A stretch of DNA of 64,000 bases. Source: Enorma phocaeensis. Its GTDB lineage: Bacteria > Actinomycetota > Coriobacteriia > Coriobacteriales > Coriobacteriaceae. Every line of letters starts with the position of its first letter. Position 1 is the stretch's first letter. Position numbers and translations under genes: made by a program. The stretch spans positions 1 to 64,000 of the forward strand of contig NZ_JACJKQ010000004.1 of NCBI RefSeq assembly GCF_016901575.1. Reading direction: 5' to 3'. Below, in pieces: positions 1 through 64,000 of the stretch. The notes under the pieces are model-generated. The model was given only the letters and a program-made list of their open reading frames with translations. It was not told the DNA's origin and did no database searches.

Positions 1-19
1 AGATGTGTATAAGAGACAG
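1..19 (+). other. Nextera/Tn5 mosaic-end adapter
   Basis: The first 19 bases are exactly the Tn5 mosaic-end sequence AGATGTGTATAAGAGACAG used in transposase-based library preparation. This is not genomic DNA: it marks an untrimmed read end. Translating across it gives the artefactual peptide start MCIRDR. It implies that base 20 is the true beginning of a contig. Confidence 0.95.
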
Positions 20-640
20 GCCCCGTGGCGTTCGGCCCCCGCGGCGACCCCGCGCCCCGCCGTCTCGCCAGCAAAGGACCGATACGACGAAGCGACGCCC
101 ATCGAAGCCCGCCCGCGCCGCGCGGCGTCAGACGTGCCCCGCCCCGCCTCATGAGGGCGGACCGTCGCTCCGTGTTCCTGAAGCTGGGCGTCGCGACGCG
201 CACGGGCGAGCCTGATCTCTTTCGCGCGCGACGGGTCGACGCCCGACGCCGCCGGGGCCGCCGTCTGCCGTGAGGCGCGCCACGCCCCCTTCGCCATCTT
301 CCTCGACGCCTCCCATGACGCCCGCCACGACGAGCGAGGGGCCGGGCGATACGTGGGACGCTGGTGCACCCCCGCGGCAGCGGCATCCCCGCGCCACGGC
401 GTGCGGGCGCGCGAGAGATCCGATGCTCGGCGAGGTATCGACATGCATGCTCCAAGATGACGCGACAGGGTGATTCAGCTTCAACAATAGCCGCATTTCT
501 CCCGTTCGGCGCCGTCATGCGCCCCGGGTGCGAATCTTTACGGTCCAAACGGTCGAAAAACCCGTTTCACCGGCTATTGTGCGACTACTATGGGAGGGAC
601 CGCCGCCCGGCGACGCCCGGCGGCATCGCACGTCGTCTCC
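20..640. other. GC-rich stretch without a supported gene
   Basis: No open frame here has a ribosome binding site, a recognisable family motif or a believable composition; the overlapping frames are Arg/Pro/Ala-rich shadows of high GC content. A TACTAT hexamer at 586-591 with a weak TTTCAC about 15 bases upstream could be the promoter of the phosphatase gene that follows. The stretch may be degenerate sequence near a contig end. Confidence 0.5.
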
Positions 641-653
641 AAAGGAGGGTTCC

Positions 654-1154
654 ATGTCCAAGACGCTGATACTCGTCCGCCACGGCAAGCCGGAGCCTAC
701 AGGGCTCGGCAAGGCGGACTTTGAGCGCGAGCTCACGCCCGAGGGGGCAGCGGCCCTTGCCCGTCCCGACGGCTTCCCCCGGACCTTCTCGCTGCTCTCT
801 GACGCCGAACGCGCCGGCGCAGAGGTCTGGGCGAGCCCTGCGGTGCGCGCCCAGCAGACGGCCCGTGCCGCCGCCCGCGCCATCGGGGTAGACGAGGTGC
901 GATCATGCGAGGCCCTCTGGCAGCAAGACCACGCGGGCTTTATCGCCCAAGTAACTAAGAGCACGGCCCGCTGCATCGTCGCCGTGGGGCACATTCCCTT
1001 TATGAACGAGGCGACTGCCTTTCTTGCCGACGTCGCGGTGTCGTTCAAGCCCGGAGGTGCCGCCGCTCTCGAGATTCCCGATGACATGCGCCCCTCTGCG
1101 CTCGAAAAGGGCTCCTGTCGCCTGCTGTGGTTTGTACAGGGGCCCAAAGCCTAG
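654..1154 (+). CDS. SixA-like histidine phosphatase
   Basis: A 166-residue member of the histidine phosphatase superfamily. The N-terminus MSKTLILVRHGKPEP contains the RHG motif whose histidine is phosphorylated during catalysis, and the second catalytic histidine lies in IVAVGHIPFMNE near residue 117. The size and arrangement fit SixA-type phosphohistidine phosphatases, which dephosphorylate phosphorelay or PTS proteins; other small members act on phosphosugars, so the substrate is open. The start is chosen because AAAGGAGG lies 5 bases upstream of ATG at 654, although the frame stays open further upstream. It appears to be a single-gene unit convergent with cutC. Confidence 0.85.
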   Translation: MSKTLILVRHGKPEPTGLGKADFERELTPEGAAALARPDGFPRTFSLLSDAERAGAEVWASPAVRAQQTARAAARAIGVDEVRSCEALWQQDHAGFIAQVTKSTARCIVAVGHIPFMNEATAFLADVAVSFKPGGAAALEIPDDMRPSALEKGSCRLLWFVQGPKA

Positions 1155-1197
1155 GAAAGCCAGCCTCCCAAGAAGGCGGTTCACACGAGCCAAGCAA

Positions 1198-1225
1198 GAG
1201 CCCGACACCGCACGGTGCCGGGCTC
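1198..1225. terminator. Hairpin between convergent sixA-like gene and cutC
   Basis: GAGCCCGACACCG and CGGTGCCGGGCTC form a 13-bp stem with one G-U pair and a 2-base loop. It sits between two converging genes, so it could serve both. T-tracts on either side are poor, which lowers confidence that it is a canonical intrinsic terminator. Confidence 0.5.
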
Positions 1226-1254
1226 GTCAGTTCAAACGTAGTCGGCGCGGCGCG

Positions 1255-1944
1255 CTACAGCTCGACGATCTTCGTGCCGTGCACCTCATGGGCGCCGAGC
1301 GCTCCTGCAACCGCCTCGGCGTTGGCGTGGGTGATTCCCGCGCCGGGCAATATGATCAGCCGATCGCCAGCGGCATCCATGAGCTCGCGCAGCCTGCCAA
1401 GGTTATCCTCGATGGGCGTGCCTGCCGGGCCACCGTGCGTGAGGATGCGCGAGAAGCCAAGGTCGGACAACGTATCGATTGCCAGGAGCTGCTCGCTTGG
1501 CGAGAGCTCGTCGAATGCCATGTGGAAGGTCATCTCGAGCTCCATGTCAAAGGCGTCCGCCGCGCTTTCGGCGACCGCGACGAGCCGCGTCAACGCGTCC
1601 GCGTCAAGCGTGAAGGAGCCGTCCTCCGCGCGCTCAAGACAGCCGAGCACGATGCCGTCGGCGCCCGCCTCGCATGCCGCGAATATGTCGGCTTCCATGA
1701 TGCCGAGCTCTTCCTCGGTGTAGACGAAGTCGCCGCCACGGGGGCGAACCATCGCCATGACGTCGGCGCCATGCTCGTGAGCATACAGCACGGTGATCTC
1801 CATAACGCCCATCGACGGCGAAGTCCCGCCCACCGCAAGGTTGTCGCACAGCTCGATGCGACGCGCGCCCGCCTCGATGGCCCTCGGCACCAGCGTAAAG
1901 TTCTCTGCACAGAATTCGCGAAGCAGGTCCGTGGTTTGCGACAT
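1255..1944 (-). CDS. cutC: CutC family protein (copper homeostasis)
   Basis: A 229-residue TIM-barrel protein of the CutC family. Diagnostic stretches are GARRIELCDNLAVGGTSPS near residue 30, where the bacterial family has the RIELC-x-x-L-x-x-GG-x-TPS pattern, then MVRPRGGDFVYTEEEL near residue 85 and the C-terminal LPGAGITHANAEAV. The length is close to the usual 200-250 residues. CutC was named for copper tolerance in E. coli; its biochemical role remains debated. ATG at 1944 is preceded by GAGGGGAGCC, a good ribosome binding site. The gene is transcribed alone, toward the sixA-like gene. Confidence 0.9.
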   Translation of the reverse strand: MSQTTDLLREFCAENFTLVPRAIEAGARRIELCDNLAVGGTSPSMGVMEITVLYAHEHGADVMAMVRPRGGDFVYTEEELGIMEADIFAACEAGADGIVLGCLERAEDGSFTLDADALTRLVAVAESAADAFDMELEMTFHMAFDELSPSEQLLAIDTLSDLGFSRILTHGGPAGTPIEDNLGRLRELMDAAGDRLIILPGAGITHANAEAVAGALGAHEVHGTKIVEL

Positions 1945-2239
1945 GTCAGGCTCCCCTCAAACGACGAACGCCGGACATCGCCCGACGGCCGGTCGGCTCG
2001 ATATCAGAGACTATACCCACACGAATGCCTCGCCGCTCATGATGCTGTCGAACAATTCGCCCCGGCGGACATGTCCGCCCCTCTCAACATCGTCCAGCTG
2101 TGCAACCCGCCCGCAAAAGGGCGGCTCGCCACGCTCGGCATCATCCGGCTTCGCAAGCTGCACCCAGCGTGCCTGCCGTCCCTTTCGGCATCATCCGGCC
2201 GAGCCGCCCGTTCCCTGCTGGCACGCTTACCTCTCTCGA
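1945..2239. other. Intergenic stretch with a 15-bp direct repeat
   Basis: About 295 bases separate the cutC start from the first palindrome. No gene is seen. TCGGCATCATCCGGC occurs twice, at 2135-2149 and 2185-2199, exactly 50 bases apart. The cutC promoter must lie here but no convincing hexamers were found. Confidence 0.5.
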
Positions 2240-2286
2240 CATGCAACTTTTTACGTTTTCTCGCCAAAAACGTAAAAAGTTGCATG
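2240..2286. repeat. Long perfect palindrome, copy 1
   Basis: CATGCAACTTTTTACGTTTT (2240-2259) pairs perfectly with AAAACGTAAAAAGTTGCATG (2267-2286) across the 7-base loop CTCGCCA. Two more copies with the same framework lie at 3570 and 10931 and differ at paired positions in both arms. The copy lies just beyond the 3' end of the AbiEi-like gene. It could work as a terminator, but the conserved arm sequence and loop suggest a dedicated element. Confidence 0.9.
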
Positions 2287-2307
2287 TTATCTTCCGGCGA
2301 TGGCAGG

Positions 2308-2326
2308 AAACGTAAAGATTTGCATG
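2308..2326. repeat. Half copy of the palindrome family
   Basis: AAACGTAAAGATTTGCATG matches the right arm of the palindromes at 2267, 3598 and 10959, but no left arm precedes it. It is followed by TTTATCCCGGC, resembling the TTTATCTTCGGCGA that follows copy 2. It lies 22 bases after copy 1 and ends 10 bases before the stop codon of the AbiEi-like gene. Confidence 0.75.
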
Positions 2327-2336
2327 TTTATCCCGG

Positions 2337-3437
2337 CTAGGAATCGTCGGCAAGGCGCTGCCCCTGCTCCTCAGCCACGCGCTTGACAAGGTCCGGGTCG
2401 ATGGGCATCACCGTAAATGACAACGCACTTCCCGGCGATGTCTTCGCGAGCTCGCGAACCTGTCTGGCCACCTCGGGCCTGCGAGCAATGTCATAGGCAA
2501 GCATTCGCTCCACAAAGCGCGTCGTGTCGTCGATGTCGTAGTACGAGAACCGCATGATCGGCTTTCCGTACAGCGTGAGCCGCGCCTCGCGATGTTGTTC
2601 GTCCGCCAAAGCGCGTACCGGCGAACGCCCGGCGAGCATAAGCTCGTCCTCGTACTTCTCAAAACCGTCGACCTCACACAGGACATCGTCACCTTTCGAT
2701 GTCGCGAACACCATGTCGACGCGAAAAACGCTCGAGCGGTCCTGGGGATCGGGATATTCCACCTGAAGCCTCGGAAGCGCGAAGCCTTGCGAGATCGCGA
2801 GGGCTCGAACAGCCGACTCCGCCCAGCTCTCGCTGCGCGCATCGGCATAGGCGAGTATCCCTATCGCCCGGCGCGCTCCCCGATGGTGCACGCCCAAAGC
2901 CCTGATTGCACCCGATAGCTTGCGGACACTTGTCTTTCCCACCGCAAGCGCGCGATCCGCAATGGCCAAGCCGTCGGTAAAGGAGGCCGCCCTCAGGCAG
3001 TCCATAACCGTGAGCTCCAGTGAGGTCACCCGAATGCCTTGGACCGTTTTGGGTTCGAAATCTCCCTCGGCATGGAATCGAATGAGCCCGTCTCGGGATG
3101 ACCTTCCGTAATGCCTTGTTGCCACATGGACCACATCTAGGGCTGCATACGAGACGGGAAGCCCCCACGCCAGCGCTGCCGACTCACGGCAAAACGTCCA
3201 GTCAGGATGCTTTTCCTGAAGGGCGCGGATTACATGAACGGCCTGCTCGTGGCGCCTCAGCCTCACCCAATATGAGCTGCGCGCATACAGCGTCTTTGCT
3301 GGCGATACCACCTCGCCGGCGTCGACGCGACGCCTCAGCAGGTTGCGCAGGCGGGCGTCCGACGCGACGAGACAGGAGCGCTTACGCTCAGAAGCCTTGA
3401 ACAGGCGGTCAAGCTCTGCCGAAGCGGATGCACTCAT
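2337..3437 (-). CDS. AbiEi-like protein with nuclease-like C-terminal domain
   Basis: A 366-residue protein. The first 100 residues (LVASDARLRNLLRRRVDAGEVVSPAKTLYARSSYW) resemble the winged-helix domain of AbiEi-type antitoxins. The last 150 residues (FRVDMVFATSKGDDVLCEVDGFEKYED, then ADEQHREARL) resemble the DUF559/Vsr-like fold, with acidic and lysine positions typical of that nuclease superfamily. Such two-domain proteins are common in actinobacteria, usually without an adjacent AbiEii toxin, and none is seen here. The function is unknown; a sequence-specific DNA-binding role is inferred. Start at 3437 is chosen for AAGGAGGAGGGG upstream; an upstream in-frame Met at 3521 lacks such a site. 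The gene is bracketed by palindromes on both sides. Confidence 0.7.
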   Translation of the reverse strand: MSASASAELDRLFKASERKRSCLVASDARLRNLLRRRVDAGEVVSPAKTLYARSSYWVRLRRHEQAVHVIRALQEKHPDWTFCRESAALAWGLPVSYAALDVVHVATRHYGRSSRDGLIRFHAEGDFEPKTVQGIRVTSLELTVMDCLRAASFTDGLAIADRALAVGKTSVRKLSGAIRALGVHHRGARRAIGILAYADARSESWAESAVRALAISQGFALPRLQVEYPDPQDRSSVFRVDMVFATSKGDDVLCEVDGFEKYEDELMLAGRSPVRALADEQHREARLTLYGKPIMRFSYYDIDDTTRFVERMLAYDIARRPEVARQVRELAKTSPGSALSFTVMPIDPDLVKRVAEEQGQRLADDS

Positions 3438-3569
3438 AGCGACCCCTCCTCCTTGCGCGACGCCCGTGTTGTCCCGCATCGCGCCACATGCCTCACCTCT
3501 GAGGTCAATGGCCCAGGTCAATTGCTCGGCTCAATCTGCCGAGAGCGACACCGTGTATATACCTCTTAG

Positions 3570-3616
3570 CATGCAATTCTTTACGTTTTCTCGTCAGAAA
3601 CGTAAAGAATTGCATG
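3570..3616. repeat. Long perfect palindrome, copy 2
   Basis: CATGCAATTCTTTACGTTT (3570-3588) pairs perfectly with AAACGTAAAGAATTGCATG (3598-3616) across TCTCGTCAG. It lies about 130 bases upstream of the AbiEi-like start codon, where an operator or promoter element for that gene would be expected. Compared with copy 1 it has different bases at two stem positions, each compensated on the opposite arm. Confidence 0.9.
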
Positions 3617-3682
3617 TTTATCTTCGGCGAGAAGAAAATTCGACGCGGACAAACAGCGAGACGCTGCGGTCAGCGCCGCCAT

Positions 3683-3810
3683 CCCGCCGGCGGAGTGTGC
3701 CGCGGCGCCATCATTGGGCCGGGCAGCCCGCCGGCGGAGTGTGCCGCGGCGCCACCGGCGGGACACGCCACAGCCCCGCCACCAGGGCGCATAACAGCGC
3801 CACCGGCGGG
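3683..3810. repeat. GC-rich short direct repeats
   Basis: A 28-bp unit beginning CCCGCCGGCGGAGTG and ending GCGGCGCCA occurs at 3683-3710 and again at 3727-3754, 44 bases apart. A 14-bp sequence GCGCCACCGGCGGG then occurs at 3749-3762 and 3797-3810. Many sub-sequences are inverted relative to each other and could fold. No coding function is evident between the AbiEi-like gene and the end of the liv operon. Confidence 0.6.
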
Positions 3811-3879
3811 CACGCCGCCGCTCGCCGGCGCCGAGCCAGATGAAGCGTCGGCAGCGGGACGAGCGGTACCGGCACCCCG

Positions 3880-3923
3880 ACAAAACAGGACGCCCCGGGC
3901 AGGATCGACCTGACCGGGGCGTC
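3880..3923 (-). terminator. Terminator of the liv operon
   Basis: GACGCCCCGG (3889-3898) pairs with CCGGGGCGTC (3914-3923). Read on the minus strand, the stem is followed by CCTGTTTTGT, a short T-tract. It lies 35 bases after the livF stop codon, which is where the operon should end. Confidence 0.8.
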
Positions 3924-3957
3924 TATGGCTCGATACGTTGGCGCTGCCCTGCCGGCG

Positions 3958-4659
3958 CTAGCCGCCCAGATAGGCCTTGCGCACGTCGTCGTTGTGCAGC
4001 AGCTCTTGACCGGTGCCGGTCAGCGTGACCATACCGGTCTCCATGACGTAGCCGCGGGTGGCGATGGAGAGCGCCGCCTGGGCGTTCTGCTCGACCAGAA
4101 GGATCGTCGTCCCCGCCTCGTGCAGCAGCTCGATGATCTCGAAGATCTGCTCGACCATGATGGGGGCCAGGCCCATCGAAGGCTCGTCGAGCATGAGCAG
4201 CTTGGGGTTTGCCATAAGGCCGCGACCCATGGCGAGCATCTGCTGCTCGCCGCCAGAAAGGGTGCCGGCAACCTGGCGGCGCCGCTCCTTCAGGCGCGGG
4301 AAATGCGTGTAGACGCGCTCCAGGTTCTCGGCGATGGTCTCCTTCGGCTGGGTGTACGCGCCCATGTCGAGGTTCTCCTCGACGGTCATCTGCGCAAAGA
4401 CGCGGCGTCCCTCGGGAACGTGCACCAGTCCGTGCGCCACGATGCGCTCCGCGGGCATGTGCATGATGTCTTCGTCCATGAACTTGATGGAGCCGGAGCG
4501 CGACCGAAGCAGGCCCGAAAGCGTCTTCAGCGTGGTGGACTTGCCGGCGCCGTTTGCGCCGATGAGCGCCACGATCTCGCCGTCCTCGACGTCGAAGGAG
4601 ATGTTCTTGATGGCATGGATCGCCCCGTACCACACGTTGATGTTGTATACGGAAAGCAT
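3958..4659 (-). CDS. livF: Branched-chain amino acid ABC transporter ATPase LivF
   Basis: A 233-residue ABC ATPase and the last gene of the liv operon. It has Walker A GANGAGKST near residue 35, signature LSGGEQQML near 138, Walker B LLMLDEPSMGLAP near 158, and the H-loop region TTILLVEQNAQAAL. The SMGLAP after Walker B and the short length are typical of LivF rather than LivG. With LivG it powers import through LivH/LivM. The ATG directly abuts the livG stop codon, which implies translational coupling. Confidence 0.95.
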   Translation of the reverse strand: MLSVYNINVWYGAIHAIKNISFDVEDGEIVALIGANGAGKSTTLKTLSGLLRSRSGSIKFMDEDIMHMPAERIVAHGLVHVPEGRRVFAQMTVEENLDMGAYTQPKETIAENLERVYTHFPRLKERRRQVAGTLSGGEQQMLAMGRGLMANPKLLMLDEPSMGLAPIMVEQIFEIIELLHEAGTTILLVEQNAQAALSIATRGYVMETGMVTLTGTGQELLHNDDVRKAYLGG

Positions 4660-5538
4660 TTACGCCTCGACCTCCTTCTTCTGCTTGCCCAGGTATGCCT
4701 CGATGACGGCGTCGTTTCGCTGGATCTCTTCAGGGGTGCCCTTCGCGATGATCTTGCCGAAGTTGAGCACGCAGATGCCCTCGCAGATGTTCATGACCAG
4801 GTTCATATCGTGCTCGATGAGCATGATCGCGATATGGAACTGGTCGCGGATCTTCACGATGTTCTCCATCAGCTCGGCGGTCTCGGACGGGTTCATGCCC
4901 GCCGCGGGCTCGTCAAGCAGCAGCAGCTTCGGGTTGGTGGCAAGCGCGCGCACGATCTCGAGGCGGCGCTGGGCACCGTAGGGCAGCGACCCCGCCTCGT
5001 TGCTGGCGAGCCCCGTCATGTCGAAGATGTCGAGCAGCTCGAGGGCGCGCTCGTGGTAGTAGCGCTCGCTCTTCCAGTGGTGCGGCAGGCGCAGGATGCT
5101 CGTAGCCATGCCGCAGTGGCGCTGGTTGTGCAGGCCCACCGCCACGTTCTCCTCGACCGTCATCGAGTTGAACAGGCGGATGTTCTGGAAGGTGCGCGCC
5201 ACGCCCAGCTGGTTCACGCGCGCAGGATTCATGCCTGCGGTGTCGTGGCCGTCGACCATGATGGTGCCGCGCGTGGGGGCGTACACCTTCGTGAGCAGGT
5301 TGAAGACGGTGGTCTTGCCGGCGCCGTTCGGGCCGATGAGGCCGCAGATCTCGGTCTTGCCCACCGTGATGTTGAAGTCGTCGACCGCCTTGAGGCCGCC
5401 GAAGTCGATGCCCAGATGCAGGCACTCGAGCGCAGGAGAAGACCCCAGGTCGCGCTCGGGCATGATCGAAACGCTCGGCACGGGCACCATCTTGGTGTTC
5501 TTGCGACGAGCCTCGGCGAATTCGGAGAACTTACTCAT
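4660..5538 (-). CDS. livG: Branched-chain amino acid ABC transporter ATPase LivG
   Basis: A 292-residue ABC ATPase. The core starts at ALECLHLGIDFGGLKAVDDF, with Walker A GPNGAGKTT near residue 75 and Walker B LLLLDEPAAGMNPSE; the AAGMNP variant is characteristic of LivG. About 38 residues precede the usual LivG start. ATG at 5538 overlaps the livM stop codon and has a GGTGAGG-like site, so it is preferred over the GTG at 5547. It should form the cytoplasmic ATPase heterodimer with LivF. Confidence 0.93.
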   Translation of the reverse strand: MSKFSEFAEARRKNTKMVPVPSVSIMPERDLGSSPALECLHLGIDFGGLKAVDDFNITVGKTEICGLIGPNGAGKTTVFNLLTKVYAPTRGTIMVDGHDTAGMNPARVNQLGVARTFQNIRLFNSMTVEENVAVGLHNQRHCGMATSILRLPHHWKSERYYHERALELLDIFDMTGLASNEAGSLPYGAQRRLEIVRALATNPKLLLLDEPAAGMNPSETAELMENIVKIRDQFHIAIMLIEHDMNLVMNICEGICVLNFGKIIAKGTPEEIQRNDAVIEAYLGKQKKEVEA

Positions 5539-6613
5539 CGGCCTCACCGCCTTCCGCGGCTACGGCAGGAGTCGCCTTGCTGAAGCGGCTGCGCAGCGCA
5601 TCGGCCGCACGCTGGTAGATCTTAAGGTGCGGCACGACCATCACGAGAATGAGCACCACGGCATAGATGAGCATGCGGTAGTCGTTGATGGGACGCAGCA
5701 GCTCGGGCAGGACCGTAAGGAACGCGGCCGAGATGATGGAGCCCCAGATGTTGCCCATGCCGCCCAGGACCACGTACACGAGGATGAGGATCGACTGGTT
5801 GAAGTCAAACTGCGACGGGGTGATCGTCGAGTAGTTCATGGCGTAGAGCACGCCCGCCGCGCCCGCAAGCGCAGATGCCACGGTGAACGCGATGAGACGG
5901 TACTTCGTGACATTGATGCCCACGCTCTCGGCGGCGATGCGGTTGTCGCGCACGGCCATGATGGCGCGGCCGTCGCGGCTGTGCATGAGGTTCAGGACGA
6001 TGGCGACGGTGATGAGCACCAGCACGATGCCGATCACAAACGTCGAGACCTTGTCGATGCCCACCGCGCCCTTGGGGCCGTTGATGAGAATGGTGCCCTG
6101 CTGCATGCCGAGCGAGGCGGTGTCTTGCATGGAGAAGTGCAGGCCCGCGTCGTCGACGCCGATATAGAAGTTGTTGAGCAGGTTCTTGATGATCTCGCCA
6201 AAGGCCAGGGTCACGATAGCAAGGTAGTCGCCACGAAGGCGCATGACGGGGATGCCCACCAGAAAGCCGATGACGCCCGCAGCGAGCGCGCCCACGATGG
6301 CGGAGGCCACGAAGAGCAGGAGCTCGGACTCAAGCCCCAAGCGGGTGAGGCAGCCGGCGACGATGACGCCCGTGAAGGCGCCGACGCTCATGAAGCCGGC
6401 ATGTCCGAGCGACAGCTCGCCCGAGACGCCGACGACCAGGTTGAGCGACACGGCAAGGCAAACGTAGGCGCAGATGGGCACCAGCTGGCCGGACAGCGAA
6501 TTCGAGATGAAGCCGGCGGCGTCGAGCACCGTCACGGCGATGAAGGCCACGATGACGATCGCGTAGGTGAGAATGGTCGAGCGCGTCTGCGGCTTGATGT
6601 TTTTAAAGCTCAT
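5531..6613 (-). CDS. livM: Branched-chain amino acid ABC transporter permease LivM
   Basis: A 360-residue polytopic membrane protein. The LivM hallmarks are LAVSLNLVVGVSGELSLGHAGFMSVGAF near residue 55, the loop GDYLAIVTLAFGEIIKN near 130, and RDNRIAAESVGINVTKYRL near 230, which contacts the ATPase. It should pair with LivH to form the membrane channel. ATG at 6613 has AGGTGA upstream; a GTG at 6622 directly after the livH stop is an alternative. The C-terminus overlaps the livG start. Confidence 0.93.
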   Translation of the reverse strand: MSFKNIKPQTRSTILTYAIVIVAFIAVTVLDAAGFISNSLSGQLVPICAYVCLAVSLNLVVGVSGELSLGHAGFMSVGAFTGVIVAGCLTRLGLESELLLFVASAIVGALAAGVIGFLVGIPVMRLRGDYLAIVTLAFGEIIKNLLNNFYIGVDDAGLHFSMQDTASLGMQQGTILINGPKGAVGIDKVSTFVIGIVLVLITVAIVLNLMHSRDGRAIMAVRDNRIAAESVGINVTKYRLIAFTVASALAGAAGVLYAMNYSTITPSQFDFNQSILILVYVVLGGMGNIWGSIISAAFLTVLPELLRPINDYRMLIYAVVLILVMVVPHLKIYQRAADALRSRFSKATPAVAAEGGEADE

Positions 6614-6622
6614 GACAATCAC

Positions 6623-7504
6623 CTACACCTTCTCGCTCACGTTTTTGCCCAACAGGCCCGCCGGACGGATGAGGAGCATCACGATGAGCACCGCGAAGAC
6701 CACCGCGTCGGCGAGCTGCGTGCCGATGTAGGCGCGCGCGAAGATCTCGATGATGCCCAGCAGCACGCCGCCGAGCGCGGCGCCGGGAATGGAGCCGATG
6801 CCGCCGAGCACCGCAGCCGTGAAGGCCTTGATGCCGGGCATGGAGCCGGTGGTGGGCATAAGGGTGGGATAGGCGGCGCACATGAGCACGCCGGCGATGG
6901 CGGCCAGGCCCGAGCCGATGGCGAACACCATGGAGATGGTCGAGTTCACGTTGATGCCCATGAGCTGGGCGGCGTCGCGGTCCTCGGAGCAGGCACGCAT
7001 GGCCTTGCCCATCTTCGTCTTGCCGGTGAACAGCGTGAGCGCCACCATGATGATCATGCAGGCGGCGATGGTGAGCACGGCGGTCGCGCTGATGGTGAGG
7101 CGGCCGTCGAAGAGCTGCAGCGCCGGGAGGCTGATGATCGACGAGAACGACTTGGGGTCGGAGCCCATGATGATGAGCGCCGCGTTCTGCAGGAAGTAGC
7201 TCACGCCGATGGCGGTGATGAGCACGTTGAGCGATGGGGCCTCGCGCAGGGGCTTATAGGCCAGGCGCTCCACCACGATGCCGAGCACGGTGCAGCCCAC
7301 GATGGACAAGAGCACGGCGGCGATGACGGGAATCCCCAGATAGCTTACGGCGCAGAAGCAGATGTAGGCGCCCACCATGATGACGTCGCCATGGGCGAAG
7401 TTGAGCATCTTGGCGATGCCGTACACCATGGTGTAGCCAAGCGCGATGATCGCGTAGACGCTGCCCAGACTCATGCCGTTGATGAGGTTGGCAAGTACCT
7501 CCAT
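6623..7504 (-). CDS. livH: Branched-chain amino acid ABC transporter permease LivH
   Basis: A 293-residue polytopic permease starting MEVLANLINGMSLGSVYAIIALGYTMVYGI, followed by KMLNFAHGDVIMVGAY; the NFAHG motif is diagnostic for LivH. The coupling loop MRACSEDRDAAQLMGINV lies near residue 165. The start is fixed by AAAGGAGGGG directly upstream of ATG at 7504. The gene follows livJ after about 85 bases that contain a hairpin, so it may be expressed at a lower level than the binding protein. Confidence 0.94.
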   Translation of the reverse strand: MEVLANLINGMSLGSVYAIIALGYTMVYGIAKMLNFAHGDVIMVGAYICFCAVSYLGIPVIAAVLLSIVGCTVLGIVVERLAYKPLREAPSLNVLITAIGVSYFLQNAALIIMGSDPKSFSSIISLPALQLFDGRLTISATAVLTIAACMIIMVALTLFTGKTKMGKAMRACSEDRDAAQLMGINVNSTISMVFAIGSGLAAIAGVLMCAAYPTLMPTTGSMPGIKAFTAAVLGGIGSIPGAALGGVLLGIIEIFARAYIGTQLADAVVFAVLIVMLLIRPAGLLGKNVSEKV

Positions 7505-7528
7505 GTCCCCTCCTTTCAATAGGAAAGC

Positions 7529-7555
7529 GGAGACCACCCTGCCCAGGTGGCCTCC
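7529..7555 (-). terminator. Attenuating hairpin between livJ and livH
   Basis: GGAGACCACC (7529-7538) pairs with GGTGGCCTCC (7546-7555) with one G-U pair. It sits inside the operon just downstream of the binding-protein gene and has no strong T-tract. Such hairpins often stabilise the 3' end of the binding-protein mRNA or give partial termination, so that the binding protein exceeds the membrane subunits. Confidence 0.5.
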
Positions 7556-7588
7556 ACTCACAACAAGTGCGTCAGATGGCTGGATCCC

Positions 7589-8845
7589 TTAGGCATCGAG
7601 CGGCATGTACACGCCGTCCTGGATGACCATGCCCATGGGCTGCTTGGAGATCTCGCCGGTCTCGGACCAGGTAGCGGCCTCGCCGCCGGTGGTCAGGCCG
7701 GTGTAGGAGAACTCGCTCGAGGTGAAGACCTCGACCAGGGCGTCGCAGATGTCGGAGTAGTCCATGTCTGCGGTGACCTCGGCCTGCTCGATGGCCTGGC
7801 GAAGCGCATAGATGCAGTCGTAGGAGTCGGCGGCGAACTGGTTGGGGGTCTCGCCGTAGTCCTCCTCGTACTTGGAGACGAAGGCCTGGGTGGCCTCGTC
7901 CTCGGCGGTGGCGACGAACGGGGTCAGCAGCATGCAGCCCTCGGCCAGCGAGGTGTCGAAGCCCTCGACGGTCAGCAGGCCGTCCATGCCGTCGACGCCG
8001 AACCACTTGGGCGCATAGCCCATCTGGTTGGCCTGGGTGAGGATGAGCGAGATGGGGGTGTAGTAGATCGGCAGGAAGACCAGGTCGGCGCCGGCGTTCT
8101 TGGCGTCGTTCAGCTGCACGGAGAAGTCGGTCTGGGAGTCCTCGGTGAAGGTGGTCTCGGAGACGATCTCGAGGCCGTACTCGGAGGCCTGGTCCTTGAA
8201 GCTCTGATAGATGCCGGTCGAATAGGTGTCGGAGTTGTTATAGATGATGGCGATCTTGGTGCCCAGCTGCTGCTCGGAGATGTACTGAGCGGACGCCGCA
8301 CCCTGGTTGGGGTCGGTGAAGCACATCTGGAAGACGTTCTCCTTGCGCGGCTCGGCAACGTTGCCGTCCACGTCGGGCTGGCCGCCGATGACGTCGGTCG
8401 ACGAGCCGGACGGGGTGATCTGGAAGAGGTTGTCCGCGTTGGTCTCGGAGGACACGGCCACGCACGGGGTGGAGGTGGTGGTGCCCATGAGGATCTGCAT
8501 GCCCCAGTCCTTGAGGTTGTTGTAGGCGTTCACGGAGCGCTCGGCGTCGTTCTCGTCGTCCTGGAAGTTGAGCTCGAACTGGATGTCGCCGCCCTCGGCG
8601 TTGATCTCGTCGATAGCGATCTGGGCGCCGTGCTGGCAGGCATTGCCATAGATGGCCGCGGCGCCGGTGATGGGTCCGATGCCGCCGATCTTAAAGGTCG
8701 CGCCGCTGGCGTCGGAGCCACCGGTGCTGCCCGAGCCGGCATCGCTGGAGTTGCAGCCGGCGAGTACGCCCGCCGCGCCCACGCCTGCGAGACCCATGAT
8801 AAGGCCCCTGCGGCTCACTGCTGGATTGAAGTTGATGCTCGACAT
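7589..8845 (-). CDS. livJ: Branched-chain amino acid ABC transporter binding lipoprotein
   Basis: A 418-residue periplasmic-binding-protein type 1 family member. The N-terminus has a twin arginine (SRRGLIMGL) followed by a hydrophobic stretch and the lipobox LAGC with Cys31, so it is probably exported, possibly by Tat, and lipid-anchored. A Gly/Ser linker follows. The ligand-binding core begins TFKIGGIGPITGAAAIYGN, the usual first strand of Leu/Ile/Val-binding proteins, and continues with GTTTSTPCVAVSSETNADN. It is the first gene of the liv operon, so it should deliver branched-chain amino acids, or a related ligand, to LivHM. Confidence 0.92.
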   Translation of the reverse strand: MSSINFNPAVSRRGLIMGLAGVGAAGVLAGCNSSDAGSGSTGGSDASGATFKIGGIGPITGAAAIYGNACQHGAQIAIDEINAEGGDIQFELNFQDDENDAERSVNAYNNLKDWGMQILMGTTTSTPCVAVSSETNADNLFQITPSGSSTDVIGGQPDVDGNVAEPRKENVFQMCFTDPNQGAASAQYISEQQLGTKIAIIYNNSDTYSTGIYQSFKDQASEYGLEIVSETTFTEDSQTDFSVQLNDAKNAGADLVFLPIYYTPISLILTQANQMGYAPKWFGVDGMDGLLTVEGFDTSLAEGCMLLTPFVATAEDEATQAFVSKYEEDYGETPNQFAADSYDCIYALRQAIEQAEVTADMDYSDICDALVEVFTSSEFSYTGLTTGGEAATWSETGEISKQPMGMVIQDGVYMPLDA

Positions 8846-9253
8846 GCGACTCTCCTCTCGAACACACCCGGCGCGCGGGTGGCTGTGGATGATACCCCCA
8901 CCCCAGTGCGGACGCCTGGGACGAACCCCATGGCGAATCCCCCAAATGCCCTGCTTATGGTGGTTTTGCTAGAGTACTCGTTTTTTTGACAAAACGTAAG
9001 GCACCCCCGGACTAAACGGGTGCGCCACGGGGTAAAGGACGGCGCCGCCGCAGCGAACGACAGCTGTACCTGCGCATTCATGGGCCTCAAACTCCCGAGG
9101 AGCGTGTTACATCTGTGTTTCACGACGTCAAGCGGCAGAGCGCGCGCCTCGAACCCACCGCCCAACAGGTATACCTATGGGATACTTAGCAGACACGGCC
9201 CGGGGATCGCCCGCGGCAGCGCGCGGCGACGCGCCCGACTTCAAGGAGGCAGC
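8846..9253. promoter_or_regulatory. Divergent promoter region of livJ and hom
   Basis: About 400 bases separate the divergent livJ and hom genes and should hold both promoters. On the minus strand a TTGTCA with an A-run lies near 8985, a plausible -35 for livJ, but no matching -10 is convincing. On the plus strand TATACC-like sequence near 9168 is a weak candidate for hom. No small gene or recognisable riboswitch was seen. Confidence 0.35.
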
Positions 9254-10591
9254 ATGGCAGAAACAGACCGCACCGTGAACGTAGGACTCATCGGCCTGGG
9301 CACCGTCGGCGGCGGCGTGGCGAAGGTCATGGCGCGCCATCGCGACGAGTATCGCTCCGCATACGGCATCGACGTGCGCATCAAGCGCGCCTGCGCCCTT
9401 GAGGAGGAGCGCGCCCGCGAGCTGGGCTTTGAGGGCGACGCCTTCACCCAGAACTGGCAAGACATCGTCTCCGACCCCGACATCGACATCGTGGTCGAGC
9501 TTATCGGCGGAGAGCATCCCGCGACCGAGATCTTCGAGGGCGCCCTCGGCTCGGGCAAGCACGTGGTGTCCGCCAACAAGGCGCTGCTGGGACGTCACGT
9601 CGAGCGCCTTGCCGGCATCGCCGCCGAGCACGGCGTCCAGATTCGCTGCGAGGCGTCCGCCGGAGGCGGCATCCCCATCGTGAACGCGCTCGAGCATGCC
9701 CTCGTGGGCAACGAGGTGCTCACCGTCGCGGGCATCCTGAACGGCACCACCAACTACATCCTCTCCCGCATGGACGCCGAGGGCCTCGACTTCGCCGAGG
9801 TGCTCGCCGACGCCCAGCGTCTGGGCTATGCGGAGGCAGACCCCACGGCCGACGTCGACGGCTTCGACGCCGCAAGCAAGGTCGCCATCCTCTCGTCGAT
9901 CGCGTTCCACACCCGCGTGACGACCGACGACGTCTTCATGGAGGGCATCCGCGACGTCTCCGCCGCGGACATCGCCGAGGCGCGCAGCATGGGCTATGTG
10001 GTCAAGCTTCTGGGCATCGCCCGCAACACCGCCGAGGGCGTCGACGTGCGCGTTCACCCCACCATGCTTCCCGCCGACCACATGCTCGCCGGGGTCAACG
10101 GCGCCATGAACGCCGTGTATGTGGTGGGTGACGCCGTGGGCGAGACCATGTTCTACGGCGCAGGCGCGGGATCCTTCCCCACCGCGAGCGCCGTCGTGGG
10201 CGATATCCTGGCGCTGGCCGACGCCATCTCGCACAACGACCATGTCCAGGCAGAGATCAAGCCGTTTGGCCGGGTGCTCCCGCTGAAGTCGATCGAGGGC
10301 CTCTCGACGAAGTACTACATCCGCCTCGCCGTCGAGGACCGCGTGGGAGCGCTCGCGCCGGTGGTCGACGTGTTTGCCCGCCACCAGATCTCGATTTCGC
10401 AGATCAGCCAGCTCGCCGACGCCGACGAGGGGCGCTGCTCGGTGGTGTTTTTGACCCACAAGGCGAGCGAGCGCGACGTCGCCGCGGCCCGCACGGAGCT
10501 CGAATCGCTTGATGTGGTCGAGCGCGTTGCCAGCGTGATTCGCATCGAAGACGTCGAGGCCTGGAGCGAGGGAGCAGAGGCGAACGAATAG
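9254..10591 (+). CDS. hom: Homoserine dehydrogenase
   Basis: A 445-residue enzyme that reduces aspartate semialdehyde to homoserine, the branch point to threonine and methionine. The N-terminal NAD(P)-binding motif is VGLIGLGTVGGGVAKVM. The catalytic domain carries EASAGGGIPIVNALEHAL and GILNGTTNYILSRM, then GYAEADPTADVDGFDAASKVAIL with the catalytic lysine and aspartate region. The C-terminal 80 residues (YYIRLAVEDRVGALAPVVDVFARHQISISQISQ) form an ACT domain, so feedback control by threonine is likely. AAGGAGG 4 bases upstream of ATG at 9254 fixes the start. It stands alone with its own terminator. Confidence 0.95.
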   Translation: MAETDRTVNVGLIGLGTVGGGVAKVMARHRDEYRSAYGIDVRIKRACALEEERARELGFEGDAFTQNWQDIVSDPDIDIVVELIGGEHPATEIFEGALGSGKHVVSANKALLGRHVERLAGIAAEHGVQIRCEASAGGGIPIVNALEHALVGNEVLTVAGILNGTTNYILSRMDAEGLDFAEVLADAQRLGYAEADPTADVDGFDAASKVAILSSIAFHTRVTTDDVFMEGIRDVSAADIAEARSMGYVVKLLGIARNTAEGVDVRVHPTMLPADHMLAGVNGAMNAVYVVGDAVGETMFYGAGAGSFPTASAVVGDILALADAISHNDHVQAEIKPFGRVLPLKSIEGLSTKYYIRLAVEDRVGALAPVVDVFARHQISISQISQLADADEGRCSVVFLTHKASERDVAAARTELESLDVVERVASVIRIEDVEAWSEGAEANE

Positions 10592-10759
10592 CAGCGGGCA
10601 TATCCCGCCCCTCTGCGAAGGCGAGCGCCCGCCATGACGGCAGGGGCCCACGGATTGCGCGCCCGGCCCCTTCGGGAAGGCGAGCGCCGGTGCTTGGGGC
10701 TCCGGACGGGCCTTCAGGCGGAGGGCGGCTCCCGCGGCCTCGAAGCGAAACCTGCACGG

Positions 10760-10800
10760 ACGGTCCCACCCGGCCTTCACCGGTGGGACCGTCTTTCTTT
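10760..10800 (+). terminator. Intrinsic terminator after hom
   Basis: ACGGTCCCACC (10760-10770) pairs perfectly with GGTGGGACCGT (10782-10792) and is followed by CTTTCTTT. This is a classic intrinsic terminator, although it lies about 170 bases after the hom stop codon, leaving an untranslated tail with no visible gene. Confidence 0.85.
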
Positions 10801-10930
10801 GCGGCGCGGTGACAGGGTGGGGCATCCCTCGCTCGGACCTCGCCGGTGCGAGGCGCCCTGCACCCCGGCAGCCAAGGTCCCGCATTCGCCCACGTCCCTT
10901 GGGGTCGCTTGCACGCTCACGGGAGAGAAA

Positions 10931-10977
10931 CATGCAAGTCTTTACGTTTTTTGCTCAGAAACGTAAAGACTTGCATG
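10931..10977. repeat. Long perfect palindrome, copy 3
   Basis: CATGCAAGTCTTTACGTTT (10931-10949) pairs perfectly with AAACGTAAAGACTTGCATG (10959-10977) across a 9-base loop ending GCTCAG. It has the same framework as the copies at 2240 and 3570 but G at the variable eighth stem position where they have C and T, with the opposite arm changed to match. No AbiEi-like gene is adjacent here. Confidence 0.9.
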
Positions 10978-11115
10978 TTTTGCTCGATATGCCGAGTCGA
11001 AACGGGCTCCCCCATCATCGTTGCGGATCGGCCCTCCGTTGTTTGCCAGCCCCTGCGTCACCGCACGCCTGCCATCTGGCATCGCTCCTCGCCGGGCTTG
11101 GGCGCCGGCGCGGCG

Positions 11116-11396
11116 TCAGGCCTCATACAGGCGGCAAAGCTCGCGCATCGCCGCGTCCCCCGGCACGAGCTCGCGCACCTCGCCGCGCCAGGCATCGTCA
11201 AAATGCCGGTGGGCGGCGCCCAGCAAGTCGCGGCGCACGACGGCGAGCGCGTGGGGCCAGCACAGGCTCGGACCCTCGCCAAGCAGCCTCATCGCCGAGA
11301 CCAGGCCCTCGCCTCGAGGCGCGCCGTCAGAGACTCGAGCCATCGGGTCTTGCCCGTCTGGATTTCGCCCGTAAGCAAGTACAGCATTGCCCTCAT
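11116..11396 (-). pseudogene. Frameshifted P-loop NTPase remnant
   Basis: Reading leftward from ATG at 11396 gives MRAMLYLLTGEIQTGKTRWLESLTARLEAR, with Walker A GEIQTGKT. This resembles the start of small nucleoside-triphosphatase-like P-loop proteins. That frame then hits a stop near 11290. The adjacent frame continues EGLVSAMRLLGEGPSLCWPHALAVVRRDLL to a stop at 11116, as if one base had been lost or gained around 11300. No full-length protein is possible, so this is called a pseudogene. Family assignment rests mainly on the Walker A region and is tentative. Confidence 0.5.
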
Positions 11397-11627
11397 GCCC
11401 CCTTTCGGCAGCCACGTCGCGCCCGCCATGACCGCGGCTTCCGACCAGCTTCACGTCCCTGCAGCCACCTTATCATCCGCCAACGCGGACGCGCCGCCCA
11501 CCCTGCAGGCGTCTTCCGGTTCGTACGATGTGGGCCTGCTGTGGCAGCATGCATTAATTCTGGTGCGCGGTGCATGCCCTTCGCTGGCGAGGGGAACGCC
11601 GGAATAGGTTTTTTCAACTAGAGGGTC

Positions 11628-11790
11628 AAATCTGTGCAAAAAGTCGATTTGTCGGTCAAGTCCACACCCTGGAGCAGCTTCTGCATAAACGTTTCCGCAG
11701 GATTTAGTTTACTAACACCCTGTTTGATCGTATGCAATCCCCTTGTCTTGGCGAAATGACGACCGACAAATCGACTTTTTGCACAGATTT
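11628..11790. mobile_element. MITE-like element with 30-bp perfect inverted ends
   Basis: A 30-base arm at 11628-11657, starting AAATCTGTGCAAAAAG and ending TTTGTCGGTC, is repeated perfectly in inverse orientation at 11761-11790. The 103-base interior is AT-richer than its surroundings and has no open frame. The size and perfect inverted ends suggest a small non-autonomous element or paired regulatory sites. No flanking target duplication is visible, so a transposon origin is unproven. Confidence 0.55.
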
Positions 11791-11899
11791 ACGAACAGGC
11801 GGCGAAAAAGTCATCGCAGCCGCCCGCGGACGTCTTCATTCTATGCAATTGTGGCGTCAATCTATGCATTTCCCGCTTCGACCTGTCGCCGGCGTGGCG

Positions 11900-12658
11900 C
11901 TACTCGGTCTTCGAGCAGCGAACCGCCACGCGCGCCCGGCTATCGTAGGTGCATGTAAACAGCGTGAGGTCCCAGCCCTTGTCCGCGTCGTCGGGGTCGC
12001 CCACCATGAGCTCGATATCGGTTGGCTGGACGGTTTCGACGCTTGTCACCTCGTAGGTGAACACGTTGCCCACCGTGTCGGTAAAGATGACCTCTTCGCC
12101 GCCGGACAGCTGCCAGAGCGGAGAGAAATGCGAGCGATAGCTATGCCCGGCGATCACCAGGTCGTCTGCGTAGGCAGAGCCGCTGTAGCGGCAGGGCGCT
12201 ATGTCGAGGCGGGCGTAGCTCCAGTTGGACATGACAGGCAGCTCCAGATCCAGAGCCGGCACGGCGACGACACCGATGTAGTCGTTGTCTTGGATCTTGA
12301 CCGCGGGCATGCTTGCCTCCGGGTCCAGCGAAGACGAGTCGATTGCCTTCGCCTGCACGGGAAACTCCTCGAGCACCGACGCCGCGGCAGATCCCGCCCG
12401 GGCATCGAGCACCACGTTGACCCCGGCAAGCACTGCTGCAGATAGCACCAAGAGCGCCCCTGCGACCATAAGCGATACCGCCACGATGCGCGTGCGCGAC
12501 CGCCTCGGCGGACGGTCCTGCACCGCACGCCGCGACGCGGGGCGCAGGGACGGGGCCTTTGCGTCATGCCCCTGTGCGTCCTGGCCCCGGGCTGCGCCGG
12601 GACGCGCAGCCGAAGCCGTCGCGCCTTCTGTATGCGCGCCTTCGCTGCGCCTCATCAT
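11900..12658 (-). CDS. Sortase family transpeptidase (second sortase of pilus locus)
   Basis: A 252-residue membrane-anchored sortase. A basic N-terminus precedes one membrane segment at about residues 57-82, and the catalytic domain follows outside. His172 lies in VIAGHSYRSHF, Cys236 in TLFTCTYDS, and the active-site arginine is probably Arg243 in RARVAVRC. It cleaves LPxTG-type signals and attaches proteins to the wall or to pilins. The TLFTCTY...VRC form resembles class B-like sortases, but the class is uncertain. Its ATG overlaps the stop of the LPQTG pilin gene (ATGA), so this pilin is its likely partner. It is the last gene of the pilus cluster. Confidence 0.88.
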   Translation of the reverse strand: MMRRSEGAHTEGATASAARPGAARGQDAQGHDAKAPSLRPASRRAVQDRPPRRSRTRIVAVSLMVAGALLVLSAAVLAGVNVVLDARAGSAAASVLEEFPVQAKAIDSSSLDPEASMPAVKIQDNDYIGVVAVPALDLELPVMSNWSYARLDIAPCRYSGSAYADDLVIAGHSYRSHFSPLWQLSGGEEVIFTDTVGNVFTYEVTSVETVQPTDIELMVGDPDDADKGWDLTLFTCTYDSRARVAVRCSKTE

Positions 12659-13698
12659 TTGGAGCGGCTCCTAAGGTAGAAGCCCACGCCGAAGACGACC
12701 ATTCCCACCAGCGCAAGCGGCGGCACCAGATACCAGGTCGTACCTGTCTGCGGCAGCCTCTCGTCGGTGCTGGGGGTCTTCGGGCCACCGGGGGTGTCCG
12801 GGGTCGTCGGGGTATCGGGCTTGTTCGGGTTGTCAGGCGTGTCGGGGGTGTCGGGAGTGTCGGGGGTGAGCGGCGGCTTCTCGGTCGAGTTGGTGATCAC
12901 AAACGTGTTGTTGCCGCCCTGCCCCACGATCACGTCATAGCCTGCGGGCACCTCCCGCTCCACAACGGTCCACCATACGGTGGGGTCAAGGTCGGTCCAT
13001 GTGTGCGTCCAGCCGTTATCCGCGCTCAGGCGCTGCTCGTCCACCACCTTGCCGTCGCCGAGCAGCTGCACGTCGACGTAGGTGGGACGATTGGGCGCGT
13101 CGTCATCGGCCCACTGCTTGATCACGGTCACGTCGATGACGTCGGAGGGGATCTCATGCTCGGAGAACTTGAGCTCCACCGTGGCGTCGTAGTCCCATGC
13201 GTCGTCGACCAGCTGGGGAACGGTCACGAGCGTCGGCTCGAAGGTGTAGCACAGCCCGCCCTGATGGTGTGCAGACGCCCCCATGACGACGAGATACATG
13301 CCCGGCTTGAGCCCGCTGAAGGTGGCGACGCCCTCGCTGTTCGAACTCTGGGATGCCGTCGGGGAGATCTCGTCGCGCGCGGCATAGCCGGCAAGCGTAT
13401 AGGCGGCGCCGCTCCAGCCTACCGTGTCATCCTGATCGAGGCTCACCGAATAGGCGTCGAAGGGGTCCACGAGGGTTGCGTGGCCCGTCGCGGACAACTC
13501 TGCCACGCGCCAGATGTTCACGCGGACGTTGCGCAGCTTGACCCCCTCGTGCTCGCAGACCACCGTAAGCGAACCCGTCTGCGTGGGGTCGATGGCATCG
13601 GCGGCTCGGGCGCGGACGGGGGCCAGCGCCAAAGCGAGCAGCACGACAAGCGATGCCGCAGCAAGAATGCGGGTGTGGAGGGCGCGTTTGATGGTCAT
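12655..13698 (-). CDS. LPQTG-anchored minor pilin with Cna-B-type domains
   Basis: A 347-residue surface protein. A signal peptide (about residues 1-33, ending ARA) is followed by two beta-sandwich regions: a SpaA-like part with ATFSGLKPGMYLVVMG, and a Cna-B part (VTVIKQWADDDAPNRPTYVDVQLLGDG through REVPAGYDV). Then comes a threonine/proline/aspartate repeat spacer (TPDTPDTPD...), the sorting signal LPQTG at 315-319, a membrane segment and a short basic tail. It is likely the basal or minor pilin. ATG at 13698 has GAAGGAG upstream and overlaps the sortase stop codon. The LPQTG signal differs from the LPSTGG of the other two pilins, which suggests a different sortase. Confidence 0.88.
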   Translation of the reverse strand: MTIKRALHTRILAAASLVVLLALALAPVRARAADAIDPTQTGSLTVVCEHEGVKLRNVRVNIWRVAELSATGHATLVDPFDAYSVSLDQDDTVGWSGAAYTLAGYAARDEISPTASQSSNSEGVATFSGLKPGMYLVVMGASAHHQGGLCYTFEPTLVTVPQLVDDAWDYDATVELKFSEHEIPSDVIDVTVIKQWADDDAPNRPTYVDVQLLGDGKVVDEQRLSADNGWTHTWTDLDPTVWWTVVEREVPAGYDVIVGQGGNNTFVITNSTEKPPLTPDTPDTPDTPDNPNKPDTPTTPDTPGGPKTPSTDERLPQTGTTWYLVPPLALVGMVVFGVGFYLRSRSK

Positions 13699-15518
13699 CG
13701 TCTCACTCCTTCGGGTTGAGGGGACGCAGGGGCTGCAGGATATGGTGACGCCGAGGCGTCGGGACGCGTCGTCGGGGCGACGCCGACAGGGCCCGTCTGG
13801 ACGGCGCCGGGGCTCGCGGGTACCCCCGGCGCAGGCATGGTGCCCCACCGGGCGTCTGTGGGTCCGTACCCGCTTGGATACGCCGGACGGTCGGGCCGCG
13901 GGTCGGGCGCCGGCATGGGGCGCGCCGACGTGGGGGCGGCACCGCTTGGATACGGCGGCATGTGGGACTCGGATGCAACCGGGGCAGACGCGATGGTCTC
14001 TTCCCACGAGACGAGCTCGGGACCGCGCGGGATGATGGGCACCTCGTCCAGATCCTCGCCGCGCCCGTCGCGCGCATCGAATCCTTCCCACTGCGTCAGC
14101 CGGTCGAAGGCCCCGGCCATGGTGGCCGCAGCCTCGCTCGACGTCTGGCGCAGGCGCTCCGCCGCGGTGGGATCGGACTCTTCGGGAAGGTCGAGCATGG
14201 TGCGCAGCCGCTCGACGAGCGCGTCGTATTCCTCGGGAGCGCCTTCTGGGCTGTCCGCGGGCGCCGGGGATGCAGGTTCCGGGGTTGTAGGCACCTGGCC
14301 AGCAGACGCCGGGCCTGCCGGGACGGGAGCGGCCCCTTCCTGCTCGGCCGCCTCCATGGCTTGAAGCCGAGGCGCTACGCTTTCCTGCGCCTCGGCAACG
14401 GATGCCGCCTTGGACAAAGCCTCCGCAGCAGCGCCATCCTGGGCGAGCTCCTCGGGCGCGCCGCCCGCAGCAGCCTCAGGCGACTGCCCGGCAGCATCGT
14501 CGGCGCTCGGTGACATAACATCGGCATCCCGCGCGTCCCCTTCCGTCGGCGCAGGCGCATCCTGCTGCGGCGCACCCTCCCCCGGCGGCGCAGGCGCGTC
14601 TTCTGCCGAGGCGCCTTCCCCGGCGCCGTCGAGCGGGCCGTCCGGCGAATCCGTCGGGGGCGGGCCCACGGGCGCATCTCCGCCAGGCGAGTCCGTCCCA
14701 CGGCGCTTCTTGCGTCGGCGATCGCCCATCAGCAGCGCCACCAGCAGCACTACGATGATCGGCGCCGCCACGAAGGGGGCGACGTACACCGGGTCGATCT
14801 GGCGGGCATCGGGGTCGACGCGTATGGCATCGGGGTCGTTTGCCACGCGGTGCCCGCGCACCAGCAGCCGGTGGGTGTTCACGCCATAAGGGGTGCAGGT
14901 GACGAGCGTGCAGAGGTCGCGTCCCTCTTCGACTTCAAGGTCGTCCAGCTCGTCGGGCTCTACGATGCGAATCTGGTCCACCTCGTAGGTGAGCGTCTCG
15001 CCGAGCGTCTGCAGCATGAAGTGGTCGCCCTCTATGAGCTGGTCGATGTTGCTGAACAGCTCGGCCGAGGGGAGCCCTCGGTGCCCCGAGATCACGCAGT
15101 GCGTGCTCGCGCCGCCCACCGGCAGCGAAGAGCCCTCGATGTGCCCGATGGCAACCTGGAGCACCGTGTCGTCGACGCCGTGGTAGACCGGAAGCGACAC
15201 GCGGATGCTGGGGATCTCGACGTAGCACATGATGCCGTCGTCGGTGACGTTGAGGGTGTCGAGGTAGCGCTCGTGCTCTGCGTCGGTAGGATGATAGCGG
15301 TTCGAGAAGCCCTGCAGGTCCTCGTTATACGAGCGGGCGTCGGCGAGCATGCGCTCGTAGTCTTCGTTGGTGAGGTTCGTCACCTGGTCGACATAGCTGG
15401 CCACGGCGCGCGACTGGTTGAACGAGTTCCACCAGTCGCTGATGCCCGGATACAGCAGCAAACAGAGCCCCGCGATAAACACGAGCAGCAAAACTATGGT
15501 TGAGCGGCTGCGCTTCAC
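13695..15518 (-). CDS. Class C-type sortase with a 340-residue low-complexity tail
   Basis: A 607-residue protein. Residues 1-270 are a normal pilin-polymerising sortase: N-terminal membrane segment at 8-24, His146 in CVISGHRGLPS, Cys208 in TLVTCTPYGVNTHR, Arg217, and a second membrane segment at about 247-264 as in class C enzymes. After a basic stop-transfer cluster (GDRRRKKRRG) there are about 335 residues rich in Pro, Ala, Glu and Gly with no recognisable fold. These should be cytoplasmic. Typical class C sortases end soon after the second membrane segment, so the tail is unusual. The tail's 3' end carries the ribosome binding site of the next gene. Confidence 0.87.
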   Translation of the reverse strand: MKRSRSTIVLLLVFIAGLCLLLYPGISDWWNSFNQSRAVASYVDQVTNLTNEDYERMLADARSYNEDLQGFSNRYHPTDAEHERYLDTLNVTDDGIMCYVEIPSIRVSLPVYHGVDDTVLQVAIGHIEGSSLPVGGASTHCVISGHRGLPSAELFSNIDQLIEGDHFMLQTLGETLTYEVDQIRIVEPDELDDLEVEEGRDLCTLVTCTPYGVNTHRLLVRGHRVANDPDAIRVDPDARQIDPVYVAPFVAAPIIVVLLVALLMGDRRRKKRRGTDSPGGDAPVGPPPTDSPDGPLDGAGEGASAEDAPAPPGEGAPQQDAPAPTEGDARDADVMSPSADDAAGQSPEAAAGGAPEELAQDGAAAEALSKAASVAEAQESVAPRLQAMEAAEQEGAAPVPAGPASAGQVPTTPEPASPAPADSPEGAPEEYDALVERLRTMLDLPEESDPTAAERLRQTSSEAAATMAGAFDRLTQWEGFDARDGRGEDLDEVPIIPRGPELVSWEETIASAPVASESHMPPYPSGAAPTSARPMPAPDPRPDRPAYPSGYGPTDARWGTMPAPGVPASPGAVQTGPVGVAPTTRPDASASPYPAAPASPQPEGVRR

Positions 15519-15582
15519 GAAGCTCTCCTTGCTGCTGCATCCCGACGTGCGGGATGCAGGCGTTTGTATGGTACAGGTGGTG

Positions 15583-15609
15583 CCGGGGCAGGCGAGGTGC
15601 CCGCCCCGG
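15583..15609 (-). terminator. Hairpin between backbone pilin and sortase genes
   Basis: CCGGGGC and GCCCCGG close a stem that extends inward through GGC/GCC with one mismatch. It lies in the 139-base gap after the backbone pilin gene. No T-tract follows on the minus strand. Partial termination or 3'-end protection here would let pilin outnumber sortase, as is common in pilus operons. Confidence 0.4.
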
Positions 15610-15657
15610 CCGATATGGAAAGGACCAAAGAACTAGAACGGATCGTTCACGGCGCGG

Positions 15658-17487
15658 TTACTTCATGTGGTTGGCGCGATAGCGCGAAACCAGCACGACA
15701 CCGGCGCCGATGACGAGGGTGGCGCCCACGGCGTAGAAGATCGTGGTGCCGATACCGCCCGTGGAGGGCAGGGTGGCACCAGGAAGGTTCTGAATAGTGA
15801 GCACAATGATGCCAGCGGCAGGACTGCCTTCGATGCCCTGAGAAACCTCAGCAAGATTGTCTGGAGTCGAGGTGACAGTCCACTCGCAGGCGGTATTGCC
15901 CGTCGTCGGAGCCCCCCAGCCAATCGTCACGGTGATGGGGTCAACCTTGTTGTATCCGTCAGGAGCAGTGAGCTCGGTAATGGTATACGTGCCGGCCTTG
16001 AGGCCGTCAACCTCGAGGATGCCCTGGTCATTCACCCACGCGGTGACCTTTAGCTCTCCACCCGCCTCAACGACAGAATCACTAAACACCTTGCGGTCGT
16101 AAGTCTGGGTCGTGCTCTGGTAATAATTGTCCTGAGAGCCATCAGCAGCAGGCTTAGTAGTGGTGTAAGCACCGCTAGTGAGCAGGTAATACTGGCCTGT
16201 CCCATCCTGATTCTTCACGAACTCGACGCCGGTGATAAGGGTGGTGTTGAGCGTATCGCCCTTAATCTCGAATTGAGCGCCAGGGAGGGCCTCCCTGTCT
16301 TGGTCGACCTTCTTGAGCTGGAGTCCGGTCACATATACGCGGACGGTGCTCTTCGGAGTCTCGCCCTTCGGCTCCCCCTCTTCAGGATCGTCTCCCTCAT
16401 AGCTGTAGTTAGGATCGTTGCTGAATACAATCTTGACGTCGTTGGGGTTGCCCTCTACACTAATGACCGCGTCTGTGTCCACAGTAGCGGTGTAAACAAC
16501 CTTGATGGTTTTGCCGTTGTCATTGGCATGGCGCTGCAAGAAGTCAAGGAACGTGACCGTAAGCGTCGAGGGTTGATCTTTTTCGGGAGTGCCAGGTTCA
16601 GTTACTTTGTAATCGGTCCCCTTTACTAGTAAGTTATGTTCGGTCAATTCAGTGTCGGGAGTATCGACCAGATACACCTTGAGCGAATTCGCTTTATAAG
16701 TAAGACCGGCGGAAAGAGTGTCCTCAACTACAAATTTAAACCTGTTGTAGCCATCCATCTCGGGAACGGTAGTGGTGATGGTGAACTCTACCTCATCGCC
16801 GATGGCGGCATCTTCTGCCTTGGCCGCCTCGGTTTTCTCGCTATCAACCCCGGTGATTTCCTTATCCACAGGAATGGTGTCGTCCTTGGCCTCGGCGGTC
16901 ACATCTGCAACGACCTTAAGCATGAACTTGGTCTTGGTTCCAGCGGGAGGATTGTCAGGAGTAGTCGGACTATTATCTGCGTCGCGAACCAAGTAGTAAC
17001 CAGGGGCAAGATTCTTAATGGAGTAACTCCAACATCCTTCACCTTGTACACCAGGATCGGAAGTCGTCTTAGCGTTGAGATACGAAGGATGCTCCGCGCT
17101 ACCATCCCCACCAATCACCTGGGTAAAGATATCTAGCTTGTTAGCCGTGTAATTCTTCAGTACAGCTGCTACATCGGCAGCACTGGTCGCCGAAGCAAAG
17201 TCAACTCCGATGTCTGGATCGGCCTTGAGCGCATCCAATAAATCGAGGATGCCGTCGGAATTGCCATCAGTAGTAACGACGCCATCACCCCACATAATAT
17301 TAGAAAGCGTGGTGCCGTCGGAGCTGATGTCGCCCTTAAACACCTGGAAGGCCTCATAGGTGTGACCGCTCGTCTTTGAATTGATCGTGATAGTGTGAGT
17401 GCCACTTGCCGCGAACGCGGGCACGGCCAGCACGAAGGCTGCGACGACCGCGCATAACAATGCGAGCAGTGACTTTGTCTTTCTCAT
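15658..17487 (-). CDS. Major backbone pilin, SpaA/isopeptide-forming
   Basis: A 609-residue fimbrial shaft protein. The signal peptide is about residues 1-27 (MRKTKSLLALLCAVVAAFVLAVPAFAA). The middle has isopeptide-forming beta-sandwich domains. A C-terminal Cna-B/SpaA domain starts VTGLQLKKVDQD, with a candidate linking lysine, and contains the E-box TITELTAPDGYNK. The sorting signal LPSTGG is at 573-578, followed by a membrane segment and RYRANHMK. The domain order is that of Gram-positive fimbrial backbone proteins polymerised by class C sortase, whose gene follows. ATG at 17487 has a GGGAAGAAGAG purine run upstream. Codon composition is visibly less GC-rich than in the housekeeping genes. 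Confidence 0.9.
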   Translation of the reverse strand: MRKTKSLLALLCAVVAAFVLAVPAFAASGTHTITINSKTSGHTYEAFQVFKGDISSDGTTLSNIMWGDGVVTTDGNSDGILDLLDALKADPDIGVDFASATSAADVAAVLKNYTANKLDIFTQVIGGDGSAEHPSYLNAKTTSDPGVQGEGCWSYSIKNLAPGYYLVRDADNSPTTPDNPPAGTKTKFMLKVVADVTAEAKDDTIPVDKEITGVDSEKTEAAKAEDAAIGDEVEFTITTTVPEMDGYNRFKFVVEDTLSAGLTYKANSLKVYLVDTPDTELTEHNLLVKGTDYKVTEPGTPEKDQPSTLTVTFLDFLQRHANDNGKTIKVVYTATVDTDAVISVEGNPNDVKIVFSNDPNYSYEGDDPEEGEPKGETPKSTVRVYVTGLQLKKVDQDREALPGAQFEIKGDTLNTTLITGVEFVKNQDGTGQYYLLTSGAYTTTKPAADGSQDNYYQSTTQTYDRKVFSDSVVEAGGELKVTAWVNDQGILEVDGLKAGTYTITELTAPDGYNKVDPITVTIGWGAPTTGNTACEWTVTSTPDNLAEVSQGIEGSPAAGIIVLTIQNLPGATLPSTGGIGTTIFYAVGATLVIGAGVVLVSRYRANHMK

Positions 17488-17545
17488 CTCTTCTTCCCTT
17501 CTTGATCGTTTTTGGTCCGTTTTCCTATCTAGCGATGAGGAGAGG

Positions 17546-20500
17546 TCAGCAGCATGGTCCGTCCCCCTTCCTCGAGCGCTTCCTATAACCAGCGATGCAT
17601 GCGGCGCCCATAAGGGCAACGCCGCCGAGGGTGAACAGTGTGGTTCCGGGACCACCGGTGGAGGGGAGCTCGAAGGAGCCGAAGTTGGCAACGGTTATGG
17701 TCGCAACACCTGTCTGGGCATCTTGGTCGCGATAGATAACCTGCCCCGGCTGATCGGGCATGACGTATCCATCGGGTGCCTTCACCTCAAGCAGGTAATA
17801 GCGATCGCGTTTGAGGTCAGTCCACGTATAAGAACCGTTTGCGTTTTCTATGGTCACCACGCCAGCAAGATAACCCTTAGCGGAGGTGACCCCGCCAATG
17901 CCTTCAAGCTCAAGCTTGATATCAAGGTCGCCATACTCGCCGGGCACCTCGTCCAGCTTGTCGGCCTCGTTGGGACTGTAGAGGGCAAACACGGCACCGG
18001 TAAGCGGCGTGTTGTTGTCGCCGTCAACCTTGTTCACGGTTATAGACCAGAGCACTTCCTGATTTGTTGCCGTTAGGACGATGTTCTGGCTGGCGTCATA
18101 TTTGAAGTCAACAGCAGAATCGGGTTCGTTATTGATGTTTCCGAACTCATAGCCGTCGGGACACTCCAGCTCATAGATGGTATACGTCGCATCGTCTGCC
18201 CACGTCCAACCTGACTTACCCTCATGGGCTAGCAAATCCATATACGCCTTGGTGAGATACACCGGTTCGCTTGCCGAGGCACCAGCCGGTACCGTGACCT
18301 CGAACACTCGGTAATTGCGGTCCGGCGTATTTTGGAGCGCGTTAAGCAGCTCTTCGTCAGTCGCATAGGTGCCCGTCACCGGGCCGCCGGTGTACACCAC
18401 AAACCTGAACGTCTGAGTGTTCTCGAGCTCAACGGGCTGTCCCTCGTCATCGATCACCCGCTTGGTGAGCACCGGTGCCGTGGGAACGCGCACGCCAACC
18501 GGCAGCGACAGCGCCGAGAGCTCGGTAGTACTCTCTCCGTTCACCACCGCATAGTGATAACCATAATTGTTCCAAGCAAGCGTACCCGGCGTGGCGTCTT
18601 CGGCTGCCTGGGCATTGAAGGTCACGCGCACGATGGCGTCTTGAGGAATCTCGTAATCAACGCCTTCACCACCGATAACCACACGAATCGACCTTACGTC
18701 TGCCGACCATTTTTCGCTCCACGAACCGGGTCTGCCCTGCCAATCCTTATCGGTAAATGTCGTGGCCTTCTGATACTCAACAGTGAAATATTTCGGGTCA
18801 AGATCGGTCACCGTTGGCTGGGAGGCATTGCCTTCGCCGCCCTCTTCCGCGGGCATCTCAACCGTCACGCGCACGTTGGGATTCTGGGCAAAGTTCACCT
18901 GATATTGGCTGCCACGACCAGCCTCTTCATCGAAGGGACTTGTGTCGCCAATCGCAGGCAGGCTATCTATGAGCACCAACTGGCTAATAGAGTTGCCCGT
19001 GGTGTTGTCGACTTCGAGGGTGTAATCGAAGGTCGATGCCTCGCTACTCAATGCCACGGTGTTGGCTCCCTCGCCATCAGACGACACCGCCGTGTTTTCA
19101 GGATTATCAACCTCGGTCACGCGCTTACGAGCCGTGGTCGCAAGGCCAAAGGCAACGTTGATGGCCGCATTGTTGGTCACGCCTACGCGTCCCTCGCCGT
19201 CATCTTCAACCTTGGTGCCCGTTGTCGGCGTGAATACCGGATAGTTGCCTTCGCTGTCTTTCCAGGTGTCTGGGCCAAGCAGCAAGCTTGCGGTGTTGGT
19301 GTATACCTTGTTGTAGTTCTCACCGGTGGTGTTCTTGGTGTCCACCGTGATCAGCGAGTACCCGCCGTTCTCGGGAAGCGCACGGCTAGGATTCGTGAAC
19401 CTGAGCTCAAGCACCTCGCGACCGTCTTCATCGCGATACAAGCGGAACTGGAACGTATCGGAATACGTCTCGTACCAATCCCTTTGATCCAAATTCACTT
19501 CGCACGACCACTGGTCGTTACGCCTATCGCCAGGACGCACAGTGATCTTCTGGTCCTCACTCGTGTGCTCGGGGATATACAACAACGCGGCGGCGTCACT
19601 GAACGATGCGCCCGCGTTTTCTCCTGGGTAGATGTTCTTGTTCCATACCTCTCCGGCGTATACAAACTGCTCAGGCAGCTTATCCACAACGATGTAGTCC
19701 AACAAGGCCTGCTGGCCGTTGTTCTGCGCCTTGATTTCCCACGTCACCGTTGCCTCTGGCGGCACCGTCTCAAAATCGGTCACGGTGTTGCCGGTGGTAT
19801 CGGTATATGAGCTCGCACGTTTGCTCACGTTGGGTTGAATATCGCCTTTCTTAAGCGTGACAGCAGAGGTAAACCACTGGTCCTCTTTACTGGGATGAGC
19901 GGTGACGAAATCCTGATCTACCTGATCCCCCGCTACGATAAGCGGAGTGTTGTCATCATTCACCTCGACGTAGGTGCTGTTATTGGTGTAACCATGAACG
20001 TCAACTTCAATGCCCGCATCGACCGCCTCATCTGAGATGGCCGAGACCACGTTGGACGAGAGGTAGTCCGAGTACGGCATGCCCACCACATTTGTGGCCT
20101 CGGGCTCAGTGGCTTTCACCTCGCCGATGTTGACGGTATATGCAAATAGAATGGCCTCACCGCGATTGAGGTAGTACTGCTCGGTCTCCTCGTCATAGCG
20201 AACCGCATAATCACCGCTTCCCGGACCAAAGTCAAACTTGAGCAGTCCACCCGAAGTGCTTGCCGTCACCGACGCTGTTCGGTACGAAATCTGCTGTCCG
20301 ACGCCATCAACGGCGTAGGTGGCATTGACCAGAGAATTTGATGACGGCCACGCGTCACCGCTCTCGGCCATGCCTCCGATGGTCGTGATAGAGTTGGTTG
20401 TGCCCGTTGCCGTGTTGGGGTTGGCAGCCGCAGACGACTTGACAAGCGCAAAGGTGAATCCCTTCGGCAGCTTGTCATATATGGTATTCAGATACAGCCG

Positions 20501-23500
20501 CTTGCTGCCCGCATTGAGCACGGTCACGTAGTAGGTCGCTGTACGCTTCCGAGAATCCAGGTTGTTGTAATAGATGCGCTCGTGCGAATATGCGTTGCCA
20601 GCGCCCGTGTCGTACACGCCCTTTTGCAGCAGCGCATATCCAGTTTCACCTAAGTTATGTGTTACTACCGACTGATATCGATAGACCCATAGGGTATTCG
20701 AGATGGTTACGCCATCTGCCTGTTTGACATAGTTGCTCCAGGTGGTCTTTCCCGTCGTGTTGGAGGGAAATTTGAGCGTCACATAGATGTAAACCTTCGA
20801 GTTGGGCGCAAAAACAATAGACGATGACTTAGGCCACAAGATGTATTGCTGGCCATAGCTCGATACCAGACCGCCATACGAGTCGCCAATAGTCCAATCC
20901 TGCATTCCGGCGAGCTTAGTGCCATTGTCCTCGTTCACGATTTCTATCGAGACGTTCTTGTCCTTAGCCCATTTGAACGTAAGGTCACCCGCAGCATCGT
21001 TGAACGTGTTGGGCAGGGCATCCGCCAAGTCGCTGCCGTTAAGGGTGAACATCGCATTGCCATCGTTCTCGAGCTCGAGGCGATAGGTGACCTCGTCACC
21101 CTCCCTCACAATGGAGTACTTGCCTTCCTCGCCGCCGTTCTCGGTCACGAAGGTATCATCCGCGGGCGCGTCGCCTCTTTTTACGATGTTCTTGTCAAAC
21201 TTAATGATGCTGCCGCCGCCCCAAACGGCATCGTAGATGCGCTTGTGCTCTCTGTCATTTACCCAAATGATGTTGCCGAGCGAGAAGGACGACTCGCCGC
21301 GTTCGTTCACCCCGGCATCAACGATGGTTTCGTAAGACAGGGTTATCTCGTAGGCTGTCCCGGGCAACGAAGATCGATACCACGAAATCTGCGTATGCAG
21401 ACCAGCGTAGTCATGCTCGCCTTCGCTGTCGGTCACAGTGCCATTCGACCTCTCGACCTCAACGGTTGCCGCGGTCCAGTAGGTGCCGTTTGCCTCGGAG
21501 CCCACGACCACGTTCTTATAGGTGTCCGGCTTGTTGAGAATGTAGTAGTTGACTTCGTCCCTGGTAACTTCTTCCAGGTCTTTCCCTTCAAGGCCCGGGT
21601 TGAGATTCTTCTCGACCAGCAGCGCCTGCGTGCCATAGATGTCATCCACGAACGGCAGGTTGTCATAGGATCCTGTGCCGAAGTGCTCAAAGGTGAACTC
21701 ATAGCTGATCACGTCATTGTTGTTGACAACAAAGCCGCCCGAGAGATCGTTACCCTCCTCGTCGTACACCTCTTTGTGGATGGTGGCCTCACGGCGCAGC
21801 GAGTTTTTCACGTCCGCATGCTTATATGCCTCATTGGGCCCGCCTTCGGCATTGACGGGACCGTTTTCGTCGTACAGGTCTACCTCATTGATCGGGGTGA
21901 CTACATTGCTTTCCCCAGATGCATACTCATAGGGCCAGTCGGCACCCACCAGCTCAAAGGTGGTCTTTGCCGTGGCGTGAACCTCAAACTCGTAGACCTT
22001 ACCGCCCGGAGCTGTAAACGCGGTGTCTTTGTCGTTCAGCGTCCACTCAATGTAGTATTTCGCCTGCTCCGTGACGTCATAGCCCGCGTCTTGCAGGAGC
22101 TTTGCGACAGAGGTGTCCGTTGTAGAATCAGTACCATCAATGGTGAGTTGATAGTCCTCCCCCGTCTTGGTAATCACGAGGGTGTGAGCATTAGTGCCAC
22201 CCATGCCTGTAGTGTTTCCCGGGGTCTTATACGCCGTCTCGTTTGAATCGACCGCATCCGGCACCTCTACCCAATTTTGGAGTAGAGCACCCTCGATGCG
22301 CACCGCCACCTCAACGCCTGTGGGACAGTCACCAAAAAGCGCCTCGATATTCTTGGGCTTGAGATACAGGTAGCCGCCCTCACTCAGTGTATCCACGAGC
22401 GTCCATGAGCCAGAAGCGTCCGCCTTGAATGTATCTGCACCGGTATTCTTCAGCATGACGGTGTAGTCGATATCCTCACCAAAGTAGGAAGCACCGCCCG
22501 ACGTCTTGGTAAGCTCCAGGCTCGCGGTGCCCTCACCGAGCGACTTCGTGGCCGTCGCGTTGCTCCTGTCGTCCTTACGCCAGTGATAGTGCACGGTGGA
22601 ATCAACTGTGTTGACAACCTGATTGGACACGGTGGAGTCATACTCTTCCATATTGACCACCAACGCCTCAGGCAGAATGGTGAAGTCATGCGTGGGAAAT
22701 GTCATGGGAGCGCTGCCGATGGGTGTGCCGCTCGTGTTGCGCTTAGTCCATGAGAACACGGGCGTGCCTTTGTCATTAAGCGCTAAGCTCATGTTCACGG
22801 CTGCGCCGCCACCGCTGGTGGTCACCGTGGCGATGTCGATGCCGCTAGCGCTAAAGGTTGTAATAGAACCCGACGTGAAGTAGGAAACCTCACCTTTCTT
22901 GATGGCGTTAATCACGTCAGGATTCCACGAGACGCCTGCGGGCAGATCCGTGATTGTGTCGGTGATATCGTACGAGACAACGTTGTCCTTGCCGTACGAG
23001 CTATCTTCGTTGCCTTCGCGCTCATGAGAGATCGTCCAGGTCAAACCCGAGGCAGGATGCACCGTGCCCTCGCCGTCACCGGCAATATCGATGGTGGCGT
23101 CGCCTTTGCTCGCCTTTTTCACCTGAAAGGTGTTGGGCTCGGTCTTCCAGAACGCATATAGGGCATCATTCCACGAGTCGGGCTCTTTCACGGCAACGGT
23201 ATCGCCCTCGGTGAGACCACCTTCCTCGATCGTGCCCCAAATCACCACGCCGCCGCCCGGGGTGTTGGGAGAGGCATAGGAGGTGTCGATGGGGAACGAG
23301 ATGGTCCCCTCCGCCACCGGCACAAACTCGAAACAGATGACATACGGGTCGTCCGTCGCACGGCAATAGACCGTCTGCCCTTCATAAGACGTCGACGTGC
23401 CCGGCTCGGCACCAACGGTGCCCTGAAGCGACGAACGACGCACAAACACGCGGTACACGTAGTTGCTGTTACCGGCAGTATTGCCCACCGTAGCGTTCAC

Positions 23501-25921
23501 CTTGAGTGTAGCGCCGGTCAGCAAGGTCCAACCGCCACCATCGCTATTGGCGTTGGGCGTCCACGTTGCTGTCGGGCTGCCATCGGCGTCGACCGAGATA
23601 TTCATATCAGAAGCACCATCGGCTGAAACCGTAAGCGACTGGCCTCCGGTCATCGAGTCTTCAAAGTCGCCACCCGGAGCGTCCGAAAGGCCGCTGTTAA
23701 AGAAGGCGTTTTCGTCAACCTTAGCGTTAGAAAACAGTTTCGTCGCAGCATCGATGTCAGTTGCAGAGTCCCCGCCACCAAATGTACGAACTGTTTGTAG
23801 CGACGGGCAATTGCCCAGCGCGTATGCCTCAAGCACCTTGATATTCTCAGGAGCATCGAAGCTGATAATCTCCAAATCGGAGGCCTGGGCAAGCGCATTC
23901 TGCTTCACCGAGGTCACGGTGTATGCAACCGTTTGACCGTTGTCCATCTTAACCCGCAGGGGATCGATGATGCGCGCACGGGCAAGGCCTGAAGGCACAT
24001 ACACCAAAGCGGCCTCGTGCGTTTGCTCGTCCAAGGTGTAGACCGCACCCTGGTCGTCAACCCAAATGAGGCCGGATACGGAATTCAAAGGAATCGGCAG
24101 GCCCTCAAAGGCTCCCTCTTCAACTTCAATGAGGTTGGGCGTGACGGAATCTTCTCCCTCGCGCTCGCCGAAAAACACACTCGTGGCTCCTGTCGAAAAC
24201 ACCGAGAAACCGGCACCAAGGTAATCGACATCGGAACCGATGGTCAGGACATACGACCCCTTACCGCCATTGACGGACTTGGGATATTCGGTGGCATGCT
24301 CCGCGTTATAGACCAGCCTCTCCAAACTACTCGTACCCGAGAACGGGTCGCCTGTCCAAAAGGAGGTGATGTTCTTCGGGATGGTTATCTCTTGCAGGAG
24401 ATAGTTGTTTTGGAACGTGATCGTCATGCTATTCGCGGGAGATATGTCGTCAGGAAGCTCGAGACGTTCGAGCTTTTGGCATCCCGTAAACAAAAATTGA
24501 AATGATGTGCTCTCAAACTTCGCCCCGTTGCCAATCGTAATCTCTTGGAAGTTTGAGTTTCTGAACAAGCCATTTCGTATGAGAGCATTAACCGTATCGG
24601 GAATCTCAACCACGCGCACGTTGTTGACGTACTGCAGCGCAACGCCGTTAATCGCGGTCACTTTATCGGGAACGGTAAATGTATCCAGCTCTTTGTTGCG
24701 AGGAAAGCGCTCAAGCTTCCAAGTTCCGTCGGCATTCTTGGAATACAGCACGCCGTCTTGATCAAGATATTTGGGATTGCCCTCGGCAACGTTGTATGCA
24801 GCGGCATTACAGGTTGAAGCAGCAAACGTTGTCATGGAACTCGGGATGTTGACAACACCCGTCGCGGACAACGAGCTTTGTAGCGTGTTGGTGCCGATGG
24901 ACACAACGCCTTCCTCAAAGGTGATTTCAGGCACGAACATGTCACCCGCAAAAGCGAAGTCACCAACTGTTTTCACCGTGCCCGGTACCGTAATGGGGTC
25001 ATCGAAGTAGTTTGTCTCGAATGCGCGAAATCCAATCTCGGTGACATCGGCACCTAGGCTCAGACCGCCCCCCGCATACAGATTTGAAAACGCATAGTTG
25101 CCCACACGGGTGACGCCGTCTTCAATCACAATATCATGCAAGTTGTGGTGCGTGGCGTTATACCAGGGCGTCTGTGTGTGGCTGGAATAATCGGGGATGG
25201 CGCCGTTGCCCGAAATGGTCAGCACGCGCTCGCCCGCGTCGTTAAGCGAAAGCGTCCATGTGAGCTTCAAGGGAATAAGGTCGCCGCTCTGAAATGTTCC
25301 CGAGTCCAGCACCTGGCCAGATGCGAGAGTGGAGATGCCGTCGTTTTTCATGGAAACGTCGGCGCCGTTCGCAGCCGCACCCTGCGCATCAACGGGAGTC
25401 TCTGAGTTGGAAGCCATCTGGGAACCGCTAGCATCCACATCATTAGCGGACGATGGGCCACCTTGAGTCGTATCAGTCGCTGCATTCGAGCCGGAACCGC
25501 TCGTGACATTGTTCTCGTCGGCGGGATTGGAAGGATCTGTGGCCGTGACGTCAGCTGCACCATCGTCCGTCGTTGCCCCGGTGCCAGCGCCATCTTGATT
25601 CGAGGCAGGAGCGTCGCCGTTCGACACGTCACCAGAAGACACGCGACTGCTCAGCTCGGCAGCCTCCTCAGCGCTCGATGCCGGCGTGCCGTCGGTGGCG
25701 TAGTAGGTGAGCGTGGCCTCCTCGCCCAACGCCTCGATACCCGGTACATCGTCCGAGGTCTCCATGGTAATAGCCGGCAGAACCAGCAGGTACACCGTGG
25801 TGAACACCACCACCGACGCCAAGCAGGTCGCCACGACGCGCCAGCGACGATTGCTGCGCACGCGCGCCTCAAGCTCGTGGATGATCTCGCGAATGATGTG
25901 GTTCTGCTTCATGTCAGTCAT
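17546..25921 (-). CDS. Giant tip adhesin with leucine-rich repeats, LPSTGG-anchored
   Basis: A 2791-residue surface protein. A 26-residue basic N-terminus precedes one hydrophobic segment ending VLPAITMET, a signal form frequent in large SpaA-type adhesins. A Ser/Asn/Asp/Thr-rich linker runs to about residue 200. Residues of about 205-650 contain BspA-type leucine-rich repeats such as VTRVGNYAFSNLYAGG. A very long tail of beta-sandwich domains follows, with repeated Tyr/Thr-rich strands. Two Cna-B domains with E-box-like YTIYELECPDGYEF and YYLLEVKAPDGYV lie near the end, then LPSTGG at 2752-2757, a membrane segment and a basic tail. Its size and position suggest the pilus tip. Base composition is lower in GC than its neighbours. 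Confidence 0.88.
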   Translation of the reverse strand: MTDMKQNHIIREIIHELEARVRSNRRWRVVATCLASVVVFTTVYLLVLPAITMETSDDVPGIEALGEEATLTYYATDGTPASSAEEAAELSSRVSSGDVSNGDAPASNQDGAGTGATTDDGAADVTATDPSNPADENNVTSGSGSNAATDTTQGGPSSANDVDASGSQMASNSETPVDAQGAAANGADVSMKNDGISTLASGQVLDSGTFQSGDLIPLKLTWTLSLNDAGERVLTISGNGAIPDYSSHTQTPWYNATHHNLHDIVIEDGVTRVGNYAFSNLYAGGGLSLGADVTEIGFRAFETNYFDDPITVPGTVKTVGDFAFAGDMFVPEITFEEGVVSIGTNTLQSSLSATGVVNIPSSMTTFAASTCNAAAYNVAEGNPKYLDQDGVLYSKNADGTWKLERFPRNKELDTFTVPDKVTAINGVALQYVNNVRVVEIPDTVNALIRNGLFRNSNFQEITIGNGAKFESTSFQFLFTGCQKLERLELPDDISPANSMTITFQNNYLLQEITIPKNITSFWTGDPFSGTSSLERLVYNAEHATEYPKSVNGGKGSYVLTIGSDVDYLGAGFSVFSTGATSVFFGEREGEDSVTPNLIEVEEGAFEGLPIPLNSVSGLIWVDDQGAVYTLDEQTHEAALVYVPSGLARARIIDPLRVKMDNGQTVAYTVTSVKQNALAQASDLEIISFDAPENIKVLEAYALGNCPSLQTVRTFGGGDSATDIDAATKLFSNAKVDENAFFNSGLSDAPGGDFEDSMTGGQSLTVSADGASDMNISVDADGSPTATWTPNANSDGGGWTLLTGATLKVNATVGNTAGNSNYVYRVFVRRSSLQGTVGAEPGTSTSYEGQTVYCRATDDPYVICFEFVPVAEGTISFPIDTSYASPNTPGGGVVIWGTIEEGGLTEGDTVAVKEPDSWNDALYAFWKTEPNTFQVKKASKGDATIDIAGDGEGTVHPASGLTWTISHEREGNEDSSYGKDNVVSYDITDTITDLPAGVSWNPDVINAIKKGEVSYFTSGSITTFSASGIDIATVTTSGGGAAVNMSLALNDKGTPVFSWTKRNTSGTPIGSAPMTFPTHDFTILPEALVVNMEEYDSTVSNQVVNTVDSTVHYHWRKDDRSNATATKSLGEGTASLELTKTSGGASYFGEDIDYTVMLKNTGADTFKADASGSWTLVDTLSEGGYLYLKPKNIEALFGDCPTGVEVAVRIEGALLQNWVEVPDAVDSNETAYKTPGNTTGMGGTNAHTLVITKTGEDYQLTIDGTDSTTDTSVAKLLQDAGYDVTEQAKYYIEWTLNDKDTAFTAPGGKVYEFEVHATAKTTFELVGADWPYEYASGESNVVTPINEVDLYDENGPVNAEGGPNEAYKHADVKNSLRREATIHKEVYDEEGNDLSGGFVVNNNDVISYEFTFEHFGTGSYDNLPFVDDIYGTQALLVEKNLNPGLEGKDLEEVTRDEVNYYILNKPDTYKNVVVGSEANGTYWTAATVEVERSNGTVTDSEGEHDYAGLHTQISWYRSSLPGTAYEITLSYETIVDAGVNERGESSFSLGNIIWVNDREHKRIYDAVWGGGSIIKFDKNIVKRGDAPADDTFVTENGGEEGKYSIVREGDEVTYRLELENDGNAMFTLNGSDLADALPNTFNDAAGDLTFKWAKDKNVSIEIVNEDNGTKLAGMQDWTIGDSYGGLVSSYGQQYILWPKSSSIVFAPNSKVYIYVTLKFPSNTTGKTTWSNYVKQADGVTISNTLWVYRYQSVVTHNLGETGYALLQKGVYDTGAGNAYSHERIYYNNLDSRKRTATYYVTVLNAGSKRLYLNTIYDKLPKGFTFALVKSSAAANPNTATGTTNSITTIGGMAESGDAWPSSNSLVNATYAVDGVGQQISYRTASVTASTSGGLLKFDFGPGSGDYAVRYDEETEQYYLNRGEAILFAYTVNIGEVKATEPEATNVVGMPYSDYLSSNVVSAISDEAVDAGIEVDVHGYTNNSTYVEVNDDNTPLIVAGDQVDQDFVTAHPSKEDQWFTSAVTLKKGDIQPNVSKRASSYTDTTGNTVTDFETVPPEATVTWEIKAQNNGQQALLDYIVVDKLPEQFVYAGEVWNKNIYPGENAGASFSDAAALLYIPEHTSEDQKITVRPGDRRNDQWSCEVNLDQRDWYETYSDTFQFRLYRDEDGREVLELRFTNPSRALPENGGYSLITVDTKNTTGENYNKVYTNTASLLLGPDTWKDSEGNYPVFTPTTGTKVEDDGEGRVGVTNNAAINVAFGLATTARKRVTEVDNPENTAVSSDGEGANTVALSSEASTFDYTLEVDNTTGNSISQLVLIDSLPAIGDTSPFDEEAGRGSQYQVNFAQNPNVRVTVEMPAEEGGEGNASQPTVTDLDPKYFTVEYQKATTFTDKDWQGRPGSWSEKWSADVRSIRVVIGGEGVDYEIPQDAIVRVTFNAQAAEDATPGTLAWNNYGYHYAVVNGESTTELSALSLPVGVRVPTAPVLTKRVIDDEGQPVELENTQTFRFVVYTGGPVTGTYATDEELLNALQNTPDRNYRVFEVTVPAGASASEPVYLTKAYMDLLAHEGKSGWTWADDATYTIYELECPDGYEFGNINNEPDSAVDFKYDASQNIVLTATNQEVLWSITVNKVDGDNNTPLTGAVFALYSPNEADKLDEVPGEYGDLDIKLELEGIGGVTSAKGYLAGVVTIENANGSYTWTDLKRDRYYLLEVKAPDGYVMPDQPGQVIYRDQDAQTGVATITVANFGSFELPSTGGPGTTLFTLGGVALMGAACIAGYRKRSRKGDGPCC

Positions 25922-25932
25922 CCTTCCGCCAG

Positions 25933-28900
25933 CTATTCGACGGGTCCAAATTCAGAGAGCGGCCATATGCGCCAGGCAATGTCGCCCACGATTTGCTCTT
26001 CAGATACGCAGCCGATGGTCGAGCTGCGGCTGTCCACCGAGGTCGAGCGGTGGTCGCCCATAACGAAGTACCGGTCGTCCGGCACCTGATACGGCAGGTC
26101 TATGTCGCATTCGCCCAGCGCCTTGTCGGTGAGGTACGGCTCGTCGAGCTCCTCGCCGTTCACCGACACGTTGCCGTAGCGGTCGATGTCGACCCAGTCG
26201 CCCGGTCCCGCGATGACGCGCTTCACCAGGACCTTGTTGTTGTAATAAAACGCGATGACGTCGCCCGTGGAGAACGCGCCGCCCTTGATGGACACCACGT
26301 ACTGGCCGTCGTGCAGGGTGGGCGTCATGGACGACCCGGTGATCTCAAGCACCGGCGTGATGAGCGTGGCCACGAGCACCGCGATGGCCGCGACCACGAT
26401 GAGCACGCCCATGGTCGAGCGCAGCGCGCGCAGGAAGCGGCCCTTCTTGCGCTCCTGGGTGAGCTCCTCGTACAGGCCGTCGAGGGTCGGCGACTGGTTG
26501 GCGGAAGACGCCTCCACAGGGAGGGGCGGCGTCGGTCCGGAGGCAGCCTCGGTGGCCGCGGCGGCCTCGTCGCTGCCAGATTCAGGTGCCTGCGCGGACG
26601 CCTCACCCTCGGGGGACGAAGCGTCGACGGCCTGCTCGCCCGCCGCCTGCTCGCCTGCCGGCGTGCCGTCTGCCGGGGAGTCTATGGCCGCACCCGGATT
26701 CTCGGCGGCGCCCGGCAGATCTGCCGCCGTGCCCGCCGGCGAGATCGCAGCCGCCCCTACGGAAGCCGACGCGTCTGCCAGCTGGGCTTCTACCTGCGGG
26801 ACCAGCGAAGGCAAGTCGTCGCGGGACGGGGTCTTGCCCTCGGCATGCATCTGCTCGCGCAGCTGGGCGATGGACTCGCTCGCCCGCGCCGCACGCTCCG
26901 CCTGCTCTTCTGCCCTGAGCGCCGCCATGAACGCGGTGTAGTACAGGTGCTGGATGGAGTTCGCCGGCGCCTGCGCGAAGGACGGCATGTTTGCAAGCAG
27001 GTCGTCAAGCGGGACATTCGCCCAGTCGAGCGACTGCTCGTACAGGCTTGGCTCGCCCTGCTGGGGCGCCTCTGCCGCAGGCTGCACGCCCGAGGTTGAG
27101 GCGGCCTGCTGGGGAGCGGGCTGTTGGATGGGCGCCGGTTGCAAAGGCGCCGTCTGCTGGGTTGCGAGCTGCTGGGTTGTCGGCTGCTGGGAAGGCGCCG
27201 CCTGTGAAGGCATCGGCTGCCGGGGCGTCGCCATCTGCTGTGCCGAGGGTGCGGCGGGAACCGCCACAGAGGACGGCTGCTGCACGGGCACAGGGGCGGG
27301 CGCCGGCTGCTGGACGGCAGGCTGGGCCGGCTGCTGGAACGGCTTCACGGCAGGCCCTGGCACACCTTGCTGCTGCGCCACAGGCTGCGCCGACGTCGCG
27401 CCCTGCTGCGGCGCCGCGGGGGCAGCCTGCGGGACCTGCGCATAGTCAGCAATGGTCACATACCCCGGAGCCGCCGGCTGGTAGGCGGGCTGCTGCGCGA
27501 CGGGCGCCGGCTGCTGGAACGGCGCGGACGCGTGAGGCGCCGGCGCGGACGGGGCGAACTGTGCCGCAGGCGGCTGGACCTGCGCAGGCTGCACAGGCTC
27601 GGCCGCTGCCGGCTGAACCGGTGCAGCGCTGCCTGCGACATACGTCGTTTCCCGAGGAGCTGCCTGGGCAGCCGTCCTCTGGCTCGCATCGACATCTTGG
27701 GCGTTCGACGAGGCGCTAGCGCCCTTTGGAGCATTGCCGCGCGCCGAGCGCTTGGCAGGGGCTCCGCCTTCCTGCAGACGGGCCTCCTCCTCGTCGAGCC
27801 CCTCGCGCACCACGGCAGCGATCGCCGCGACCGTGGTGAGCATATTGACCGTACCGCGCATGGCGCGGATAAACCGACGCTGGCTCGCATGCGACATCGC
27901 AGGGGTGGAAGTGCCCGCGGCAGAAGCGGCCTTCTCCGTAGAAGGCGGCTGGGTCGCCGGCGACGGGTCTACCGGCTGCGCCTGCTGCCCCTGATAGGCA
28001 GAGGGCTGTGCTGCCGCCTGCTGCATGGCGGGCTGGCTCTGAGGCTGCTCGGCAGGCTGAGGTGCCGCGGGTTGAGATGCTATCGCGGGTTGCGGCGGCA
28101 CCATGGCTTGTGGCGCCGCTGCAGGCTGAGGCGCGGCTACGGGTTGGGGAGCTGACACAGGCTGAGGCGTGACTGCGGGCTGAGGTGCAGCCATGGGCTG
28201 CGGCGTTGCCACCGGCTGTGTCGGCCAGGTTGGCTGAGGCTGCTGACCAACGTAGGATGCCTGCGGCTGGGCATACAGCGGCTCGCCCTGCGACGGCAGG
28301 GCAAACGACGCCGTCTGATCGGGCGACTGAGACACCTGATAGGCAGAGATGGCGGGCCAGCTCGACGTCTGGTCCGCCGGCGGCATCGAGGCTGCGCGCT
28401 CTGGCGTCGACAAGGCAGGCCAGCTTGCGGTCTGATCTGCAGGGGCAGGAGCCTGCTGCCAAGCAGCGGGCTGACCTGTCTGCGCGGGCGCAGGAATCGC
28501 CTGCCAGCTCGCCGTTTGGTCGGCAGGCACATAAGCCGGGGTCGCGGGTACAGAGGCCGCCTGCTCGACGGGTGCCGCCACGGGCATCGCCGGCCAGCTT
28601 GATGTCTGGTCTGCCGGTGGGACCGCCGAACGTGCCGCCCAGCCCGACGTCTGGTCGGCAGTGACGGGCACCGTGGGCGCCGGCCAGCTCGACGTCTGGT
28701 CCGCAGGCGGCACCGAAGCGGGGCGCTCCGGAGCCGAGAATGCCGGCCAACTCGCCGTCTGGTCGGCAGAAGCGGGCGCCTGCGCCGCACCTTGGGAGCC
28801 AAGGGCGGCAAGCTCTGCCTGCTTGCGGGCGAGCTGCTCCTGCATGGACAGGAGCTGCTGCAGCGCCTCTTGAATCTGCTCGGTCGCCTCGGAAAGATCG

Positions 28901-29148
28901 GAGGTGGCCTGCGAGGGGTTCATGGGGGACGTCTCGGAGACGGATGCCTGTGGGGGTGTGGTCGAACGCGCCTCCGAGACGGTCTGCGTTGCGGCAGACT
29001 GCGTCGCCGCGGCCTGCGCGGCAGCGGCGCGCGCCGCCTCGGCCGCCTGCTCTGCGGCCGCTGCCTGCGCGTCGTTATGCTCAACGCTTGCGATAAGGAG
29101 CTCGAGCAGCTCTTCTTTGCTTACGCTGCTCAGCTTATGCCTCGACAT
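25933..29148 (-). CDS. lepB: Signal peptidase I with giant repetitive N-terminal region
   Basis: A 1071-residue protein whose last 190 residues are a complete S26 signal peptidase. Membrane anchor GVLIVVAAIAVLVATLITPV is followed by GSSMTPTL with nucleophile Ser940, KRVIAGPGD with general-base Lys976, and the C-terminal FVMGDHRSTSVDSR motif. The first 880 residues are Ala/Gln/Pro-rich and predicted cytoplasmic. About eight copies of an ADQT[AS]SWPA motif lie at roughly residues 115-280, with long QP-rich runs later. An internal segment near 423-450 (RRFIRAMRGTVNMLTTVAAIAAVV) resembles the real anchor. Ordinary signal peptidases have 150-300 residues. It heads the pilus operon, so it probably processes its pilins. 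Confidence 0.88.
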   Translation of the reverse strand: MSRHKLSSVSKEELLELLIASVEHNDAQAAAAEQAAEAARAAAAQAAATQSAATQTVSEARSTTPPQASVSETSPMNPSQATSDLSEATEQIQEALQQLLSMQEQLARKQAELAALGSQGAAQAPASADQTASWPAFSAPERPASVPPADQTSSWPAPTVPVTADQTSGWAARSAVPPADQTSSWPAMPVAAPVEQAASVPATPAYVPADQTASWQAIPAPAQTGQPAAWQQAPAPADQTASWPALSTPERAASMPPADQTSSWPAISAYQVSQSPDQTASFALPSQGEPLYAQPQASYVGQQPQPTWPTQPVATPQPMAAPQPAVTPQPVSAPQPVAAPQPAAAPQAMVPPQPAIASQPAAPQPAEQPQSQPAMQQAAAQPSAYQGQQAQPVDPSPATQPPSTEKAASAAGTSTPAMSHASQRRFIRAMRGTVNMLTTVAAIAAVVREGLDEEEARLQEGGAPAKRSARGNAPKGASASSNAQDVDASQRTAAQAAPRETTYVAGSAAPVQPAAAEPVQPAQVQPPAAQFAPSAPAPHASAPFQQPAPVAQQPAYQPAAPGYVTIADYAQVPQAAPAAPQQGATSAQPVAQQQGVPGPAVKPFQQPAQPAVQQPAPAPVPVQQPSSVAVPAAPSAQQMATPRQPMPSQAAPSQQPTTQQLATQQTAPLQPAPIQQPAPQQAASTSGVQPAAEAPQQGEPSLYEQSLDWANVPLDDLLANMPSFAQAPANSIQHLYYTAFMAALRAEEQAERAARASESIAQLREQMHAEGKTPSRDDLPSLVPQVEAQLADASASVGAAAISPAGTAADLPGAAENPGAAIDSPADGTPAGEQAAGEQAVDASSPEGEASAQAPESGSDEAAAATEAASGPTPPLPVEASSANQSPTLDGLYEELTQERKKGRFLRALRSTMGVLIVVAAIAVLVATLITPVLEITGSSMTPTLHDGQYVVSIKGGAFSTGDVIAFYYNNKVLVKRVIAGPGDWVDIDRYGNVSVNGEELDEPYLTDKALGECDIDLPYQVPDDRYFVMGDHRSTSVDSRSSTIGCVSEEQIVGDIAWRIWPLSEFGPVE

Positions 29149-29350
29149 GAGTCACCCCCTCCCCGCTGCCGATTACGAATGCGACTACATAGACAACATA
29201 ATAAAAACACTTTATCAAGATAAAAACGTCCCCCCTCCTGAGTTCTTTTCGGAAAGTAAACAGTCATTTTTCGGACTTTGTACCAGCAGATATATTTTAT
29301 TGACACTCTGTAAACAACATATTAGTTACCCGGGGGTATTCTAATTTGTG
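29149..29350 (-). promoter_or_regulatory. AT-rich promoter region of the pilus locus
   Basis: This stretch is strikingly AT-rich compared with the surroundings. On the minus strand TTGTTT and TATATC lie 17 bases apart (about 29317 to 29290) and could be the promoter of the pilus operon. On the plus strand a perfect TTGACA occurs at 29300-29305 without a good partner. A long 5' leader before lepB would result. Confidence 0.4.
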
Positions 29351-29662
29351 AAGCAACATGTCCATGTTTTTCAATACCAATGACCCGCCATGCGACATCA
29401 AACGGAGGGCACACCCCGTGCAGTCATGAAAAAGAGAGCGGTCCTGCCCCCGAGCCAAGGCGCCGCCCACGCCGCACATCCGCCGCACGCGGGGCCGACA
29501 CGCCTTGTCCGCGCCCTCGCAACACGGCACGCCCCGAACAAGAAAGGGCGGGCGCCCGCGGCCAAAACCGGCACCGCGCCGCCTGCGTGTTTTTCAACCG
29601 TTCGCCTGATGTCTCGCGACCGCATAGATTTATTTGGGCATAACCTAAGGAGCGCTGATCGA
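29351..29662. other. Intergenic stretch between pilus promoter and upp
   Basis: About 310 GC-rich bases in which no gene, hairpin terminator or known RNA was recognised. Short frames present lack ribosome binding sites and family resemblance. Confidence 0.4.
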
Positions 29663-29691
29663 TTGTTTCGCGCCCGCCATACACATATACC
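29663..29691 (+). promoter_or_regulatory. Candidate promoter of upp
   Basis: TTGTTT at 29663-29668 and TATACC at 29686-29691 are separated by exactly 17 bases, with the start codon of upp 34 bases further on. Both hexamers are reasonable housekeeping-sigma matches. Confidence 0.5.
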
Positions 29692-29724
29692 TACGCGGAC
29701 GCAGCGCACAACGGAAGGAGAACC

Positions 29725-30384
29725 ATGACCGCATCCGAGCCCATCACCTACGATACCTCGCGCGTGACGCTTGTCGACCACCCGCTTGTCCAGCACAAGC
29801 TCACCCTCATGCGCGACAAGGCAACGGGCACCAAGCAGTTCCGCGAGCTGGTTCGCGAGCTGGCCATCTTCGAGGGATACGAGGCGACGCGCGACCTTCC
29901 GCTTGAGGACGCGCCGGTCGAGACGCCCATCTGCGCCACCGTGGGCAAGCGCCTCGCAGGCCGCCGCCTGGCGGTCCTGCCCATCCTGCGCGCCGGCCTC
30001 GGCATGGTCGAGGGCCTGCTCGAGCTCGTGCCCGACGCCCGCGTGGGCCACATCGGCATGTATCGCGACGAGGTGACCCACAAGCCGCACGAGTATTACT
30101 GCAAGGTGCCGCGCGACATCTCCGAACGCATCTGCCTCGTGGTCGACCCCATGCTCGCCACCGGGGGCTCTGCGACCGCCGCGATCGAATACCTGCGCGA
30201 ACAGGGCGTGCGCGACCTGAGGCTCCTGGTCCTCGTAGCGGCTCCGCAGGGCATCGCCTGCGTTCTCGACGCAGACCCGGACGTACATATCTACACCTGC
30301 GCGATCGACGAGCGCCTGAACGACGCCGCCTACATCGTGCCCGGCCTGGGCGACGCCGGCGACCGCATCTTCGGCACCCTGTAG
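29725..30384 (+). CDS. upp: Uracil phosphoribosyltransferase
   Basis: A 219-residue salvage enzyme that makes UMP from uracil and PRPP in the cytoplasm. Family landmarks are [14 protein letters not shown] at the N-terminus, [32 protein letters not shown] in the middle, the PRPP-binding loop [19 protein letters not shown], and the C-terminal [16 protein letters not shown] that binds uracil. Length is typical. The start has GGAAGGAG 5 bases upstream. No permease gene is linked here. Confidence 0.96.
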
Positions 30385-30406
30385 CGCAGGCCCACCGGAC
30401 CCTCCC

Positions 30407-30796
30407 CTAATAGCCCATCTCCTCGAGCATGGCCTCGTCGTTGCCGAAGTAGTGGCCCACCTCGTGGATCACCGTCTTGCGGACCTCTTCGAGTATGGCG
30501 TCCCGCTCCTGGAAGCAGCGCTCGTGCGGGCCCTTGAAGATGGTGATGACGTCGGGCATGTCCCCCTCGCCGTACCAGACGCCCCGCTCGGTGAGCGGCA
30601 GGCCGTCGTAGAGGCCCAGCAGCTCGTCGTCGCAGACCTCCGCCCCGAAGACGTCGCGGCAGGCAAGTTGCTCCTCGTCGGGCTCGTCCGCGACGGTGAC
30701 CACCACGTTCTCCATCGAGCGGATAAAACGGTCCGGGATCTCCTCGAGGGCAGACTCCACCGCGAGCTCGAACTCCTCCTCGGTCATGACATACAT
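30407..30796 (-). CDS. Zincin-like metallopeptidase family protein
   Basis: A 129-residue cytoplasmic protein of the small zincin-like family (formerly DUF1025). The zinc-binding HExxH is HEVGH in KTVIHEVGHYFGNDEAMLEEMGY at the C-terminus, and the family motif ITIFKGPHERCF lies upstream. The biological substrate is unknown for the whole family. Start at 30796 (MYVMTEEEF) is chosen because GTGAGGAG precedes it and family members begin just before the MT-EEF segment. It converges on upp with only 22 bases between. Confidence 0.85.
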   Translation of the reverse strand: MYVMTEEEFELAVESALEEIPDRFIRSMENVVVTVADEPDEEQLACRDVFGAEVCDDELLGLYDGLPLTERGVWYGEGDMPDVITIFKGPHERCFQERDAILEEVRKTVIHEVGHYFGNDEAMLEEMGY

Positions 30797-30960
30797 GAGG
30801 CACTCCTCACCGGCTGCATCGTCGTGCAGGCCCATGCGCATCTATGGGCGTATCTGTGGGCGTATGCACAGTCTACCCAGCGGAGAGGTGAGTTGTCGTA
30901 TCATGAGAGCTGTATGTGAATCCGGCAGGAACCGCCACCCCGAGGGAAGGGCAGGACGTA

Positions 30961-33900
30961 ATGGTCTCTCGCATCTACGTGGAGAAAAAACCGGGCTTCG
31001 ATGTCGAGGCGCAGCAGCTCAAAAGCGAGCTGGTGGGCATCCTGGGCATCGAGGGCCTCACGGGTCTCCGCCTCATCAACCGCTACGACGTCGAGGGGGC
31101 AAGCGAGGAGCTCTTCCGCTCGTGCGTGCCCACGGTGTTCTCCGAGCCTCAGGTAGACGTCGCATATGACGAGCTGCCCGACACCTCCTCGGCAGCCGCC
31201 GTCTTCGCGGTGGAGTTCTTGCCCGGCCAGTTTGACCAGCGCGCCGACTCTGCGAGCGAGTGCATCCAGCTCATCTCCCAAGGCGAGCGCCCGGCAGTTC
31301 GCTCGGCAAAGGTGTACATCCTCGAGGGCGAGCTCGCGGCGGAAGACATCGACGCCATCAAGCGCTATGTGGTAAACCCCGTCGAGGCGCGCCTCGCGTC
31401 GCTCGAGAAGCCCGAGACGCTCGCCAGCGAGATCGTCGACCCCGAGCCCGTCGAGGTGCTCTCCGGCTTCCGCGAGTTCGACGAGGCGGGGCTTGCCGCC
31501 TTCATCGCCGAGCGCGGCCTTGCCATGGACGAGGCCGACATCGCATTTTGCCAGCAGTACTTCCGCGATGAGGACCGCGACCCCACCATCACCGAGATCC
31601 GCGTGATCGACACCTATTGGTCCGACCACTGCCGCCACACCACCTTTGGCACGGTGCTGGACGAGGTCGAGATCGACGACGCCGTGGTGCAGGCGGCCTT
31701 TGACCGCTACCTCGAGATCCGCCACGAGCTGGGGCGCGACGAGAAGCCCGTCTGCCTCATGGACATGGGCACCATCGGCGCGAAGTACCTGAAGAAGACC
31801 GGGCAGCTCAAGAACCTGGACGAGTCCGAGGAGATCAACGCCTGCACCGTGAAGGTCACCGTGGACGTCGACGGTAAGGACGAGGACTGGCTCTTCCTCT
31901 TCAAGAACGAGACCCACAACCATCCCACCGAGATCGAGCCCTTCGGCGGCGCGGCGACCTGCATCGGCGGCGCCATCCGCGACCCGCTCTCCGGCCGCAG
32001 CTATGTGTACCAGGCCATGCGCGTCACCGGCGCGGCCGACCCCACCGTGCCCGTCGCCGAGACGCTTGCCGGCAAGCTCCCGCAGCGCAAGCTCGTGACC
32101 ACCGCCGCCGCCGGCTATTCGAGCTACGGCAACCAGATCGGCCTGGCCACGGGACAGGTCAGCGAGCTCTATCACCCCGGATATGTCGCCAAGCGCATGG
32201 AGATCGGTGCCGTGGTGGGCGCCACGCCGGCCTCCCACGTGCGCCGCGAGTGCCCCGAGCCCGGCGACAAGATCATCCTTCTGGGCGGCCGCACCGGCCG
32301 TGACGGCATCGGCGGCGCGACCGGCTCCTCCAAGGCGCACAACGTCGAGTCCATCGAGAAGGACGGCGCCGAGGTGCAGAAGGGCAACGCCCCCATGGAG
32401 CGCAAGCTGCAGCGCCTGTTCCGCCGCGGCGACGCGTGCCGGCTCATCAAGCGCTGCAACGACTTTGGCGCGGGCGGCGTGAGCGTGGCCGTGGGCGAGC
32501 TTGCCGACGGCCTGTATATCGACCTTGACCAGGTGACCAAGAAGTACGAGGGCCTCGACGGCACCGAGCTCGCCATCTCCGAGAGCCAGGAGCGCATGGC
32601 CGTGGCCGTGGCCGAGGGCGACGTCGACGAGTTCATGGGGTATGCCGCCGAGGAGAACCTGGAGGCCACGGTCATCGCCGAGGTCACCCAAGAGAAGCGC
32701 GTCCGCATGGCGTGGCAGGGCGACGCCATCGTGGACCTCTCCCGCGAGTTCCTCGCGTCCAACGGCGCGCCCAAGCATCAGGCCGCCCACGTCGAGGCGC
32801 GCCAGGTGTGGCAGCCGGCATGGGAGGGCGCGACGCTCGCCGAGCGCATGGGCTCGCTCGTGCGCGACCTCAACGTATGCTCGAACAAGGGCCTCTCCGA
32901 GCGCTTCGACTCCACCATCGGCGCCGCGACGGTGCTCATGCCCTTCGGCGGCAAGACGCAGCTCACGCCCGCGCAGGCCATGGTGGCAAAGATGCCCGTC
33001 GACGGCGAGACCACCACGGCGAGCGCCATGGCCTGGGGCTTCAACCCCTACCTCATGGAGGCCGACCAGTTTGCCGGCGCCTACCTCTCGGTGGTCGAGA
33101 GCGTGAGCCGCCTCGTCGCGGCCGGCTTCTCGCACGCCGACGCCTACCTCACGTTCCAGGAGTACTTCGAGCGCCTGCGCGACGTCCCCGAGCGCTGGGG
33201 CAAGCCCGTCGCCGCGGTGCTGGGCGCCCTCATGGCGCAGGTCGACCTGGGGATCGGCGCCATCGGAGGCAAGGACTCCATGTCCGGCTCGTTCGAAGAC
33301 CTCGACGTGCCGCCCACCCTCGTGAGCTTCGCCGTCGCCGTCGGCCGCGCCGCCGACGCCGTATCGCCCGAGTTCAAGGGGGCCGGGCACCGCGTGGTGC
33401 GCATCGCGCCCGCTTCCTACGGCGAGGACTGGCGTCCCGACGTCAAGCAGCTGCTCGCCGCCTTCGATGTGGTCGAGCGCCTGTGCGACGAGGGCGCCGC
33501 GCTCGCGGTGTCCACGCCCGGCTACGGCGGCAGCGCCGAGGCGCTGTTCAAGATGTGCGTCGGCAACCAGATCGGCCTGGAGCTTGCCGACGACGTCGAC
33601 CAGGACTCGCTCTTCGAGCCCATGTATGGCAGCTTCATCGTGGAGCTCTCCGACGAGGCCGACCTCGCCGGCGTACCCGAAGACCTTGTGGTCGAACCGC
33701 TCGGCACCACGGTCGAGGGCTATGTCCTCGAGACCGCCGACGAGCAGATCGACCTTGCGGAGCTCCAGGAGGCCTGGGAGGGCCGCCTGGAGGGCGTCTT
33801 CCCCTATCGCACCACACCCGAGGAGGCCGCAGAGCTCCCCACGGTGGAGGCGATCACCTATACCGCCGCCGCCCCGCACGTGTACCGCGGCGACGCCTTC

Positions 33901-34701
33901 GCCCGCCCGCGCGTGATCATCCCCGTGTTCCCGGGCAACAACTGCGAGTATGACACCGCCCGCGCCTTCCGCGCCGCCGGAGCCGTGGCCGACACCTTCG
34001 TCATCAACAACCTCTCGCCCGAGGCCGTCGCCGAGAGCACGCATGAGCTGGCACGTCGCATCCGCGAGAGCCAGATCGTCATGATCCCCGGCGGCTTCTC
34101 CGGCGGCGACGAGCCTGACGGGTCCGCCAAGTTCATCACGGCGTTCTTCCGCGCGCCCGAAGTGACCGAGGCCGTCCGTGAGCTGCTGCAATCCCGCGAC
34201 GGCCTCATGCTGGGCATCTGCAACGGCTTCCAGGCGCTCGTGAAGCTCGGCCTGGTGCCCTACGGCGACATCGTGGACGCCACGCCCGAGGCCCCGACGC
34301 TCACCTTCAACACCATCGGCCGCCATCAGAGCCGCCTGGTGCGCACGCGCGTGGCGAGCGACCTCTCCCCCTGGCTCTCCAAGTGCGATGTGGACGACAT
34401 CCACACCGTCGCCATCAGCCACGGCGAGGGCCGCTTCGTCGCCAACGACGAGGTGCTCTCACAGCTCATCGCCGGCGGTCAGATTGCCACGCAGTACGTG
34501 GACGCCGCGGGTACGCCCAGCATGAACCTCGACGTGAACCCCAACGGCTCGGTCATGGCCATCGAGGGTATCACTTCGCCGGACGGTCGCGTCTTTGGCA
34601 AGATGGGCCACGTGGAGCGCAGCGGCAACGGTCTTTACCAGAACGTGCCGGGCGACAAGTACATGCCCATCTTCGAGGGCGGCGTGAGCTACTTCGCGTA
34701 G
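30961..34701 (+). CDS. purL: Phosphoribosylformylglycinamidine synthase (fused PurL-PurQ)
   Basis: A large single-chain FGAM synthase of about 1246 residues catalysing step four of purine synthesis. The synthetase half contains DTYWSDHCRHTTF, the ATP-site stretch NETHNHPTEIEPFGGAATCIGG, and GGKDSMSG in the second repeat. The final 260 residues form a glutamine amidotransferase: RPRVIIPVFPGNNCEYDTARAFRAAG, the nucleophile cysteine in MLGICNGFQ, and late His/Glu in AISHGEGRF. This is the single-polypeptide type found in Clostridia, Coriobacteriia and proteobacteria. ATG at 30961 is preferred because the protein starts conventionally at MVSRIYVEKK, although the ribosome binding site is weak and the frame opens 45 bases earlier. 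Confidence 0.95.
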   Translation: MVSRIYVEKKPGFDVEAQQLKSELVGILGIEGLTGLRLINRYDVEGASEELFRSCVPTVFSEPQVDVAYDELPDTSSAAAVFAVEFLPGQFDQRADSASECIQLISQGERPAVRSAKVYILEGELAAEDIDAIKRYVVNPVEARLASLEKPETLASEIVDPEPVEVLSGFREFDEAGLAAFIAERGLAMDEADIAFCQQYFRDEDRDPTITEIRVIDTYWSDHCRHTTFGTVLDEVEIDDAVVQAAFDRYLEIRHELGRDEKPVCLMDMGTIGAKYLKKTGQLKNLDESEEINACTVKVTVDVDGKDEDWLFLFKNETHNHPTEIEPFGGAATCIGGAIRDPLSGRSYVYQAMRVTGAADPTVPVAETLAGKLPQRKLVTTAAAGYSSYGNQIGLATGQVSELYHPGYVAKRMEIGAVVGATPASHVRRECPEPGDKIILLGGRTGRDGIGGATGSSKAHNVESIEKDGAEVQKGNAPMERKLQRLFRRGDACRLIKRCNDFGAGGVSVAVGELADGLYIDLDQVTKKYEGLDGTELAISESQERMAVAVAEGDVDEFMGYAAEENLEATVIAEVTQEKRVRMAWQGDAIVDLSREFLASNGAPKHQAAHVEARQVWQPAWEGATLAERMGSLVRDLNVCSNKGLSERFDSTIGAATVLMPFGGKTQLTPAQAMVAKMPVDGETTTASAMAWGFNPYLMEADQFAGAYLSVVESVSRLVAAGFSHADAYLTFQEYFERLRDVPERWGKPVAAVLGALMAQVDLGIGAIGGKDSMSGSFEDLDVPPTLVSFAVAVGRAADAVSPEFKGAGHRVVRIAPASYGEDWRPDVKQLLAAFDVVERLCDEGAALAVSTPGYGGSAEALFKMCVGNQIGLELADDVDQDSLFEPMYGSFIVELSDEADLAGVPEDLVVEPLGTTVEGYVLETADEQIDLAELQEAWEGRLEGVFPYRTTPEEAAELPTVEAITYTAAAPHVYRGDAFARPRVIIPVFPGNNCEYDTARAFRAAGAVADTFVINNLSPEAVAESTHELARRIRESQIVMIPGGFSGGDEPDGSAKFITAFFRAPEVTEAVRELLQSRDGLMLGICNGFQALVKLGLVPYGDIVDATPEAPTLTFNTIGRHQSRLVRTRVASDLSPWLSKCDVDDIHTVAISHGEGRFVANDEVLSQLIAGGQIATQYVDAAGTPSMNLDVNPNGSVMAIEGITSPDGRVFGKMGHVERSGNGLYQNVPGDKYMPIFEGGVSYFA

Positions 34702-34723
34702 ACGCGCATATCGCATCCCACAG

Positions 34724-34807
34724 GAGGCCCCGGAGGGTTCCTCGTAAACGTCCTCGGCGCTGTACGCCTGCGGAATGTTTACTCGGAATCCCTCCGGGGC
34801 CTCTTCT
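34724..34807 (+). terminator. Long nested hairpin terminator after purL
   Basis: GAGGCCCCGGAGGG (34724-34737) pairs with CCCTCCGGGGCCTC (34790-34803), followed by TTCTATT. Inside, GTAAAC and GTTTAC pair again, so the whole segment of about 80 bases can fold as one extended stem. It begins 23 bases after purL and can also serve the convergent toxin-antitoxin operon. Confidence 0.75.
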
Positions 34808-34836
34808 ATTCGTATATAAGGCGTACAAACCGTCCG

Positions 34837-35097
34837 TTAGTGTGCCGCTCGGAAATGGACAAGACCGTAGACGATAACGCTATCGGTCTTTGAATCATAC
34901 TCATAAATCAGATCGAACGGCTCCACCACCGCTTTGCGTATACCGTCCCCGTATTGGGCGCGCAACGACGCCGGAATATCGCGAGAACCGATTTCTGGAA
35001 ACGCCTCTATCGCGGCAAGCATGCGACCAAGACGATCCCGGACCTGTCCCGACCACACTGCTGCAGCATCATCGAGAAACCCTTCCGTGTACACCAT
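34837..35097 (-). CDS. RelE/ParE-type toxin
   Basis: An 86-residue protein of the RelE/ParE fold. The C-terminal half (GIRKAVVEPFDLIYEYDSKTDSVIVYGLVHFR) has the usual strand pattern R-K-x-x-x-x-x-Y-x-I-x-Y-x-x-x-x-x-x-V-x-V-x-x-x-x-H-x-R of these small toxins. It either cleaves mRNA at the ribosome or poisons gyrase; the sequence does not decide. ATG at 35097 is placed one base after the antitoxin stop codon, as expected for a coupled pair. A longer upstream extension in the same frame only overlaps the antitoxin gene and is rejected. Confidence 0.85.
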   Translation of the reverse strand: MVYTEGFLDDAAAVWSGQVRDRLGRMLAAIEAFPEIGSRDIPASLRAQYGDGIRKAVVEPFDLIYEYDSKTDSVIVYGLVHFRAAH

Positions 35098-35098
35098 C

Positions 35099-43779: not shown

Positions 43780-44580
43780 GTGGGACTTGCCGGCGAGCGC
43801 TACACCACGAGCTTCAAGTTCTACGCCGTCTTCCAGGAGAACGAGGAGTTCACGGTGCGCTCCGAATCCGCCGAGCTCGGCACGATCGTCAACCCGCCGC
43901 CCCCGGGCGAGCGCATCGCCATCGCCGGCGCGTGCTGGGTGGTGGAGGAGGTCGACTGGAAGCGGCACCTCGTCTACTGCACGCAGGTGAAGGGGCGCGT
44001 GCCCGCCTATTTTGGCGACTGCCCGGGGGATATCCACACGCACGTGCTCGAGCGCATGCGCCGCTTGCTCGCCACGCACGAAACCTATCCGTACCTGCTC
44101 GCCAACGCGCGGGCGCGCCTCGCGCAGGCGCGGCGCACGGCCGAGCTCTCGGGTGCGGCGGCAGAGCCCCTCATCAACCTGGGCGGCGACACCTGGGTCC
44201 TCATCCCCTGGCTCGGGAGCTACGGCTTCCTCGCGCTCGAGCGCCTCATCAAGATCAAGTGCGCCAAGGAGCTCGGCATCTCGGGCGTGGACGCATCGCG
44301 CCCGTACTTCCTGCAGTTCAAAATGAAGGCGGATGCCGAGACGTTCTTCCGCGTGCTCGCCGACGAGGCGGACGCCCTCGAGGACCCCATCGAACTCGTC
44401 TACCCCAGCGAGGTGCCGTACTTCGACAAGTACGACGAGCTGCTGCCCGCCGAGCTCGTGCGCAAGGGCTTCGCCGAGGGCGTGCTCGATGTCGAGGGTA
44501 TGCGCCGCTGTGTGCGGGAGTGGGGGTGGCACCTTCACCCCACGGCCTTTTCGGCATCCGGAGACGACAGCGTCATGTAA
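43417..44580 (+). CDS. Chimeric open frame: AzlC N-terminus fused to helicase C-terminus
   Basis: One uninterrupted frame of 387 codons from GTG 43417. Residues 1-120 are the membrane part of AzlC. From about residue 121 (IVGLAGERYTTSFKFYAVFQENEEFTVRSESAELG) to 372 the protein is nearly the same, residue for residue, as the C-terminal 250 residues of the helicase encoded at 61165-63588. The switch falls at CCTCATC (43773-43779), which the helicase gene also has at 62820-62826. After VREW the last 18 residues again differ from the helicase. Many synonymous base differences show this is not a recent copy. Expression is doubtful; no ribosome binding site fits GTG 43417. Confidence 0.75.
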   Translation: MRAAFPLTVPILAGFVFLGITCGIYAGSLGLPWWVPVLMSIVIFAGSAEFVVASQLAGAFDPLTTFAVVLIINARHLFYGLSMLECFRGLGRKRPYLIFGMCDETFSINYATEPPEGIDLIVGLAGERYTTSFKFYAVFQENEEFTVRSESAELGTIVNPPPPGERIAIAGACWVVEEVDWKRHLVYCTQVKGRVPAYFGDCPGDIHTHVLERMRRLLATHETYPYLLANARARLAQARRTAELSGAAAEPLINLGGDTWVLIPWLGSYGFLALERLIKIKCAKELGISGVDASRPYFLQFKMKADAETFFRVLADEADALEDPIELVYPSEVPYFDKYDELLPAELVRKGFAEGVLDVEGMRRCVREWGWHLHPTAFSASGDDSVM

Positions 44581-44687
44581 GCAAGCGAAATCGCGGAATT
44601 ATTGAGCCGGCTATGAGGCCATTCCTTGACGAGTCGGCGACCATCCCCCACGGCATCCCAGGCGGAAATAGCCAGGGGCTGGTAGCG

Positions 44688-45182
44688 TTAACGCGCCTGC
44701 AGAGTGAGCCACGTGAGGGCATCAGCACTGTCCATAGCGCGCACGGGGCAGTGACGCAGAAAACACTCGTCGTTGGTAACGAGAACGTCCGCTTTGCAGC
44801 GAGTCGCCGCTGCAGCGATGAGTGAGTCTTCGAAGTCCCGGTGAAGCTCCCGGTACATACCAGCGAGCCATACGTCGGAGAAATCAATCCCCACCGGCGC
44901 AGCGAGCTCCTGCACACTCTGAACGCAGGCCCATGCTATCGTTTCTGAGCTGAGCGCATCCTCCGGCAATACTGCCCCATGATCCCTACGCGCTTGCTGT
45001 TTGAGATTGCGTGACAGGGTATAGTACAGATCCTTGACGCTCGTCACATAAAAGAACACCTCAGCGTCATGCTCGATAGCTTTGGAGAGAAGCGCTTGCG
45101 CCCGAAGGTGCATCGGCCGATTCCCGTCAAAAAGGTCGATCCATACGTTCGTGTCGAGCAGCATGCTGATCGCCTCACTCAT
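44688..45182 (-). CDS. PIN-domain toxin
   Basis: A 164-residue PIN-fold ribonuclease. The acidic active site is visible as LLDTNVWIDLFDG near the N-terminus, an internal Glu/Asp in the SSETIAWACVQSV region, and DFEDSLIAAAATRCKADVLVTNDECF near the C-terminus, the usual D-x-x-D...TND pattern. It should cleave RNA when free of its antitoxin. ATG at 45182 overlaps the antitoxin stop codon by several bases; an internal ATG at 45164 (MLLDTNVW) is possible. The antitoxin gene directly precedes it. Confidence 0.85.
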   Translation of the reverse strand: MSEAISMLLDTNVWIDLFDGNRPMHLRAQALLSKAIEHDAEVFFYVTSVKDLYYTLSRNLKQQARRDHGAVLPEDALSSETIAWACVQSVQELAAPVGIDFSDVWLAGMYRELHRDFEDSLIAAAATRCKADVLVTNDECFLRHCPVRAMDSADALTWLTLQAR

Positions 45183-45621
45183 TGATGAGGCCCTTCTCAA
45201 CAAAATGTTCGGTCATGAACTGGTCGTAGTACTCGCGGTCTGAGAGCGCGCCGAGGTCGGGCCTTGCACCCGATAGCCCGTACTGCGCACAGAGCGTGTC
45301 GACGAGCGTCGCGCTGCGCTCCAACGCATCTTTGCGGCGCTCACGTTCAGCCATCTTATCGGCAGCGACATCGTCATCTGCCGCGGAGAGCGCCTCCCGA
45401 ATCTTTTCCGGGTCGTCACGATAGCGCCTCGCTAGATCCCAGAGCGCGCCGATTGCCTGCGTGGGGGTATACCCCGCCTCCGCGAGCCCCGCATCGCCGG
45501 CCTTCTTGAGATCGGCATCGATGTGCGCATTGACCTGTGCTTTCTGCTGTCTGCAAGCGCGCGTAAACCGCACTTGCGTCGTCTGCGCGCACTCGGACCG
45601 CATCGCCGACGCTTCGGACAT
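45175..45621 (-). CDS. RelB/DinJ-like antitoxin
   Basis: A 148-residue protein. The part KAQVNAHIDADLKKAGDAGLAEAGYTPTQAIGALWDLARRYRDDPEKI has the ribbon-helix-helix layout of RelB/DinJ antitoxins: a strand, then two helices with AGYTPTQAI between. A charged helical tail (ADKMAERERRKDALERS) follows, which would contact the toxin. GAGGAGG lies 5 bases before ATG at 45621. RelB/DinJ antitoxins usually partner YafQ/RelE toxins; here the downstream gene is a PIN-domain toxin. Confidence 0.8.
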   Translation of the reverse strand: MSEASAMRSECAQTTQVRFTRACRQQKAQVNAHIDADLKKAGDAGLAEAGYTPTQAIGALWDLARRYRDDPEKIREALSAADDDVAADKMAERERRKDALERSATLVDTLCAQYGLSGARPDLGALSDREYYDQFMTEHFVEKGLINE

Positions 45622-45680
45622 GGGAACCTCCTCTTGGGAGAAGCTCTACCAGCCTTATGCTATCCGAGCGTTACCTACCT

Positions 45681-45703
45681 GTATAGCATGTAAAGCATGC
45701 TAT
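45681..45703 (-). promoter_or_regulatory. Promoter and operator of the PIN toxin-antitoxin pair
   Basis: ATAGCATG (45683-45690) and CATGCTAT (45696-45703) form a perfect inverted repeat with a 5-base spacer. On the minus strand the same segment reads TGC-TATACA, an extended -10 element, with the antitoxin start about 60 bases downstream. A repressor bound here would block the promoter, which fits autoregulation. Confidence 0.6.
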
Positions 45704-45808
45704 CGTTCCAAAAATGCCGCACTCCGCCATTTCGCGTGCGACAACGCCCGACAGGAGCATATGCCCAGTTTGAGCGCGCCGGCGATGCGCGTCACAAGGC
45801 GTGCATGC

Positions 45809-45843
45809 GCCGGACGGCGCGTGCTGCACAGGCGCCGTCCGGC
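45809..45843 (-). terminator. Hairpin after fruA
   Basis: GCCGGACGGCGC (45809-45820) pairs perfectly with GCGCCGTCCGGC (45832-45843). It lies 12 bases after the fruA stop codon on the minus strand. There is no T-tract, so termination may be partial or Rho-assisted. Confidence 0.65.
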
Positions 45844-45854
45844 ATCGAGCCACC

Positions 45855-47888
45855 CTACTTGGCGAGGCCGGACTCCTCAGGAGCGAGCGGCTTCTTCAGG
45901 AAGGAGAGCGCGAGCGCCGCCACCACGGCTCCCGCCGCGAGCGCCACGAGGTACATGACCGGGTTGCCGATGACGGCGATCACCCAGGCGCCGCCGTGGG
46001 GCGCGGGGCTCGTGCAGCCGAATCCCGCCGAGATGGCGCCCGCGATGGCGGAGCCCACGATGCAGCTCGGCAGCACGCGACCGGGGTCGGCGGCGGCGTA
46101 GGGAATCGCTCCCTCGGTGATGAACGACAGGCCCATGATGTAGTTCACGATGCCCGCCTTGCGGTCCGCGGCGCTCCAGCGATTCTTGAAGAACGTGGTG
46201 GAAAGCGCGATGGCCAGCGGGGGAACCATGCCGCCCACCATGACGGAAGCCATGATGATCTGCCCCGAGGTGGAGCCGTCGGCGAGCATGGCGGTGCCGA
46301 ACACGTAGGCAGCCTTGTTGAAGGGGCCGCCCATGTCGACGGACATCATGCCGCCCACGACGGCGCCGAGCAGCACCAAATTGCCGGTCCCCATGCCGTT
46401 CAGCACGTCGGTGAGCCAGGTGTTGATGGCTGCGAAGACGGGATTCAGCGCGAGCATGACAAGGCCGATGGCGAAGACCGACACGAGCGGATACAGCAGC
46501 ACCGGCTTGATGCCCTCGAGCGAGTCGGGCAGGCGGTCGCACAGCTTCTCGAATCCAAGCGTGAGGTAGCCTGCGGCGAAGCCTGCAAAGAGCGCGGCGA
46601 TGAAGCCGCCCGAGATGAGCGCACCCTGGGCATCGGCGTCCATGGCCGTAGCGAGATAGCCCAGCGTAAAGCCCTGCTTGGCTATCCAGCCGCCTACAAA
46701 GCCGGGCGCAAGGCCGGGCCTGTCGGCGATCGACATGGAGATGTAGCCCGCAAGGATGGGCAGCATGAAGTTGAACGCCTGGTTGCCCACCAGGTTGAAG
46801 AAGGCCGCGACCGGGGTCGAGGTGCCGTACGAGCTCGTGCCCATGCCAGCCTGGTCGAGCAGGAACGAGATGGCCATGAGGATGCCGCCGCCCACCACGA
46901 ACGGAAGCATGTGGGAGACGCCGTTCATCAGGTGCTTGTAGAGCGACGAGCCGAGGCCCTCGGTCTTGGCCTCCGCCGCAGGGGCGCTCGATGCGCCGGC
47001 CGCGTGGCAGATGGGCGCCTCGCCGGACAGGATCTTGTTGATGAGGCCCTCGGCATCGTTGATGCCGGCAGAGACGTTGGTGGAATAGAGCGGCTTGCCG
47101 TCAAAGCGCGAGAGCTCGATGCCCTTGTCGGCAGCGATGATGATGCCTTCGCAGGCGGCGATCTCTTGAGCCGTGAGGGCGTTCTTGGTGCCGACGGAAC
47201 CCTGGGTCTCGACCTTGATGGTGACGCCCATCTCCCCGGCGACCTTCTCCAGGTTCTCGGCAGCCATGTACGTGTGGGCGATGCCGGTGGGGCATGCGGT
47301 GATCGCAAGGATCAGCGGGAGCCCGCCCTCGGCCGTGCGCGGACCCTGCGGCGACGCGCCCTGCGCGACCTTGCTCACCGCGGCCTTGGCGCGCTCCGCC
47401 TGCTCGGCCTTGGCAGCCTGCTTGGCATCGTAGTCGGCCTCCGCCTCGTCGATGGTGGCGAGGAACTCCTCCACCGAGGACGCGGCGCGCAGCGCGGCGG
47501 GAAACTCCGGATGCATGAGCAGCGCCGACAGCTTGGCGAGCACCTCGAGATGGACGTTGGCCTGCGTATCGGGCGCGGCGATGAGGAAGATGAGGTCGGA
47601 GGGCTTGCCGTCGGGCGCCTTCCAATCCACGCCTCCGGGCACGGTGATGGCGACGAGGCCCGGCTGGGCGACGGCGGCAGTCTTGGCGTGGGGAATCGCC
47701 ACGCCCTCACCCACCGCGGTCGAGAACTCCGCCTCGCGGGCGAGCACCGCCTCGCGATACGCGTCGCGGTCGACGACGGCGCCGCAGGACACCTGAAGGT
47801 CGACGAGGGCCTCGATGGCCTCTGCCTGGCTCGAGGCGGCAACGCCCAGCTTCACCCCTTTCGCCTGCAGCAACTCGGTGATTTTCAT
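45855..47888 (-). CDS. fruA: Fructose-specific PTS transporter, EIIABC
   Basis: A 677-residue membrane permease that imports fructose as fructose 1-phosphate. The domains run A-B-C. EIIA (about 1-145) has the phospho-histidine motif GVAIPHAK. An Ala/Lys-rich linker follows. EIIB (about 172-270) has the phospho-cysteine motif ITACPTGIAHTYMAAE. EIIC (about 310-670) is polytopic, with MNGVSHMLPFVVGGGILMAISFL and GGMMSVDMGGPFNKAAYVF. Length is normal for the fused form. ATG at 47888 has GGGAG upstream. It is downstream of fruK in a two-gene operon; no fruR regulator is visible in the window. Confidence 0.95.
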   Translation of the reverse strand: MKITELLQAKGVKLGVAASSQAEAIEALVDLQVSCGAVVDRDAYREAVLAREAEFSTAVGEGVAIPHAKTAAVAQPGLVAITVPGGVDWKAPDGKPSDLIFLIAAPDTQANVHLEVLAKLSALLMHPEFPAALRAASSVEEFLATIDEAEADYDAKQAAKAEQAERAKAAVSKVAQGASPQGPRTAEGGLPLILAITACPTGIAHTYMAAENLEKVAGEMGVTIKVETQGSVGTKNALTAQEIAACEGIIIAADKGIELSRFDGKPLYSTNVSAGINDAEGLINKILSGEAPICHAAGASSAPAAEAKTEGLGSSLYKHLMNGVSHMLPFVVGGGILMAISFLLDQAGMGTSSYGTSTPVAAFFNLVGNQAFNFMLPILAGYISMSIADRPGLAPGFVGGWIAKQGFTLGYLATAMDADAQGALISGGFIAALFAGFAAGYLTLGFEKLCDRLPDSLEGIKPVLLYPLVSVFAIGLVMLALNPVFAAINTWLTDVLNGMGTGNLVLLGAVVGGMMSVDMGGPFNKAAYVFGTAMLADGSTSGQIIMASVMVGGMVPPLAIALSTTFFKNRWSAADRKAGIVNYIMGLSFITEGAIPYAAADPGRVLPSCIVGSAIAGAISAGFGCTSPAPHGGAWVIAVIGNPVMYLVALAAGAVVAALALSFLKKPLAPEESGLAK

Positions 47889-47999
47889 GATGTGCTCCCT
47901 TCCCCGGCGCATGCCGGATGATCGCCCGGCATCTCGGCCGGACGCGTTGGTGACAAGTGGATGGAGATGGATGGCCGGCGTCCTTGGCGCCTCGCCTCG

Positions 48000-48908
48000 C
48001 TAGGCAGAGGCCGCAAGCAGCGCCTCGACGTCGTCGCGCGTGGCAAGCTCCAATGAGAACGCGCTCGCAGAACCCGTACAGAGGCCCATGCGGAATGCCC
48101 GCTCAAACGATCCGTCGCCCTCAAGGTAGCCGGCAACGAAGCCCGCGACCATGGAGTCGCCGGCGCCCACCGAATTCACGACGTGCCCGCGCGGCGATTC
48201 GCTCATGAGCACCGAGCCGTCCTCGCCGACGAGCACCGCCCCCTCGCCCGCCATGGAGACCAGCACGTTGCGGGCGCCTCGCTCCTGGAGCATCTTCGCG
48301 TAGGGCACGACCTCCTCGCGACGGGAGAGCTCGACGCCGAAGATGTCGCCCAGCTCGTGGTTGTTGGGCTTGATGAGAAACGGCCGATACGCCAGCACGT
48401 TGAGCAAAAGGTCACGCGTGGCGTCGACCACGATGTCCACGCCGCGGCCCTCGAGCCGCGCCAGAATGCGCTCGTAGATGTCCTGGGGAAGCGCCGCCGG
48501 CACGCTGCCCGAGATGATGAGGATGTCGCCGGCGGCGAGCGCATCGAGACGATCGAACAGCGCCTCGACGTCGCTGGAATCGATGTCGGGCCCCATGCCG
48601 TTGACCTCGGTCTCCTGCTGGGAGGCGATCTTCACGTTGATGCGGCTCATGCCTTCTTTCACGCGGATGAAGTCGCAGGCGACCCCGCGCTCCTCAAGCT
48701 GGCGAGCGATCTCGTCGCCCGTGAAGCCGGCGAGAAAACCGAGCGCGCGGCTCTCGTGCCCCAGGTTCTTGAGGACGATGGACACGTTGATGCCCTTGCC
48801 CCCGGCCATGATCACCTCACTCGAGACGCGGTTGACCGCGCCCAGCGCAAGGTCGTCGACCTTGACGATATAGTCCAGGCTCGGGTTGAACGTGACGGTG
48901 TAGATCAT
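48000..48908 (-). CDS. fruK: 1-phosphofructokinase
   Basis: A 302-residue PfkB-family kinase that converts fructose 1-phosphate to fructose 1,6-bisphosphate. It begins MIYTVTFNPSLDYIVKVDDL, typical of FruK. The first PfkB signature is AGGKGINVSIVLKNLG and the second, with catalytic Asp, is NSVGAGDSMVAGFVAGYL. AAAGGAG precedes ATG at 48908. It is the first gene of the fruKA operon, and its product uses the sugar phosphate delivered by FruA. Its N-terminus is echoed in the remnant at 41002-41073. Confidence 0.95.
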   Translation of the reverse strand: MIYTVTFNPSLDYIVKVDDLALGAVNRVSSEVIMAGGKGINVSIVLKNLGHESRALGFLAGFTGDEIARQLEERGVACDFIRVKEGMSRINVKIASQQETEVNGMGPDIDSSDVEALFDRLDALAAGDILIISGSVPAALPQDIYERILARLEGRGVDIVVDATRDLLLNVLAYRPFLIKPNNHELGDIFGVELSRREEVVPYAKMLQERGARNVLVSMAGEGAVLVGEDGSVLMSESPRGHVVNSVGAGDSMVAGFVAGYLEGDGSFERAFRMGLCTGSASAFSLELATRDDVEALLAASA

Positions 48909-49037
48909 GGGCGTACTCCTTTGCATTGGCATGACGGCTTTTGACCGATTTTGAGCGTTTTCTGACATGCCTTCGGTCGAGCGCGTCGAAACACACCTGC
49001 AACGAAAGCATTTTGAGGCCGCCCGTTCACTTTAGCA

Positions 49038-49046
49038 TGCTATAGT
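49038..49046 (+). promoter_or_regulatory. Extended -10 promoter of the trp leader
   Basis: TGC-TATAGT at 49038-49046 is a good extended -10 element located 50 bases before the leader peptide start. No strong -35 is seen at standard spacing, as is usual for extended -10 promoters. The same ATGCTATA core appears before the PIN toxin-antitoxin pair and before the TerB-domain gene. Confidence 0.5.
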
Positions 49047-49095
49047 GTCCCCAATCCGAAAGCGTCCGGCCCCGCCGGCAACAGGAAGGCCCGCC

Positions 49096-49194
49096 ATGAC
49101 CATCGCAGCGAACATCTCCTCTCGCCTGTGCGCCGCACAGCGCATCGCTGCCGCGTGGTGGTGGAACAACTGGATGCCTCCCCTCTCGGATTAG
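49096..49194 (+). CDS. trpL: trp operon leader peptide
   Basis: A 32-codon frame, MTIAANISSRLCAAQRIAAA followed by WWWNNWMPPLSD, with AGGAAGG upstream of the ATG. Three consecutive tryptophan codons plus a fourth three codons later are extremely unlikely by chance. A strong intrinsic terminator starts 22 bases after its stop codon and a tryptophan synthase beta gene follows. This is the classical layout of ribosome-mediated tryptophan attenuation: when charged tRNA-Trp is scarce the ribosome stalls at the Trp run and an alternative hairpin prevents termination. Confidence 0.92.
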   Translation: MTIAANISSRLCAAQRIAAAWWWNNWMPPLSD

Positions 49195-49195
49195 C

Positions 49196-49257
49196 ACCGG
49201 CTTCTGCTCGCTCGCACGAAGGCCTCCGGTCGAATCCGGGGGCCTTCGTCTTGTTTG
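49196..49257 (+). promoter_or_regulatory. trp attenuator (terminator and antiterminator)
   Basis: ACGAAGGCCTCCGG (49216-49229) pairs with CCGGGGGCCTTCGT (49236-49249) with one G-U, followed by CTTGTTT: an intrinsic terminator. Its left arm can instead pair with upstream ACCGGCTTC (49196-49204) through GAAG and CCGGT, a plausible weaker antiterminator. The leader peptide with its Trp codons lies immediately upstream. Confidence 0.85.
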
Positions 49258-49417
49258 TCGGCTTTGGGTCCGCCGGCGCGCTGCGAGTCTGAATCCGGTC
49301 AAACAAGGCGAAAGGGGTCGCAAGGCCCCGCCCGCACCCCGCCGATGCATTCGCCCAGGCGCGCCCGCGCCAGCCGTGCCGAGCCCCGGCAAGGCACACG
49401 ACCAGAAAGGACCCGCC

Positions 49418-50818
49418 ATGACCGCCCAGACTCAGACCACCCGTGAACCCCATCGCCTCTACCTGCGCGAAGAGCAGATTCCAACGCGTTGGTACAACCT
49501 GCGGGCAGATATGCCCGTAAAGCCCGAGCCCATGCGTCTGCCAACGGGCGCCGTCGCCTCCAAGGCCGACCTCTCCCCCGTCTTCGCCGACGCCCTCATT
49601 GACCAGGAACTCGACGACGCCACCCCCTACTTCGATATCCCCGAGCCGGTGCTGGAGATGTATCGCGTCTACCGGCCATCGCCGCTCTGCCGCGCCTACA
49701 ACCTGGAGCGGGCGCTCAACACCCCCGCGAAGATCTTCTATAAGTTCGAGGGCAACAACACGTCGGGCTCGCACAAGCTCAACTCCGCCGTCGCCCAGGC
49801 ATACTATGCCAAGGCGCAGGGCCTCACCAACGTCACCACCGAGACGGGCGCGGGCCAGTGGGGCACCGCCCTCGCCGAGGCTTGCGCCCACTACGGCCTC
49901 GACCTCGACGTCTTTATGGTGAAGTGCTCCTATGAGCAAAAGCCGTTCCGCCGCAACATCATGGAGACCTTCCACGCCAGCGTGACGCCCTCCCCCTCCG
50001 ACACCACCGAAGTCGGCCGGCGCCTCCTTGCCCAAGACCCCGACAGCTCCGGCTCGCTGGGGACGGCGATCTCCGAGGCGGTGGAGCGCGCGCTGCACGT
50101 GCCCGAGAACCGCGGACGGTACCAGCTGGGGTCGGTCCTGAACCAGGTGGTGCTCCATCAGAGCATCATCGGGCTCGAGAGCTATGAGGCCATGCGCGAG
50201 CTGGGCGAGTATCCCGACATCGTGATCGGCTGCGCGGGCGGCGGTTCGAATCTGGGCGGCCTCATCGCCCCGTTCATGCGCGACAAGCTCACCGGCGCAC
50301 GCCCCGACACGCGCTTCATCGCCGTAGAGCCCGAAAGCTGCCCCTCGCTCACCCGCGGCCGCTTCGCCTACGACTTCGCCGACACGGGCCAGACCTGCCC
50401 GCTGTGCAAGATGTACACGCTGGGCAACGGCTTCATCCCCAACCCCGACCACGCGGGCGGGCTGCGCTACCACGGCATGAGCCCCATCATCTCGCAGCTC
50501 AAGCACGACGGCTATCTCGAGGCCGTGGCGGTGAGCCAGACGGACGTGTTCGAGGCCGGCGAGCGCTTCGCCACCTTGGAGACGATTCTGCCCGCCCCGG
50601 AAAGCAGCCACGCCATCCTGCAGGCGATCCGCGAGGCGGAGCGCTGCCGCGAGACCGGCGAGGCGAAGACGATCCTCTTCGGGCTTACCGGAACGGGCTA
50701 CTTCGACATGGTCGCCTATGACAAGTTCAACCGTGGCGAGATGAAGGACCACCGTCCCACCGACGAGGAGCTCGAACAGGGCTTTGCCACGATCCCCCGC
50801 ATCGAGGGCATTCAGTAG
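49418..50818 (+). CDS. trpB: Tryptophan synthase beta chain, TrpB2 type
   Basis: A 466-residue PLP enzyme that condenses indole and serine into tryptophan. It carries the long N-terminal extension (LREEQIPTRWYNLRADMP) of TrpB2. The PLP lysine lies in KFEGNNTSGSHKLNSAVAQAYYAK, the phosphate-binding loop is GCAGGGSNLGG, and the C-terminal half has TCPLCKMYTLGNGFIPNPDHAGGLRYHG, diagnostic of the TrpB2 group. TrpB2 often works without TrpA, and no trpA is seen nearby, so it may salvage indole, which gut bacteria make in quantity. AGAAAGGA precedes ATG at 49418. It is controlled by the attenuator upstream. Confidence 0.93.
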   Translation: MTAQTQTTREPHRLYLREEQIPTRWYNLRADMPVKPEPMRLPTGAVASKADLSPVFADALIDQELDDATPYFDIPEPVLEMYRVYRPSPLCRAYNLERALNTPAKIFYKFEGNNTSGSHKLNSAVAQAYYAKAQGLTNVTTETGAGQWGTALAEACAHYGLDLDVFMVKCSYEQKPFRRNIMETFHASVTPSPSDTTEVGRRLLAQDPDSSGSLGTAISEAVERALHVPENRGRYQLGSVLNQVVLHQSIIGLESYEAMRELGEYPDIVIGCAGGGSNLGGLIAPFMRDKLTGARPDTRFIAVEPESCPSLTRGRFAYDFADTGQTCPLCKMYTLGNGFIPNPDHAGGLRYHGMSPIISQLKHDGYLEAVAVSQTDVFEAGERFATLETILPAPESSHAILQAIREAERCRETGEAKTILFGLTGTGYFDMVAYDKFNRGEMKDHRPTDEELEQGFATIPRIEGIQ

Positions 50819-50879
50819 GGCGCGCCGAGCCAATCCGCTATCCTGTTGACCTATCCGACACGAAAGGGCGGAGGGCAGC

Positions 50880-51401
50880 TTGAGCAACACGGGCATATCG
50901 ACCGAGCACATGCGGGACCCCATCGGGGACTCCGTCGACCGCGGCGCCTGGAAGGGCGCCCTCAAAGCCGCCTTCCCCTACACCATCCCCATTCTCGCCG
51001 GATTCATCTTGCTCGGCATCACCTGCGGCATCTATTCGGTCTCGCTCGGGCTTCCCTGGTGGACGCCCACGCTCATGGCGACCATCATCTTTGCCGGCTC
51101 GGCCGAGTTCGTGGTTGCCTCGATGCTCACCGGCGCCCTGCCCTTCCTGGCGTTCCCCGAGGGCCGCGAGACGCCGCGGTTCGTCCGCTTTTTGGGCGAT
51201 GCGCTTCCCGGCGCGGTCTTTGCGCTGCTCGTGGTCTACTGCCTGCGCGAGGTGGACCCGCTGGGTGCGAGCCACGGCATCCCCGAGGCGCTCGGCATCC
51301 TCGTCGCGGGAGGCACCTACCTCTGGCGCCGCAACATGCTGCTCTCCATTTTTGCCAGCACGGCTCTCTATATGGTGCTCGTGAACCTCGTATTTGTCTG
51401 A
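50880..51401 (+). CDS. In-frame AzlC-AzlD deletion fusion
   Basis: A 173-residue protein starting at TTG 50880 with GGAGG upstream. Residues 1-82 are the N-terminal third of AzlC (KAAFPYTIPILAGFILLGITCGIYSVSLGLPWWTPTLM, AGSAEFVVASMLTGA). From LPFLAFPEGRETPRFVRFLGDALPGAVFALLVVYCLR to the end it is the C-terminal 80 residues of AzlD, whose N-terminus normally ends in LTRALPFL. An internal deletion joining LTGA and LPFL would produce exactly this fusion. AzlCD exports branched-chain amino acids. The two-thirds of AzlC that are missing make activity unlikely, though the frame is intact. Confidence 0.8.
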   Translation: MSNTGISTEHMRDPIGDSVDRGAWKGALKAAFPYTIPILAGFILLGITCGIYSVSLGLPWWTPTLMATIIFAGSAEFVVASMLTGALPFLAFPEGRETPRFVRFLGDALPGAVFALLVVYCLREVDPLGASHGIPEALGILVAGGTYLWRRNMLLSIFASTALYMVLVNLVFV

Positions 51402-51445
51402 CGGGCCCGCGCGCCGCAGCCCCGCGCAGCGGTCGAACCCTGCAA

Positions 51446-51489
51446 GAGAGACCCCGGCGCGGCCACATGCCGCCGCGCCGGGGTCTCTC
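51446..51489. terminator. Bidirectional terminator between azl fusion and etfA
   Basis: GAGAGACCCCGGCGCGGC (51446-51463) pairs perfectly with GCCGCGCCGGGGTCTCTC (51472-51489), an 18-bp stem. It sits between convergent genes with the etfA stop codon directly beside it, so it can end transcription from both sides. Confidence 0.8.
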
Positions 51490-51492
51490 TGT

Positions 51493-52716
51493 CTAGCCGC
51501 GCTCCTCAAGCAGGCGGACGAGCTCGCCGACGACCTCGATGCAGTCGCCCACCACGCAGCAATCGCTCGCGCCGAATATGGGGGCATCGGGATCTTCGTT
51601 GATGGCGATGACCGCCTGGGCGCCCCCGATGCCCGCCAGGTGCTGGATGGCGCCCGACACGCCCACGCTCACCAGCAGCCTCGGCGAGACCGACACGCCG
51701 GTCTGCCCAACCTGGTGGCGATATTCAAGCCAGCCCGCCTCGACGAGGGGGCGCGTGCAGCCCAGCTCGGCGCCGAGCAGCTCGGCGAGGCGGCGCATGA
51801 GCGGCAGGTTCTTCTTCGACCCGATGCCGCGTCCCACCACGACGAGCACGTCGGCGTCGGCGATGGACGCCCCTGCCGCCGAGGACTCCCGCTCGAGCAC
51901 GCGCACCCTTCCCGCCACGTCGGGGGCGAGCCCCACCTCGCTCACCCGCGCCCGCAGTGCCTCCGCTTCCAGGGGCGACAGGGCGTCGTCCAAGGTCTCG
52001 GGCACCGGGAAGATGCCCGGGCGGACCGTCGCCATCTGCGGACGATGCCCGGGGCACACGATCGTTGCCATGAGGTTTCCGCCAAAAGCCGGACGCGTCT
52101 GCTGCAGCTGGCCGGTCGCACGGTCGATCTCGAGCACGGTGCAGTCGGCGGTCAGGCCGGTGCGAAGGCGCACCGCGACCGCAGGGGCGAGCTCACGTCC
52201 AAACGCGGTGGCGCCCATGAGCACGGTCTCGGGGCGACGCTCCTCGACAAGCCCGACCAGCCAGCGGGCATGGACCTCGGTGTCGAGCGCGGCCAGGCGG
52301 TCGTCGCGACAGCGCAGCACCTCGTCGGTGCCGGCGCGGACGAGCGCGAGCGCCGCGTCGCCGCCTGCGCCGGACCCCTCGCCGAGCACCGCCACGACGC
52401 GGCACCCGCGAGGCGCGGCGAGCTCGCGCGCACGCCCCACAAGCTCGAGCGACACGCGCTCGACCCCGCCGTCCGGACACGGCTGGGCGACCACCCAGAT
52501 GTCGCGGTAGCTCTCGAGGTCGTGCCCGCCCGAAGGCTCGTCGCGCACGATGGAGATGGCGTCTACGGGGCAGGCGTCGACGCACGCCCCGCACAGGACG
52601 CAGCCCGCGGTGGGCCGCGCCAACCGGTCGCGCACCTCTATGCCCGCGCTTCCGCATGCGCGAACGCAGCGCTTGCAGCCTATGCAGCGCTCCGCATCGA
52701 TCACAAGACCGCTCAT
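51493..52716 (-). CDS. etfA: Electron transfer flavoprotein alpha subunit with ferredoxin domain
   Basis: A 407-residue EtfA. The first 65 residues carry two [4Fe-4S] motifs, CIGCKRCVRAC and CVLCGACVDACPVDAI. The Etf core follows, and the FAD-binding C-terminus has VVVGRGIGSKKNLPLMRRLAELLGAELGCTRPLVEAGWLEYRHQVGQTGVSVSPRLLVSVGVSGAIQHLAGI. EtfA with an N-terminal ferredoxin domain is known from the electron-confurcating lactate dehydrogenase complex of acetogens. The ATG overlaps the etfB stop (ATGA), and a GGAGGGG site lies within etfB. The partner dehydrogenase gene is first in this operon. Confidence 0.92.
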   Translation of the reverse strand: MSGLVIDAERCIGCKRCVRACGSAGIEVRDRLARPTAGCVLCGACVDACPVDAISIVRDEPSGGHDLESYRDIWVVAQPCPDGGVERVSLELVGRARELAAPRGCRVVAVLGEGSGAGGDAALALVRAGTDEVLRCRDDRLAALDTEVHARWLVGLVEERRPETVLMGATAFGRELAPAVAVRLRTGLTADCTVLEIDRATGQLQQTRPAFGGNLMATIVCPGHRPQMATVRPGIFPVPETLDDALSPLEAEALRARVSEVGLAPDVAGRVRVLERESSAAGASIADADVLVVVGRGIGSKKNLPLMRRLAELLGAELGCTRPLVEAGWLEYRHQVGQTGVSVSPRLLVSVGVSGAIQHLAGIGGAQAVIAINEDPDAPIFGASDCCVVGDCIEVVGELVRLLEERG

Positions 52717-53510
52717 AGGCCCATCCCCTCCACGATCTGAAGCAGCTGTTCCGCCTGCTGGGCGGCGGCGCCTTCGATCCAGGCGCCGCCCGAGGCCCGC
52801 TCGGGCACAAAGGAGCGCACCACCTGCGTGGGCGACCCGGCAAGCCCGCAGCGCTCGGGGTCCGCCCCGGCGCCGGCGACGTCGAGCACCTCGACGGGCG
52901 CCGCAAGCGACGCGCGCACTCCGCAGATAGAGGGCATGCGCAGCTGGGCGGCGTCTTTGGCAACGGTCATGACCGCAGGTAGCGGAGCCTCCACAAGCTC
53001 CACGCCCGCATCGGTCCCCCGCCACGCGCGCAGGGACGTCCCGTCGCATGCCACGAGCCTGCGCACATCGGCGACGCAGGGCGCATCGAGGAGGCCGGCG
53101 ATCTCGGGACCGATCTGGGCCGTATCGCCGTCGACCGCCATCTTGCCGCAGATCACCAGATCGGGCTCTCCCAGGTGGCGTATGCCGCATGAGAGCGCAT
53201 ACGAGGTGGCAAGCGTGTCGGCGCCCGCAAAGGCGCGGTCCGAGAGCAGCAGCCCGTCGTCGGCGCCTCGGGCGATGCAGTCGCGCAGCAGCCGCTCGGT
53301 ATCGGGGATGCCCATGGAGAGCACCGTCACGCGCACGTCCTCGCCCGCCGCTCCGCGCTCGTCCTTGATGCGCAGCGCCAGCTCGAGCGCCGTGGAGTCA
53401 AACGGATTCACCACCGACTGCGCGCCGTCGCGCACGATGGTGTTGGTGACGGGGTCCATCTTCACTTCGGTCGTGCTCGGCACCGCCTTGACGCATACGA
53501 TGATCCGCAT
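52713..53510 (-). CDS. etfB: Electron transfer flavoprotein beta subunit
   Basis: A 265-residue EtfB. Landmarks are MRIIVCVKAVPSTTEVKMDP at the start, VVNPFDSTALELALRIKDE, VCGKMAVDGDTAQIGPEIAGLLDAPCVADV and the C-terminal PSICGVRAS. The N-DTxQ-like DGDTAQIGPE lies at the nucleotide site. In bifurcating Etfs this subunit carries the second FAD and binds NAD(H); that role is inferred here from the operon and was not tested by motif alignment. ATG at 53510 lies 4 bases after the dehydrogenase stop codon. Confidence 0.93.
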   Translation of the reverse strand: MRIIVCVKAVPSTTEVKMDPVTNTIVRDGAQSVVNPFDSTALELALRIKDERGAAGEDVRVTVLSMGIPDTERLLRDCIARGADDGLLLSDRAFAGADTLATSYALSCGIRHLGEPDLVICGKMAVDGDTAQIGPEIAGLLDAPCVADVRRLVACDGTSLRAWRGTDAGVELVEAPLPAVMTVAKDAAQLRMPSICGVRASLAAPVEVLDVAGAGADPERCGLAGSPTQVVRSFVPERASGGAWIEGAAAQQAEQLLQIVEGMGL

Positions 53511-53514
53511 GGCC

Positions 53515-55143
53515 TCACGCACCCCCTTCCAGCAGCGACTCGTCGAAGAGGTTGCCGCGCCCCAGCTGCCCGGCGGGGTCGAAGGCGAGCTTGACCCGCG
53601 CCATGTCGCGCAGACCCTGCTCGCCGTACATGGTCTTCAAGAAATCGCGCTTGAGCTTGCCCACGCCGTGCTCGGCCGAGACCGCCCCGCCCATGGCCGT
53701 GACCTCGCGCGCCCACGCGCCGAAGAGCTCCTTGCCGCGCCGGTAGTCGTCCATGTCGCGGGGAAGCACGTTGACATGCAGGTGGTTGTCTCCGATATGC
53801 CCCCACGCAGCCGACTCGAGCCCCGCCTCGGCGAGCGTCTCGCGATAGAGGCGCATGACGTCGTGCAGGCGCTCGTCGGGCACCGACATGTCGCTGCCCA
53901 GCTTGGTGATGGCGGGATCTGTCCGTCGCCGCTCGTCGATGAGCATGTTGACGCTCTCGGGAACCGCATGGCGGAAGAACTGCAGGCTCTCGCGGTCGAG
54001 CTCGGTTCGAGCGACCCAGGTCGCCGCCTCGCTGCCGCCGGCGTCGCGCAGCACCTTGCCCACGCGGTCGAGCGCGTCGAGCGCCTCCCGCTCGTCGCCG
54101 CAGTGCAGCTCCACGTAGACGCAGCAGCGGGCATCATCGGCAAGCAGGGGAAGCGCCGAGAACGCAGTGCTCCGCTCACGCTGGACGCGCAGGATGTCAA
54201 GCGAGGCGGGGTCGAAGTATTCTATGGCCGCCGCGGACGCGACACCGTCCCGAAGGCCGCAGGTCGCGTCGAGCGCCTGGCGCTCGTCCGCAAAAAAGCA
54301 GCTCACGCCCCACATGACCGGAGGCACGGGCATGAGCGCGACCTCGAGCTCGGTGATGACCCCCAGCGTGCCGTCGCTGCCGATGACAAGGTCGATGGCG
54401 TCCATGCCCTCGTGCACGTAGTAGCCCGAGGCGTTCTTGGCGCGCGGCATCGTATAGCCCGGGAGGTCGAGAGAGATGCGCCGGCCGAGCTCGGTGGCAA
54501 GCTCCAGGTGCCGACCGCATGCGACGACCTCGCCGCGACGCAGGGCGAGCATGTCGCCGTCCGCAAGCGCCAGCCTCAGCGACACGACATGCGGGCGCAT
54601 GGGCCCGTAGCGGTAGCTGCGCGCCCCTGAGGCGTTGCACGCCGCCATGCCGCCCAGGCAGGCAGAGGCCTCGGTGGGGTCGGTGGGAAACATCTGCTCG
54701 GGCGCCTCGCGCAGCTCTCCGAGAGCCTGCAAGCTTGCCGCATCCCAGCCCGAGGCGGGAATGGCCTTTGCCTTGAGATACTTGCGCAGCTCCGAGAGGA
54801 TCACGCCGGGCTGGAGGCGCAGCACAAAGGCGCCGCCGTCGTCGCGGCGCAGGCCCAGGCACCGATTCATGCGCGACAGGTTGAGCACGTGGCCGCCATG
54901 CGGGACCGCGCCGGCGGCGAGACCGGTGCGCGCGCCCTGCACTGTGACGGGCGTGTGCGACGGATGCAGCTCGCGCAGCACCGCGCGGACCTCGTCTTCG
55001 GTGGTTGGAAACGAGATGCTTTGTGCCTCGCCCTGGCTGCGGGACTCGTCGTGCCGGTAGTCATCGTATTCGTCGGTGAGGTGACGGATGAGTGTACATC
55101 CCTGCTGAACAGGCCCTTTCATGCCTGCCGCCGGTACGTCCAT
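53515..55143 (-). CDS. FAD-linked dehydrogenase, probable lactate dehydrogenase of Etf complex
   Basis: A 542-residue GlcD-type flavoenzyme. The N-terminal FAD-binding domain (PCMH type) shows PVTVQGARTGLAAGAVPHGGHVLNLSRM, GGMAACNASGARSYRYG and ASGYYVHEGMDAIDLVIGSDGTLGVITE. The C-terminal domain contains HIGDNHLHVNVLPRD and SAEHGVGKLKRDFL, with histidines of the active site. Followed immediately by etfB and a ferredoxin-domain etfA, it matches the LctBCD/LDH-Etf module, in which lactate oxidation to pyruvate with NAD is driven by reduced ferredoxin. Lactate is the best substrate guess; other 2-hydroxy acids are possible. Start at 55143 has GGGGGG upstream. Confidence 0.85.
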   Translation of the reverse strand: MDVPAAGMKGPVQQGCTLIRHLTDEYDDYRHDESRSQGEAQSISFPTTEDEVRAVLRELHPSHTPVTVQGARTGLAAGAVPHGGHVLNLSRMNRCLGLRRDDGGAFVLRLQPGVILSELRKYLKAKAIPASGWDAASLQALGELREAPEQMFPTDPTEASACLGGMAACNASGARSYRYGPMRPHVVSLRLALADGDMLALRRGEVVACGRHLELATELGRRISLDLPGYTMPRAKNASGYYVHEGMDAIDLVIGSDGTLGVITELEVALMPVPPVMWGVSCFFADERQALDATCGLRDGVASAAAIEYFDPASLDILRVQRERSTAFSALPLLADDARCCVYVELHCGDEREALDALDRVGKVLRDAGGSEAATWVARTELDRESLQFFRHAVPESVNMLIDERRRTDPAITKLGSDMSVPDERLHDVMRLYRETLAEAGLESAAWGHIGDNHLHVNVLPRDMDDYRRGKELFGAWAREVTAMGGAVSAEHGVGKLKRDFLKTMYGEQGLRDMARVKLAFDPAGQLGRGNLFDESLLEGGA

Positions 55144-55445
55144 ATGCCCCCCATTCTTTATCCCAGCAAAGTGCGTGCTGCTGATTGTATCCGCTGAGGC
55201 ACCCGGCGGCGTCCGGGTGGCCGCTCGTTGCCGGTTGGAAACAATGCGCCGGCAACAAGCGGCCGCCGCTCGGGCGCCATGGCGTGTTGGCGGGGCGGCA
55301 GGGCGTCCTCCCGTGCGGCAGGCGAGCCCAAGAACGCCGTGGCAAGGACTCCATCTCGAGAGATTGCGCATGCGGCCCGCACGTCATACCATGCATGAGG
55401 GCTCAGCCGGGCATCGCCTGGACCGCGGATACCGAGGGGGCAGTC
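55144..55445. promoter_or_regulatory. Divergent intergenic region with two strong hairpins
   Basis: Between the lactate dehydrogenase and DUF554 genes. CACCCGG/CCGGGTG (55200-55219) forms one hairpin. GGCCGCTCGTTGCCGG (55219-55234) pairs with CCGGCAACAAGCGGCC (55249-55264) with one mismatch. A minus-strand TACAAT at 55184-55189 could be the -10 of the dehydrogenase operon, which would put the hairpins just upstream of the start site as possible operator DNA. Confidence 0.45.
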
Positions 55446-56159
55446 GTGATCGGCCTAGGAACTCTCATCAACGTCGCGCTCATCGTCGTGGGCGGCATCA
55501 TCGGCATGCTGGGCGGCAGGCTCTTCACCCCCGGTCTGCAGGACACCCTCATGAAGGCAACCGGCGTGAGCGTGCTGTTCGTCGGCCTCGCCGGCGCGCT
55601 CTCCGGCATGCTCAGCGTTGAGGACGGCTCCCTCGCAAGCAGCGGCTCCATGATGATCGTGGCTTCGTTTGCCCTGGGCTCGCTCGTGGGCGAGCTGGTC
55701 GACCTCGACCGACGCTTTGAGAGCCTGGGCGAATGGCTCAAGCGCAAGACCGGCAGCGAGGGCGACAACCGCTTTGTCGACGGCTTCGTGTCCGCCTCGC
55801 TCACCGTATGCATCGGCGCGATGGCGATCGTGGGCTCCATCCAAGACGGCATCGCCGGCGACTGGTCGACGCTGGCGCTGAAAGGCGCGCTCGACTGCCT
55901 GATCGTATGCGTCATGACGGCGTCGCTGGGGCGCGGATGCATCTTCTCGGCCCTCCCCGTCGGCGTATTCCAAGGCTCCATCACCCTGCTTGCACGGCTC
56001 GTCCAGCCGCTCATGACGACGGCGGCGCTCGCCAACCTGTCGCTGGTGGGCTCCATCCTCATCTTCTGCGTCGGCGTGAACCTGATCTGGGGAAAGCTCT
56101 TCAAGCCCGCCAACATGCTGCCCGCCGTCATAGTCGCCGTGGTGCTCGCGTTTCTGTAG
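55446..56159 (+). CDS. DUF554 family membrane protein
   Basis: A 237-residue protein with about seven hydrophobic segments. It begins VIGLGTLINVALIVVGGIIGMLGG and has the family stretch ALGSLVGELVDLDRRFESLGEWLKRK followed by RFVDGFVSASLTVCIGAMAIVGSIQDGI. It is a DUF554 (YdfK-like) protein of unknown function, probably a transporter or channel of the inner membrane. The GTG at 55446 is preceded by GAGGGGG. Transcribed alone. Confidence 0.87.
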   Translation: MIGLGTLINVALIVVGGIIGMLGGRLFTPGLQDTLMKATGVSVLFVGLAGALSGMLSVEDGSLASSGSMMIVASFALGSLVGELVDLDRRFESLGEWLKRKTGSEGDNRFVDGFVSASLTVCIGAMAIVGSIQDGIAGDWSTLALKGALDCLIVCVMTASLGRGCIFSALPVGVFQGSITLLARLVQPLMTTAALANLSLVGSILIFCVGVNLIWGKLFKPANMLPAVIVAVVLAFL

Positions 56160-56256
56160 GAGGGCCTGAAGGGGCGGCAGGACGGCATCCCGAAGGCAAG
56201 GCCGCGCCTCCCGGACAGGATGCACGGCATATAAAATAGAACGCGTGTTTGGTTGA

Positions 56257-56265
56257 TGCTATACT
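56257..56265 (+). promoter_or_regulatory. Extended -10 promoter of the TerB-domain gene
   Basis: TGC-TATACT at 56257-56265 is a near-consensus extended -10 element 38 bases before the GTG start of the defence operon. No clear -35 at 17 bases. A 25-base AT-rich segment (ATATAAAATAGAA) lies just upstream. Confidence 0.55.
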
Positions 56266-56302
56266 GGTGGGATTGACCGACAAGTGCCCAGGAGGCGAGA
56301 CC

Positions 56303-58450
56303 GTGGCGCGAAACCCCGCCGACATCGAGCAGCTCATTGCGCGCATCAACGCAAGCGAGCGCCTGCGCGCCAACTCGCGCTACTCCGCGGAGGTCTATCG
56401 GGACGAGCCCATCGTGCGCACGGGCCGCCAGCTCATGAAAGAGCGCGAGGCGGCAGGGCGCCCGAAGCAGGCGAGCGCGCCTGTCAAACGCGGCGGGCAG
56501 CCGGCGGCGACGGCCGGGGCCGCATGGCAGGCGAGTGCGTCGGCCACGCGCGGCAAGGACTTCCGGGAGGCCCGGCAGGAACGCATCCCCCTCGGCGCTA
56601 TGGGCGGGAGAGTCACATCGGCCGGGCATGCAGCGGTCTCGGGCGGCACGGGCCCCGAGGTCTTGGCCCCTCAGGCACCGAGCAGGGCCTTCCAGCTTGG
56701 GCCCCAGGCACATCGCTATCAAGAGATGCGGGGCATATCGCGCTGGCAGGAATCCGGCGGCCGCGGCAGATGGCTCACCGAGGCTGAGCTCTTCGTCCGA
56801 CAGGCGCGCCTCATGGCCGACATGGAGGACGACCACCCTTATCACGGCACCTTCAAGTCGTACTTCCCCACCTACAACGCCATGAGCGACCAGCAGCTGC
56901 GCGGCTACTTCACCTGGCGCGCGGCCGTTCGGCGCGGCGACATCCAGGAGACCTCCCTTTCATTTGCCTACGTCTACCTGTATGAGCTCATCAACGGCAT
57001 CGGAGTTGCAGACCCACAGGAAGGCTTTTCGCGTCTGCACGGCTTCTGGCAGGCATACCGCACCTTCTCGCCCGAGATCGACCGCTTTGTGCGGGTGTGG
57101 CTGCGCGATTACGTGGTTTTCTATGGCCTCGACCCCAAGCTTCTCGCCGACGACAAGACCCTTGGATTCGACCGCGCGCTCATCGAGCTTCGCGAGCTCT
57201 CTTGCCTGCTCGATAGCCCTGACTCGCCAGCCGCCGCGATGCCCGTGACGCCGGGCGGCCCCGCGGCGAGCCCTGCGGGCGCGTCGCTCCGGAAAGGGGC
57301 GTCGAAAAAGACAAGGCGCGGCCCCGCCCTCCCCCTTCCCGTCGACGAGGCGCTGGAAACCCGGCTGCTTGAAAGCATCGACGCGCTCTCAACCTACCGC
57401 ATCCGCCTGTCGCGCCTGTACAAGGACCATCCCGACGACCTGCGGCATGTCGCATGCGCCGTCTATGTCCGCATGCTGGAGTACTATCGACGCAACCGAA
57501 AAAGCGGCATGCTGGAGAGCCTGTTTGGAAAGGAGGCGACCATGCCCTACACCATGTTCGCCTCCGCCGTGTTCTGCCCCGAGAGCCCGCATCCCGACGC
57601 CTTGGTCGAGCTCGACCCCATCCACAGCTATCGCTGCGAGCGAGGGCTGTGGACATGCACCCGCGTCTTCGGCACGCGCGAGAAAAACGCCCGCCTGGGA
57701 TCCATCATGCGCGCCTGCGACCGCATGCTGCGCGACGCGATGGGATACCCCTATGCGCTCAAGGCGCGGCCAGAGCCAAAATACCTCGAGCGCATCATAG
57801 ACCGCGAGGCGACCGAGTGGCTGGCATGGAAGAGCGCCCATGCTCCCCGGGTGATCGACATCGACCTGTCCAAGCTCTCGGGCATTCGCAGCGCCGCCGC
57901 AGAGACCCGCGAGGCGCTGCTCATCGACGAGGAGCGCGAGGGCGGCACACCGGCATCCGCACCGATGCCCGCCGCTGCGGCGCCGTCTAGCACCTCCGCG
58001 GACGTGCCCGGACGCGCGCTCGCCACAGACGTCGGCGGCGGCAGGGGCGCCGCGGCAGCCGGGCCCCATGATGAGCCGCCAGCGGTCGCGCCCCGGGCCG
58101 GCGACGCATCCTCACCCGAGAAGGCCCTTGCCCCCGACGCTCCTGTCGCCGATGCGCCGAAGCCCCCAGAGGCCGGCTCGCCCCTCGGCGCGCCGGCCGC
58201 GGGAGCACCGGTGCCGCCCGCCGACGGGGACACCTCCCCGCTGACGGGCGAGCAGGCGGCATACCTCGCCGCCCTGCTCGAAGGCGCGCCGGCACCCGTA
58301 CCTGCCGGCACCAGCGAGGACATGTTGGTGGACGCCATCAACGAGGCGCTGTATGACGCGCTCGGCGACACCGCGATCGAATTTGGCGCCGACGGACCGC
58401 GCATCATCGAAGACTACGAGGACGACGTGAGAGGACTGATCGCCCCATGA
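56303..58450 (+). CDS. TerB-domain protein, Shango SngA-like
   Basis: A 715-residue protein with a TerB_N-type domain around residues 140-320 (ISRWQESGGRGRWLTEAELFVRQARLMADMEDDHPYHGTFKSYFPTYNAMSDQQLRGYFTWRAAVRRGD). A helical middle follows, then a Pro/Ala-rich linker of about 130 residues. A TerB_C-type end begins LTGEQAAYLAALLEG and contains LVDAINEALYDALGDTAIEFGADGPRIIEDYEDDVRGL. Together with a BrxD-like ATPase and a large helicase this is the gene set of the Shango anti-phage system. The start is a GTG with CAGGAGG 7 bases upstream. The stop overlaps the ATPase start (ATGA). How the TerB protein acts is unknown. Confidence 0.85.
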   Translation: MARNPADIEQLIARINASERLRANSRYSAEVYRDEPIVRTGRQLMKEREAAGRPKQASAPVKRGGQPAATAGAAWQASASATRGKDFREARQERIPLGAMGGRVTSAGHAAVSGGTGPEVLAPQAPSRAFQLGPQAHRYQEMRGISRWQESGGRGRWLTEAELFVRQARLMADMEDDHPYHGTFKSYFPTYNAMSDQQLRGYFTWRAAVRRGDIQETSLSFAYVYLYELINGIGVADPQEGFSRLHGFWQAYRTFSPEIDRFVRVWLRDYVVFYGLDPKLLADDKTLGFDRALIELRELSCLLDSPDSPAAAMPVTPGGPAASPAGASLRKGASKKTRRGPALPLPVDEALETRLLESIDALSTYRIRLSRLYKDHPDDLRHVACAVYVRMLEYYRRNRKSGMLESLFGKEATMPYTMFASAVFCPESPHPDALVELDPIHSYRCERGLWTCTRVFGTREKNARLGSIMRACDRMLRDAMGYPYALKARPEPKYLERIIDREATEWLAWKSAHAPRVIDIDLSKLSGIRSAAAETREALLIDEEREGGTPASAPMPAAAAPSSTSADVPGRALATDVGGGRGAAAAGPHDEPPAVAPRAGDASSPEKALAPDAPVADAPKPPEAGSPLGAPAAGAPVPPADGDTSPLTGEQAAYLAALLEGAPAPVPAGTSEDMLVDAINEALYDALGDTAIEFGADGPRIIEDYEDDVRGLIAP

Positions 58451-59916
58451 CCGATACCGTACCCGCCGCGCCGCGCGTGCCCAAACGCGTCGCCGCCGTG
58501 ATCATCAACTCGCTCAAAGGCGGCGTGGTGCCCCGCATCGGGCTACCCTACATCACCGTGGGGCGCGAGATGGAGATTCGCGCGCTGCTCACCGACCTCG
58601 ACCTCATCGCAGACGGGGGCGCCTCGTTCCGCTTCTTGGTAGGACGTTACGGCAGCGGCAAGAGCTTTCTTCTGCAGACCATCCGCACGCACGCCATGGG
58701 AGAAGGCTTCGTGGTCGCCGACGCCGACCTCTCGCCCGAGCGGCGCCTGCAGGGCGGGCAGGGCCAGGGCCTTGCCACCTATCGCGAGCTTATTCGCAAC
58801 CTTTCGACCAAGACGCGCCCCGAAGGAGGCGCGCTCACGCTGATCCTCGACCGCTGGATCTCAAATCTGCAGGCATCGGTCGCTCAGGAGCTCGCCCAAG
58901 AAGCCGCCGGGGCCGCTCCTGCCGCCGACGATGCGGCATTTGTGGCGGCAGTCGACGCGCGCATCCGCTCCGAGGTCGCCAACCTCGAAGAGATGGTCCA
59001 CGGCTTCGACTTCGCGCGCCTGCTCACCCTGTATTTCCACTCCAGCGTCACGGGAGACGACGAGACCAAGGGCCGCGTGGTCAAGTGGCTCCGCGGCGAG
59101 TATCGCACGAAGACCGAGGCCCGCCAGGAGCTCGGCGTAACCGTGATCATCGGCGACGACGACTGGTATGACTATATCAAGCTGTTCGCCCGGTTCCTCA
59201 AGGGCGCCGGCTACCGCGGCATGCTCGTGCTCGTCGACGAGCTTGTTAACCTCTACAAGATTCCCAACGCCGTGACGCGCCAGTACAACTACGAGAAGAT
59301 CCTCACCATGTATAACGACACCCTGCAGGGCAAGGCCCACTATCTGGGCGTCATCATGGGAGGCACCCCCCAGTCGATCGAGGACCGCAGGCGCGGCGTG
59401 TTTTCGTACGAGGCGCTGCGAAGCCGCCTTACGCAGGGGAGGTTTGCACGCGACGACATGCGCGACATGCTGGCGCCCATCATCCACCTGCACCCCCTCA
59501 CCTACGAGGAGCTGCTGGTTCTTGCCGAAAAGCTGCAGCAGATCCATGCCGGCTATTTTGGCTACGCCCCCAAGCTGGGCGAAGGGGACCTGGTGCGGTT
59601 CTTGCAGATCGAATTCGGCCGCGTGGGCGCCGACACCCACCTCACCCCGCGTGAGGTGATTCGCGACTTTATCGAGCTTCTCGACATCGTCTACCAGCAC
59701 CCAGAGATGTCTCCCGACAAGCTGCTCGGAGAGGTCGGCGGAGGCTTCGGCAGCATGCAGGCGGGCGCCGGGTCGCCGACGCCGTGGGGAGGGCCCGCGG
59801 CCGGGGCACCTGCCGACGCGCAGGGCGGCGCCCCCGCCACCGATGCGGCAACGCCTCTCGCAACCCCCGCGACACCGCTGCGCGACCCCGCCGCCTTCGC
59901 CGAGTTCGAACTATAG
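58447..59916 (+). CDS. BrxD-like ATPase, Shango SngB-like
   Basis: A 489-residue P-loop ATPase of the DUF2791/BrxD group. The N-terminus VAAVIINSLKGGVVPRIGLPYITVGREMEI is typical. Walker A is LVGRYGSGKSFLLQTIRTHA near residue 65 and Walker B is MLVLVDELVNLYKI near 260, followed by GVIMGGTPQSIEDRRRGVFSYEALRSRL. BrxD-type ATPases occur in BREX and in Shango; no BREX methylase, PglZ or BrxC is present, and the TerB neighbour favours Shango. The last 60 residues are a Gly/Ala/Pro-rich tail. Translationally coupled to the TerB gene by an ATGA overlap. Confidence 0.88.
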   Translation: MTDTVPAAPRVPKRVAAVIINSLKGGVVPRIGLPYITVGREMEIRALLTDLDLIADGGASFRFLVGRYGSGKSFLLQTIRTHAMGEGFVVADADLSPERRLQGGQGQGLATYRELIRNLSTKTRPEGGALTLILDRWISNLQASVAQELAQEAAGAAPAADDAAFVAAVDARIRSEVANLEEMVHGFDFARLLTLYFHSSVTGDDETKGRVVKWLRGEYRTKTEARQELGVTVIIGDDDWYDYIKLFARFLKGAGYRGMLVLVDELVNLYKIPNAVTRQYNYEKILTMYNDTLQGKAHYLGVIMGGTPQSIEDRRRGVFSYEALRSRLTQGRFARDDMRDMLAPIIHLHPLTYEELLVLAEKLQQIHAGYFGYAPKLGEGDLVRFLQIEFGRVGADTHLTPREVIRDFIELLDIVYQHPEMSPDKLLGEVGGGFGSMQAGAGSPTPWGGPAAGAPADAQGGAPATDAATPLATPATPLRDPAAFAEFEL

Positions 59917-59964
59917 CCCTCGGCCCGCGCATCCTGTGGCCACCTGATGGTACCGCGATTCTGT

Positions 59965-59993
59965 ACATAGTTAACGACATAGTTGGCTACAAT
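59965..59993 (+). promoter_or_regulatory. Promoter/operator of the inserted toxin-antitoxin module
   Basis: ACATAGTT occurs twice as a direct repeat, at 59965-59972 and 59977-59984, exactly 12 bases apart. TACAAT at 59988-59993 is a plausible -10 close to the antitoxin start at 60017. The module thus has its own AT-rich promoter inside the defence operon. Confidence 0.5.
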
Positions 59994-60016
59994 ATTGCCG
60001 AGCTAGAGGAGGCCCT

Positions 60017-60307
60017 ATGGATGCCATCTATTCAGCGACCGCGCTTCGCGACCATCCGCGCGAGGTGAAGCAAGCTGCCCGGGAACGCATCGTCCGCATC
60101 ACGGAAAACGGTCAAGGGGCGTATGTGTTCTGCTCTGAGGACGTGTTCCAGCATGCTATTGATGCTGCAGTTGACGAAGCTCTGTACGCAGAGCGTGCCA
60201 AAGAGGCGATCGCACAAGGCAGGGTCGCATACCAGCAAGGTGATTACGTCATTGGGCTCGATGCGGGACGTGCAGCCGTTGCGGCCATGAGAGCCCAGCA
60301 TGACTAG
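60017..60307 (+). CDS. Antitoxin (Phd/YefM-like), homologue of the one at 35 kb
   Basis: A 96-residue protein starting MDAIYSATALRDHPREVKQAARERIVRITENGQGAYVFCSEDVFQ. It aligns without gaps over its length with the antitoxin at 35099-35389; shared features are AIYS-AL, ITENG-A-VFCSE-VF and the A-x-x-E-A-x-YAER segment. It should bind DNA through the N-terminus and the toxin through the C-terminus. AGAGGAGG lies 4 bases before ATG. It overlaps the toxin start by 8 bases. Confidence 0.83.
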   Translation: MDAIYSATALRDHPREVKQAARERIVRITENGQGAYVFCSEDVFQHAIDAAVDEALYAERAKEAIAQGRVAYQQGDYVIGLDAGRAAVAAMRAQHD

Positions 60308-60581
60308 GATGATTCTTACCCGGCCGTTTCTAGAAGACCTCGCTCGACTGAGCGTTCAAACCGAGGAAGCAGTCTGGGAAAAGCTCGAGCTCGTCGAAGC
60401 GTTTCCCGGCGTGGGATCGTCAATATCCAATCGCATGCTGCAACGCGCCTTCGGGGCATCTTGTCTCAAAGTGGCCGTCAACGGATATGACATCATCTAT
60501 GAACGCAAGACGCGCCCTGACGACACCCAAGAAAATCTTGTAATCGTCTTGGGAATCATCGCCCAACGTACCGTTCGTTAA
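60300..60581 (+). CDS. RelE/ParE-type toxin inserted in the defence locus
   Basis: A 93-residue protein of the RelE/ParE fold: ILTRPFLEDLARLSVQTEEAVWEKLELVEAFPGVGSS, then CLKVAVNGYDIIYERKTRPDDTQENLVIVLGIIAQR, the usual strand pattern with Y-D-I-I-Y. It resembles the toxin at 34837-35097 in layout and partner. The ATG overlaps the antitoxin end. The stop codon lies exactly where a minus-strand histidinol-phosphatase fragment ends, suggesting that the module's insertion truncated that gene. Confidence 0.82.
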   Translation: MTRMILTRPFLEDLARLSVQTEEAVWEKLELVEAFPGVGSSISNRMLQRAFGASCLKVAVNGYDIIYERKTRPDDTQENLVIVLGIIAQRTVR

Positions 60582-60895
60582 CCTCGCGAGCGTTCCAGAT
60601 CGGCACCGATGGTCAAGACGCGTCCGCTGAGGTCGCGATAGAGCTCAAGGATCTCGGTGCAGGGCTGGAGGTCGGAAAGGCCGTAGCGGAAGCTCGACGT
60701 GTTGACCTCGATGCCCTTGCCGTCCGAAATGGCTCGCTCCAGAATCGCCGCGATGACATCGCGGTTGTTCTCGAAGGGATAGACCCCCTCGGGGTCATAG
60801 CGCCTGATGAGGTCCAGGTGCCCGAGCACCGAATACCCCGAGAAACGCTCCACCACGGAGAGCATCTCCTCGTAGTACTCGTCGTTATACTCGCG
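60578..60895 (-). pseudogene. hisJ: Histidinol-phosphatase (PHP family) internal fragment
   Basis: On the minus strand, REYNDEYYEEMLSVVERFSGYSVLGHLDLIRRYDPEG, then VIAAILERAISDGKGIEVNTSSFRYGLSDLQPCTEILELYRDLSGRVLTIGADLERSRG. This is the C-terminal half of PHP-type histidinol phosphatases: GHLDLIRRY and GIEVNTS are metal-site and core motifs. The normal ending (LTIGSDAH and a helix beyond) is replaced at LTIGAD by a stop at 60578, and the N-terminal half is absent. It cannot be functional. Confidence 0.72.
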
Positions 60896-61100
60896 CCGCG
60901 TCGACGTTTCACCCCCTACAGGATGAAGCGCGACACCGCCGCGCGCAAGGGGCGCGACGGGACGATTCTGCTCCGATGCCGGGCAGCATGCGTCACGCAG
61001 ACGGACCGTCCGGCCGCCTGGCGCAGCGCACTCTGCGGACGCGGGCGCGCTCGAACCATGCGGGAATCGTCGAGCGGGCCTTGAAGCCGAAATCACCGGC

Positions 61101-61126
61101 TTGCCGCGCCTGATGTGGCGTATACT
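61101..61126 (+). promoter_or_regulatory. Candidate promoter of the helicase gene
   Basis: TATACT at 61121-61126 is a strong -10 match 38 bases before the helicase start. TTGCCG at 61101-61106 is only 14 bases upstream, so the -35 is doubtful. A promoter here would let the helicase be expressed despite its separation from the other two defence genes. Confidence 0.4.
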
Positions 61127-61164
61127 AGAACTGTTGTTCGTTTTCTTGTTGAGGAGGTGCCCCC

Positions 61165-63588
61165 ATGTCGATCTTCGACCGCTATGCGCCCTTTGTGCAG
61201 GACTTCATCTATGCACACGACTGGGAAAGCCTGCGCTCGATCCAGGTCGCAGCAGGCGACGCCATCTTCAACACCGACGAGAACGTATTGCTCACCGCCT
61301 CGACCGCATCGGGCAAGACGGAGGCCGCGTTCTTCCCCATCCTCACGCTTTTCTGGGAAAACCCTCCCGCCTCGATCGGCGCCCTCTACATCGGCCCGCT
61401 CAAGGCGCTCATCAACGACCAGTTCGTCCGCCTCAACGACCTCTGCGAAGAAGCCGAGATTCCCGTGTGGCACTGGCACGGCGACGTCGCGGCGTCGCAC
61501 AAGCGACGCCTGCTGAAGCACCCATCGGGCATTCTGCAAATCACGCCCGAGTCGCTCGAGGCGCTGCTGCTGCACAAGCATATGGCCGTGCCGCGCCTCT
61601 TCTGCGACCTACGTTTCGTGGTCATCGACGAGGTCCACTCGCTCTTGCGTGGCGACCGCGGCGGCCAGACCCTGTGCCTGATCGAGCGCCTCAGCCGCAT
61701 GGCGGGGGTGAACCCGCGCCGCATCGGGCTCTCGGCCACCATCGGCGACCCCGAACGCACCGGCGCCTTCCTTTCCAGCGGCACGGGGCGCGGCTGCATC
61801 ATCCCGCGCTTCGAGGAGCCGCGGCACGTATGGCGCGTGTCCATGGAACACTTCTATGTGACCGGCCCGCAGGCAACCGAGCGCGCCCTGGAACGCTCAG
61901 ACGGCACCCAAGAGGCAGAACTGCTCGCCGTTGAGCGCGTCGGCAGCGAAGGCACCCCGCCTGGGCTGCCGGGCGATGCCTCTGACACGGCCTTTGGCGG
62001 AACGCGGGTCCCCCCGAGCCCTTCAGACGCCGCCGGAAAGGGCGAGGCACAGGCAGCCATGGGCGAGGTGGACATCCCGCCCGTCGACGAGCAGTCGCTG
62101 CTTGCACCCACCGACGCCGCGCCGCGCGACGCCGACCCGGGCATCGGCTACATATTTGAGCGCACGCGCGGCCATAAGTGCCTCGTCTTCTCCAACTCGC
62201 GCGAAGAGGCAGAGGCCGTGTGCACGATGCTGCGCAGCTACTGCGAGGCGAACCACGAACCCGACCGCTTCCTCATCCATCACGGCAACATCTCGTCCGC
62301 GCTGCGCGAGTCAGCCGAGGACGTCATGCGCGATGACGAGCGGCTGGACACCACCGTCACCACTGCGACGCTTGAGCTCGGCATCGACATCGGCCGTCTC
62401 GAGCGCGCCTTCCAAATCGACGCGCCCTTCACCGTGTCGAGCTTCTTGCAGCGCATGGGCCGCACGGGACGCCGCGACCTGCCACCCGAGATGCACTTCG
62501 TCATGCGCGAGGAGCAGCCTGAGCCGCGCACGACCATGCCCGAAACCATCCCCTGGAAGCTGCTGCAGGGCATCGCGCTCGTTGAGCTCTATCGCGAAGA
62601 GAAGTGGGTCGAGCCGCCGCAGCTCGACCGTCTGCCATACAGCCTGCTCTACCATCAGACCATGGCGGTCCTCGCCAGCACCGGCGAGCTGTCGCCGGCA
62701 GAGCTCGCCCAGCGCGTGCTGACGCTTTCGTACTTCCACCGCGTCACGGCGGACGACTTCCGTGCGCTGCTGCGCCACCTCCTTGAAACCGACCAGCTCG
62801 AGCGAACCGAAGCGGGCGGCCTCATCATAGGGCTTGCCGGCGAGCGCTACACCAACTCGTTCAAGTTCTACGCCGTGTTCCAGGAAAACGAGGAGTTCAC
62901 CGTGCGCAGCGACTCCGCCGAGCTGGGCACCATCGTGAACCCGCCGCCGCCCGGCGAGCGCATCGCCATTGCCGGCCATTGCTGGGTTGTCGAAGAGGTC
63001 GACTGGAAGCGCCACCTCGTGTTTGCCACGCAGGTGAAGGGGCGCGTGCCGGCATACTTCGGCGACTGCCCGGGCGATATCAACACGCACATCCTCGAAC
63101 GCATGCGCCGCGTGCTCGCCGAGCATGAGACATACCCCTACCTGCTGGCAAACGCGCGGGCGCGCCTTGCTCAGGCGCGGCGAACCGCCGAGATATCGGG
63201 CGCTGCCGCGCGCCCGCTCATCAACCTCGGCGGCGAGACCTGGGTGCTTTTCCCCTGGCTTGGCAGCTATGCGTTTCTGGCCCTGGAGCGCCTGCTCAAG
63301 ATCAAGTGCGCCGGCGAGCTGGGACTCAAGGGGCTCGATGCGTCACGCCCCTATTTCCTGCAGTTCAAGATGAAGGCAGACGAAGAGACGTTCTTCCAGG
63401 TTGTTGCGGATGAGGCGGCACGCGACTTCGACCCTATCGAACTCGTCTATCCAGGCGAGGTGCCCTACTTCGACAAATACGATGAGCTGCTGCCCGCAGA
63501 ACTCGTCCGCAAAGGGTTTGCCGAAGGCGTGCTCGACATCGAAGGCATGCGCCGCCGCGTGCAAGAGTGGACGGACGCGCGCCTATAG
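61165..63588 (+). CDS. Lhr-like DEAD/DEAH helicase, Shango SngC-like
   Basis: An 807-residue superfamily 2 helicase. Walker A is TASTASGKTEAAFFPIL near residue 47, the DExH box is VVIDEVHSLLRGDRGGQ near 155, motif III is GLSATIGDPE, and motif VI is QRMGRTGRRDLPPE near 435. A low-complexity insertion at about 255-325 separates the two RecA-like lobes. The last 250 residues (from IIGLAGERYTNSFKFYAVFQENEEF) form a family-specific C-terminal domain, also found in the chimera at 43417-44580. GAGGAGG precedes ATG. Third component of the Shango-like set, though 1.25 kb from the ATPase gene. Confidence 0.88.
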   Translation: MSIFDRYAPFVQDFIYAHDWESLRSIQVAAGDAIFNTDENVLLTASTASGKTEAAFFPILTLFWENPPASIGALYIGPLKALINDQFVRLNDLCEEAEIPVWHWHGDVAASHKRRLLKHPSGILQITPESLEALLLHKHMAVPRLFCDLRFVVIDEVHSLLRGDRGGQTLCLIERLSRMAGVNPRRIGLSATIGDPERTGAFLSSGTGRGCIIPRFEEPRHVWRVSMEHFYVTGPQATERALERSDGTQEAELLAVERVGSEGTPPGLPGDASDTAFGGTRVPPSPSDAAGKGEAQAAMGEVDIPPVDEQSLLAPTDAAPRDADPGIGYIFERTRGHKCLVFSNSREEAEAVCTMLRSYCEANHEPDRFLIHHGNISSALRESAEDVMRDDERLDTTVTTATLELGIDIGRLERAFQIDAPFTVSSFLQRMGRTGRRDLPPEMHFVMREEQPEPRTTMPETIPWKLLQGIALVELYREEKWVEPPQLDRLPYSLLYHQTMAVLASTGELSPAELAQRVLTLSYFHRVTADDFRALLRHLLETDQLERTEAGGLIIGLAGERYTNSFKFYAVFQENEEFTVRSDSAELGTIVNPPPPGERIAIAGHCWVVEEVDWKRHLVFATQVKGRVPAYFGDCPGDINTHILERMRRVLAEHETYPYLLANARARLAQARRTAEISGAAARPLINLGGETWVLFPWLGSYAFLALERLLKIKCAGELGLKGLDASRPYFLQFKMKADEETFFQVVADEAARDFDPIELVYPGEVPYFDKYDELLPAELVRKGFAEGVLDIEGMRRRVQEWTDARL

Positions 63589-63638
63589 CGGCGGCGTCGC
63601 TGTGCCCTCATGCGACGCGTGGCGCCCCAGCGCCGCCC

Positions 63639-64000
63639 CTAGGCTGCTAGCGTGCAGACGCCCGACGCGGCGTCGTAGCCCGCGCCCAGCACCTCGCCGC
63701 AATGGGCGTGGCACCAAGCGAGCGAGAAGTCGGCCGCCCCGCTCTCGCGGCGAACGGCGTTGGCCGCCGCAAGCGCTTCGGTATAGTCCGCCACGGGGTA
63801 GGTGGTCATAGCGGGGCTGAGGGCAAGATGGCTCACCAGCGGGATGAGCGAGGCCCGGGCAAGATGCATGCCGCCGGCGTCTCGCTCAAACGCCAGCTCG
63901 GCCATGCCTCCCACCATGGTGTCCTTGCGCGCCTGCCACGAGATGAAGTTGCCCAGCGAGTAATACACCGCCATGCGATGGCCGTCTTCGCGCACGAGCA
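63639..64000 (-). CDS. CapA-family protein, C-terminal part
   Basis: The gene runs off the window end, so only the last 118-120 residues are seen. MAVYYSLGNFISWQARKDTMVGGMAELAFERD matches the conserved Y-S-L-G-N-F motif of CapA/PgsA-type metallophosphatase-fold proteins, best known from poly-gamma-glutamate capsule synthesis. The remainder, PLVSHLALSPAMTTYPVADYTEALAAANAVRRES, fits the C-terminal end of this family. It converges on the helicase gene with 50 bases between. Confidence 0.75.
   Translation of the reverse strand, partial: LVREDGHRMAVYYSLGNFISWQARKDTMVGGMAELAFERDAGGMHLARASLIPLVSHLALSPAMTTYPVADYTEALAAANAVRRESGAADFSLAWCHAHCGEVLGAGYDAASGVCTLAA

Follow-up and report, generated by a model that had tools for sequence, protein, structure and literature searches.

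A predicted toxin-antitoxin module inserted into the Shango locus of Enorma phocaeensis, ahead of an older and probably LexA-regulated sngC promoter

The Shango locus of Enorma phocaeensis has likely received a stand-alone type II toxin-antitoxin module, which would have inserted between sngB and a pre-existing, probably LexA-regulated sngC promoter and would be an ordinary autoregulated module. Comparison with related genomes and known structures revealed the presence of the pair, its fold, its inserted state, the older sngC promoter and a conserved box at this promoter; toxicity, autoregulation, binding of LexA and induction of SngC by DNA damage are predicted from these features. The possible SOS control of the Shango helicase may be the more interesting result than the toxin-antitoxin insertion.

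The analysed stretch, referred to as the window, comprises the first 64,000 nt of contig NZ_JACJKQ010000004.1. PADLOC detected a full set of SngA, SngB and SngC in it (Table 1). As the original prediction had described, the first two genes overlap by 4 bp and the helicase gene lies about 1.25 kb downstream, behind a toxin-antitoxin pair and a hisJ fragment. The distance from SngB to SngC is 1,248 bp, and with the pair and a promoter of its own in front of it, SngC does not form one operon of adjacent genes with SngA and SngB. This split layout recurs in related Shango loci. Another rearranged Shango layout was seen in two Clostridia loci (L081, L083), in which SngA is located downstream of SngC in the opposite orientation. 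The GC content of the pair and its spacer is 52-59%, compared with 66-69% for SngA, SngB and SngC.

Table 1. Features of the Shango locus (positions of the window) and the evidence for their assignment
Feature	Position	Strand	Evidence and remarks
SngA (TerB_N/TerB_C protein)	56249-58450	+	PADLOC 3.3e-73; Pfam TerB_N 5e-33, TerB_C 1.4e-11
SngB (BrxC/D-like ATPase)	58447-59916	+	PADLOC 6.5e-184; Pfam BrxC_BrxD 5.8e-165
Spacer with likely promoter/operator of the pair	59917-60016	+	TGTACATA at 59962; alignment with L033 and G066 upstream regions
Antitoxin, Phd/YefM-like, 96 aa	60017-60307	+	Pfam PhdYeFM_antitox 0.006, below curated cut-off; AF2 pLDDT 88
Toxin, RelE/ParE fold, 93 aa	60300-60581	+	Pfam ParE_toxin 0.006, below curated cut-off; AF2 pLDDT 91, pTM 0.80
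hisJ-family internal fragment, pseudogene	60606-60901	-	TIGR01856 5.8e-17; blastn 76-81% to intact genes of relatives
Stretch between hisJ piece and SngC promoter	60902-61117		216 bp
SngC own promoter and ribosome-binding site	61117-61164	+	TATACT at about 61121, GAGGAGG; 46 bp conserved with L017/G002
LexA/SOS-type box GAACTGTTGTTC	61128-61139	+	25 bp before SngC start codon; overlaps promoter
SngC (DEAD/DEAH helicase)	61165-63588	+	PADLOC 1.4e-268

The two ORFs of the pair are small, with the antitoxin first and an overlap of 8 bp. Sequence models recognised both proteins only weakly, and a PDB sequence search with the toxin profile gave no match. AlphaFold models of toxin and antitoxin, built on alignments from each protein's own relatives, were compared with known structures using Foldseek. 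The toxin model was most similar to RelE (E 2.6e-4, TM 0.72) and also matched ParE (E 8e-4), with TM values of 0.6-0.73 against RelE/ParE toxins. For the N-terminal part of the antitoxin model YefM/Phd was the best match (prob 1.0, E 0.0065), the TM of the whole chain being only about 0.4. These models agree with the RelE/ParE-type pair that had been proposed, and indicate that the pair is a type II toxin-antitoxin module of a probably Phd/YefM-like antitoxin and a putatively toxic RelE/ParE-fold protein, whose target may be mRNA or gyrase. Both ORFs are intact and can be aligned with those of relatives from start to stop; the conserved residues and the ribosome-binding site are kept. TGTACA-type elements precede the antitoxin in all three upstream regions compared, those of the window, of locus L033 described below and of the free-standing copy in G066, and their presence also in a free-standing copy would fit self-regulation of the module. 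The spacer in front of the antitoxin presumably acts as promoter; a scan of positions 59700-61300 with the sigma-70 consensus detected no promoter and no terminator.

Comparison with two congeners revealed Shango loci without the pair, with SngB-SngC gaps of 93 bp in G001 (locus L041; SngC 91% identical) and 237 bp in G002 (locus L017; SngC 85% identical). An orthologous pair, without hisJ, was found exactly between SngB and SngC in locus L033 of another genus (same contig as G056). In the aligned part the antitoxins of the window and L033 are about 67-70% and the toxins about 55-57% identical. The near neighbour of this locus, L035 (89-92% nt identity), shows an empty site with an 8-bp SngB-SngC gap. 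L033 retains the old sngC leader (GAACGACCATGG), which is followed by an insert of 653 bp; the insert is bounded by ATGG, and these four bases recur at the SngC start and could represent a target duplication or microhomology. Tight junctions of this kind (6-12 bp) recur commonly in the Shango loci of other Coriobacteriia and of Clostridia, so that a short gap is probably the ancestral state and L033 the locus that gained the insert. Together, the comparisons with congeners and with another genus support the proposed insertion of the window pair into the Shango locus; a pair-free strain of the species itself was not among the genomes found.

Of 64 loci in which the distance from sngB to sngC was measured, only two carry the pair at this position. 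Among 397 genomes searched within the order, seven further close copies were detected outside Shango (G066, G186, G151, G182, G188, G109 and G116), close meaning an antitoxin identity of at least about 60% (60-70% in these seven), and none of them has SngB or SngC within 1.5 kb. A survey for the same insertion thus finds it in another genus, but finds the pair away from Shango as well, and not at hisJ. The likeness of the window pair to the free-standing copy in G151 (antitoxin 70%, toxin 55%) equals that to the embedded pair of L033. The viral contigs and plasmids searched contained no relatives of toxin or antitoxin, which speaks against phage or plasmid carriage of the pair. Six neighbourhoods of free-standing copies, searched for defence genes, gave only AlbA/Schlafen-like proteins whose partial matches to profiles of long Argonaute systems were unconvincing.

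With two of the roughly nine close copies, this one gene interval holds more than expected from random landing, and the two embedded copies form a weak clade (support 91/81, below the starred level, with long branches), so that they may have a common embedded origin or be kept there by selection. The pair might accordingly have entered a common ancestor of the two genera a single time, or have moved from one genus to the other with the locus, and later been lost in others, as the sister position of the two pairs would suggest. We consider this unlikely, because the tight 8-bp junction of L035 and the leader relic before the L033 insert point to a recent gain in L033.

The original prediction suggested that the pair may act as an embedded guard, the toxin being freed if a phage removes or shuts down the locus. 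For this, the antitoxin would have to come from the Shango transcript, or run out once Shango is gone or silenced by a phage, and the toxin would then kill or arrest the cell. Type II modules punish loss of their own DNA, so that some stabilisation is expected of any such pair. The same interval is moreover used in two genera, the toxin stop lies only 12 bp before SngC in L033, and 93% of bootstrap trees unite the window and L033 copies. These points are set against congeners that have the same Shango without the pair, and against close relatives that are free-standing and preceded by similar operator elements; the pair also has an operator/promoter region of its own. Toxin and antitoxin appear to be one self-contained cassette and no feature of the sequence therefore ties the antitoxin to the Sng proteins. 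In CreTA, a guard of CRISPR-Cas, the antidote by contrast requires the guarded defence complex, Cascade (PMC9458426). SngC, finally, is encoded by 66 of the 67 family genomes, including all 59 of good quality, and the Shango locus lies at a conserved chromosomal place; SngC is a core gene in the family, not an island gene, and would hardly need an addiction module for its persistence. We therefore regard a guard function of the pair as unsupported and improbable.

The hisJ sequence on the minus strand had been described as truncated, and it is so at both ends: this internal fragment is without the N-terminal half and about 36 of the last residues of the intact proteins of relatives (about 278 aa). 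It is the sole hisJ copy in the genome of the window. The fragment had also been thought to end at the last base of the toxin gene, suggesting that the module arrived with hisJ or cut into it. The similarity to hisJ, however, ends 24 bp before the toxin stop, and the minus-strand ORF and the toxin share their stop by accident, because the final toxin codons CGT TAA contain the palindrome TTAA, a stop on both strands. On the opposite flank of the pair no hisJ sequence was found, and with the hisJ-free pair of L033 this argues against an origin of the module at hisJ. The genes flanking hisJ in the congener G002 occupy dispersed positions in the genome of the window (G000), which marks the fragment as a relic of rearrangement. 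That the pair next to this dead gene is itself inert debris, a non-functional passenger of the same rearrangement, is barely credible in view of its intact ORFs, conserved residues and confidently predicted folds.

An alignment of the 46 bp preceding SngC, TATACT included, showed a match with locus L017 of G002, which has no insert. The SngC promoter is therefore older than the insertion, and the view that the helicase had newly gained it is not supported. The LexA-type box is common to both loci, and the window contains no exact GAACN4GTTC other than GAACTGTTGTTC. The recA promoters of 30 out of 30 family genomes carry CGAACN4GTTCG 100-111 bp before the profile match, and the same box motif is found in the lexA promoters of the family as NGAACNNNTGTTCG. 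In the 500 bp before SngC an exact box is present at 18 of 78 related loci, compared with 0.3 expected from the rate of the box elsewhere in those same loci (binomial P 6e-27, a value that overstates the case since the loci are related). The boxes before SngC vary in their central four bases and in position and belong to several lineages; the C. aerofaciens group and loci with 6-12 bp gaps have no box before SngC. This recurrence suggests that the SngC promoter probably belongs to the LexA (SOS) regulon, with putative LexA binding and induction by damage. The simplest reading is that SngC turned into an SOS-controlled unit in several lineages. We found no prior report of an SOS-controlled SngC in the literature, of which our coverage is incomplete.

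In the SngB-SngC interval of L032 (7097-7558), and likewise in L037 and L053 and similarly in L038, a very small hydrophobic ORF (MLAALTRLLCAAAILLALVIILILLIG) lies behind a LexA-type box and recalls SOS-induced small membrane peptides such as TisB. Four loci (L049, L050, L051, L094) display a LexA-type box before SngC, with one mismatch in L049, but neither SngA nor SngB within the preceding 10 kb; their SngB lies elsewhere in the genome, so that the Shango genes are unlinked.

Other species carry different inserts between SngB and SngC. In the Collinsella tanakaei group and others the insert is a FeFe-hydrogenase-like gene with an ABC transporter (about 5-7 kb); further examples are a pyridoxamine-oxidase-like gene (PNPOx), a LytTR protein and an AAA_14/DUF4143 ATPase. 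The interval would tolerate inserts because sngC is a transcription unit of its own in this lineage, and as the SngC promoter was already present, an insertion need not have broken the locus.

Elsewhere in the window, positions 38005-44523 are 88-98% identical to a contig of Candidatus Coprousia avicola (G052:C44), a segment apparently obtained by horizontal transfer. Its sequence passes directly from within azlC to the final third of the SngC of Candidatus Coprousia avicola (97%); some 15.7 kb, with most of a second Shango, have been lost at this jump and an in-frame AzlC-SngC fusion ORF is left. The SngC fragment is adjoined by a PIN-domain (VapC-like) gene at 44688-45203, relatives of which lie directly downstream of SngC in L021, L032, L037 and L042. 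The window also contains, at 34858-35389 on the minus strand, another, more divergent pair of Phd/YefM-RelE type (antitoxin 43%, toxin 32-36%), which in the tree of the pairs is identical in sequence to copies in G055 and G059 of the same family.

In the favoured reading, that of a stand-alone insertion, a module with its own promoter and operator would have entered the sngB-sngC interval together with or beside the dead hisJ-family piece. It would have landed ahead of the older sngC promoter, with sngC being transcribed independently, and the pair would act as an ordinary autoregulated addiction or stress module that at most stabilises its neighbourhood. Location within a defence operon does not by itself make a toxin-antitoxin pair a guard, and the relatives of this pair point to insertion at a permissive place. 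On a wider reading, for which we see the balance as even, SngC has been uncoupled from SngAB and come under LexA control in several Coriobacteriaceae lineages, with a core Shango that would be completed only after DNA damage (e.g. by phage); the freed interval would repeatedly collect modules, including such pairs in two genera. If the SOS box before the defence helicase works as such in many species, Shango would be linked to DNA-damage sensing, and the Shango genes of this family may have a role in DNA repair no less than in phage defence.

The window pair resembles known type II systems (YefM-YoeB, RelBE, ParDE) in the antitoxin being first, in its overlapping small genes, the RelE/ParE fold, the probable Phd/YefM-type N-terminal domain and the TGTACA-type element; it differs in being too distant for Pfam cut-offs and in its location in a defence locus. 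With Shango as described (SngABC; PMC10250203) the locus shares all three genes, with strong PADLOC matches, and the SngA-SngB overlap. Anti-phage activity has been demonstrated for the Shango of P. aeruginosa (PMC10250203), whereas the locus of the window is known from its sequence. It is also interrupted by 1.25 kb, its SngC is preceded by a separate promoter carrying a LexA-type box, and it is a core locus at a conserved place in the chromosome and not in a defence island. Similar to CreTA, a toxin-antitoxin pair lies physically within a defence locus; unlike CreTA, the toxin and protein antitoxin of the window form, as judged from sequence, a complete cassette with free-standing relatives. 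The GAACN4GTTC before SngC, finally, matches the recA and lexA boxes of the family as expected for a LexA/SOS regulon, but its putative target is the helicase of a defence system.
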